Shown here piece by piece: positions 1-43,780 of a DNA stretch of 43,780 bases; position 1 is the first letter of the stretch, and every line of letters begins with the position of its first letter. The notes under the pieces were generated by a model that ran no database searches, was not told the DNA's origin, and saw nothing but the letters and a program-made list of their open reading frames with translations. The position numbers and the translations under genes were made by a program. The stretch is from Gloeocapsa sp. UFS-A4-WI-NPMV-4B04 (lineage in GTDB: Bacteria; Cyanobacteriota; Cyanobacteriia; Cyanobacteriales; Chroococcidiopsidaceae), in NCBI GenBank assembly GCA_019359535.1, contig JAHHHE010000018.1:1-43780 (forward strand). Reading direction: 5' to 3'.

Positions 1-32
1 TTTTTAGCATGGTCACGGTTACTCCGACTCAT
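1..32 (-). CDS. Start of an unidentified minus-strand gene, cut by the window edge
   Basis: Reading leftward from an ATG at 32, the sequence encodes MSRSNRDHAK and then leaves the window. A purine-rich ribosome-binding-like stretch (GAGAGGTG) lies about 5 bases upstream of the ATG, which is better than anything ahead of the nirB reading frame that starts at 124 in the opposite direction. Only ten residues are visible, so the product cannot be named. Its divergent position next to a gene that has lost its 5' end makes a transposase of an inserted element a reasonable guess, but no motif proves it. Confidence 0.35.
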   Translation of the reverse strand, partial: MSRSNRDHAK

Positions 33-123
33 GGCTTCACCTCTCTATACCCTATCTGCTATGAGTTTTACACCATCTAAGTCTCACTCTTGACAATTGT
101 TTGACAACCTTAACTTGTGACCA

Positions 124-2466
124 ATGGGCTTATATCAAGAAAATGGTATTAAAATTCATATTGGCGATCGCGTAGTTGCTATCAATCGCGAAGAAAAAAC
201 AGTTACATCTGCTAATGGTTTAATAGTTAATTACGACAAAATTGTTTTAGCTACAGGTTCTTATCCCTTTGTACCACCAATCAAGGGAAATGATACTCAA
301 GGGACATTTGTCTATCGAACAATTGAAGACCTTGAGGCAATGTCTAGCTATGCTAAGAATTGTCAAACTGGCGTAGTTATTGGTGGTGGTTTATTAGGGT
401 TAGAATGTGCTAACGCCCTTAAAAATATGGGTTTACAAACTCATATAGTAGAGTTTGCCCAAAGACTGATGCCAGTGCAAATTGATGATGCAGGTGGTAA
501 TATTTTACGCAACAAAATAGCAGAACTTGGAGTTTCAGTTCATACAAGTAAATCAACTACAGAAATTGTCAGCATTGATAGCAAAGTCACAAAAATGATT
601 TTTGCTGATGGTTCTGAGTTGGAAACAGATATGATTGTGTTTTCAGCTGGAATTCGCCCGCGCGATCAAATTGCTAAAGACTGCGGAATTGAAGTAGGTG
701 ATCGCGGTGGTATTATAATTAACGAACAGTGTCAAACTTCTGATCCAGATATTTATGCCATTGGTGAATGCGCCCTTTACCAAAGCCGGATCTATGGCTT
801 AGTTGCTCCTGGCTATACAATGGCAAGTGTAGTGGCAGATATTTTTAATAACATCACCACCAGCACTTTTACAGGCGCAGATATGTCTACAAAGCTCAAA
901 CTTTTGGGCGTAGATGTTGCCAGTTTTAGAGATGCCTTTGCTAAAACTTCTGGCGCTAAAGAAATTGCTATTACTGATGCAGTTCAAGGTGTTTATAAAA
1001 AACTTGTACTGAATGAAGATGGTAGCCGTCTTTTAGGTGGGATTTTAATCGGAGATGCTTCAGCATACGGTACACTACTGCAATTTGTTCAAAATAATAT
1101 TGCTTTACCACCTCATCCAGAAGACTTGCTGTTACCTCCACGCGAAGGTAAACCCAACGTAGGAATGGGTGTAGAAAGTTTACCAGATACGGCTCAAATT
1201 TGCTCTTGTAATAATGTTAGTAAAGGTCAAATTTGTACTGCAATTCAAGAAAATAACTTTACTGATGTTGCCAGCGTCAAAAAATGTACTCAAGCCGGAA
1301 CAGGCTGCGGTGGTTGCGTACCATTAGTAACGGATCTGCTTAAATCTGAGATGAAGAAAGCAGGTTTAGAAGTTAAGAACAATTTGTGTGAACACTTCGA
1401 TTATTCTCGTCAAGAACTTTATCATCTAGTAAGAACTCATAAAATTCTCACCTTTGAAGAGTTAATTCAAAAATACGGTAAAGGACAAGGTTGTGAAATT
1501 TCTAAGCCTGCTGTAGCTTCGATTCTTGCTACTACTTGGAATGAGTATATTTTGGAGAAACCCCACATCTCTCTTCAAGATACAAATGATGCCTATTTAG
1601 CAAATATTCAGCGAGATGGCACTTACTCAGTTATCCCTAGAGTACCAGGCGGAGAACTTACACCAGATAAATTGATTGTATTAGGAGAAGTAGCTAAAGA
1701 ATTTGGACTTTACACCAAAATTACAGGTGGACAACGAATTGATCTTTTAGGTGCAAGAGTTGATCAATTACCACATATTTGGCAGCGATTAATAGATGCT
1801 GGATTTGAATCGGGACACGCTTATGGTAAGGCGCTAAGAACAATTAAATCTTGCGTTGGTAGTACATGGTGTCGCTTTGGTGTGCAGGATTCTACAAGTT
1901 TAGCGATTGAATTAGAACTGCGATATCGGGGTTTGCGATCGCCTCATAAACTCAAGTCTGCTGTTTCTGGCTGTACCCGCGAATGTGCAGAAGCGCAAAG
2001 TAAAGATTTTGGCATAATTGCGACTGAAAAAGGCTGGAATTTATATGTGTGTGGTAACGGCGGAATGAAGCCGCAACACGCAGTTTTGTTAGCAGAAGAT
2101 ATAGACAAAGAAACTTTGATCAAATACCTAGATCGGTTCTTGATGTTCTATATTCGTACAGCCAATCGACTAGAACGCACAGCAACTTGGTTCAACAAAC
2201 TTGAAGGCGGAATTGATTATCTTAAACAGGTTGTTATTCACGACTCTCTAGGCATTGGCGAAGAGTTAGAACAAGAAATGGCGCACCTAATTAATACTTA
2301 TGAATGTGAATGGAAAGCGACGATTGAAGATCCAGAAAAACTCAAGCGGTTCAGACATTTTGTTAATTCAGATCAGTCCGATCCTAGCATTATCAACGTA
2401 CAGGAACGCGGACAAAAACGTCCAGCTTACGAACACGAGAAATATTTAGTAGGTGTTTCCAAATAA
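124..2466 (+). CDS. nirB: Nitrite reductase [NAD(P)H] large subunit, N-terminally truncated
   Basis: NirB passes electrons from NAD(P)H through FAD, a [2Fe-2S] centre and a [4Fe-4S]/siroheme centre to reduce nitrite to ammonium in the cytoplasm. Visible parts: a pyridine-nucleotide-binding glycine loop VVIGGGLLGLECANAL near residue 84; a BFD-like [2Fe-2S] domain at about 360-410 (CSCNN and CTQAGTGCGGC); and sulfite/nitrite reductase domains with CVGSTWC and SGCTREC as the siroheme/iron-sulfur ligands. Family members start about 60-70 residues earlier with a second Rossmann glycine loop that binds FAD. Here the frame begins at GLYQENGI, the region upstream has in-frame stops, and there is no ribosome-binding site. 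The gene is probably a 5' truncation and the product may not bind FAD normally. nirD follows 105 bases downstream. Confidence 0.88.
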   Translation: MGLYQENGIKIHIGDRVVAINREEKTVTSANGLIVNYDKIVLATGSYPFVPPIKGNDTQGTFVYRTIEDLEAMSSYAKNCQTGVVIGGGLLGLECANALKNMGLQTHIVEFAQRLMPVQIDDAGGNILRNKIAELGVSVHTSKSTTEIVSIDSKVTKMIFADGSELETDMIVFSAGIRPRDQIAKDCGIEVGDRGGIIINEQCQTSDPDIYAIGECALYQSRIYGLVAPGYTMASVVADIFNNITTSTFTGADMSTKLKLLGVDVASFRDAFAKTSGAKEIAITDAVQGVYKKLVLNEDGSRLLGGILIGDASAYGTLLQFVQNNIALPPHPEDLLLPPREGKPNVGMGVESLPDTAQICSCNNVSKGQICTAIQENNFTDVASVKKCTQAGTGCGGCVPLVTDLLKSEMKKAGLEVKNNLCEHFDYSRQELYHLVRTHKILTFEELIQKYGKGQGCEISKPAVASILATTWNEYILEKPHISLQDTNDAYLANIQRDGTYSVIPRVPGGELTPDKLIVLGEVAKEFGLYTKITGGQRIDLLGARVDQLPHIWQRLIDAGFESGHAYGKALRTIKSCVGSTWCRFGVQDSTSLAIELELRYRGLRSPHKLKSAVSGCTRECAEAQSKDFGIIATEKGWNLYVCGNGGMKPQHAVLLAEDIDKETLIKYLDRFLMFYIRTANRLERTATWFNKLEGGIDYLKQVVIHDSLGIGEELEQEMAHLINTYECEWKATIEDPEKLKRFRHFVNSDQSDPSIINVQERGQKRPAYEHEKYLVGVSK

Positions 2467-2477
2467 GTTGATCAAAA

Positions 2478-2517
2478 ACCACTAAGACGCATCACAGTAT
2501 CTTTCTGTCTTAGTGGT
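2478..2517 (+). repeat. Perfect 11-bp inverted repeat between nirB and nirD
   Basis: ACCACTAAGAC at 2478-2488 pairs exactly with GTCTTAGTGGT at 2507-2517 across an 18-base loop. It sits in the 105-base nirB-nirD spacer. No run of T follows, so it is not a typical terminator. It could stabilise the upstream mRNA or simply be a dispersed palindrome. Confidence 0.6.
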
Positions 2518-2571
2518 GATTTGCAGTACAAAATTAACCTTACTAAAACTTGAAGTTAATCGGAATATAAA

Positions 2572-2946
2572 ATGGTTCAAGCATTACCAATTCAACAAAA
2601 TATTACCAACTGGGTAGATATTTGTCCTCTACCAGCGATCACACCGAATACCGGAGTTTGTGCCTTAATTGCAGATGAACAAGTGGCAATTTTTCGAGTT
2701 GGAAGCACAGAAGACGTATTTGCAATCAGTAATTACGATCCGTTTAGTAAAGCTTTTGTCTTGTCTAGAGGAATTGTAGGCGATCGCAACGGCATTGCTA
2801 AAGTAGCATCCCCAATTTACAAGCAAAACTTCAATCTTGTAACTGGACAGTGCCTAGATGATGAAACAGTAAGCATACCAAATTTTAGAGCTCGGATTGT
2901 TGAGGATAGGGTGCAAGTAGCTTGTAGGGGAAGTAACGCAGGCTGA
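2572..2946 (+). CDS. nirD: Nitrite reductase [NAD(P)H] small subunit
   Basis: This 124-residue protein matches the NirD family, a Rieske-fold subunit that partners NirB. Recognisable parts are the opening WVDICPLPAITPNTGVCALI, the middle EDVFAISNYDPFSKAFVLSRG, and the end ASPIYKQNFNLVTGQC. As usual for NirD, the paired Cys-His ligands of true Rieske [2Fe-2S] proteins are not present, so the role is structural or regulatory rather than electron-carrying. The order nirB-nirD on one strand is the standard arrangement. Most cyanobacteria use ferredoxin-dependent NirA for assimilation, so a NAD(P)H-type pair is an accessory trait. The reading frame looks intact, unlike the 5' end of nirB. Confidence 0.88.
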   Translation: MVQALPIQQNITNWVDICPLPAITPNTGVCALIADEQVAIFRVGSTEDVFAISNYDPFSKAFVLSRGIVGDRNGIAKVASPIYKQNFNLVTGQCLDDETVSIPNFRARIVEDRVQVACRGSNAG

Positions 2947-3304
2947 GTCGTGAAAAGCACATAAGCACACCTTATTGTTAATACCAAAATCGCCCGCTAA
3001 GTGTCCTCAGATCAAAAACGTGCCTCATTGTACTGAAGATAGTAACTCGTTCAGCGATCGCCTTTTGATCTTGGTAAAGGCGATCGCTTTTGATATAGTG
3101 CTTTTTACTATAGCTAATTTATTACACCCTTCTTTGGACTGATAAGCAGTATTACCTTAGATAGAGCTAGTCACTTAAAAAGCAAAGTTATATTTATTAC
3201 ATAAATATCAAGTTAGTTAAAAAGCTATTAATGCTTAAACACTGCTTTAAAGCTTTGAACAAACTAACTATAAATACTACCTAAACGAGTTCTATTAATC
3301 TAAA
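2947..3304. other. Intergenic region after nirD
   Basis: This 358-base stretch holds the strong nirD terminator-like hairpin (3053-3090) and then about 210 bases of A+T-rich DNA leading to the small membrane protein gene. I see no further gene, and no clear promoter that can be argued from sequence. Confidence 0.5.
3053..3090 (+). terminator. Terminator-like hairpin built from two HIP1 octamers, after nirD
   Basis: AGCGATCGCCTTT at 3053-3065 pairs perfectly with AAAGGCGATCGCT at 3076-3088 across a 10-base loop, and the right arm runs into a short T stretch. The 13-bp stem lies about 105 bases after the nirD stop. The two HIP1 sites form most of the stem. Confidence 0.65.
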
Positions 3305-3640
3305 ATGACACAACATGAACGCGAAATCTATAACAGTGAAATTTACACAGATAATCAAATCGCTAGTGACAACAATATTGCATCAACTGGCTTGCTTTTA
3401 GGTATTATCCTAGTAGGCTTAGGTGTTGGCACATTCTTCCTAAATCAAGAAACTAATCCAAATTCCAACAAAACAACTGTTATTGAAAATACCCAGAAAC
3501 CAGTTTCATTTCCACAACAGAAAGCCTCAAATGTCAACATCACGGTTCCCAATCCTGAACCAGTAAAAATGCCAGACATTAATCTCAATATCCCTAGTCG
3601 TACTCTCCAAGAGAATACTCCTGCTACTGCTAAACCTTAA
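3305..3640 (+). CDS. Hypothetical single-pass membrane protein
   Basis: The 111-residue product is not one I recognise. It has a polar N-terminus of about 27 residues, one hydrophobic segment (about 28-47, TGLLLGIILVGLGVGTFFL), then a low-complexity tail rich in Asn, Pro, Thr and Val with a repeated look (VNITVPNPEPVKMPDINLNI). The layout suggests an inner-membrane anchor with an extended periplasmic tail, though orientation is not proven. No strong ribosome-binding site precedes the ATG. A terminator hairpin lies 40 bases after the stop, which supports it being an independent expressed unit. Confidence 0.6.
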   Translation: MTQHEREIYNSEIYTDNQIASDNNIASTGLLLGIILVGLGVGTFFLNQETNPNSNKTTVIENTQKPVSFPQQKASNVNITVPNPEPVKMPDINLNIPSRTLQENTPATAKP

Positions 3641-3982
3641 AATTAGCAAATTCTAATTAGTTTAATCTTGACAAAAACGTAGCGTTATGTACATAGGCAT
3701 AACGCTTTTTAAGATCAAAATTGTGCCTTGATTTCTATCACGCGCACGCGATGCCGCTAATGTTGGTTTGCCTGTTATGCTCACCCTGTCGCCTGCACAA
3801 GGTTCTCAAGCCTTTACAAACATAAAAATATGCCTGTCTCAGCACTTACTAAATCTATAGGAATTAGCTTGCAACCACAGCACCCAGCTTACCGCTCACC
3901 ACTCGTCGGGCGCTAGAGTAGGAGTTAACTCGTCAAGTTGTGGTGAGTGCCTCATATCGTTTGAGAAGCACGGGAGATAAAT
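3641..3982. other. Intergenic region with a terminator and faint coding-like remnant
   Basis: After the hairpin at 3681-3710 the stretch to 3982 has no intact gene. A short plus-strand frame near 3740-3855 reads RDAANVGLPVMLTLSPAQGS and looks more protein-like than random, but it has no start and stops quickly. It may be decayed coding sequence. Confidence 0.35.
3681..3710 (+). terminator. Rho-independent terminator
   Basis: AGCGTTATG (3681-3689) pairs with CATAACGCT (3698-3706) across an 8-base loop, followed by TTTTT. It ends the transcript of the 111-residue membrane protein gene. Confidence 0.8.
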
Positions 3983-5059
3983 TTACAATCTCTCGCCTAC
4001 CAATCTGGCAAGTGTCGCCTGCATAATTGCCGTTGTTTGACCGGAAACAGTAAACACAAGGGCCTCTCGATAAACTCGCTGTGCAGCATGGTGTTTATAA
4101 TTAGCAGCACCACTCGAAACTGTCACAGCAGCACAGGCACAGCGCACCGCCAAATTAATCGCCCCAGCTCGTAATTGCAGTTTTTTGTCAAAAGACTCAT
4201 GATGTTGTTGGGCGTGTCTGATCGCAGTGCGACAATCGGCAAGTTCTCGGTCGAGTTTCTCAAAAGCTTGGGTAATGAAGAAAAGTGGCTTAGTAAAATA
4301 GGCAGCTTGGAGAATATCAAGACCAGCAGTAGCACATCCTAAAACCAAACCAGTCGCATTAAGAACATTCTTTTTGTCGTTTTCGTGAATCCAACCGCTA
4401 GGCTTGATTGAAACAACGCGCTCTTGAGGTAGAAACCAGCCTGTCAGCGTAGCGGTGACAGTGTTGGTTGATGTTATTGCTGCCAAAGCCAGTGGCTGAC
4501 TAAATTTAATCGCACCAACTGAACCTTGAGCCGTTTCTCCAAAAGGTACTAAACCAAAAACTGCCCCGCCATCAGGCAAGACAGCAGCGACAATAAATTC
4601 TTGAAACAAGCCAAACCCTGTTACCCAATGCACATATCCCTCCAGCTTATATCCTCCAGCAGAGGGAACTGCAATAACTGGATTGTCTCCACGCCGCAGA
4701 TGCGAGAATGCGACACCGACTAAAACATTACCGTTACTTAAGTGCGGCAGATACTCTTGAAGGAACTGATTTTGACTCTGACCAAGCATAGCAGCAGCAC
4801 TTTGGTGTTGAGTTTGGAGAAATGCTAATGCTCCAGAGTATCTAGCTACGAGTTCTTGAAAGTTGTGAAAAATATCTTGGCTGACATCCAATCCACCCGA
4901 GTGTGACCCAACCCGCAGCGCCAATAAACCCAGGTCACCTAGACCAATAAGTGCTTTTTTTAGGGCATCTGGATCACTATCAATAATGGCGGCGTAGGGA
5001 GAAACTGACTGCTGCAAATAACACTTAGCAATATCTAGTAGGTGTTGAGGATCATCCAT
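3983..5059 (-). CDS. Acyl-CoA dehydrogenase-fold protein, catalytic Glu absent
   Basis: The 358-residue product has the length and general layout of acyl-CoA dehydrogenase family flavoproteins: an alpha-helical N-terminal part, a middle beta domain (GVAFSHLRRG, then EGYVHWVTGFG), and a helical C-terminal part. In ordinary dehydrogenases the C-terminal segment contains YEGT, whose Glu abstracts the alpha proton. The equivalent stretch here is REALVFTVSGQTTAIMQ, where Gly replaces that Glu. Related proteins without the Glu include flavin-dependent monooxygenases of the DszC type, so a monooxygenase or other FAD/FMN-dependent role is possible. The substrate is unknown. The gene stands alone on its strand, with a GCGATCGC octamer immediately before its ATG. 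Confidence 0.7.
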   Translation of the reverse strand: MDDPQHLLDIAKCYLQQSVSPYAAIIDSDPDALKKALIGLGDLGLLALRVGSHSGGLDVSQDIFHNFQELVARYSGALAFLQTQHQSAAAMLGQSQNQFLQEYLPHLSNGNVLVGVAFSHLRRGDNPVIAVPSAGGYKLEGYVHWVTGFGLFQEFIVAAVLPDGGAVFGLVPFGETAQGSVGAIKFSQPLALAAITSTNTVTATLTGWFLPQERVVSIKPSGWIHENDKKNVLNATGLVLGCATAGLDILQAAYFTKPLFFITQAFEKLDRELADCRTAIRHAQQHHESFDKKLQLRAGAINLAVRCACAAVTVSSGAANYKHHAAQRVYREALVFTVSGQTTAIMQATLARLVGERL

Positions 5060-5347
5060 GCGATCGCCTGATTCTGAATCTTTGATTATCTCTCAACTTA
5101 GTGTGACAAATCTGGCATCTAGAGATCGCGCTTTTCTACTATTGACTAAAAAAGATATTTAAAAGTTGAGTTTACATCAACCGCACCGTAGGCAGTAGAT
5201 TTAAAATATCAGAAAACCCCTTTTTAATCGCCTTGAGTCGAACTACGTAAGTTAAAACAGGGCAATACTAAAAAGTAGCGATGGGTGAACTTGGAGTCTC
5301 CTTAAGGAATTAGGGGCAAAACCCCCTTGACACTGGGCTAAAGCGTA

Positions 5348-5890
5348 ATGCTAAATCAGATGAGTTATTACACACTGCTAGGACTGCATCCTACAGCGTC
5401 GGCAATAGAAATCCGCCGCGCCTATCGGGAACTAAGTAAGAGCTATCATCCAGATACAACAGACCTGCCAAGCGCTCTAGCTACTGCCAAATTTCAGCAA
5501 CTAAACGAAGCTTATGCCACACTTAGCAATCCAGAGCGGCGGCTGACTTATGATTTAAAGATTGGCTACTCACGCTTATCGGTAATTCAAGCACCACCCG
5601 ACTTGAACAGTCCATCGCGATCGCAAATCAGGCATTCTTCGTCTGCTTACTTAGATCCAACTGACCGCCCGCTCTCAGCTGGAGAAATTTTTGCTTTGTT
5701 TATTCTGGGGTTAACTCTTTTGGGTTGTCTACTGCTCGCGATCGCCATTGGCTTAATGAGAGGCGATCCAGCTTTTCAACCCGTAGTGCTACAACCACCC
5801 CAAGTACAAGAGCAAGTCAACCCTCGACTGCCTACAATACATGAATTAGTAGACAGAACACAGGAGCGAATATCCAACCCTAACCCCTAA
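5348..5890 (+). CDS. Membrane-anchored J-domain (DnaJ-like) protein
   Basis: A J domain occupies roughly residues 6-70: YYTLLGLHPTASAIEIRRAY, the diagnostic HPD tripeptide in SKSYHPDT, and FQQLNEAYATLSNPERR. J domains stimulate the ATPase of Hsp70. A hydrophobic segment follows at about 115-135 (IFALFILGLTLLGCLLLAIAIG), then a short proline-rich tail, so the J domain is tethered to a membrane. There is no Gly/Phe region or zinc-binding centre, so this is a J-like (class C) protein and not classical DnaJ. Translation could begin at the listed ATG or at the ATG four codons later, directly before SYYTLLG. The DUF3143 gene starts 8 bases after the stop, indicating co-transcription. Confidence 0.85.
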   Translation: MLNQMSYYTLLGLHPTASAIEIRRAYRELSKSYHPDTTDLPSALATAKFQQLNEAYATLSNPERRLTYDLKIGYSRLSVIQAPPDLNSPSRSQIRHSSSAYLDPTDRPLSAGEIFALFILGLTLLGCLLLAIAIGLMRGDPAFQPVVLQPPQVQEQVNPRLPTIHELVDRTQERISNPNP

Positions 5891-5898
5891 CTTAATAT

Positions 5899-6171
5899 AT
5901 GTCTCTTCCTTCCTCTGATACTCCCTTATACAACCATCCCCTTCCCAACATTGAGCAATGGCTAAGGAACCAGGGTTGCCAGCAAGATCCCGAACAACTC
6001 CATTGCTGGTATGTCCAAGGAACTGATTGGCAAGCAGAACTCTCTCTTGATGTCGATCAACTCACAGTACGTTATTTCCCAGCCGCACAAGCAGGACAAG
6101 AAATTCAACGCTCTTTCAAATATTCCCTGAGCCGGAAAGATATTGAACAAGCTATTTTCGCTGGACCATAG
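5899..6171 (+). CDS. DUF3143 family protein
   Basis: A 90-residue cyanobacterial protein of unknown function. LYNHPLPNIEQWLRNQGCQQ followed by LHCWYV and the acidic stretch WQAELSLDVDQLTVRYFP are typical of the DUF3143 family. It has no signal peptide or membrane segment. It starts 8 bases after the J-domain gene, and the pairing suggests a shared process, though none is proven. The C-terminal part is charged (QRSFKYSLSRKDIEQAIF). Confidence 0.8.
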   Translation: MSLPSSDTPLYNHPLPNIEQWLRNQGCQQDPEQLHCWYVQGTDWQAELSLDVDQLTVRYFPAAQAGQEIQRSFKYSLSRKDIEQAIFAGP

Positions 6172-6241
6172 AAGAGGACAAGGGAACAAGGGGAGGGTAT
6201 ATTCTTCTTATCCCCCATCTCTCCCTTCAATCCTCATCTTT

Positions 6242-6985
6242 TTACACTTTGCCAAACCGTCGTTCGCGCTCTTGGTAAGAACACAAAGCCCGGTGAAACT
6301 CACTGCGGTCAAAATCAGGCCAGAGTGTTTCGGTTATATAAATTTCTGCATAAGCCAATTGCCAGAGGAGGAAGTTACTAATTCGCATTTCTCCACTGGT
6401 ACGGATTAATAAATCTGGATCACAAATCCCAGCTGTATACAAGTGACTTTCAAACAAAGCCTCATCGATTTGATCTGGCTGCACCAAGCCTTGCTGCACT
6501 TGAAGGGCGATCGCCTTTGTTGCTGCCAAAATCTCCTGCCGTCCTCCATAGTTCGTTGCTACTGTAAACTTGATCCCCCGATTGTTTTGAGTATCAGCCA
6601 TTGAGCGCGAAATTTCAGCTTGCAGCGATCGCGGCAGGGCATTCAAATTTCCCACAAATCTAATTTGCACATCCTCCTGCATCATCTCCCGCAGTTCTTT
6701 CCGCAATACCCGTTCAAATAAAGTCATCAAAAACTCAACTTCCTCCAGAGGTCGCCCCCAGTTCTCCGTCGAAAAAGCGTAAGCAGTCAACGCCTGTACG
6801 CCCCAATCTCTACAACAGCGCAGCAGATCCTTAAGCGCATCAACGCCCCTCTTATGACCCATAATGCGTGGTAGCCCTTGCCGTTTAGCCCACCGACCAT
6901 TTCCGTCCATAATCACTGCTACGTGCTTGGGCAGGCGTTCTTGTTTTAAATCAGGGGGCAATTCTAACACAATTGGTGCATTCAT
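6242..6985 (-). CDS. uppS: Isoprenyl transferase (undecaprenyl diphosphate synthase)
   Basis: This cis-prenyltransferase elongates farnesyl diphosphate with isopentenyl diphosphate to make the C55 carrier lipid for peptidoglycan and polysaccharide assembly. At 247 residues it has the normal length. Signature stretches are [19 protein letters not shown] with the catalytic Asp, [23 protein letters not shown], and [19 protein letters not shown] with the substrate-binding Arg-x-Ser, then [15 protein letters not shown]. Its ATG overlaps the stop codon of the upstream diadenylate cyclase gene (ATGA at 6982-6985), so the two are translationally coupled. Confidence 0.96.
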
Positions 6986-7905
6986 TTTTTATTTCGAGAT
7001 GCTGGTGATCTTAACCCCAGTAAACGGGAAACCAGTAGAAATCCATTATTGCTAATCTGGCGAATTAAACTTAGCAGACTAGGGGCAACAGCTTCACGTT
7101 CCACCAATGGGGAAAATCGCTCTTCCAACAGTTCTTTCAGTTTACTGCTGGTTAGTGGTCTATTTAGTGTTCCCTTTTCTGCTAAAGAAATTGAACCTGT
7201 TTCTTCTGAGACAACAACACAAACACAATTTTCGACACGCTCAGTAATTCCCATTGCCGCTCGATGGCGTGTACCTAACTGACGTGATGCCGTGCGTCCA
7301 GAAAGAGGCAAAATTATTCCTGATGCCATAATCCGAGAACCGCGAATTAACGTCGCTCCATCATGCAATAGGGTCTTAGGTTGAAAAATTGTTTGTAGCA
7401 GTTCCTTAGAAATTTCGGCATTCAGCTTTACTCCAGGGACCGAAAAATCTCGCTCATCAATTGGACTATCAACTTCTAAAATTAGCAAAGCCCCAATGCG
7501 GTTTTGCGAAAGTTCTTTAACTGCATCAACAATTTCATCAATCACACTATCAGGCTTAGGAATAGTTCGGCGAGAGCGTTGAAACAGCTGCCCAAATTCC
7601 CCGCGCCCTAGCTGTTCTAGAAATCGGCGAAAATCTGACTGAAACACAACTGCCATGCCTACGGCAGAACCAATCACTAACTTGTCGAGGACAAAACTTA
7701 ACAGCGTTAGCTTCAGATTCGTACTTATTACTGATGCCAACATCAATACAATAAATCCCCGCACCATCCACAGGGTACGGCGCTCACCAATAATCACAAG
7801 CACCATGTATGTGAGCGCCAGAACCAAACCCACATCAAGACTGCGAAGCAATAAGGACTGCGTCCAGCCAAAGTCTGTCAGCCATTGCTTCCACCAATCT
7901 CTCAT
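6982..7905 (-). CDS. cdaA: Diadenylate cyclase (c-di-AMP synthase), CdaA type
   Basis: The enzyme condenses two ATP into cyclic di-AMP at the membrane. The N-terminal ~80 residues hold about three hydrophobic segments ([55 protein letters not shown]), followed by a DAC domain with the DGA motif ([11 protein letters not shown]) and the RHR motif ([11 protein letters not shown]), both needed for catalysis. The length of 307 residues fits CdaA. In Firmicutes cdaA is usually followed by cdaR and glmM. Here it is followed directly by uppS with a 4-base overlap, linking c-di-AMP synthesis to cell-wall lipid carrier supply. In cyanobacteria c-di-AMP is connected with osmotic, potassium and carbon/night physiology. 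Confidence 0.93.
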
Positions 7906-8045
7906 TAAATACAGGTAACCTTTATCTTTTGTGTGGGGAGAGGAGGTGAGGAGATAAATTTATTGCCTCTTGCCTCCCCCCTTAAGAAGGGGGGGCATGG
8001 GGCCCCCTCTGGGGATGAGGGGAAAGGGGGGATCGCCTCTTGCCT
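7906..8045. repeat. G/C-run repeat patch between lysA and cdaA
   Basis: The spacer contains stacked G and C runs (for example GGGGGGGCATGGGGCCCCC around 7987-8006) flanked by two GCCTCTTGCCT copies, at about 7962-7975 and 8035-8046. The same GCCTCTTGCCT phrase recurs near 28147. It looks like intergenic repeat material. It could fold and act as a terminator for lysA, but there is no clean T tract on the minus strand. Confidence 0.45.
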
Positions 8046-9551
8046 TTAACTACGCTGAATCTTTAGCCTTTCCGGTAAACAGTCTTGTCTTAGCAAATCT
8101 TGATAACTTTCACGCTGCAAGATCAAATTCGCTTCTCCAGCACTGACTAGCACTGCTGCTGCTCTAGGCAAGCGATTGTAGTTAGAAGCCATGCTGTAAT
8201 TGTATGCACCCGTTCCCATTACTACAAGAATATCTCCTGGTTGTGTCTTGGGTAGAGTTGCTTCTTTAATTAAAATGTCTCCAGATTCACAATGTTTTCC
8301 AGCAATTGTTACTGTCTCTGTTAGAGGTGCTGACATTTTGTTAGCCACGATCGCGCGATAAACCGATTGGTAAGTAATCGGGCGGGGATTATCAGACATA
8401 CCCCCATCTACGCTAATGTAGGTACGAATTTCTGGCACAATTTTTGATGAGCCGATCGTATAAGCAGTGACACAAGCTGATCCAATTAGCGATCGCCCTG
8501 GTTCACACAATAACTTCGGTAACGGCAAATCGTGGACTTCACAAGCATTCTTGATACCTTCACAAATAGCCTTCGCCCATTCTGCAATACTCGGCGGATC
8601 GTCGGATTCTGTATACCGCATCCCTAAACCACCACCAACATTTAATTCTGCGATCGCTAAACCATAATCACTTGCTTTACTCAACCACTGCACCATCACA
8701 GCAGCCAAATCTCGATGCGGTTGGCGTTCAAAAATCTGTGAGCCAATATGCGCGTGTAAGCCTACACAATTCAAGCTAGGTTCCTGGCTGACAAACTTAA
8801 ACACTTCATCCAGTTGATTGGGATCAAAGCCAAACTTACTATCCAGGTGTCCCGTACGGATGTATTCATGTGTGTGACACTCAATCCCTGGTGTCAGCCG
8901 CAGCATGATCCGAATAGTGAGTCGTGAAGCAGCGAGCGGCGAAGCGTCTTCGCCGATATTAGCTGCGTAGTCGTGAGTAGTGAGTCGTGGGGAGAAGGAT
9001 TCTTTATACTCCGAACTAGCTCCTCTGTCCTGTTTTGCTATGTTGACTAGGGTGTGTAGTTCTTGCCAGTTATCTACCACAATCGTGCAGCCGAAGTTAA
9101 TTGCCAAAGTTAGCTCTGCTACAGATTTGTTGTTGCCGTGCAGGTAAAGTTTATCTGCACTAACACCCGCTTGCAGGGCCGTGTACAGTTCGCCACCGGA
9201 AACTACGTCAATTCCTAAGCCTTCATCAGCCACAATTGCCGAGACAGCCAAACAACTCCATGCCTTGGAAGCGTAAAGTACCTGAGAAACACCTGGATAA
9301 TAACGTTTAAAAGCATCTCGATATTGGCGACAAGCAGTTCTGAGGGTTTCCTCATCCAAAATATACAGGGGTGAACCATACTGCTGCACTAAACTTGTGA
9401 CATCACAACCACCAATTTCTAAGCAGTCGTGACTATTAACTCGCGCAGTCAGAGGTAGAAGTTCTTGGTTAGGTGAATTTGCTGCGGTAATTGAGTCAGT
9501 TAGATACTGAGAACCAGAATTTTGAACCCCAGCAGGATGAGTCGATACCAT
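8046..9551 (-). CDS. lysA: Diaminopimelate decarboxylase
   Basis: LysA decarboxylates meso-diaminopimelate to L-lysine using pyridoxal phosphate. Visible motifs are YASKAWSC with the PLP-binding Lys, HIGSQIF, NVGGGLGMRY, EPGRSLIG, and CESGDIL followed by GTGAYNYSMASNYN at the active-site interface. I use the ATG at 9551 (MVSTHPAGVQ), because the 30 upstream codons back to 9641 would run into the divergent rimI start and do not resemble the family. The product is about 501 residues, longer than usual. The excess is partly explained by an in-frame block at about residues 175-212 encoded by repeat DNA (see the repeat entry) lying between the TIM-barrel segments LHTLVNIAK and IRIMLRLTPG. Next genes on the strand are cdaA and uppS. 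Confidence 0.93.
   Translation of the reverse strand: MVSTHPAGVQNSGSQYLTDSITAANSPNQELLPLTARVNSHDCLEIGGCDVTSLVQQYGSPLYILDEETLRTACRQYRDAFKRYYPGVSQVLYASKAWSCLAVSAIVADEGLGIDVVSGGELYTALQAGVSADKLYLHGNNKSVAELTLAINFGCTIVVDNWQELHTLVNIAKQDRGASSEYKESFSPRLTTHDYAANIGEDASPLAASRLTIRIMLRLTPGIECHTHEYIRTGHLDSKFGFDPNQLDEVFKFVSQEPSLNCVGLHAHIGSQIFERQPHRDLAAVMVQWLSKASDYGLAIAELNVGGGLGMRYTESDDPPSIAEWAKAICEGIKNACEVHDLPLPKLLCEPGRSLIGSACVTAYTIGSSKIVPEIRTYISVDGGMSDNPRPITYQSVYRAIVANKMSAPLTETVTIAGKHCESGDILIKEATLPKTQPGDILVVMGTGAYNYSMASNYNRLPRAAAVLVSAGEANLILQRESYQDLLRQDCLPERLKIQRS
8912..8990. repeat. Repeat DNA carried in frame inside lysA
   Basis: Within lysA two copies of TAGTGAGTCGTG lie at 8915-8926 and 8978-8989. Between them is a perfect 8-bp palindrome CGGCGAAG / CTTCGCCG (8937-8944 and 8948-8955) with a 3-base loop. 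These phrases are typical of noncoding cyanobacterial repeats (compare GTGAGTAGTG at 19671-19700), yet the lysA frame reads through them without a stop. The translated block (…SPRLTTHDYAANIGEDA…) separates two normally adjacent conserved LysA segments. Confidence 0.7.
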
Positions 9552-9586
9552 ATTGGTAAGAAGTGTCCTTAAATTAAAAGGCGTGA

Positions 9587-10192
9587 GTGAGTTTTGTTTC
9601 CAGTTTACAATTGCTACCTGTGATATTAGAACTGAAACCAATTACACCCCAGATGTTGAATGCAGTTCTGGAACTAGACTACCTGTGTTTTGGTGGTCTT
9701 TGGACTCTAGAAGGATATCAACGAGAATTAGACAGCCCTAACAGTGATTTAATCGGTTTATCTTTTCCTATTAGTCCCTCATCTCTGCTAGGCATGGGTT
9801 GTATGTGGGCAATTTTAGAAGAAGCTCACATTACACTTTTAGCGGTTCATCCCCACTACCAGCGCCAAGGTTTAGGATATGCGTTACTTCTAGCCTTGCT
9901 TAGTGTAGCTTGCGATCGCGGCTTGGAACGAGCCACCCTAGAAGTCCGCGCTGCTAACGCACAAGCTTTAAATTTATATCAAAAATTTGGCTTCAAAACA
10001 GCTGGACGACGGCGGGGTTACTACAAAGATACTGGTGAAGATGCTCTCATTCTCTGGCGCGGCGACCTTCAAGATGCTGAATTTCAGCAAACTTTAGCCG
10101 TGTGGAACTCAGCAATTTGCGATCGCCTAACAACAGTAGGCTGGGATTTACAGATGAATTTGAATTCCCTACTGAGCGATCCTTATTCTTGA
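9587..10192 (+). CDS. rimI: Ribosomal protein S18-alanine N-acetyltransferase
   Basis: A GNAT-fold N-acetyltransferase. The acetyl-CoA-binding core is visible as ITLLAVHPHYQRQGLGYALL, with Q-R-Q-G-L-G forming the pyrophosphate loop, followed by RATLEVRAANAQALNLYQKF and GFKTAGRRRGYYKDTGEDAL, the latter pair being characteristic of RimI. RimI acetylates the N-terminal Ala of ribosomal protein S18. The start is uncertain: family members begin close to LELKPITPQML, so the GTG at 9620 or another codon near there may be used instead of the ATG at 9587. It diverges from lysA with a short shared upstream region. Confidence 0.88.
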   Translation: MSFVSSLQLLPVILELKPITPQMLNAVLELDYLCFGGLWTLEGYQRELDSPNSDLIGLSFPISPSSLLGMGCMWAILEEAHITLLAVHPHYQRQGLGYALLLALLSVACDRGLERATLEVRAANAQALNLYQKFGFKTAGRRRGYYKDTGEDALILWRGDLQDAEFQQTLAVWNSAICDRLTTVGWDLQMNLNSLLSDPYS

Positions 10193-10667
10193 CAAAAAGC
10201 ACAATTTATGCTAATAGTTTATGTTTGATAGGCAATAAATGAGTCTAAAAATCTGATGGCCCAAAAAAATATTTAGAAAGTGATGCCTACGGCTTAACGC
10301 TATAAAATCAAGAAATTTTGCCCAACAAACAAACACAAGGCATAATTTTTTGGCAGGGATGCCGAATTTAGCTCAATTTTTCTAAAGTTTTGCTAACAGA
10401 AGTTGTTGTGGCATAAGTATTTAAGTGTCAAGTGATTAAAAACGTTTGGAAGTTTGTATAAGCATAAACCAACAAAAATTTAAAGATATTGTTCACTTAA
10501 AAACTTTTTTAGAAGCAAATTACTGTCAAAAATCTCCCAAAATGAAGAAATTGCTCCTCAAAAGGGGGGTAAACCGTCCTGGTTGTCCATACCATAACTG
10601 GAAACCAGATAAATAGCCTATGCTAAAATCAGCATACCGGACAAGACTCAGGTGATGGAAAAACGCC
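10193..10667. other. Intergenic region upstream of clpC
   Basis: 475 A+T-rich bases with no gene I can support. It should hold the clpC promoter and leader. I cannot identify the promoter elements convincingly. Confidence 0.5.
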
Positions 10668-13139
10668 ATGTTTGAACGCTTCACAGAAAAAGCCATTAAG
10701 GTGATCATGCTGGCCCAGGAGGAAGCTCGCCGCCTGGGTCACAATTTCGTAGGCACAGAGCAGATCCTCCTGGGTCTGATTGGAGAAGGGACAGGCGTAG
10801 CGGCTAAGGTACTAAAATCTATGGGTGTCAACCTCAAAGACGCTCGGATTGAAGTAGAGAAAATAATTGGTCGCGGTTCAGGCTTTGTTGCTGTAGAAAT
10901 TCCCTTTACACCACGAGCAAAGCGAGTTCTAGAACTATCTCTAGAAGAAGCACGCCAACTGGGACATAACTATATCGGCACAGAACACTTGCTTTTAGGC
11001 TTGATTCGCGAAGGCGAAGGCGTAGCAGCAAGAGTGTTAGAAAACTTGGGAGTTGATCTTTCCAAGGTACGCACCCAAGTAATTCGGATGCTGGGAGAAA
11101 CAGCAGAAGTTTCAGCTACTGGTCAGTCAGGACGCACAAAAACGCCAACCTTGGACGAATTTGGCTCAAACCTGACGCAAATGGCAAGCGAAGGTAAACT
11201 TGATCCCGTTGTTGGTCGTGCTAAGGAAATTGAACGAGTAATTCAAATTTTGGGTCGCCGTACCAAAAATAACCCAGTGTTAATTGGGGAACCCGGAGTT
11301 GGTAAAACTGCGATCGCTGAAGGCTTGGCATCTCGGATTGCTAACAAAGATATCCCCGATATTCTGGAAGATAAGCGCGTAGTAACCTTAGATATTGGCT
11401 TACTTGTAGCTGGTACGAAGTATCGAGGTGAATTTGAAGAGCGCTTAAAGAAAATTATGGATGAAATCCGTTCCGCCGGGAATGTGATTTTGGTGATTGA
11501 CGAGGTGCATACTCTGATTGGTGCAGGTGCAGCTGAAGGCGCAATCGACGCGGCAAATATCCTCAAGCCAGCCTTAGCGCGGGGTGAGTTGCAGTGTATC
11601 GGAGCAACTACGCTTGATGAATACCGCAAGCACATCGAGCGGGATGCAGCTTTAGAGCGTCGCTTCCAACCAGTGATGGTAGGTGAGCCGTCGGTAGACG
11701 AAACAATCGAGATTTTGTATGGACTGCGCGAACGCTACGAGCAGCACCACAAGCTAAAAATCTCTGATGAGGCTGTTGTTGCAGCTGCAAAACTGTCTGA
11801 CCGCTATATTAGCGATCGCTTTTTACCAGATAAAGCAATTGACTTGATTGATGAAGCAGGTTCAAGAGTGCGGTTGATGAATTCAGCCTTACCACCAGCA
11901 GCAAAGGATCTAGATAAAGAACTACGTCGGGTGCTGAAAGAAAAAGACGACGCAGTACGCAGTCAAGACTTTGATAAAGCTGGAGAACTGCGCGATCGCG
12001 AAATGGAGATCAAAGCAGAAATCCGCACAATTGCTCAAGGAAAAGCAGCTTCAAGCCGCCCTGAAGGTGAAGAGTCTCCAGTTGTTACCGAAGAAGATAT
12101 TGCCCACATTGTCGCTTCTTGGACGGGAGTACCAGTTAACAAGCTGACTGAATCTGAATCTGAAAAGCTGCTGCACATGGAAGATACCTTGCATCAGCGC
12201 TTGATCGGTCAAGACGACGCAGTCAAATCAGTCTCCAAAGCAATTCGCCGCGCCAGAGTTGGCTTGAAGAACCCCAACCGACCAATTGCTAGCTTTGTGT
12301 TCTCTGGGCCTACAGGTGTAGGTAAAACTGAGTTAACAAAAGCATTGGCAGCTTATTTCTTCGGTTCAGAAGACGCAATGATCCGGCTGGATATGTCGGA
12401 ATACATGGAACGTCACACAGTCAGCAAATTAATCGGTTCGCCTCCGGGATATGTAGGTTACAACGAAGGCGGTCAATTAACAGAAGCTGTGCGTCGTCGC
12501 CCATACACCGTAGTGCTTTTCGATGAAATTGAAAAAGCACACCCGGATGTATTCAATATGCTGCTGCAAATTTTGGAAGATGGTCGCCTCACCGATGCCA
12601 AAGGTCGGACGGTAGACTTCAAAAATACGTTGCTGATTTTGACTTCCAATATTGGTTCTAAGGTGATTGAAAAAGGTGGCGGTAGTTTAGGCTTTGAATT
12701 CTCTCAAGACCTAGCAGAATCGCAATACAACCGGATCAAGTCACTGGTAAACGAAGAACTGAAACAGTATTTCCGTCCAGAGTTTCTCAACCGCTTGGAT
12801 GAAATTATTGTCTTCCGTCAATTGACCAAGGACGAAGTTAAGGAAATCTCCGTCATTTTACTCAAAGAAGTGTTTGGGCGAATGGCAGAGAAGGGCATTG
12901 TTCTAGAAGTTACGGAACGGTTCAAAGATCGCTTGGTAGAAGAGGGTTACAACCCCAGCTACGGAGCAAGGCCTTTACGTCGAGCGATTATGCGCTTGCT
13001 GGAAGATAGTCTCGCTGAAGAGCTGCTGTCAGGTCGGATTAAAGAAGGTGACACAGCTACCGTAGATGTGGATGAAAGCGGTACTGTGAAGGTGGTTTCT
13101 GAGCAGCGCCGTGAACTGCTACCGCAAGGCGCTGAGTAG
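10668..13139 (+). CDS. clpC: ATP-dependent Clp protease ATPase subunit ClpC
   Basis: ClpC is the Hsp100 unfoldase that feeds substrates to the ClpP/ClpR peptidase, and is essential in studied cyanobacteria. The 823-residue protein has the double Clp N-terminal repeat (residues 1-~145), a first AAA+ module with Walker A GEPGVGKT near 207 and Walker [16 protein letters not shown], a UVR-type middle region ([19 protein letters not shown]), and a second AAA+ module with Walker A GPTGVGKT near 547 and Walker [16 protein letters not shown]. The C-terminal domain follows ([16 protein letters not shown]). The UVR middle region and the length distinguish ClpC from ClpB. It is monocistronic, ending in a clear terminator. 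Confidence 0.98.
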
Positions 13140-13188
13140 TAAGTAATCGTATGGGCGTATTATTTATATGCCCAGCTAAGAATTGCAG

Positions 13189-13220
13189 AACGATAGAGGA
13201 GTTTATTCTCTATCGTTTTT
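13189..13220 (+). terminator. Rho-independent terminator of clpC
   Basis: AACGATAGAG (13189-13198) pairs perfectly with CTCTATCGTT (13208-13217) over a 9-base loop and is followed by a T run. It lies 50 bases after the clpC stop. Confidence 0.85.
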
Positions 13221-13301
13221 TATTGCCTAACTCTGCTAGCTTAAATTTAGTAGTGAATTAACAGCGCAAGTTTAATGATGCTGCTACTTAGGAAATAACT
13301 A

Positions 13302-15023
13302 ATGCCTGGACACAACATTATTGTTATCGGAGCCTCCGCAGGCGGAGTAGAAGCGCTTGCTCAACTTGTGGATAATTTACCACCAGATTTACCAGCAGCC
13401 ATCTTTGTTGTCCTGCACGTTCCGGCTCAAGGTACGAGTGTTTTGCCTAGTATTTTGAACCATCGAATCAAAAAACAGCATAAAAATACGTCTCTTTGGG
13501 CTAGCCATCCCCAAGACGGTGAAAAGATTGAGCAAGGTAGGATTTACGTTGCACCGCCGGATCACCACCTACTGATTAAAAATGGATACATTCGTCTAGC
13601 ACGTGGCCCCAAAGAAAATAGTCATCGACCAGCTGTAGATCCCCTGTTTCGGACTGCGGCACGGGTTTACGGGTCTCGCGTTGTCGGCATAGTGCTATCA
13701 GGTACTCTCGATGATGGGACTGCGGGTTTGTTAGCGGTAAAACAGCAAGGCGGCATAGCTATTGTTCAGAATCCTGAAGAAGCAATGTATTCGGGAATGC
13801 CAGCCAATGCGATCGAAAATGTAGACGTTGACCATATCTTGCCAGTAGCTGAAATCGCATCAGTGTTAGTGGCTCTGATTCACAAATCTGTAGAAACAGG
13901 AGAACCAACCGTGTCTCACGACATGGAAATAGAAACTGACAGTGCAGAACTGGAAATAAACGCGATGCAGAAGCTCGAGCGCCCAGGAACACCCTCGCCG
14001 TACGCCTGTCCAGACTGTAACGGGGTGCTTTGGGAAATAGACGAAGGAGGGGTGCTGCGATTCCGTTGTCGTACTGGCCATGCTTACTCGGCGAACAGCC
14101 TGATGGCAGAACAGTCCCAGGCGTTGGAAGAGGCTCTGTGGAATGCACTCAGGGCGCTGGAGGAGAAAGCGGCGCTATCCGAGCGATTAGCAGTACGATC
14201 GCGTGATCGCAACCAAAATCTCTCAGCAAAGCGCTTTGAAGATCAGAGGCAATTTGCCCAGCAGCGTGCCACTCTCATCCGACAACTGTTACTTAAAGGA
14301 GACAAAAATAGCCATTTGTCAAGTGTGAATGGCCAAGTAATAGGGGAGCAAAGTCTGGCATCTAGTCTAGGTAATAATGGGTCAAAAACAGTTAATCCTG
14401 TAGACTTGAACATAGTGGCGATTGGCACATCTGATGGCGCTGGAGTGAATGCTTTAAGCGAGGTTTTGCGTGCCTTACCAGCAGACTTTCCGGCCGCTAT
14501 TACTGTAGTGCAGCCTCTAAACCCTCAGCAATTTAGCCAACTGCTGGATATCCTCAGCCAGCGCACAAGCATGATAGTTAAGCAGGCGCAACAGGGGGAT
14601 TCGCTGCTTTCAGGTACAGTCTACATCGCTCCTCCGCATAACCACTTGCTAGTCAACTCAGACAATACTATTTCCTTGTTCTCTTCAGAATTAGTCCACT
14701 TCGCGCGCCCTTCAGTTGACTTACTATTCGAGTCAGTAGCAGCCAGTTTCAAACAACGCGCTGTAGCCGTAGTTCTTAGCGGTACAGACGGTAATGGTGC
14801 TATGGGAGTGCAGGCAATTAGAAAGAAACGCGGCATCGCGATCGCCCAACAAGCAACTGCGGCTTCCTCCGATATGCCTATAGCTATTGACAATGGCAGT
14901 GTTGATTGGGTTCTACCCTTGAATGAAATTGCAGCTACACTGATGAAACTTTTGACTGAAGAAAGGGAAATAGAAGAGGAGATTGGGGGACAGACCCCAT
15001 TATTCGAGCACACTATCTCCTGA
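13302..15023 (+). CDS. Double CheB-type methylesterase, second domain degenerate
   Basis: The 573-residue protein has two CheB catalytic domains joined by a linker. Domain 1 (about 1-195) keeps the triad: Ser12 in GASAGG, His39 in VVLHVPAQG, and Asp137/138 in VLSGTLDDGTAG. The linker has a Cys-rich unit, ACPDCNGVLWEIDEGG then FRCRTGHAY, which looks like a zinc ribbon, and a charged helical stretch. Domain 2 (about 375-565) keeps the Ser (GTSDGAG) and the Asp (LSGTDGNGAMG), but the His position reads VVQPLNP, so the triad is broken. No receiver domain is present. The protein probably demethylates glutamyl residues in a signalling partner. The cheR-type gene follows immediately, 28 bases on from its ATG. 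Confidence 0.85.
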   Translation: MPGHNIIVIGASAGGVEALAQLVDNLPPDLPAAIFVVLHVPAQGTSVLPSILNHRIKKQHKNTSLWASHPQDGEKIEQGRIYVAPPDHHLLIKNGYIRLARGPKENSHRPAVDPLFRTAARVYGSRVVGIVLSGTLDDGTAGLLAVKQQGGIAIVQNPEEAMYSGMPANAIENVDVDHILPVAEIASVLVALIHKSVETGEPTVSHDMEIETDSAELEINAMQKLERPGTPSPYACPDCNGVLWEIDEGGVLRFRCRTGHAYSANSLMAEQSQALEEALWNALRALEEKAALSERLAVRSRDRNQNLSAKRFEDQRQFAQQRATLIRQLLLKGDKNSHLSSVNGQVIGEQSLASSLGNNGSKTVNPVDLNIVAIGTSDGAGVNALSEVLRALPADFPAAITVVQPLNPQQFSQLLDILSQRTSMIVKQAQQGDSLLSGTVYIAPPHNHLLVNSDNTISLFSSELVHFARPSVDLLFESVAASFKQRAVAVVLSGTDGNGAMGVQAIRKKRGIAIAQQATAASSDMPIAIDNGSVDWVLPLNEIAATLMKLLTEEREIEEEIGGQTPLFEHTIS

Positions 15024-15051
15024 TTCCGCCATCACCCCACCTCCTCATTCA

Positions 15052-16899
15052 ATGACCCCGGATACCAGCTCTGAATTGGAAGCGTTGCTGAACTACATCA
15101 AGCGCAGCCGTGGATTTGACTTCACAGGCTACAAGCGTTCTACTCTGATGCGAAGAGTGCAAAAACGGATGCAGGCTGTGGGGATTGAGACTATCAACGA
15201 ATACATGGATTACCTAGAGGTAGATCCGCAAGAATTTATCCAACTGTTCAACACAATTCTGATTAATGTCACTTCCTTCTTTCGCGATCAGTCGCCCTGG
15301 GACTACTTGCAAGCCGAGGTTATTCCCGCAATCGTAGCCCGCAAGGAACCGCACGAGCCGATTCGGGTTTGGAGTGCTGGCTGCGCTTCTGGACAGGAAG
15401 CCTACACTTTGGCGATCGCGCTAGCAGAAGTTTTGGGAGTGGAACAGTTTCGAGAACGAGTCAAAATCTACGCTACAGATATAGACGAGGAAGCACTGAA
15501 TGAAGCTCGTGGGGCTAGCTACAATGCTAAAGAAGTAGAGAACATTCCGCAAGAGCTACTAGAACGGTATTTTGCTTGCTTTAATAGCCAGTATATCTTT
15601 CGCAAAGACCTACGCCGCACAGTAATCTTTGGTCGCCACAACTTGGTTCAAGATGCGCCAATCTCCCGAATCGACTTACTGGTGTGCCGCAACACCTTGA
15701 TGTATTTTAATGCCGAAGCTCAAGCCAAAATTATCGCTCGGTTTCACTTTGCTTTAAATGAGAGCGCCTTTCTGGTGTTGGGTAAAGCGGAAATGTTACT
15801 CAGTCACAGTAAATCTTTTACACCAATAGACTTGAATCGACGCATTTTCACAAAAGTGGCGAACGCCAGGGTACGCGAGCGCGTGTGGCTTATGAATAAT
15901 AATGACGACAAGGAATTTAACTATCTATCCACTCATGTACGGTTGCGGGATGCTGCGTTCGATGTCAGCACACTTGCTCAGATGGTAGTTGATGTCAAGG
16001 GTATTTTAGTATTAGCTAACGACCGGATGCGATCGCTGTTTGCCCTCAGTCCCAGAGATCTAAATCGTCCACTCCAAGATTTAGAAATCTCTTACCGACC
16101 AGTGGAACTGCGCTCCTCAATTAACCAAGCTAACAATAAGCGGCAAACAATTGTCCACAAAGACGTTGAATGGACAAATAGTAACAGCGCTCAATATTTT
16201 GACGTGCAGGTTACACCGCTATTTGACTTTGACGGTAATCTGCTAGGCTCAAGCATCAGTTTCAACGATGTTACTCGCTCTAAAAAATTAACTGAGGAGT
16301 TAGAACACTCCAACCAAGAGCTAGAAATGGCGTATGAAGAATTGCAGTCTACTAATGAAGAATTGGAGACTACTAACGAAGAACTGCAATCTACTAATGA
16401 AGAATTGGAGACTACCAACGAAGAACTGCAATCTACCAACGAAGAATTGGAAACCATGAACGAGGAACTGCAATCTTCTAACGAGGAATTGCAGACAATT
16501 AATGATGAATTGCGGCGGCGTAGCCTTCAACTTAACGAAATTAACGCCTTCTTAGAGGCGATCTTAACCAGTATCCGTGGCGCTGTCGTTGTTGTGGATC
16601 GAGAGCTACAAGTCTTAGTTTGGAACAACAAATCTGAAGATTTATGGGGTTGGCGTAGTGAAGAAGTCAAAGGTCAACACTTTCTGAACCTAGATATTGG
16701 TCTACCAGTAGAACAACTACTACAGGCACTCCGCAGCTGTTTACTGGGAGTTAAATACCAAGAAATAACTTTAAAGGCGACAAATCGTCGTGGTAGAGCG
16801 AGCAACTGTCAAGTAGTCTGTACACCCCTAATGAGTGCGACAACAGAAATTCGCGGCGTGATCATGTTGATGGAAGAAATCTCAGAAGTTGAGAACTGA
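15052..16899 (+). CDS. CheR-type methyltransferase with PAS domains and coiled coil
   Basis: The N-terminal half is a CheR S-adenosylmethionine-dependent protein-glutamate methyltransferase: GFDFTGYKRSTLMRRVQKRM helix bundle, NVTSFFRD, the SAM loop WSAGCASGQEAYTLAIAL, YATDIDEEALNEAR, and LLVCRNTLMYFN. A PAS-like region follows (about 300-425), then a strikingly regular coiled coil of N-E-E-L heptads (about 429-487), then a second PAS domain (about 490-600, GAVVVVDRELQVLVWNNKSE). This CheR-PAS-coil form is known from CheBR-kinase fusions. An alternative TTG start at 14983 has a good ribosome-binding-like sequence and overlaps the CheB frame. I prefer the ATG at 15052 because family homology begins just after it. 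Confidence 0.88.
   Translation: MTPDTSSELEALLNYIKRSRGFDFTGYKRSTLMRRVQKRMQAVGIETINEYMDYLEVDPQEFIQLFNTILINVTSFFRDQSPWDYLQAEVIPAIVARKEPHEPIRVWSAGCASGQEAYTLAIALAEVLGVEQFRERVKIYATDIDEEALNEARGASYNAKEVENIPQELLERYFACFNSQYIFRKDLRRTVIFGRHNLVQDAPISRIDLLVCRNTLMYFNAEAQAKIIARFHFALNESAFLVLGKAEMLLSHSKSFTPIDLNRRIFTKVANARVRERVWLMNNNDDKEFNYLSTHVRLRDAAFDVSTLAQMVVDVKGILVLANDRMRSLFALSPRDLNRPLQDLEISYRPVELRSSINQANNKRQTIVHKDVEWTNSNSAQYFDVQVTPLFDFDGNLLGSSISFNDVTRSKKLTEELEHSNQELEMAYEELQSTNEELETTNEELQSTNEELETTNEELQSTNEELETMNEELQSSNEELQTINDELRRRSLQLNEINAFLEAILTSIRGAVVVVDRELQVLVWNNKSEDLWGWRSEEVKGQHFLNLDIGLPVEQLLQALRSCLLGVKYQEITLKATNRRGRASNCQVVCTPLMSATTEIRGVIMLMEEISEVEN
16336..16512 (+). repeat. Tandem 21/42-bp coding repeat in the CheR coiled coil
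   Basis: Seven-codon units encoding variants of TNEELQS and TNEELET alternate about eight times. Adjacent pairs are close to identical at the DNA level (42-bp period, for example around 16345-16386 against 16387-16428). Such repeats can change copy number by slippage, which would change coil length in steps of two helical turns. Confidence 0.85.
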
Positions 16900-17273
16900 A
16901 TAAACTGTGAGTCATTCAGTTTGCTCGTTCAAACTGCGGGGGAGCAGGGGAGCATTCTTAGCAGGGGAGTAGGGGGGAAACGAATATTTCTTATCTACTT
17001 TACGCAAAATAGTAACTTTTGCAAAAATTATATCTAATAAATTTAAATCTACCTTAAAAATAATTTCTATCAGCCCTAAAGTAGAGCAAATATTATCGTT
17101 TTGCAGTTCTAATATTTAATACAAGCTTTGCAGTTAATAAAAAACTTAGTTTAATTTCTTTAATAAATAAGCATAGTTATTACTATAAAATAAATGATTT
17201 TATCCTAATATTGCTTCTTTAGACGTAAATTTTTATTTAAATAGTTAATCTATTTAATTAGTTAACAAAATAA
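16900..17273. other. A+T-rich spacer between CheR and histidine kinase genes
   Basis: The 374-base spacer begins with one copy of a dispersed repeat (16947-16968) embedded in GGGGAG runs, then becomes very A+T-rich up to the kinase start. No gene or convincing terminator is seen. The kinase may have its own promoter here. Confidence 0.5.
16947..16968 (-). repeat. Dispersed repeat copy 1 (one GCTAAGAAT unit)
   Basis: On the minus strand this reads CCCCTGCTAAGAATGCTCCC. The same flanks with one to three GCTAAGAAT units occur at 22399, 34767 and 35314 in this window. Confidence 0.7.
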
Positions 17274-18659
17274 ATGATTCAGGTGGAAAAAGAAACTGGT
17301 AAAAATTTTGAGCATAGCATGGACAGCTTTGTCCAAAAGGTAGGTACAGTACGCGATCGCGCTACCAATCTTCAAAAACGTGCTGATGAGTTAGCACCAG
17401 CGCAAACAGAGATAAAATCAGCAGCGTTAGAGGAACTACTTAGTGCCTTGGAAGAATTGCACGTAGCAGAAGAAGAACTGAGAGCGCAAAATGAAGAGTT
17501 AGCGATCGCGCGCGCCATTGTGGAAGCAGAACGTCAACGATATCAGGAGTTATTTGAATTTGCACCAGATGGCTACCTGGTAACTGATGATGTAGGAATA
17601 ATCAAAGAAGCAAATCGCACGGTTGCATCATTGTTCAAAATTTCGCAGCAGAAATTAAAGGGCAAACCGCTTGTCAACTTCGTCCCTTACGAACAACGGC
17701 GTTGCTTTCGTTCCAAGCTAAACCAACTACACAAACTTGATTTGACGCAAGAATGGGAACTACAGCTTTGTAACCGTGAAGGTACAACCTTTGACGCTGC
17801 TGTAACTATCTCTACTGTCCGCGACCGGGAAGGTAAACTAAGTGGTTGGCGTTGGCTAGTGCGTGACATCACAGTCCGCAAGCAGACTGAAGCGCAAATT
17901 CGCAACATTCAAATGCAGAATCTTCAACTACAAGAAACAGCACGACTAAAATCGCATTTCTTAGCGATCATGTCTCATGAATTGCGTAGTCCGATGAACG
18001 CAATTATTGGTTTTTCCCAACTGCTGTTGCGCTACCCCCAAGCAACACTTGCTCCCAAGCAAGAAAACATGGTTCAACGCATTCTCAACAGTGGTAGGCA
18101 TTTATTAACTTTAATTGATGATATTCTCGACTTCTCGAAGCTAGAGGCTGGCAAGCTTGAACTTAAACTTCAAGAACTTAACTTAGCTGAAATAGTGACA
18201 GCTACTCAGGAAGAAATGCGCTCTCTAGCCGAACAGAAGAATTTGACAATGGAAGTTAAATTAAATCTCCATAATCCTGTGATTGTCAACGACAAGACTC
18301 GCTTGCGCCAAATTTTAGTTAACTTACTCTCCAACGCGATTAAATTTACTGAGGTTGGCGGTGTTCAGGTAGAAGTGGGGGAAGTGACTGAAAACAAAAT
18401 CGCGATCGCAGTTAAAGATACTGGAATTGGCATCGCAGAATCTGACTTAGGGTATATTTTTGAGGAATTCCGGCAAGGAAATCAAACTTTAACCCGCGAA
18501 CACGGTGGTACTGGTTTAGGACTGGCGATTACTAACCGCTTAGTTGAGATAATCCACGGCAAGATTACAGTTGAGAGTAACCTGGATCAAGGAACGACTT
18601 TTGTGGTAGAAATTCCTCGCCATGTAGTAGAGCAAAAATTCCGCAGTCCCGATGCCTGA
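17274..18659 (+). CDS. PAS-containing sensor histidine kinase
   Basis: A 461-residue cytoplasmic kinase without membrane segments. In order: a helical N-terminus with a coil (ALEELHVAEEELRAQNEELA), a PAS domain at about 100-200 (FEFAPDGYLVTDDVGIIKEA), then HisKA with the phospho-acceptor His in SHELRSPMNAIIGF, and HATPase_c with N box LLSNAIKFT, G1 DTGIGIAESD and G2 HGGTGLGLAITN. The cognate response regulator is not beside it. Its position after the CheB and CheR-PAS genes resembles the CheB-CheR-PAS-kinase order found fused in single proteins in other bacteria, so the three probably act together. The last codons and stop lie inside a perfect hairpin. Confidence 0.9.
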   Translation: MIQVEKETGKNFEHSMDSFVQKVGTVRDRATNLQKRADELAPAQTEIKSAALEELLSALEELHVAEEELRAQNEELAIARAIVEAERQRYQELFEFAPDGYLVTDDVGIIKEANRTVASLFKISQQKLKGKPLVNFVPYEQRRCFRSKLNQLHKLDLTQEWELQLCNREGTTFDAAVTISTVRDREGKLSGWRWLVRDITVRKQTEAQIRNIQMQNLQLQETARLKSHFLAIMSHELRSPMNAIIGFSQLLLRYPQATLAPKQENMVQRILNSGRHLLTLIDDILDFSKLEAGKLELKLQELNLAEIVTATQEEMRSLAEQKNLTMEVKLNLHNPVIVNDKTRLRQILVNLLSNAIKFTEVGGVQVEVGEVTENKIAIAVKDTGIGIAESDLGYIFEEFRQGNQTLTREHGGTGLGLAITNRLVEIIHGKITVESNLDQGTTFVVEIPRHVVEQKFRSPDA

Positions 18660-18674
18660 AGGCATCGGGACTGC
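18643..18674. terminator. Perfect 14-bp hairpin spanning the kinase stop codon
   Basis: GCAGTCCCGATGCC (18643-18656) pairs exactly with GGCATCGGGACTGC (18661-18674). The four-base loop TGAA contains the TGA stop. It separates the kinase gene from the convergent rsmH (stop at 18718). No T run follows on either side, so termination is inferred from position and stem strength. It may instead be a mobile palindrome that supplied the stop. Confidence 0.55.
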
Positions 18675-18717
18675 ACAAAAGGTAATTCCGCTTATTAATT
18701 TTTGAGAAGCTGGTAAT

Positions 18718-19614
18718 TTAACTAATCATATCTCGTCGTTCTGCAAATCTAAGTTTAGCAGAGCGCGATCGCGGATTTTGCTTTATTTCATCCTCTTGAG
18801 CAGTAATTGGCTTTTTTGTCAATATTTTTAACAACGGTGAAGCCCTTAAACTATGCTTCACGATCCGGTCTTCTAGACTGTGAAAACTAATAATTCCAAT
18901 TCTGCCGCCTGGTGCTAACCAATCGGGTGCGCGATTTATAAAAGTTTCTAGAGAGGTTAACTCGTCGTTAACTACAATTCGCAGTGCTTGAAAAACACGG
19001 GTAGCAGGGTGAATTCTACCGTAGCGATATTGGCGAGGTACAGCATAAGCGATCGCCTCTGCTAGTTGAGTAGTTGTTTCAAAGGGACGTTGTTCTACAA
19101 TCCGCCGTGCAATTCGTCGCGATAGTCGTTCCTCGCCGTATTTAAAGAAAATATCCGCAAGTTGACTTTCATCCCAAAAGTTGATCACCTCAGCTGCTGT
19201 CAAAGATTGCCGCGTGTCCATCCGCATATCTAAAGTAGCAGCATTGCGAAAACTGAAGCCTCGTTTAGCTACATCAAGATGATGAGAGCTAACGCCTAAG
19301 TCGGCTATTATACCATCAAATAAGATATTATTTGGTTGATATTCAGCAAAATTAGCCAGAAGAAATTGGACGCGATCGCCATAAGTAGCAAGTTGAGTTT
19401 TTGCGGCGGCGATCGCTTGCTCATCTCGATCAATAGCTGTGACGCGGACATCCGGTGCAGCTGCCAAAATTAACTCACTGTGACCACCACCACCCACCGT
19501 AGCATCTAAATAATGCCCAGATGGACGTATCGCAAGGCCTGTAATTACCTCTTGACTCAACACTGGGACATGAACAAAAGCCCTGTCCTCGCTTTCTTGA
19601 ATCCCAAGCTCCAT
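18718..19614 (-). CDS. rsmH: 16S rRNA (cytosine(1402)-N(4))-methyltransferase
   Basis: RsmH (MraW) methylates N4 of C1402 in the ribosomal P site using SAM. Motifs: [13 protein letters not shown] at the N-terminus, SAM loop [46 protein letters not shown], and the C-terminal [18 protein letters not shown] and [11 protein letters not shown] start at the ATG at 19614 ([10 protein letters not shown], 298 residues), since the longer frame to 19635 begins with TTG codons and enters a repeated sequence. The gene is isolated from the dcw cluster, as is common in cyanobacteria. Confidence 0.95.
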
Positions 19615-19633
19615 ATAATTAAAGAAGTGCAAC

Positions 19634-19730
19634 AAAATTAAACATCAAGTAAAAGCATTTATCGAAAGAAGTGAGTAGTGAAAAGTGCAAAGTGAGTAGT
19701 GGGTACAAGAAAATTAAACATCAAGTAAAA
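19634..19730. repeat. 21-bp direct repeats flanking a GTGAGTAGTG patch
   Basis: The 21 bases from 19634 to 19654 (AAAATTAAACATCAAGTAAA plus A) recur exactly at 19710-19730. Between them lie two GTGAGTAGTG phrases (19671 and 19692). The layout looks like insertion or duplication of repeat DNA in the rsmH-ndhH spacer. Confidence 0.75.
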
Positions 19731-19854
19731 ATTTTAAGTGCCGCTCCTCTCCAACTTATCGCTTTCGCACACTTTCTTTGTGTCCTTGGCATCTAGCGCG
19801 CTAAAGCTGAGGCAGTTTAACTTAAAATCTTCATAAACAGGAAATTACTCACCT

Positions 19855-21039
19855 ATGGCAAGGCTAGAAACCAGAACTGAACCGATGGTGCTGAACATGG
19901 GGCCACACCATCCCTCCATGCACGGAGTAATGCGGCTGATTGTCACCCTCGATGGCGAAGATGTGGTGGACTGCGAACCAGTAATGGGATACCTGCACCG
20001 AGGCATGGAAAAAATTGCCGAGAACCGCACCAACATCATGTACGTTCCTTACGTCAGTCGGTGGGATTATGCAGCAGGAATGTTCAACGAAGCAGTCACC
20101 GTCAACGCACCAGAAAAGCTGGCTAATATTCCAGTACCTAAACGCGCTAGCTACATCCGCGTAATCATGCTGGAATTGAACCGAATTGCCAACCACTTGC
20201 TATGGCTAGGACCATTCATGGCTGATGTGGGCGCTCAAACTCCTTTCTTTTACATTTTCCGTGAAAGAGAGCTAATTTACGATTTATGGGAAGCCGCCAC
20301 TGGTTATCGGATGGTAAATAACAACTATTTCCGCATTGGCGGAGTTGCGGTTGATTTACCCTACGGCTGGATTGATAAGTGCATAGAATTCTGTGACTAC
20401 TTTACGCCCAAAGTAGATGAATACGAGCGCTTAATTACCGATAACCCAATCTTCCGGCGACGAGTTGAAGGCGTTGGCACAATTAACCGTGAAGAAGCAA
20501 TTAGCTGGGGACTTTCTGGCCCAATGCTGCGGGCTTCTGGGGTAAAGTGGGATCTGCGGAAAGTTGACCACTATGAGTGTTACGACGATTTCGACTGGGA
20601 TGTACAATGGGAAACGGCGGGTGATTGCTTCGCGCGGTACGTCGTCAGGATTCGGGAAATGCGCGAATCGGTTAAGATTTTGCGCCAAGCGATCGCTGGA
20701 CTTCCCGGCGGCCCCTACGAAAATCTAGAAGCCAAACGCCTAGCTGAAGGACCAAAGTCTGAGTGGAATGGCTTTGATTATCAGTACATTGGCAAGAAAA
20801 TTTCTCCTACTTTTAAAATGCCCAAGGGTGAAATTTACGCTCGTGTCGAGAGTGGCAAAGGTGAACTAGGAATTTATCTCATTGGCGATGATAATGTCTT
20901 TCCTTGGCGTTGGAAGATTCGCGCAGCCGATTTCAACAACCTCCAGATATTTCCCAAAATTCTGCGGGGTGTGAAAGTTGCCGACATTGTGACGATCTTG
21001 GGTAGTGTTGACATCATCATGGGATCGGTAGATCGTTAA
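19855..21039 (+). CDS. ndhH: NAD(P)H-quinone oxidoreductase subunit H
   Basis: NdhH is the 49-kDa-type subunit of the thylakoid NDH-1 complex, which carries electrons from ferredoxin to plastoquinone in respiration, cyclic flow and CO2 uptake. The 394-residue protein shows [45 protein letters not shown], and the C-terminal [13 protein letters not shown], all as in cyanobacterial and plastid NdhH. It is related to nickel-hydrogenase large subunits but lacks their nickel-binding Cys pairs. Arg49 in YLHRGMEK corresponds to the arginine that is dimethylated in mitochondrial NDUFS2, and the next gene downstream encodes a homologue of the responsible methyltransferase. Confidence 0.98.
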
Positions 21040-21044
21040 TAGCT

Positions 21045-21187
21045 AGGGATCAGGGATCAGGGATCAGGGATTAGGGGTAAGAGAAGAAGTAGTATAGCTG
21101 ATGTTAAATACGGTGCTAGACACCAGTTTTGCAACCGTAGGTTGCTCTACCCCTAATCCCTAGCCCCTAGCCCTTAACCCCTGATCC
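21045..21187. repeat. Heptamer tandem repeats in inverted arms between ndhH and midA
   Basis: Four AGGGATC-like heptamers run from 21045 to 21072, and heptamers of the form CCCTAAT/CCCTAGC run from about 21151 to 21187. GGGATTAGGGGTA (21067-21079) pairs perfectly with TACCCCTAATCCC (21148-21160). A small inner hairpin GCAACC-GTA-GGTTGC occupies 21131-21145. This resembles the short tandemly repeated heptamers known in cyanobacteria. It ends 5 bases before the midA ATG. Confidence 0.8.
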
Positions 21188-21192
21188 CTCTT

Positions 21193-22368
21193 ATGCCACA
21201 ACTAGACGATGATTCCAATCCCTTGCTGTGTGACGCGATCGCTCGTGACATTGCCTGTTCTCAAGGGCAGCGCATTACATTTACCCAATACATGGAAGCA
21301 GCGCTGTATCACCCTCAGCAGGGCTATTATGCAACCAAAGCGATAAATATTGGACAGCAGGGAGACTTTTTGACATCGCCTCATCTTGGTGCTGACTTTG
21401 GTGAATTGCTAGCTGAACAATTTGTTCAGATGGGGGAAATTATTGGGCAACAGCAATTTACTATAGTAGAAATGGGGGCTGGTCAAGGTATTCTAGCAGC
21501 AGATATTCTTGGGTACTTATTGCAGCACTATCCAGATTTTTTTGCCGCCCTAGAATACATCATCGTTGAAAAGTCTAATGCCCTTCAGCAGGAACAGCAA
21601 CAACGTTTAAAGAATTTACCGATCAAATGGTGCAGCTTAGAAGAGATAGCCACCGACTCAATTATCGGTTGCTGTTTTTCCAATGAATTAGTTGATGCTT
21701 TACCCGTGCATCAGTTCATTATAGAAGCGGGACAACTGCGGGAAATTTATGTCACGACACAGGAAGCGAGAGGATTGCCTATATTTGTTGAAGTAATAGG
21801 CGAACTTTCCACACCTCAACTAGCTGAATATTTTGATTTAGTAAAAATAGCATTGCCATCTAGCGCCTACCCAGACGGCTACCGCAGCGAAGTTAACTTA
21901 GCCGCCCTAGACTGGCTGAAAGTGGTATCAAATCGGCTACAGCGTGGGTATTTATTAACAATTGATTATGGCTATCCAGCGCATCGTTACTACAATCCGA
22001 TGCGATCGCAAGGAACGTTACAGTGCTACTACCGCCATATGCACCATAACAACCCATATATAAATATTGGGCAACAAGATATTACAGCCCATGTAGACTT
22101 TACCGCCTTACAACGCTGGGGCGAGATGTGTGGGTTGGATAATCTTGGTTTTACTCAGCAAGGATTGTTTTTGATGGCATTAGGACTAGGCGATCGCATT
22201 GCCGCCCTCTCCACCAGTAACCCTCAATCTATCCAACAGCTACTGCAACGGCGTGAAGCCCTACACCAATTGATTGAGCCCACCGGATTAGGCGGTTTTG
22301 GTGTCTTAATTCAGAGTAAAAATTTGACGGCCACTGAAACAGCAAGTTCTTTAAAAGGCTTAAAATAG
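21193..22368 (+). CDS. midA: SAM-dependent methyltransferase, MidA/NDUFAF7 (DUF185) family
   Basis: The 391-residue protein matches the MidA/NDUFAF7 family. Visible are RITFTQYMEAALYHPQQGYY, the family hallmark GDFLTSPHLGADFGELLAEQ, the SAM-binding loop IVEMGAGQGILAADIL, CCFSNELVDALPVHQF, and LLTIDYGYPAHRYYNP. In mitochondria NDUFAF7 symmetrically dimethylates an arginine of NDUFS2 early in complex I assembly. The homologous subunit, NdhH, is encoded directly upstream on the same strand, separated by about 150 bases of repeats. By inference this enzyme may modify NdhH Arg49. The ribosome-binding region lies within the heptamer repeats (CTGATCCCTCTT), so no clear site is seen. Confidence 0.88.
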   Translation: MPQLDDDSNPLLCDAIARDIACSQGQRITFTQYMEAALYHPQQGYYATKAINIGQQGDFLTSPHLGADFGELLAEQFVQMGEIIGQQQFTIVEMGAGQGILAADILGYLLQHYPDFFAALEYIIVEKSNALQQEQQQRLKNLPIKWCSLEEIATDSIIGCCFSNELVDALPVHQFIIEAGQLREIYVTTQEARGLPIFVEVIGELSTPQLAEYFDLVKIALPSSAYPDGYRSEVNLAALDWLKVVSNRLQRGYLLTIDYGYPAHRYYNPMRSQGTLQCYYRHMHHNNPYINIGQQDITAHVDFTALQRWGEMCGLDNLGFTQQGLFLMALGLGDRIAALSTSNPQSIQQLLQRREALHQLIEPTGLGGFGVLIQSKNLTATETASSLKGLK

Positions 22369-22398
22369 CCCAATCAAGCTTTACTCAACTCCCCTGCT

Positions 22399-22418
22399 CC
22401 CCTGCTAAGAATGCTCCC
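22399..22418 (+). repeat. Dispersed repeat copy 2 (one GCTAAGAAT unit)
   Basis: CCCCTGCTAAGAATGCTCCC, the same core as at 16947, here in the convergent spacer between midA and the single-domain cheB-type gene. Confidence 0.7.
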
Positions 22419-22420
22419 TC

Positions 22421-23035
22421 TCACGCCGCTTTTTCCATCATTACCAGACTAATCAGTTTAGTAGCGATCGCATTTAAGGGAAGCACAAAATCTACTTTTC
22501 CCGTTTCAATAGCGTGTTTAGGCATACTGAAACACTCGCAATCAGCTTCATCTTGGACGATCACGATCCCGCCCTGCTTTTTGATTGCTAGCACACCTGT
22601 TGCACCATCACTATCCCTACCAGTGAGAACTATGGCGATCGCCTGTGATTTATAGCTAGCTGCTAACGACGCAAAAAGTTTATCAGCTGCGGGGCGGACA
22701 AAATGTACTTTGTCTGTATCTGAGAGGGAAAGCGTACCCTGCGGATTAACTAGCAGGTGCTTACCCGGAACAGCTATGTACACTGTCCCTGCGCGTAACA
22801 ATTCCCCTTCTTCTGCCTGCTTGACTCGCATAGCTGTACACTGGCTGAGGATCTCCGCCATATAGCTAGGATACAGGGTAGATAGATGCTGGACTATCGT
22901 AATAGCTGCTGGAAAATCTGAGGGTAAGGCAGACAAAATATTGCTGATTGCTTTTAGTCCACCTAGAGAAGCTGCAATCGCGACTACATTGTAGGGGATG
23001 TTGGGGGAGTAAGATAAAACTTTTTGTAGGAACAC
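22421..23035 (-). CDS. Single-domain CheB-type protein-glutamate methylesterase
   Basis: A 204-residue stand-alone CheB catalytic domain with no receiver. The triad residues are present: Ser in AIAASLGG, His in ITIVQHLS, and Asp in VLTGRDSDGATG. Much of the sequence parallels domain 2 of the double CheB at 13302-15023 (for example LPSDFPAAITIVQ against LPADFPAAITVVQ, and GTVYIAVPGKHLLVN against GTVYIAPPHNHLLVN), so the two are likely paralogues, but here the catalytic His is kept. Without a receiver it must be controlled by something other than phosphorylation of its own regulatory domain. It stands alone between midA and the small membrane peptide. Confidence 0.85.
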   Translation of the reverse strand: MFLQKVLSYSPNIPYNVVAIAASLGGLKAISNILSALPSDFPAAITIVQHLSTLYPSYMAEILSQCTAMRVKQAEEGELLRAGTVYIAVPGKHLLVNPQGTLSLSDTDKVHFVRPAADKLFASLAASYKSQAIAIVLTGRDSDGATGVLAIKKQGGIVIVQDEADCECFSMPKHAIETGKVDFVLPLNAIATKLISLVMMEKAA

Positions 23036-23154
23036 TTTTTTCTATCCGGTGGGTGGCTTTGGTACGCTGATGTCAATCAATCACCTTCTAGGTGGTGTCC
23101 TTGGCAACCTACAAGCAGAATTCTTGTGTCTGTTAACGTATATAAATTAATTGT

Positions 23155-23182
23155 AACTTATCTAGGCTGACTTAGATAAGTT
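23155..23182. promoter_or_regulatory. 10-bp inverted repeat upstream of the 31-residue peptide gene
   Basis: AACTTATCTA (23155-23164) pairs perfectly with TAGATAAGTT (23173-23182) over an 8-base loop, 55 bases before the ATG at 23238. It could be an operator for a dimeric regulator or a leader hairpin. No T tract follows. Confidence 0.45.
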
Positions 23183-23237
23183 AGGTTAGAAAAGCATTTA
23201 TCCTTTCATCAGATCATTTTATAGGAGGGTAAGAATA

Positions 23238-23333
23238 ATGAATACACACGACCTGTTAACGCTAATAGCGCTACTAATCCCTGGAATTTTACTTTCGGTT
23301 TTTATCATGCTTACGTTTGCAGCAGGAGGCTAA
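23238..23333 (+). CDS. 31-residue single-pass membrane peptide, unidentified
   Basis: A short frame encoding MNTHDLLTLIALLIPGILLS and then VFIMLTFAAGG. Nearly the whole length after residue 5 is one hydrophobic helix with a Pro-Gly in the middle and a small Ala-Ala-Gly-Gly end. A near-ideal ribosome-binding site (AGGAGG at 23223-23228) precedes the ATG by 9 bases, which argues strongly for translation. Cyanobacteria have many such peptides in photosystem, cytochrome b6f, NDH-1 and oxidase complexes. It is not PsaM, PsbM, PetL, PetN or Psb30 by sequence. It may be a subunit of a membrane complex, but I cannot say which. Confidence 0.7.
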   Translation: MNTHDLLTLIALLIPGILLSVFIMLTFAAGG

Positions 23334-23549
23334 TTGACTTTTGACAACATTTTGCTGCTGCGTAAAGAGGAAGAAGTAGCGGTGTCTATACAAAGTGCGA
23401 TCGCGCTTACTTATTTTTGGACGCTTGGCGATCGTGTGTGTTGCTCTAAAAAGGTTTTTATTTAGAGTTATTTAACTACAATTAACCCTGAATATTGTGC
23501 CTACAATTCACACTTAGTCATTCCCACTAAAAATGCCGCAGGTAAAAGG

Positions 23550-24551
23550 ATGAAAGTCGCTGTATTCAGTACAAAATCCTACGATCGCACTTTCCTAGAA
23601 GCTGCCAACGCCGACTACGAACATGAACTAATTTATTTTGAACCACATCTAAATTACGAAACAAGCATATTGGCAGCAGACTTTCCAGCAGTCTGTGTTT
23701 TTGTCAACGATCAGCTTGATGCCAAAACCTTAACGAAATTGGCAAGTCAGGGAACCCAAATAATTGCCCTGCGTTCCACTGGTTTCAACAATATAGATTT
23801 AAACAAGGCAGCTGACTTAAAGCTAACTGTTGTCCGCGTTCCAGCTTACTCGCCTTATGCCGTTGCCGAACACACTGTAGGGCTGATTCTGGCGCTCAAT
23901 CGCAAGATCCATCGCGCTTATGCCCGTATCCGCGACGGTAATTTTTCTCTAGATGGATTTTTGGGATTTGATCTACACGGTAAAACAGTTGGCATTGTTG
24001 GCACTGGCAAAATTGGTGCAATTACGGCGCAAATTCTCAACGGCTTTGGATGCCAGATTCTGGCATATGATAAATCGCCGCACCCAGATTGCGAAGCTTT
24101 GGGAGTAAAGTATGTATCACTATCTGAACTATTTGCTGCTGCCGATATTATTACCTTGCACTGCCCTTTGATCCCCGAAACCCATCACCTAATTAACGCG
24201 GAGACAATCTCGCAGATGAAAACAGGTGTTATGCTAATTAACACGAGTCGTGGAGCATTAATTGACACGAAAGCAGTAATTAAAGGCTTAAAATCGGGGA
24301 AAATAGGCTATCTTGGTTTAGACGTTTACGAACAAGAGGGGGATTTATTCTTTGAAGATTTCTCGAATCAAGTGATTCAAGACGATCTTTTTGAACGCCT
24401 GCTCACTTTTCCGAACGTGCTAATTACTGGACATCAAGCCTTTTTTACTGTCGATGCCCTCAAGACTATTGCCTCAACTACCCTTGCTAATCTCTCTAAG
24501 TTTGAACAAGGGCAACCTTGCCCCAATCAAATTAAAGCTGAGGCTCTTTAG
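23550..24551 (+). CDS. D-lactate dehydrogenase-like 2-hydroxyacid dehydrogenase
   Basis: A 333-residue NAD-dependent D-2-hydroxyacid dehydrogenase, most like fermentative D-lactate dehydrogenase, which reduces pyruvate to D-lactate. Motifs: [14 protein letters not shown] in the substrate domain, Rossmann loop [13 protein letters not shown] near 145-155, the catalytic Arg in [11 protein letters not shown], Glu in [14 protein letters not shown], and His in [10 protein letters not shown], forming the Arg-Glu-His set. A short AAAGG lies just ahead of the ATG. It is monocistronic. In cyanobacteria such enzymes act in dark fermentation, and some members prefer other 2-ketoacids. Confidence 0.9.
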
Positions 24552-24829
24552 TAAGTAACTATTCGTCTTGCTTAACTGCAAGCTGATAGCTCGACTTTAT
24601 CCAAACTAAAGAACGACGTAGGCAAATTTTAATTCAATCTTCTGCCTTCTGACTTCTAGCTAGCGAATCACTCTCTATCTTGGAGTTGATGAACCAGTGC
24701 TTCAGGTCAGCTATTGTGGAAAACAATGCAAAACAGCTTTCTCTAGAAAACTAGGCGATGCTGCATTCTTTATGTATCGTCCAGTCAAAAACCTCAAAGT
24801 TGTCATTCCCAAATAACAACATAAAAATT

Positions 24830-25276
24830 ATGGAATCCCAACTGCAACCGCCGGAATACACAGATACTGCTACCTCCTCAGAGGTTATAGGATCATCAGA
24901 TTCAGCACCCTTGGCAACAATACGAGCCAACACTCCAACTGATACTCAATGGCAAAAACTTGGCTCACAAGTTTCTGACTTTTTAGCACAGCTGCCCGAT
25001 TATATAGGTAAGTTCTTTAACCAATACAAGCAGCCAATTATTACCCTTGGTCTAATTTTTGCTGCAATTATTACAGTTAAGGTAGTCCTAGCAGTAATTG
25101 ATGCATTCAATGATATTCCCCTGCTGCAACCAACGTTTGAGTTAATTGGTATTGGTTACTCAGCATGGTTTGTGAATCGCTTTTTACTTCAAGCTTCAAA
25201 GCGACAAGAGTTGTCTCAAGAAATTGAAAAACTCAAGCAGCAAGTGGTTGGTAGCCAACAACTCCCAAACTCTTAG
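24830..25276 (+). CDS. CAAD-domain membrane protein
   Basis: A cyanobacterial protein with a CAAD (CURT1-like) domain, a thylakoid-anchoring module also found appended to some aminoacyl-tRNA synthetases. I choose the ATG at 24830 (MESQLQPPEYTD), since upstream codons to 24758 show no family character. In order: a disordered acidic N-terminus of about 50 residues, an amphipathic helix (KLGSQVSDFLAQLPDYIGKF), two membrane segments (IITLGLIFAAIITVKVVLAV and ELIGIGYSAWFVNRFLL), and a charged C-terminal helix (SQEIEKLKQQVV). CURT1 relatives bend thylakoid membranes, so a structural membrane role is likely. Confidence 0.8.
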   Translation: MESQLQPPEYTDTATSSEVIGSSDSAPLATIRANTPTDTQWQKLGSQVSDFLAQLPDYIGKFFNQYKQPIITLGLIFAAIITVKVVLAVIDAFNDIPLLQPTFELIGIGYSAWFVNRFLLQASKRQELSQEIEKLKQQVVGSQQLPNS

Positions 25277-25576
25277 AGCTTACCATTCATTGATTTTTTA
25301 GCCAAAGTAAAGGGTAAACAGGAAGATATAAAAGCCTGTTTTTAACCTAAATTAAGCCGTATTAGGGGTGTATACGCCGCGTAGCACCCATTCATCTTAT
25401 GGCAGAAAAAAACAAAAACTTGCTTCGCTTACTGTTAGCAAGTATCATAACTCAATCCTTTTTGGTCTAGCCTAAATAAAGGATTGAGTTTGTTTTTAAA
25501 ACACGATTTAGAGAGCGCAGTAAGTCAGAAAGAGTGATTACAAACACTATTGACTACTCACTTTCTTTGTCATTAT
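25277..25576. other. Intergenic region with terminator and possible small transcript
   Basis: About 300 bases without a supported gene. The terminator lies 170 bases past the CAAD gene stop, leaving room for a short RNA. A 23-codon frame at 25400 exists, but nothing supports it. Confidence 0.35.
25449..25497 (+). terminator. Rho-independent terminator
   Basis: AACTCAATCCTTT (25449-25461) pairs perfectly with AAAGGATTGAGTT (25478-25490) across 16 bases and is followed by TGTTTTT. Confidence 0.8.
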
Positions 25577-26557
25577 TTAAGGTCGCGCTGGAACAACGTA
25601 TTGAGATTGGATTGGTTCTGCCTTGCCTGCTTGCACTAGAGCTTGATGAACTATTGCTGCAACTTCGGCGCGAGTGGCATTTCGATTAGGATTGAGTGAT
25701 TTTGGATCGGGATAATTTACCACAAGACCATTTGCTGTAGCCGCAGCTATGCTCTCAGTTGCGTAATTAGGAATTTGGTTAGCATCGTTGTAGATGCCCA
25801 AAACCTGCTCTGGAGAAGATACAGTTGGGAGATTTAAGCCACTAGCAAGGGCAACTAAAACTTGTACTCTGGGAATTTCCTGCTGTGGTCTAAAGACATT
25901 ACCAGGATACCCTTCTAAGAATCCGGTTTGATTGGCTCTAGTAATTGCTGGAACTGCCCAAAAATTTGGTTGCACATCCTTAAAATTTGCTGTCCCCTGA
26001 CCAGGTTTTTGATCAAAGGCATCTTGGAGAATTGCCGCAAATTCTGCCCTTGTTACAGGTCGATCTGGTCGAAAGTAGTCACCAGCAAAGCCAGTGACAA
26101 TACCACGTGCAGAGAGAGCATCAATAAAAGAACGCGCCCAGTAGTCTTGGGGAACATCCACGAAGTTAATCGGTTGAGTTGGTGCTGGAGTTTGTTGTAC
26201 TCGCTCTGGTGTTGTAGTTCTGAAAGGAACCACGATTGGAATTTGCTGTCCAGTTCTTCTATCTGGTACTGGTGCTAATACCTGTGGTGACTCTGTTGGA
26301 GTTACTGTTGCAGGCGGCAATGCTGGCGCTTCTTCCCCTGTTGTTGCTTCAGGGACTGGTGTAAACGTTGGTTGAGCAGACGGAGACGGAGACGGGGATA
26401 AAAGGCTTGTTAGGTTGAATCCCTCATTTCCGCGTGAAAGTGACCAAAATAGAATCGCGCCAATGGTTGTAAGGGCAACGAAGATGCCAATAAATTCATC
26501 AAATCCTAAAGGATTGTTTTGAGATGACTGGGGATCAGGGGGAGGCGAATTTGTCAT
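25577..26557 (-). CDS. SLH-domain envelope protein
   Basis: A 326-residue protein with one N-terminal membrane segment (about 21-40, FIGIFVALTTIGAILFWSLS), a Pro/Thr/Ser-rich linker (about 50-125), and three S-layer-homology repeats: FVDVPQDYWARSFIDALSAR, FKDVQPNFWAVPAITRANQT, and a third starting near YNDANQIPNYATESIAAATA. Each repeat has the usual hydrophobic pattern and the DYFRPDRPVTRAEFAAIL, NVFRPQQEIPRVQVLVAL and NPNRNATRAEVAAIVHQAL segments. SLH domains bind peptidoglycan-linked polymers, so the protein probably ties the inner membrane to the wall. It is monocistronic. Confidence 0.88.
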   Translation of the reverse strand: MTNSPPPDPQSSQNNPLGFDEFIGIFVALTTIGAILFWSLSRGNEGFNLTSLLSPSPSPSAQPTFTPVPEATTGEEAPALPPATVTPTESPQVLAPVPDRRTGQQIPIVVPFRTTTPERVQQTPAPTQPINFVDVPQDYWARSFIDALSARGIVTGFAGDYFRPDRPVTRAEFAAILQDAFDQKPGQGTANFKDVQPNFWAVPAITRANQTGFLEGYPGNVFRPQQEIPRVQVLVALASGLNLPTVSSPEQVLGIYNDANQIPNYATESIAAATANGLVVNYPDPKSLNPNRNATRAEVAAIVHQALVQAGKAEPIQSQYVVPARP

Positions 26558-26707
26558 GTTTATGAAATCCGTTTAATCGCTGCGCTTAGATGTTGTTTAT
26601 TTTGCCTCACACAGCGATTGTGTGTGCTAAAGCAATTAAGGCACAGGTGAGAGTTTTGGACTACTGCCTTGTGGGGAAGTTTTGCAGAAATTTGAAATTG
26701 TACTCAC

Positions 26708-28057
26708 TTAAAGAACTCTCAGTAAGCTAGGAATGCTGTCTACTGCTTCTAAAGTGCGGATTTCTGCTAGGGAGGAGCGAAAGTTGCCTTCTCGGACATC
26801 GTGAGTGACGACAACAATCTCAGCTAACTGATCTTGCACACCAGTTTGGACAACTGATTCTAGGCTAACGCCGTGATTGCCAAAGCAAGTACCCAATTTG
26901 CCAATAACGCCGGGGCGATCTAGGGTGAGGAAGCGGGCGTAAAACCGAGTCACAAGTTCTTCCATCGGCGCGATACCCAAAAAGGCTTGCCCGTTAGGAT
27001 TCGCACTGTAATGTTGATGAGAACACGCTAAAAGCGGATGAATTTTAGCCGTTTGAGTTTGGGCTGGATTAGTCTTCAAAACAGCCACAATATTTAAAAT
27101 ATCCGATACAACGGCGCTTGCAGTAGCACCTGCACCCGCCCCTGGTCCAAAAAACATTACTTCTCCAATTGGTTCTCCTGCAACAAGAATTGCGTTGTCA
27201 ACGCCATTGACACTTGCTAAAGGATGTGACTCAGGTACTAAAGTAGGATGCACTCTGACGGAGAGGCTAGAGGTAGTTGAAGCATCAGTAGTTGCCGTTA
27301 TTTGCTCTCGTTGGGCAATCGCTAGCAATTTAATTACAAAACCAAGCTTCTGGGCATAGGCAATATCCGGTTTACCAACGGCGCGAATTCCCTCGCAGTA
27401 GACATCTTGGAGTTTAATTCGTCCCCCAAATGCTAATGACGCGAGAATGGCAATTTTATCTGCCGCGTCTAAGCCATCAACATCAGCCGTTGGATCTGCT
27501 TCGGCATAACCGAGTTTTTGGGCATCTGCTAAAATATCGTTGAAACTGCTACCCTCGGTTTGCATCCGTGTCAGGATGTAGTTAGTAGTGCCATTGACGA
27601 TGCCTGTAACAGCCTGAATGCGGTTGACACCTAAAGACTGCTTTAGTGGTTGAATAACGGGGATACCGCCGCCCACAGCCGCTTCTAATAGGACATATAC
27701 TCCGGCAGCAGTGGCAGCATTGAAAATTTCATCACCGTAGCGGGCAATTACAGCCTTATTTGCCGTAACAACGTGCTTACCTTGACTAATTGCCAGCAGG
27801 ATCAGCGATCGCGCTGGTTCCAATCCCCCTAAAACTTCGACTACAATCTCTACTTCTGGATCGTTGACAATTGCCTCTAAATCTGTTATCAGTATTTGGG
27901 CAGGCAAATTTACGGCGCGGGGTTTATTTAGCGATCGCACTCCCACGCGATAAATCTCTATCTCCTGTAACAATGGATTACGCCCAGATGGATCTAGCAA
28001 CAGCTTAACTGTACCCGCACCCACCGTTCCCAATCCCAGCAAACCTACCTTAACCAC
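26708..28057 (-). CDS. hom: Homoserine dehydrogenase
   Basis: Hom reduces aspartate semialdehyde to homoserine, the branch to threonine and methionine. Motifs: the Rossmann loop VGLLGLGTVGAGTVKLL at the N-terminus, HVVTANKAVIARYG, GIVNGTTNYILTRM, YAEADPTADVDGLDAADKIA, and a C-terminal ACT domain (LDRPGVIGKLGTCFGNHGVS) for feedback control. I use the GTG at 28057 (VVKVGLLGLG, about 449 residues). The open frame continues to an ATG at 28120, but those extra codons are encoded by an intergenic palindrome and do not resemble the family. Confidence 0.93.
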   Translation of the reverse strand: MVKVGLLGLGTVGAGTVKLLLDPSGRNPLLQEIEIYRVGVRSLNKPRAVNLPAQILITDLEAIVNDPEVEIVVEVLGGLEPARSLILLAISQGKHVVTANKAVIARYGDEIFNAATAAGVYVLLEAAVGGGIPVIQPLKQSLGVNRIQAVTGIVNGTTNYILTRMQTEGSSFNDILADAQKLGYAEADPTADVDGLDAADKIAILASLAFGGRIKLQDVYCEGIRAVGKPDIAYAQKLGFVIKLLAIAQREQITATTDASTTSSLSVRVHPTLVPESHPLASVNGVDNAILVAGEPIGEVMFFGPGAGAGATASAVVSDILNIVAVLKTNPAQTQTAKIHPLLACSHQHYSANPNGQAFLGIAPMEELVTRFYARFLTLDRPGVIGKLGTCFGNHGVSLESVVQTGVQDQLAEIVVVTHDVREGNFRSSLAEIRTLEAVDSIPSLLRVL

Positions 28058-28089
28058 AATTCTTGCACCCAGTTCACCAAAAACAATTG

Positions 28090-28115
28090 TAGGGGCGTAT
28101 GTCCATACACCCCTA
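28090..28115. repeat. TAGGGGCGTATG palindrome upstream of hom
   Basis: TAGGGGCGTATG (28090-28101) pairs with CATACACCCCTA (28104-28115) with one mismatch and a two-base centre. This resembles the dispersed GTAGGGGCG-type palindromes found in cyanobacterial intergenic DNA. It creates the false N-terminal extension of hom. Confidence 0.7.
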
Positions 28116-28182
28116 ACCAATCAAAAGTAAAGAAAGAGATTTTTTTGCCTCTTGCCTCTCGCAAGATCGCCTCTCGCCTCTA

Positions 28183-30072
<1,890 letters not shown>

Positions 30073-31077
30073 ATGAGTAAGCCGGATCGCGTGGTTTTAA
30101 TTGGAGTTGCCGGAGACTCCGGATGCGGTAAATCTACTTTTTTGCGTCGGTTAACCGATTTGTTTGGTGAAGAATTGATCACAGTCATTTGTCTAGATGA
30201 CTATCACTCTTTGGATCGCATCCAGCGCAAAGAAACGGGTATCACTGCACTCGACCCCAGGGCAAACAATTTTGACCTGATGTATGAACAAATTAAAGCG
30301 CTTAAGAGTGGTCAAACAATTGATAAGCCCATCTATAACCACGAAACCGGCATGATCGATCCACCAGAGCAGGTGGAAGCGAATCACATTATTGTAGTTG
30401 AAGGGCTGCATCCGTTATTTGATGAGCGAGTGCGATCGCTATTAGACTTTAGTGTGTATCTCGACATCAGCGATGAAGTCAAGATTGCCTGGAAGATTCA
30501 ACGAGACATGGCAGAGCGCGGTCATCGCTATGAAGATGTCATGCAGGCGATTAATGCTCGTCGCCCTGATTTCGAGGCATACATTGAGCCACAAAGAGAA
30601 TTTGCCGATGTTGTTATTCAGGTATTGCCCACTAACTTGATCAAGGATGATAAAGAGCGTCGGGTACTGCGGGTAAGGATGCTTCAGCGAGAAGACTTGG
30701 AAGGTTCGGAGCCAGTTTACCTGTTTGATCAAGGGTCAACCATTCAGTGGACTCCGTGTGGACGCAAGCTTACTTGCTCTTACCCAGGTATGCAAATGTT
30801 CTACGGCTCAGATGTCTACTATGGTCGCTATGTCTCAGTTTTAGAAGTGGATGGTCAGTTTGACAGGCTGGAAGAAGTCAGCTATATCGAAAGCCATTTG
30901 AGCAATACTTCTACTAAGTACCCAGGTGAGATGACACATCTGTTGCTTCAGCACCGGGAGTATCCGGGTTCCAACAATGGTACTGGACTATTCCAAGTGC
31001 TTACTGGTTTGAAGATGCGGGCAGCTTATGAGCGTTTAACCGCTAAGAAGCCAGCTAGGGTAGCGGCTAACGTCTAG
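30073..31077 (+). CDS. prk: Phosphoribulokinase
   Basis: PRK phosphorylates ribulose 5-phosphate with ATP to give RuBP, the CO2 acceptor of the Calvin cycle. The 334-residue product has the P-loop GDSGCGKST (14-22), VICLDDYHSLDR with the catalytic Asp, EGLHPLFDERVR, and the C-terminal TPCGRKLTCSYPG. Cys18 and Cys40 match the thioredoxin-regulated pair, and the C-terminal pair matches the second redox pair, as expected for a cyanobacterial enzyme held inactive in the GAPDH-CP12-PRK complex in the dark. AGAGGA precedes the ATG. The gene diverges from petH and ends in a strong terminator. Confidence 0.98.
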   Translation: MSKPDRVVLIGVAGDSGCGKSTFLRRLTDLFGEELITVICLDDYHSLDRIQRKETGITALDPRANNFDLMYEQIKALKSGQTIDKPIYNHETGMIDPPEQVEANHIIVVEGLHPLFDERVRSLLDFSVYLDISDEVKIAWKIQRDMAERGHRYEDVMQAINARRPDFEAYIEPQREFADVVIQVLPTNLIKDDKERRVLRVRMLQREDLEGSEPVYLFDQGSTIQWTPCGRKLTCSYPGMQMFYGSDVYYGRYVSVLEVDGQFDRLEEVSYIESHLSNTSTKYPGEMTHLLLQHREYPGSNNGTGLFQVLTGLKMRAAYERLTAKKPARVAANV

Positions 31078-31104
31078 ACACTTTGAGTTATTTAGAGGTT
31101 TTTG

Positions 31105-31130
31105 GGGGCGCTCTTAGCGTCCCTTTTTTT
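31105..31130 (+). terminator. Rho-independent terminator of prk
   Basis: GGGGCGCT (31105-31112) pairs with AGCGTCCC (31116-31123; one G-U) over a three-base loop, followed by seven T. It lies 28 bases past the prk stop. Confidence 0.9.
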
Positions 31131-31272
31131 GTAAAACACATTAGTGAGTAGACAATAGTCAAAAGAGAAAACCTCACTGTTCACGGCGCTCACTACTCTC
31201 TGTTTTTCCACAACCCTAAGCTTAAATTTCAGGCAATAGGTTATGTACTTTTTTATCCCTGAATTTCTATAA

Positions 31273-31842
31273 ATGCACAGTCCTAATTGCCGAATATATT
31301 GGGGGATCAACCGCCGCCTTTTTTTAAGAGCGCTGATACCAGGTGCGATCGCGTCTATCCTCCAATCAGTTCCGCCTGCTAGAGCGGGAAACACAGCTAC
31401 AGCCTTAGTTCTTAGCTGTATTGACTTTCGCTTTTTAGAAGCGGAACGTTCTTTTTTAGCGCTCCAAAATTTGACAAATCATTATGACTGGACAGCGCTA
31501 GCAGGTGCTTCATTGGCTTTGAATAACTTTCCTCAATCGGCTGATACAACTACCTTTTGGGATCAATTGGATTTATCCTATCAATTGCACCACATTAAAA
31601 AGGTGGTGCTAATCGATCATCAAGACTGTGGCGCTTATGCACGTCAAATTGATCCTCTATTGAGTCAAAATTCAGACCGAGAGCGACAAGTTCATAGCTA
31701 TTATCTCAGCCAAGCTTATTGGGCAATTTGTGATCGCTACCCTGTCAACGTAGAACTATATTTTGTTACCCTCAACGGCTGGGTAGAACCAATTTTACCA
31801 ATGGCGCGAAGCGATCGCACGCTGAAAGAAAAAATTGATTAA
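31273..31842 (+). CDS. Exported beta-carbonic-anhydrase-like protein
   Basis: The 189-residue protein starts with a twin-arginine signal: RRLFLR at residues 14-19 matches the RRxFLK pattern, followed by a hydrophobic stretch and a PPARA cleavage-like site near 38. The mature part has the beta-class carbonic anhydrase zinc pattern: Cys49-x-Asp51-x-Arg53 (SCIDFR) and His116-x2-Cys119 (IDHQDCGAY). These are the three zinc ligands plus the Asp-Arg dyad. The glycine-rich segment between them (WTALAGASLAL) lacks the usual Arg-Asn-Ala-Gly signature, so it is a divergent member and activity is not certain. Tat export suggests a folded metal-loaded periplasmic or lumenal enzyme. It follows prk but has its own terminator-separated unit. 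Confidence 0.75.
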   Translation: MHSPNCRIYWGINRRLFLRALIPGAIASILQSVPPARAGNTATALVLSCIDFRFLEAERSFLALQNLTNHYDWTALAGASLALNNFPQSADTTTFWDQLDLSYQLHHIKKVVLIDHQDCGAYARQIDPLLSQNSDRERQVHSYYLSQAYWAICDRYPVNVELYFVTLNGWVEPILPMARSDRTLKEKID

Positions 31843-31937
31843 TGTCCTTGTAACTTGTCTTCTGAATAGTCCATTTCTTCATAGCCTCAACAACCATGTG
31901 GCAAAATTTTAAATAACTGCTCCTGAGTTTTCTCTCC

Positions 31938-34703
31938 ATGACCGTAACTATCCCTACTCTATCCAGCATTTACGACCCCTCTAGTACGGAAGCCAAGTGG
32001 CAAAAATACTGGGAAGACAACCAAGTCTATAAAGCTGACCCGGATCGCGGCGGCAAACCTTACTGCATTATGATTCCCCCGCCGAATGTTACTGGCACTC
32101 TGCACATGGGTCATGCCTTTAATGACACGCTGATTGATGTTTTAGTCCGCTATCACCGGATGAAGGGGTTTAATACTCTGTGGCTACCAGGAACTGATCA
32201 CTCTGGCATTGCAGTACAAGCGATTTTAGATAAACAGCTACAGGCTGAAGGGAAAAGCCGCTATGACTTGGGGCGGGAGAAGTTTTTAGAACGCGCTTGG
32301 CAATGGAAGGCTCAATCTGGAGGCACAATTGTTAATCAACTACGGCGTTTGGGTGTCTCGGTAGATTGGTCGCGGGAACGATTCACCTTGGATGAGGGCT
32401 TATCCAAAGCAGTGATGGAAGCGTTCACTCGTCTCTACGAGTCAGGGTTGATTTATCGCGGTAAGTATTTAGTCAACTGGTGTCCTGCTACTCAATCAGC
32501 TGTTTCTGATTTGGAGGTGGAAAGCCTTGAAGTTAATGGGCATTTGTGGCACTTCCGCTATGGGCTTACTGATGGTTCTGGCTATGTGGAGGTGGCGACG
32601 ACTCGACCAGAGACAATGTTGGGTGATACAGCTGTGGCGGTGAATCCTAATGACGATCGCTATAAACATTTGATTGGCAAAACGCTAACGTTACCGATTA
32701 TGAATCGGGAAATTCCAGTAATTGCTGATGAGTTGGTCGATCCCGAATTTGGTACTGGTTGCGTGAAGGTGACACCCGCGCACGATCCAAATGATTTTGA
32801 AATGGGTCAGCGTCACAGTTTGCCGATGATCAACATTATGAATAAGGATGGCACTTTAAACGAAAATGCAGGGCCATTCCAAGGGCAAGATCGGTTTGTT
32901 GCTCGTAAGAATGTGGTGCAACGGCTGGAGGCAGACTCTGTTTTAGTGAAGGTGGAAGACTATAAGCATACAGTCCCGTATAGTGATCGCGGTAAAGTTC
33001 CTATTGAACCCTTGCTTTCAACTCAGTGGTTCGTTAAAATTCGCCCCCTAGCTGACAAAACCCTGGAATTTTTGGATCAGCAAAGTTCCCCTGAGTTTGT
33101 ACCCCAACGTTGGACAAAGGTTTATCGTGACTGGCTGGTAAAATTAAAAGACTGGTGCATATCTCGTCAATTGTGGTGGGGACATCAAATTCCGGCTTGG
33201 TACGCTGTAAGTGAAACTGGGGGAGAAATTACTGACGACACGCCATTTGTGGTGGCACAGAATGAAGCGGAAGCACAAGAAAAAGCTGATTTACAATTCG
33301 GCTTAAATGTCAAGCTAATCCAAGACCCAGATGTATTAGATACTTGGTTTTCTTCGGGACTTTGGCCTTTTTCTACTTTAGGTTGGCCTGAACAAACTCG
33401 TGACTTGGAGTTTTATTACCCCACATCTACCCTGGTGACTGGGTTTGACATCATCTTCTTCTGGGTAGCGCGGATGACGATGATGGCTGGACACTTTACA
33501 AATCAAATGCCCTTCCGTGATGTTTACATTCATGGGTTGGTACTAGATGAAAACGGGAAAAAAATGTCTAAGTCGGCAAACAATGGCATTGATCCGTTGT
33601 TGCTGATTGACAAATACGGCACAGATGCTCTGCGTTATACCTTGGTAAAGGAAGTGGCGGGAGCGGGTCAAAATATCCGCCTAGAGTACAATCGGAAAAC
33701 TGATGAGTCACCGTCGGTAGAGGCATCGCGGAATTTTACTAACAAGCTGTGGAATGCTTCGCGATTCGTAATGATGAATTTAGATGGTCAAACGCCACAG
33801 CAGTTGAGATCCCCTTTTAATCTTCCCTTAACAAAGGGGGATCACGACGGGAGCGAGGCTTTAGAACTAAGCGATCGCTGGATTCTCTCGCGGTTCCATC
33901 AAGTCGTAAAGCAAACGAGTGATTACATTGATAACTACGGACTGGGGGAAGCCGCAAAAGGACTTTATGACTTTATCTGGGGTGACTTCTGCGACTGGTA
34001 TATTGAATTAGTTAAATCTAGGCTCCAAAAGGATGCAGCTGCCCAATCGCGGCAAGTGGCGCGACAAACTCTTGCCTATGTTTTAGAAGGAATTTTAAAA
34101 TTACTTCATCCATTTATGCCTCATATTACAGAGGAAATTTGGTATACGCTGACTCAAACAGAAACTGGGCAAATATTGGGGCTGCAATCTTATCCAGAAG
34201 CAGAGACAACATTAATTGATACCCAGTTAGAACAGCAGTTTGAACTATTAACAGGCACGATCCGCACAATTCGGAATCTTCGCGCAGAAGCGGATATTAA
34301 GCCAGGAGTGAAAGTGACGGTGATATTGCAAAGTGAAAGCGATCGCGAACACCAAATTCTCACAACTGGACAGGCTTACATTCAAGATTTAGCTAAAGTT
34401 GAGTCATTGACTATTACTAATGCTCTTGACAAAGAAATAGAACCCGTAATTGCTGGCGTAGTTGGTACAGTGCAAGTGCTGATTCCCCTCGCGGGAGTGA
34501 TTGATGTGGCGGCGCTACGTGCGAAGCTAGAAAAAAGTTTAAGCAAGGTAGAAGCAGAAGCTAAATCATTAAGTGGACGATTGAGCAATCCTAAGTTTGT
34601 TGATAAAGCCCCACCTGAAGTAGTCAAAGGAGCGCAGGATGCAATGGAAGAAGCTGAAAAACAAGCGGAAATTTTGCGTGAGCGGCTCCGTCATTTAGCA
34701 TAA
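31938..34703 (+). CDS. valS: Valyl-tRNA synthetase
   Basis: A class I aminoacyl-tRNA synthetase, 921 residues. Motifs: the HIGH signature in [16 protein letters not shown], the editing domain ([19 protein letters not shown]), [12 protein letters not shown], the KMSKS signature in [13 protein letters not shown], an anticodon-binding domain ([16 protein letters not shown]), and a C-terminal coiled coil ([20 protein letters not shown]). Around residues 624-640 an unusual insert ([17 protein letters not shown]) is encoded by palindromic repeat DNA and interrupts the segment between the KMSKS and anticodon domains, in frame. There is no tRNA-editing defect visible. Confidence 0.97.
33808..33843. 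repeat. Palindromic repeat in frame inside valS
   Basis: GATCCCCTTT (33808-33817) is the near-exact inverse of AAAGGGGGATC (33833-33843), with a one-base bulge and a 15-base centre (TAATCTTCCCTTAAC). This has the form of common cyanobacterial intergenic repeats of the GATCCCCCTT…AAGGGGGATC type. It is read through by valS as coding sequence. Confidence 0.7.
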
Positions 34704-34766
34704 ATACTAGCTATCAGCGATTCCTCGGCAACTAGCGAACGGCGAGTCGATATTAATAATCTAGCT

Positions 34767-34805
34767 CCCCTGCTAAGAATGCTAAGAATGCTAAGAATGC
34801 TCCCT
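34767..34805 (+). repeat. Dispersed repeat copy 3 (three GCTAAGAAT units)
   Basis: The flanks CCCCT and GCTCCC enclose three exact GCTAAGAAT units (34772-34798). Single-unit copies are at 16947 and 22399, and a two-unit copy is at 35314. Confidence 0.8.
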
Positions 34806-34821
34806 AGCCCCTAAAAAAGTA

Positions 34822-35286
34822 ATGCTCCATCTGGCACAGGTGCAAAAGCAAGAATTGTCAGGCAAATTAGTTCTGCGATTACTGGCGTTTCAAGAAGCTG
34901 AATATAGCTGGAAAATAATTGTTGAGAAAAATACTATCCCTCCAGCCGAGGTGATTTTATATGGGGGCTGTACTAACGTATTAAGTGAAGGGTTACTTGT
35001 TTTAGTAGAGCTTTCTCCAACTGGAGAGATCGATAACATGCAAAATGCTACTAGCTGGGTGTTGGATGTAGTGCAAACCTTCCTCACCAGTGGGGTTACA
35101 CCAGAATTTTTGCAACAGGAAACCGAACGCGCAGAACAGTGGCGGCAAACCCTGACTTTGCAAAATCAAGAATTGTCTCGGCGAGCGCTAGAAGTCGAAG
35201 CTCGTCGAGAACAAATTCAAGCTTTAGAAGAAAGTATCAAGCGTGAAAAAGAAGGCGATAACCACCAAGAGGATGTTATTTCTTAG
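34822..35286 (+). CDS. Cyanobacterial coiled-coil hypothetical protein
   Basis: A 154-residue soluble protein I cannot assign to a named family. The N-terminal ~100 residues look like a compact mixed domain (GKLVLRLLAFQEAEYSWKII, then VLSEGLLVLVELSPTGEI), and the C-terminal third is a strongly charged helix likely to form a coiled coil (ETERAEQWRQTLTLQNQELS, RRALEVEARREQIQALEESI). It is bracketed on both sides by copies of the same dispersed repeat (34767 and 35314), which argues it is its own transcription unit. No signal peptide or membrane segment. Confidence 0.65.
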   Translation: MLHLAQVQKQELSGKLVLRLLAFQEAEYSWKIIVEKNTIPPAEVILYGGCTNVLSEGLLVLVELSPTGEIDNMQNATSWVLDVVQTFLTSGVTPEFLQQETERAEQWRQTLTLQNQELSRRALEVEARREQIQALEESIKREKEGDNHQEDVIS

Positions 35287-35313
35287 ATGGTAGTGACGAG
35301 GAGGAGGGGACAA

Positions 35314-35344
35314 GGGGAGCATTCTTAGCATTCTTAGCAGGGGA
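35314..35344 (-). repeat. Dispersed repeat copy 4 (two GCTAAGAAT units)
   Basis: On the minus strand this has the same CCCCT and GCTCCC flanks with two GCTAAGAAT units. It lies inverted relative to copy 3, with the coiled-coil gene between them. Confidence 0.8.
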
Positions 35345-35375
35345 CTATTTATTAAGTTTTTCCCCTTTGTCAGTG

Positions 35376-37388
35376 CTAAACTTTTACAGGTACTGGCTTG
35401 TGACCGTTATTAGAAGGCGTTTCTGGCGAAACTAAGACTTCTCGAATCAAACGCGCGATCGCTCGTTGTGCTAAACGGCTAGCAACTTGCTGTCCGATAT
35501 GCTGTACTTCTGGTTTAAACACCAATTGCGAAATCTGAGGAGCAATCCGCGCTGGATCAAAGCCACGAGTTTGTTGCAGGATATTCCAGATCCGTTTAAT
35601 ATTCTCTATAGTTTTTTCTTGCTCTGTTGATGCACCAGGAGTTTCATTAACTGCTAACCCTACACGGTTCCGCAGTGCGTATGTAGCAGTATGTAAGGCA
35701 TTTCGACTTAGAGCATCGACACTCTTAACAATTTCATCGATCAAGTTATTCCGAATCAAAGCACCGCGTTCTGAAGACAGAAACTCTAGTGTTTGATCAA
35801 CTACTTGACTGAGGTCGTAATCCTGACTACTACGGGCATTGCGTAACAAGTTTTCTAGACGATTCCACCGGAAGCTACCATCTTTAAATAACAAATCTTG
35901 TAAAGACTCTCGTAGTTCTGGCGCTGGATCTGTCAACAGACGCTTGGCGACATAAGGATAAGCTGCACTAAGAACTTTGAAGTTGGGATCAATGTGGATC
36001 GCAATTCCCTCTAAAGTAACCAGTGAGCGGATGATTAAGGCGTAGTAAGCAGGAACACGGAAAGGATACTCATACATCAAGGCCGATAGATCATCGGTAA
36101 TGCTCTTAATGTTCAATTCCGAGACGCTAGCTCCCAATGTGTTCTTAAATACACGCCCAAGCGCTGGAATGATCGGTGTTAGGTCTGTATCGGGTGTGAG
36201 AAACTCTAGCTTGATATAGTCACGACCTAAACCATCAAAGTCCTGGTTAACCATGTGGACAATTGCTTCAATTAAGCCATATCGTTGAGCCGGCTTAATT
36301 TCGCTCATCATGCCAAAGTCGAGATATGCCAATTTACCATCTGGGGTGGCTAACAAATTGCCAGGGTGGGGGTCAGCATGAAAAAAGCCGTGTTCCAGCA
36401 GTTGACGTAGAGAACACTGGACACCGACTTCGATGATATAACGCGCATCTACTCCTTGAGCGCTAATTGCTTCTACTTGGGTCAGCTTAGTTCCCGTAAC
36501 CCACTCCATCGTCAAAACACGACGCTGGGTATATTGCCAATAGATTTTTGGCACATAAACATCTTTGAGATGACCGTAGAGTTTGGCAAATCGCTCGGCA
36601 TTTTCTCCCTCATTAATGTAGTCCATCTCTTCAAAGATGCGATCGCCAAATTCATCTAGGATACCTACCAAGTCGCTACGGACTCGTTTAATATTTTTGT
36701 TTGCCCAAGCAGCAAGGCGGCGCAAAATGTATAAGTCTACAGTAATGGAATCGCGTAAGTCGGGACGCTGGACTTTGACGGCTACTGTTTCGCCAGTTTT
36801 TAGTTTTCCTTTATAAACTTGCCCTAAAGAAGCCGCAGCAATTGGCTGGGGTGATAATTCGGCGTAAATTTGATCGGGGCGATCGCCTAATTCTTCTTCA
36901 ATAAACTGATAGGCGATTTCGTTAGGAAAAGGTGGTATTTGGTCTTGTAGCAGCGTTAGTTCTTCCATGTAAAGCGGAGGAACTAAATCCGGTCTTGTGG
37001 ACAGTGCTTGTCCAATTTTGATATAAGCAGGTCCTAGTTGGGTCAACAGTTCTCTTAACTGAATCGCTCGTCGCTGCTGATTTTGAGCAACACGACCTCG
37101 TTGCCGATCCCACCACAAACTAAGACCAAATGTCAATGTTGGCCACAATACTGCTAGGATTCTGCCCAAGACTTGTAGCGGTTTTTGGCTGTATTGCGCC
37201 CTGATCGCTACGGGATCATAGCGCAGTGTCTCTAGTTCTACAATGCTGGGGATAATTGCCGTTTGTTCTGGTCGCTCCGCTACGGTTATATCAATAGAGG
37301 AATGAGTTAAATCTTCTTGAAACTTAGGGGTGATCATCACTGGCTCGGTATCACTTCGGACAGAGGGAGAGGCCATTTTCACATTCAT
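35376..37388 (-). CDS. ABC1/UbiB (AarF) family atypical kinase
   Basis: The 670-residue protein belongs to the ABC1/ADCK/UbiB protein-kinase-like family. Features: the KxGQ motif in AYIKIGQALSTRPDLVPP that occludes the active site, the Ala-rich loop AAASLGQVYKG, the catalytic Lys in TVAVKVQRP, EEMDYINEGENAERF, the HxDxHxGN loop HADPHPGNLLATPDGKL, and the metal-binding YLDFGMM. A C-terminal extension of about 200 residues is typical of thylakoid/plastoglobule members. Relatives support quinone and prenyl-lipid metabolism. Substrate and partner are not defined here. Start may be Met1 or Met5. The gene ends close to repeat copy 4. Confidence 0.9.
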   Translation of the reverse strand: MNVKMASPSVRSDTEPVMITPKFQEDLTHSSIDITVAERPEQTAIIPSIVELETLRYDPVAIRAQYSQKPLQVLGRILAVLWPTLTFGLSLWWDRQRGRVAQNQQRRAIQLRELLTQLGPAYIKIGQALSTRPDLVPPLYMEELTLLQDQIPPFPNEIAYQFIEEELGDRPDQIYAELSPQPIAAASLGQVYKGKLKTGETVAVKVQRPDLRDSITVDLYILRRLAAWANKNIKRVRSDLVGILDEFGDRIFEEMDYINEGENAERFAKLYGHLKDVYVPKIYWQYTQRRVLTMEWVTGTKLTQVEAISAQGVDARYIIEVGVQCSLRQLLEHGFFHADPHPGNLLATPDGKLAYLDFGMMSEIKPAQRYGLIEAIVHMVNQDFDGLGRDYIKLEFLTPDTDLTPIIPALGRVFKNTLGASVSELNIKSITDDLSALMYEYPFRVPAYYALIIRSLVTLEGIAIHIDPNFKVLSAAYPYVAKRLLTDPAPELRESLQDLLFKDGSFRWNRLENLLRNARSSQDYDLSQVVDQTLEFLSSERGALIRNNLIDEIVKSVDALSRNALHTATYALRNRVGLAVNETPGASTEQEKTIENIKRIWNILQQTRGFDPARIAPQISQLVFKPEVQHIGQQVASRLAQRAIARLIREVLVSPETPSNNGHKPVPVKV

Positions 37389-37669
37389 TAATTTGGAACC
37401 GCATCGGAGTGACCATATTAACTATTGTAACAATTAGTTAATCTAAGTTGCTTTTTTAGCTAGCTACCGTAAGAGAGATAAAGCTATATTACTTCTTTAA
37501 CTCAACAAAAAATAAAAGCAACGGGCGCTTGTCTTTGTGCCTCAAAGTCACATTACACTAGGTTTGGTAGACTTGCTCCTTAGCTACGGTCAATCGTAGT
37601 TGATAGTGATGGTTAGTATCTACTCAATTGCCAGCATCCAGCATCTGTCCTCACGGTGAATAGGTCTTC

Positions 37670-39406
37670 ATGTTACTCTCCCTCCAGATTGAAAACTTTG
37701 CCCTGATTGACACCCTGAATTTAGAATTCGGTAGAGGTCTAAATGTATTAACTGGCGAAACAGGTGCAGGAAAATCGATTATTTTGGATGCGATTGATGC
37801 TGCTTTAGGAGGTAAAGTCAGCAGTCGCGTTATTCGCACTGGGACAAAGCGGGCAATGGTGGAAGCAACTTTCAAGCTAGATCAAGTTTTAGCCGCCTGG
37901 TTAGTAGAACAAGAAATTGACTTAATTGATGATTCTTCAGTAGTTTGTAGCCGCGAAATGACGACAAGTGGAGGTAGCCTCCGCAGCCGATCGCGTTTAA
38001 ATGGAGTGCTGGTGAATCGACAGCTAATGGCAGAACTGCGTGATCGCTTGGTTGAAATTACGGCTCAAGGTCAAACAGTTCAGGTAGGACAAGCGGCGCA
38101 AGTACGCGACTGGTTGGATCTTTACGGTGGCTTAAGTCATGTCCAGCAACGGGAAATTGTCGCTACTGCCTTTGCGGATTACCAACAAGCAAAAGCTAGT
38201 TTAGAAAAACGCCGTCAATCGGAGCGCGATCGCTTACAGCAACTCGACTTGTTAACTTATCAAGTTCAGGAACTAAAGGCAGCGAATTTGGGCGCGTCAG
38301 ATGAAGTTGAACAGCTAGAGCAAGAACGCGCCAGGTTGAGTCATGTTGTGGAGTTGCAACAGCTAAGTTACAAAGTCTATCAAGGTCTTTACCAAAACGA
38401 TAGCGATACACCAGCAAGTGCAGATTTACTGGCACAAGCTGAGTCTACTTTAGGTGATATGGTGCAATATGATTCGGGCTTGCAACCGCTTTTAGACTTA
38501 GTAAGTGATGCTTTGGCATCTATTGTCGAAGCAGGACGACGAATTAATATTTATGGGGAAGAATTAGAGGCTGATCCGCAACGGCTTGTGGAAGTGGAAC
38601 ACCGGATTCGGGAACTAAAGCAGATTTGCCGCAAGTATGGACCAACACTATTTGAAGCGATCGCTTATTATGAGCGCATCCAAGCTCAACTAGCAGAACT
38701 CAATGGCGGTGAACAATCTATCGAAGCTTTAGAACAGCAAGAGCAGAAGTATCAACAAAAATTAATTAAAGCTTGCAACTCATTAACTGAGCTACGTCAA
38801 ACAGCTGCTGCTCAACTTGAGGCGCGGCTAGTAGCAGAACTCAAGCCTTTAGCGATGGAGAAGGTACAGTTTGAAGTTGAAATTGCTCCTAGCGTCCCAA
38901 CAGCAGCAGGAGCAGACCGAACTACATTTCTGTTTAGTCCTAATCCTGGTGAACCGTTACAACCTTTGACAGCAATTGCCTCTGGTGGTGAAATGAGCCG
39001 CTTTTTGTTGGCACTCAAAGCTACTTTTTCCCAGTCTGAAGCTGCTGGAACCTTAGTCTTTGATGAAATTGATGTTGGGGTATCGGGAAGAGTAACACAA
39101 GCGATCGCCGAAAAATTGCACCAGCTAAGTCAACGCCACCAAGTTCTGTGCGTTACCCACCAGCCTCTAGTTGCAGCAATGGCAGATCGTCACTTCCGAG
39201 TAGATAAACAAGTAATCGATCAACCGTCACTGTTCACGCCTGACTCTGATGTGCGTACCGTTGTGCGGGTAACAACGCTCGATAATTTCACGACTCGCCG
39301 CGAAGAACTAGCGACTTTGGCTGGTGGACATTCTGCTAGTGATGCGATCGCCTTTGCTGACTCCCTCCTTGCTCAAGCAGAGAACCGCCGTCAAGGTAGG
39401 GGCTAG
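37670..39406 (+). CDS. recN: DNA repair protein RecN
   Basis: An SMC-like ATPase that acts early in double-strand-break repair. Residues 1-36 give the N-terminal half of the ABC head with Walker A GETGAGKS (29-36). A central region of alternating helices forms the coiled coil (DRLQQLDLLTYQVQELKAAN and LEQQEQKYQQKLIKACNSLT). The C-terminal half has the signature ASGGEMSRFLLALK, Walker B GTLVFDEIDVGVSG and the switch His in LCVTHQPLVAAMAD. The length of 578 fits RecN. The upstream region has no obvious regulatory box. It diverges from the UbiB gene. Confidence 0.96.
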   Translation: MLLSLQIENFALIDTLNLEFGRGLNVLTGETGAGKSIILDAIDAALGGKVSSRVIRTGTKRAMVEATFKLDQVLAAWLVEQEIDLIDDSSVVCSREMTTSGGSLRSRSRLNGVLVNRQLMAELRDRLVEITAQGQTVQVGQAAQVRDWLDLYGGLSHVQQREIVATAFADYQQAKASLEKRRQSERDRLQQLDLLTYQVQELKAANLGASDEVEQLEQERARLSHVVELQQLSYKVYQGLYQNDSDTPASADLLAQAESTLGDMVQYDSGLQPLLDLVSDALASIVEAGRRINIYGEELEADPQRLVEVEHRIRELKQICRKYGPTLFEAIAYYERIQAQLAELNGGEQSIEALEQQEQKYQQKLIKACNSLTELRQTAAAQLEARLVAELKPLAMEKVQFEVEIAPSVPTAAGADRTTFLFSPNPGEPLQPLTAIASGGEMSRFLLALKATFSQSEAAGTLVFDEIDVGVSGRVTQAIAEKLHQLSQRHQVLCVTHQPLVAAMADRHFRVDKQVIDQPSLFTPDSDVRTVVRVTTLDNFTTRREELATLAGGHSASDAIAFADSLLAQAENRRQGRG

Positions 39407-39488
39407 AACAGGACAAGGGGACAAGGGGAATCTGCTTCAATCCTCCCTGTTCTCCCGCCTCTGCTCCTCTGCTCCCCTACTAAGAGCG

Positions 39489-40046
39489 CTAATTCCTACT
39501 GTCGTAGAAGTGAAGCCGCCCAAAACCGAGAAACTGACCGTGTGATTTATCGCCTTGTGGAAACGCCGTTACGCCAAATAAGTAGATACCGGAAAACATC
39601 GGATTTTTGACCGGACGCAGACCAATTGTAATCGTTTTCCCTGGCGGTATAGGCGGCTCAAACGTTACAGAAACTGTATTTTTATTTTTTTCCTTTGTCA
39701 CTTCGCCTAGTTTTAGTTTTGTTCCTTTGCGATCGCGTGTTCCCACAAAAGCGCGGCTATCCTTAAGGTCGAAACGAATGTCAGACGTTCCCTCATGCTG
39801 GTTAATAGTTACCCTTTGCAGAGGTTCTCCGGCATTCTGCGGTAGGTTAAGGGTGAAATAGTATGTCGCACCCCACACATTAACGTCTTTAAATGTAGTT
39901 GTCGCTTCAACAAGTTCTGGAGGTTGCACAAAGTAGACTGTGCCATCTCGTAGCTGAACCGCTTGAGTTACCTCAGCAACTCCCCCTATAGCTGTTGTAG
40001 CGAGTGCTATTCCCAACCAAGTTACAACGCGCATTGCCAAATCCAA
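39489..40046 (-). CDS. DUF2808 family exported protein
   Basis: A 185-residue protein of the cyanobacterial DUF2808 family, with unknown function. An N-terminal signal peptide is visible (VVTWLGIALATTAIGGVAEV, cleavage after about residue 29). The mature part begins VQLRDGTVYFVQPPELVEAT and contains the family stretch VNVWGATYYFTLNLPQNAGE, then PPIPPGKTITIGLRPVKNP and GIYLFGVTAFPQGD. The Met at residue 5 is an equally good start. It is monocistronic and convergent with recN, whose spacer is rich in CTCCCCT-type repeat sequence. Confidence 0.85.
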   Translation of the reverse strand: MDLAMRVVTWLGIALATTAIGGVAEVTQAVQLRDGTVYFVQPPELVEATTTFKDVNVWGATYYFTLNLPQNAGEPLQRVTINQHEGTSDIRFDLKDSRAFVGTRDRKGTKLKLGEVTKEKNKNTVSVTFEPPIPPGKTITIGLRPVKNPMFSGIYLFGVTAFPQGDKSHGQFLGFGRLHFYDSRN

Positions 40047-40713
40047 ATTATCAGAATTAATTAAATTTTAAACTTTATTACCTAATACTATTCTATTTAC
40101 TTCTATCTCTTAAATAAATTCATTTTTAGTAGTAGTTGTTTTATGCAGCTTAATTGCTTTTTAAATGAAATTACAGGAATTTTTTCTCTGTTTAATCTAA
40201 TTAATTAGATATTACTAAGGCTTACTTATCAAACTACCAAACTACAGTTTAACAAGTAGTGATAATGTCTACTTGATTGGGTTGTGCGTCAAACAAGTGT
40301 GGATTTGCTCAACCAGTAAGGGTTAAACATCCTCAAGTCAGCCTCGAACAGGTAGATACCATTCTGCAATCCCACGCTCAAGGTAGCAAACAGTGACAAC
40401 CCAACTGGTGATCAGCTACTTCAACTGGATTTGGGAATACAGTCGTTTTGGCACAACAGCAGCGCAGCAACTAGATGTAGCTTCACCCTAGACTTAGGAG
40501 AATTTTGCTACCTATCCCGCTTGATAAACCACCTGTTTTTAACAATTTTTAATAAAACTTATAATAACTAGTGAAAAGCTTTTTTTCGACTCACTCTTCA
40601 CTTTTCCCTACTCATTCCATTGTTTAATTATGAGTATCTTTAAAAAATATTTCATAGTTGTTGCTAAATAAACTGATTAAGCTAAAAATTAGAAATAAAT
40701 TAGAGGAAATTTT
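40047..40713. other. Long intergenic region with decayed coding sequence
   Basis: 667 bases between the DUF2808 gene and the 4-TM protein gene. The middle holds two overlapping frames that look like one frameshifted gene (40277-40491, listed separately). The rest is A+T-rich and shows nothing I can name. Confidence 0.5.
40277..40491 (+). pseudogene. Frameshifted coding remnant, possibly transposase-derived
   Basis: One frame (40277-40396) reads KCGFAQPVRVKHPQVSLEQV then DTILQSHAQGSKQ and stops. The frame one base back continues from 40393 as TTQLVISYFNWIWEYSRFGT then TAAQQLDVASP and stops. Joined, they give a plausible protein segment, suggesting a gene broken by a small indel. The YFNWIWEYSR…TTAAQ pattern is reminiscent of C-terminal ends of some transposases. 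Identity is not secure. Confidence 0.3.
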
Positions 40714-41211
40714 ATGACTGCTGCTTCTAATCTGCAATTAAAGCGATCGCCTTGGCTAACAACTGTAATGTTGACTTTGGGCTTCTGGTTCAGCAGTAGT
40801 CTAATTTTAGATTGGGTAATTATACCTAGCTTATATGTTTCTGGAATGATGACTCAATCTGGCTTTGCATCAGCTGGATATCTGATTTTCTGGAACTTTA
40901 ATCGCATTGAATTAGTATGTGCTGCTTTAATTCTCACAGGTGTATTGGCTCTAAAAAACACACAATTCGCTGCAAATAATTGGACTCGTGGTGCTATTAC
41001 TTTATCCGTACTGCTGCTAGCTGTATCTTTAGTTGACACTTATTTCTTAACGCCGCAAATGAGCGCTGCGGGACTGCAACTAAATTTATTTGAGTCAGCT
41101 ACTGAAATGCCTGCAATCATGAGCCAATTACACGCTGGTTACTGGATAATGGAAGCTACAAAGCTGATTGCTGGCGGGACACTTCTAGGCTGGTACTTCA
41201 ATCAAGATTAG
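40714..41211 (+). CDS. Four-helix membrane protein of unknown function
   Basis: The 165-residue protein has about four membrane segments: TVMLTLGFWFSSSLILDWVI, IFWNFNRIELVCAALILTGV, AITLSVLLLAVSLVDTYFLT, and the last around MEATKLIAGGTLLGWYF. The loops are short and few charged residues are present. A His in MSQLHAGYWIMEATK lies just before the last helix, a layout seen in DUF4149-like membrane proteins, but I would not assign the family firmly. A good AGAGGA ribosome-binding site sits 11 bases before the ATG. A terminator follows. Confidence 0.75.
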   Translation: MTAASNLQLKRSPWLTTVMLTLGFWFSSSLILDWVIIPSLYVSGMMTQSGFASAGYLIFWNFNRIELVCAALILTGVLALKNTQFAANNWTRGAITLSVLLLAVSLVDTYFLTPQMSAAGLQLNLFESATEMPAIMSQLHAGYWIMEATKLIAGGTLLGWYFNQD

Positions 41212-41237
41212 CTTAATATTTCAAATCAATAAATAAG

Positions 41238-41263
41238 CCCCTCGAAAATTTTGAGGGGTTTTT
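41238..41263. terminator. Bidirectional terminator between convergent genes
   Basis: CCCCTC (41238-41243) pairs with GAGGGG (41253-41258), extended by an AAAA/TTTT inner stem, then TTTTT. It lies between the 4-TM gene and the convergent exchanger gene. An A run on the left side allows use in both directions. Confidence 0.8.
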
Positions 41264-41269
41264 GATTTA

Positions 41270-41578
41270 TCAAAGTATTTCTTTAGGATTTTGAGGTAAA
41301 TCGGCATTCGGCCACAGTAGGCGTACAGCCAGAATAGCAAATCCCACAGCAGCGATCGCCTTAACTAAACGCACTGGCAATAACTGTGGCGCAACTGCTC
41401 CCGCAACCACTCCTAGTAAGCTTGTTAATAACAGCGCTGCGGCTGATCCTAAGAAGACAGCGCGTGGGGAATTAGAACTACTCAATGCGATCGCTGCTAA
41501 TTGACTTTTGTCTCCTAATTCCGCCAAAAACACGGTAATAAAGGTTATTCCTAGCAAATTCCAGTCCATATCCAGCAC
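41270..41578 (-). CDS. Half-size GDT1/TMEM165-type cation exchanger, second gene
   Basis: A 102-residue protein with three predicted membrane segments and the family motif E-x-G-D-K-S in FLAELGDKSQLAAIALSSSN. Full-length UPF0016/GDT1/TMEM165 proteins carry two such motifs in one chain and export Mn2+ or Ca2+ against H+. Here one motif per gene implies that two small subunits combine. It starts 6 bases after the preceding gene of the same family (41585-41992) and should be co-translated. By comparison with the cyanobacterial hemi-manganese exchangers (Hmx), Mn2+ export from the cytoplasm is the likely role. Confidence 0.88.
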   Translation of the reverse strand: MLDMDWNLLGITFITVFLAELGDKSQLAAIALSSSNSPRAVFLGSAAALLLTSLLGVVAGAVAPQLLPVRLVKAIAAVGFAILAVRLLWPNADLPQNPKEIL

Positions 41579-41584
41579 TCCACC

Positions 41585-41992
41585 TTAAAACTGCGCTACG
41601 TCCCAAAACAAAGTAATTGAAATCAGTAGTAAAGTCACGCCTGCTAACGTTTTTATCGTTTTCGGAGCAACTCGGTTTGCTAACCATTGTCCTAAAAGAA
41701 CGCCTAACAAGCTAGTTGTGATCAGTGCAGCAGCAGAGCCTAAAAACACGCTCCAAGGTGACTGTGACTTTGCACTCATCAAAAGAGTTGATAATTGAGT
41801 TTTATCGCCAAATTCTGCTAGAAAAATGGTGAAAAAAGTAGAGCCAAAAACTGCCCCAAATGATTTTTTCTTGGTAGAAAGCTGCTGCGTATTGGAACTA
41901 TCACCAACAACTATAAAACTGTCTGTCTGAGCTTCCACAAGCGGCGGCGTTGTTGACTCGCCAGACAACGTAGGTAAAATATCAAGGTTCAC
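41585..41992 (-). CDS. Half-size GDT1/TMEM165-type cation exchanger, first gene
   Basis: A 135-residue partner of the next gene. A hydrophilic N-terminus of about 45 residues is followed by three membrane segments and the motif E-x-G-D-K-T in FLAEFGDKTQLSTLLMSAKS, then WSVFLGSAAALITTSLLGVL. The two half-exchangers share SxWxVFLGSAAAL-like sequence, so they came from one ancestral half by duplication. Each supplies one of the two acidic motifs that form the cation site in fused family members. An alternative start inside the hydrophilic N-terminus cannot be excluded. Confidence 0.88.
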   Translation of the reverse strand: MNLDILPTLSGESTTPPLVEAQTDSFIVVGDSSNTQQLSTKKKSFGAVFGSTFFTIFLAEFGDKTQLSTLLMSAKSQSPWSVFLGSAAALITTSLLGVLLGQWLANRVAPKTIKTLAGVTLLLISITLFWDVAQF

Positions 41993-42090
41993 GGGCAGTT
42001 GAGCTAAATTATTTTCATATTGCTTTCATTTTCTTTCACCTTTGTTACAAAAATCAACCCTGGATCATAAAACGTAAGAATTAGCTTAAA

Positions 42091-42231
42091 CAATTGACAG
42101 TTGACAGTTGACATTTATTCGTGAGGTTTGAGGATGGGGATTTTTATTCCCCACCCTCAAACAATCCACCAAAAATGGTGGGGGAATTAAACCCAAGCTC
42201 GGGACAATTGTCAATTGTCAATTGTCAATTG
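42091..42231. repeat. Foldback element with 23-bp terminal inverted repeats
   Basis: The left end (42091-42113, TTGACAG units) and right end (42209-42231, AATTGTC units; the array of four exact CAATTGT copies spans 42205-42232) are inverted repeats over 23 bases, with two G-T pairs. Inside is a 15-bp stem with one mismatch (42126-42140 with 42148-42162), then CCACCA-AAAA-TGGTGG at 42166-42181. The element has no coding capacity. It sits between the exchanger pair and the YkgJ-type gene and looks like a MITE-like or repeat-derived foldback. Confidence 0.7.
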
Positions 42232-42238
42232 TCCACTG

Positions 42239-42586
42239 TTAAAAACCGATCGCTTGCGTAAAGCGCAGTATTTCTAAACTGCGATCGCCGTAGACTCCCA
42301 AAATCTGCTGCTGACAACAGTCAATTGCAAAGTCATTCAATTCTTCAGGCTCAATCCCGTACAAATCCTGAAATACCTCTGACTCTACCCGACAAAAACG
42401 AGGGCGATCCGCATAAATCCGGCATTCTCGCGTATTGTGGTCATAATTCACACACCAGCCACCTTCACCTACCATGCTGAGATATAACTCTAGTTCGTCT
42501 GGGGATAAATACTCGTGCAAATCTGGACGATCAGCAGGGTTAAGATGACAGCAGGCTCCACATTGGATACATTGCCAGGTAGCCAT
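42239..42586 (-). CDS. YkgJ-family cysteine-cluster protein
   Basis: A 115-residue protein with the CxxCxxCC cluster near the start (WQCIQCGACCHLNP) and further Cys at NTRECRIYADRPRFCRVE and FAIDCCQQ, the pattern of the YkgJ/UPF0153 family, which probably binds a zinc or iron-sulfur centre. Function is unknown in general. I use the ATG at 42586, since the frame upstream to 42652 is not family-like. It is a single gene, with the foldback element immediately after its stop codon. Confidence 0.82.
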   Translation of the reverse strand: MATWQCIQCGACCHLNPADRPDLHEYLSPDELELYLSMVGEGGWCVNYDHNTRECRIYADRPRFCRVESEVFQDLYGIEPEELNDFAIDCCQQQILGVYGDRSLEILRFTQAIGF

Positions 42587-42791
42587 AATTTCAAAGTAGG
42601 CTATGATTTTCTTGCCTCTTGAGCTTAACGGTTTTACCCGCCGATCAGCCAAAATGAGAGCAGCGAGGGATTCTTTATTGTTTTTTATAGATTTATTAAG
42701 TTAATTAAATTAGCCCAGCGTCATGACGGTAAGATCAGATTCGGGATTTTAGTTAAATTATTCTATTGGTTGGGTCAATTTCGGAGGAAAA

Positions 42792-42932
42792 ATGGACTTT
42801 TTATCTGGTTTTTTCGATGCAGCAAGCACTTTTCAGTGGGAAACTCTTTTCCAGTTAGTATCAGTCGCGCTAATCATGCTTGCTGGCCCAGCAGTTATTA
42901 TTGTGCTTGCTTTTCGCGGTGGCAATTTGTAA
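42792..42932 (+). CDS. psb30: Photosystem II protein Psb30 (Ycf12)
   Basis: A 46-residue single-pass membrane protein. The end FQLVSVALIMLAGPAVIIVL followed by AFRGGNL matches the conserved Psb30 sequence (LAGPAVIxxLAxRGGxL). Psb30 is a peripheral subunit of photosystem II near cytochrome b559 and aids stability in strong light. A GGAGG ribosome-binding site at 42783-42787 precedes the ATG by 4 bases. It is monocistronic, with a terminator 30 bases after the stop. The family member is usually 33-46 residues, so the N-terminal 12 residues are a normal variable extension. Confidence 0.93.
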   Translation: MDFLSGFFDAASTFQWETLFQLVSVALIMLAGPAVIIVLAFRGGNL

Positions 42933-42934
42933 AA

Positions 42935-43658
42935 CTAATAGCGATTACCAACGCTTAAGCATAAAGGGGGAGTAATAGTTACTATCCCCCTTTTTAAGTC
43001 AGTACAGTTATTTTGAATAGTATTTGAACTACCGTAAATTTCTTGTAATACACCTTTTTGGTTCTTACTACCAACAAGAAGCGATCGCAATACCTTGAAC
43101 TGCCACATATACAAAGTAGTTTGAACTTGAATGGTTTTGTAAATATCTTCAGCGTGAGACGCGCGATTGCGAAGCTGTCTGATTTGGTCAATCATAGAAG
43201 CAGCCACTTTTCCTTGACTTAGCCAGCGCGATAGGGGGTGTCCCCACTGTTGTAAGAATTGTTTAATCAGTTGTCGGTCAGCTTGACTTACCTTGTCACA
43301 AAAAACTCTACGATATAACCTAGTTGTTGAAATAATTTCTTCCTGTTCCAAAACATTATCTGTAAAAATATCCCACTGATTTGATATTAATACTGGTAAA
43401 TTTCCCCAAGTATATCTGCTATTTGAGCTTAAATTAATTCTTCCACGTTCAAAAGTAAAACCTGATGAGAAATTAACTTGGTTATTACTTGTAAATAAAA
43501 ACTCATATAATTTTCTGAAGAAAGGAGCAACAATTTCTCTTTCAGCTACAAGACCTAGTAAATGTCCAGCATCAGAATAGTCGGCAATATGATCTGTAAA
43601 CTTTTCTGCCTTATTTAGTTTATAATTTCTATAAGCTTTACATAAATCATTGTGACTA
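42935..43658 (-). pseudogene. 5'-truncated gene with a HEPN-like RNxxxH motif
   Basis: An open minus-strand frame runs from the transposon junction at about 43658 to a stop at 42935, with no ATG or GTG start in its first 100 codons; only a TTG at 43351 would give a start, and the coding character is equally good upstream of it. The predicted chain includes CKAYRNYKLNKAEKFTDHIA, LLGLVAEREIVAPFFRKLYE, and the helical segment IDQIRQLRNRASHAEDIYKT. RNRASH (43154-43171) is the R-N-x3-H motif of HEPN ribonuclease domains. The gene thus appears to be the 3' part of a longer gene cut by an IS. Its last codons read through the psb30 terminator, so the 3' end is also eroded. Family not identified. Confidence 0.55.
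42963..42995 (+). terminator. Terminator of psb30
   Basis: AAAGGGGGA (42963-42971) pairs with TCCCCCTTT (42985-42993) and is followed by T's; GTAA and TTAC extend the inner stem. It lies 30 bases after the psb30 stop. Confidence 0.85.
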
Positions 43659-43780
43659 GTGCAGCTCTGCAGAAATAATCCGTCAGTTTAATGGGTCGTT
43701 TTTTCACCTGTGTATTTCCAGTTAAAAGGTTTTGCCATCGTGTGGTTGAAGTACAGAATAAAGTCCATGATCTGGAAGCG
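43659..43780 (-). mobile_element. Right end of an IS630-type insertion sequence, cut by window edge
   Basis: The end of a transposase frame is followed, after the stop, by about 30 bases (GTGCAGCTCTGCAGAAATAA at 43659-43678, on the plus strand) that would be the terminal inverted repeat. A TA dinucleotide at 43657-43658 fits the target site of IS630/Tc1 elements. The other end is outside the window, so the exact boundary is inferred. Confidence 0.6.
43688..43780 (-). CDS. IS630-family transposase, C-terminal end only
   Basis: Thirty codons ending in TAA at 43690-43688 read RFQIMDFILYFNHTMAKPFN then WKYTGEKTTH. The sequence MDFILYFNHTMAKPFNWKYTG strongly resembles the conserved C-terminus of cyanobacterial IS630 transposases (…YFNxTMAKPFxWTYxGK). 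The catalytic DDE residues are outside the window. The stop is in the same frame as the neighbouring truncated gene, so without it the two would be one open frame. Confidence 0.72.
   Translation of the reverse strand, partial: RFQIMDFILYFNHTMAKPFNWKYTGEKTTH

Follow-up and report, generated by a model that had tools for sequence, protein, structure and literature searches.

The diaminopimelate decarboxylase gene (lysA) of Gloeocapsa sp. UFS-A4-WI-NPMV-4B04 very likely contains a small dispersed hairpin repeat, set within a heptamer tandem repeat, that inserted in frame and passed a tolerance filter acting at one loop of the enzyme. We also found that the length of this LysA loop differs among cyanobacteria and that other repeat families often occupy it, a point absent from the earlier note on the window, by which we mean the whole 43,780-nucleotide stretch of DNA analysed. 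Features of the gene and the insert are given in the table.

The lysA product matched the TIGR01048 profile over its full length (485 bits against a cutoff of 298, E = 1.2e-145), and Foldseek matched its fold to the LysA structures 5x7m (E = 2.8e-33) and 1hkw, such that the protein is a diaminopimelate decarboxylase LysA by both family and fold. Upstream of this ATG start (9551), the open reading frame remains open as far as TTG 9641. The loop was 47 residues long in the Gloeocapsa strain (G000) compared with 9 in the shortest family members (G002-G006), and the roughly 38 stop-free added residues described in the earlier note are therefore correct. In an AlphaFold model, the extra block was placed between the helix at residues 162-177 and the strand at residues 213-219, with a pLDDT of ~30 at residues 177-209. 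It is probably a disordered loop, modeled with low confidence, that joins a barrel helix to a strand, and this predicted position agrees with the surface-loop location proposed previously. Helix-to-strand loops in TIM barrels lie on the face opposite the active site.

Features of lysA and its insert in the window.
Feature	Position	Strand	Basis
lysA, diaminopimelate decarboxylase, 501 aa, ATG start at 9551	8046..9551	minus	
Extra loop block, ~38 codons (~residues 175-212)	8916..9029	minus	Loop lengths and structure model
Left flank, heptamer tandem repeat including first TAGTGAGTCGTG (8915-8926)	8914..8926	+	Genome copies have TAGTGAGTAGTG at the same place
Small dispersed repeat core AAGCAGCGAGCGGCGAAGCGTCTTCGCCGATATTAGCTGC, two-stem hairpin	8927..8966	+	Same-genome copies and fold
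Inner 8-bp stem CGGCGAAG/CTTCGCCG (8937-8944 / 8948-8955), three-base loop	8937..8955	+	Fold
Outer 5-bp stem GCAGC (8929-8933) / GCTGC (8962-8966)	8929..8966	+	Fold
Right flank, heptamer tandem repeat GTAGTCGTGAGTAGTGAGTCGTG including second exact 12-mer (8978-8989)	8967..8989	+	Genome copies
Remainder of extra block, ~DRGASSEYKESFS	8990..9029	minus	No other genomic copy found

Both exact copies of TAGTGAGTCGTG reported earlier lie within lysA, and the 8-bp palindrome reported with them is the inner stem of the hairpin. With up to two mismatches allowed, TAGTGAGTCGTG had 7 matches in the window compared with 2.0 expected, a number reached in 0 of 100 shuffles. The repeat-like part of the block (~8914-8989) accounts for 25 residues and forms a composite of ~76 bp with a core of ~40 bp. 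The other 12-13 added residues make up about a third of the block and are encoded by ~8990-9029; a same-genome search with a query extending to 9030 returned no match confined to this part, which is possibly an older, decayed insertion. On the coding strand, the insert gave an 86-nt fold more stable than those of shuffled sequences (z = -2.84, with 1 of 200 shuffles folding as well), and on the opposite strand the fold was no stronger than shuffles (z = -0.06).

Copies of the insert elsewhere in the Gloeocapsa genome were assessed from sequence searches and fetched stretches. Positions 8900-9030 had further copies at C66:18545 and C102:18512 (96%, ~70 bp) and at C44:61724 (83%), along with dozens of shorter matches to heptamer arrays. 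All three copies of the composite lie outside conserved open reading frames, which bears out its description as an intergenic-type repeat, and the four copies of the hairpin core, including that in lysA, share heptamer-type flanks (GTAGTGA-type). The heptamer-type 12-mer TAGTGAGTMGTG occurred 79+75 times genome-wide compared with 2+1 for a backward control, and AGTGAGT/GTAGTGA arrays were present at dozens of places. We scanned 49 other places with the repeat or heptamer for open reading frames of about 90-100 aa or more and found no clear interior insertion in a conserved gene among them, leaving lysA as the only such case among the places examined. Overlaps at these places involved the edges of open reading frames (L002, L010, L025, L188, L200), small open reading frames or one formed by the array itself (L022, L029), and a lone chance 12-mer (L181). 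The 12-mer within an open reading frame at C29:67526 was judged a chance match, because array and core were both absent around it. Two further repeats lie between open reading frames in the window, one of ~40 bp at 16936-16978, for which over 20 partial copies exist at other genomic places, and one of heptamer type at 19665-19717 with several other genomic copies.

We then compared the loop across 98 LysA rows from 18 family genomes and 80 named loci, two of which duplicate family genomes. Loop length, measured from fixed anchors, ranged from 9 to 60 residues, the minimal 9-residue loop was present in only 5 of the 18 family genomes, and the reading frame was open in all 98 genes. In an alignment of 460 core columns, insertions of at least 5 residues inside the enzyme core were restricted to this helix-to-strand loop (51 of 98 LysA, up to 49 residues), and insertions of at least 10 residues were found there in 17 of 98; the other place with insertions of at least 5 residues was near the N-terminus, where they reached 7. 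None of the 97 other lysA genes carried the residues of the Gloeocapsa insert, which goes against the refuting case of many relatives sharing them with no sign of a repeat. No same-genus LysA was found, the incomplete genome G018 having yielded no lysA, and the precise empty site of the insert was therefore not observed. Near-empty sites were apparent in other close pairs, with loops of 60 residues in Brasilonema bromeliae vs. 15 in CT11, and of 43 residues in Nostoc NMS2 vs. 12 in NMS7.

Sorted by motif, the loop fillings fell into about nine types among the 98 LysA, an approximate count because the motif rules were written after reading the loops. Besides AGTGAGT with the hairpin core in the Gloeocapsa window, these were ACAAGGG (G010, L071, L076), ACGGAGAC (L066, L069), CAGTCCC (L115), GGAGCAGGG (G007, L070, L075), ATTGGT/CCCATT (G011-G016, L095), the GTAGAGAC palindrome (11 rows), a large composite (L094), and long loops matching none of the motifs (L063, L065, L078, L121). 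L091 was assigned to the palindrome from its sequence, the motif rule having missed it. Close relatives may differ in type, as the G010 loop is an ACAAGGG composite and those of G008 and G009 hold the palindrome. Further own-genome copies were found for most filling types. The loop DNA of G010 (>20 copies, mostly 94-99%), L094, L070 and L115 is multicopy in its own genome, that of L066, L069 and L078 also has own-genome copies (weaker for L069 and L078), and 10-96 copies of the palindrome GTAGAGACGTTN6AACGTCTCTAC are present per genome for L067, L068, L090, L097, L101, L091, L127, G008 and G009. Own-genome copies were shown neither for the ATTGGT type nor for the loops of L063, L065 and L121, and the long loops of these last three count against the insertion account.

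Many of the fillings are tandem heptamers that expand readily (CAGTCCC, ACAAGGG, ACGGAGA), as expected if a short seed in the loop had grown slowly in place by slippage and unequal recombination, mobility having played little or no part. That tandem heptamers may also grow in this manner counts against an insertion account. However, growth in place fails for the inserts of Gloeocapsa, G010, L094 and L066, because these hold non-tandem cores with copies elsewhere in the genome, and we consider it unlikely. Neither a target-site duplication nor a transposase was identified for the lysA insert, which presumably arrived by mobility rather than by local expansion or recombination.

Repeats were also found inside other proteins. 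Based on mechanical calls of open reading frames of at least 150 aa, 8 of 20 examined copies of a 70-bp dispersed repeat, itself set in a heptamer-type array, lay inside such frames in G010 (L141, L146, L150, L154, L155, L157, L158, L159) and are read in frame in several conserved proteins, with hosts that include a MobA-like protein, a histidine phosphatase, the TrmD tail, two sensor kinases, a CheA-like protein, PBP1C and PurD. In G009, where the palindrome has 96 copies, the same type of call placed 4 of 20 examined palindromes inside open reading frames (L163, L164, L167, L180), in frame within MiaA, a SelD-like protein, a magnesium chelatase ChlD-like protein and a ChlH-like protein. Several of the G010 and G009 proteins have Pfam domains that run on past the repeat in both directions. 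Among PurD rows with an extractable open reading frame, a variable loop had 0-45 extra residues with tandem repeats in several genomes, and the PetH control varied in length at one linker only, apart from gaps of 1-2 residues. A second variable PurD loop, in the C domain (VFHAGTK...LVTDGGRVLG; L231-L248, G000:C81:18960-20273), is occupied by tandem repeats such as GACTCCC and CTAGCCCC in several genomes, G000 among them.

On a LysA tree constructed without the loop, there were at least 25 changes of filling and at least 16 changes between long and short loops, minimum counts that pool gain and loss across forks of which several are weakly supported. Such turnover, with about nine repeat types in one loop, could arise if the repeats favored some DNA feature of the lysA loop, so that recurrence would reflect biased insertion and not selection. 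No obvious sequence is common to the families, however, and the in-frame repeats at their own sites in the PurD loop, MobA, MiaA and ChlH agree with a tolerance filter that needs no shared target in the DNA, which leaves target preference a slim chance.

Under the tolerance filter that we favor, such repeats, of a kind that occupies the DNA between genes in many cyanobacteria, would land or expand across the whole genome, and most landings within genes would destroy the host gene and disappear. Survivors would be insertions whose overall length preserves the frame, whose strand and phase contain no stop, and that sit in a flexible loop at a distance from the active site and core. The LysA helix-to-strand loop preceding the RIMLRLTPGIECHTH strand is probably such a site, and its permissiveness would be the reason that unrelated repeats gathered there in many lineages. 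The array is free of stops in every frame when read as ACTCACT and has stops in all three when read as AGTGAGT. Two of the six frames of the lysA insert are open and lysA uses one of them, consistent with the stop-free phase suggested in the earlier note.

Relative to the genomic consensus, the lysA copy has A-to-C changes at equivalent positions 8923, 8972 and 8986, which convert L to R, Y to D and L to R, each residue becoming charged. These changes could indicate selection for solubility and, together with a coding-strand hairpin stronger than shuffles, might be taken as a sign that the extra loop is retained for a function such as regulation, partner binding or an effect of the RNA hairpin on lysA mRNA. 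Alternatively, the changes may reflect variation at the source, because the same variant heptamer occurs elsewhere in the genome (L018). A retained function is highly unlikely given that the inserted sequence is unconserved between lineages, many relatives have no insert at all, and the loop is predicted to be disordered. We infer that lysA is expressed and that the enzyme retains activity, with translation of the insert most likely yielding a disordered loop of nearly neutral effect. Misjoining of the repeat into lysA, for which the draft state of the genome (5.15 Mb, 225 contigs, 84% complete) would be the argument, is hardly credible, as common reads exceed the 86-bp repeat in length, the reading frame is unbroken to either side, and the near-complete assemblies G010 and G015 have the same kind of event in the same loop.

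If about nine repeat types have entered the loop of one essential enzyme independently, that loop would constitute a natural recording site, in which near-empty and filled alleles of close relatives can date repeat mobility, and it would allow a test of how much disordered sequence can be accommodated in an enzyme loop. Unusual inserts in enzymes of cyanobacteria can also be repeat DNA and not functional domains. With somewhat less than even confidence, we propose that cyanobacteria have in their heptamer and small dispersed repeats a source of new protein sequence that is general and still active, that these repeats have repeatedly colonized a small number of permissive loops (LysA, PurD and others) throughout the phylum, and that loop contents record which families moved and when. 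We found no reports of repeats inside LysA or other proteins of cyanobacteria in the open-licence literature searched.

The small dispersed repeats (SDRs) of cyanobacteria, reportedly described by Elhai et al. in 2008, are 21-27 nt long, and their mobility has long been argued and is hard to demonstrate. The four-copy core is a short dispersed hairpin of the kind often found in heptamer arrays, a resemblance judged by description; at ~40 bp it is longer than SDRs. Cyanobacteria also have short tandemly repeated repetitive (STRR) heptamers (PMC2670836). The AGTGAGT/GTAGTGA arrays of G000 have the STRR arrangement, with head-to-tail runs of a 7-bp unit at numerous sites in the genome. Overall, the lysA insert is similar to both classes in being a short hairpin repeat within 7-bp tandem repeats that is dispersed, mostly intergenic and cyanobacterial, and differs in that the lysA copy lies inside a conserved enzyme gene and is read in frame.

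To our knowledge, most known cases of in-frame repeat insertion come from Rickettsia and similar genomes, where Rickettsia palindromic elements (RPEs) are said to have been originally described by Ogata et al. in 2000. RPEs are palindromes of 105-146 bp (PMC2229807) that occur between genes and also in frame within conserved protein genes, where they are presumed to be tolerated (PMC2229807, PMC3733652). The lysA repeat is likewise in frame in a conserved gene with copies between genes. However, it combines a heptamer array with a hairpin and falls short of the RPE size range, and many unrelated repeat families share the one LysA loop. By analogy, the insert appears to work like an RPE and is not a member of that group. 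Intragenic GTAG/CGTC REPs are short palindromic repeats inside open reading frames, argued to be neutral in linkers or loops, and GTAG-type REPs have been reported from cyanobacteria (PMC3733652). The lysA insert may differ from these in that its GTAG lies within the heptamer adjoining the hairpin, neither stem starts with GTAG, and no GTAG-tagged REP stem is present at its start. The palindrome that fills the same loop in other strains might be a GTAG/CGTC REP.
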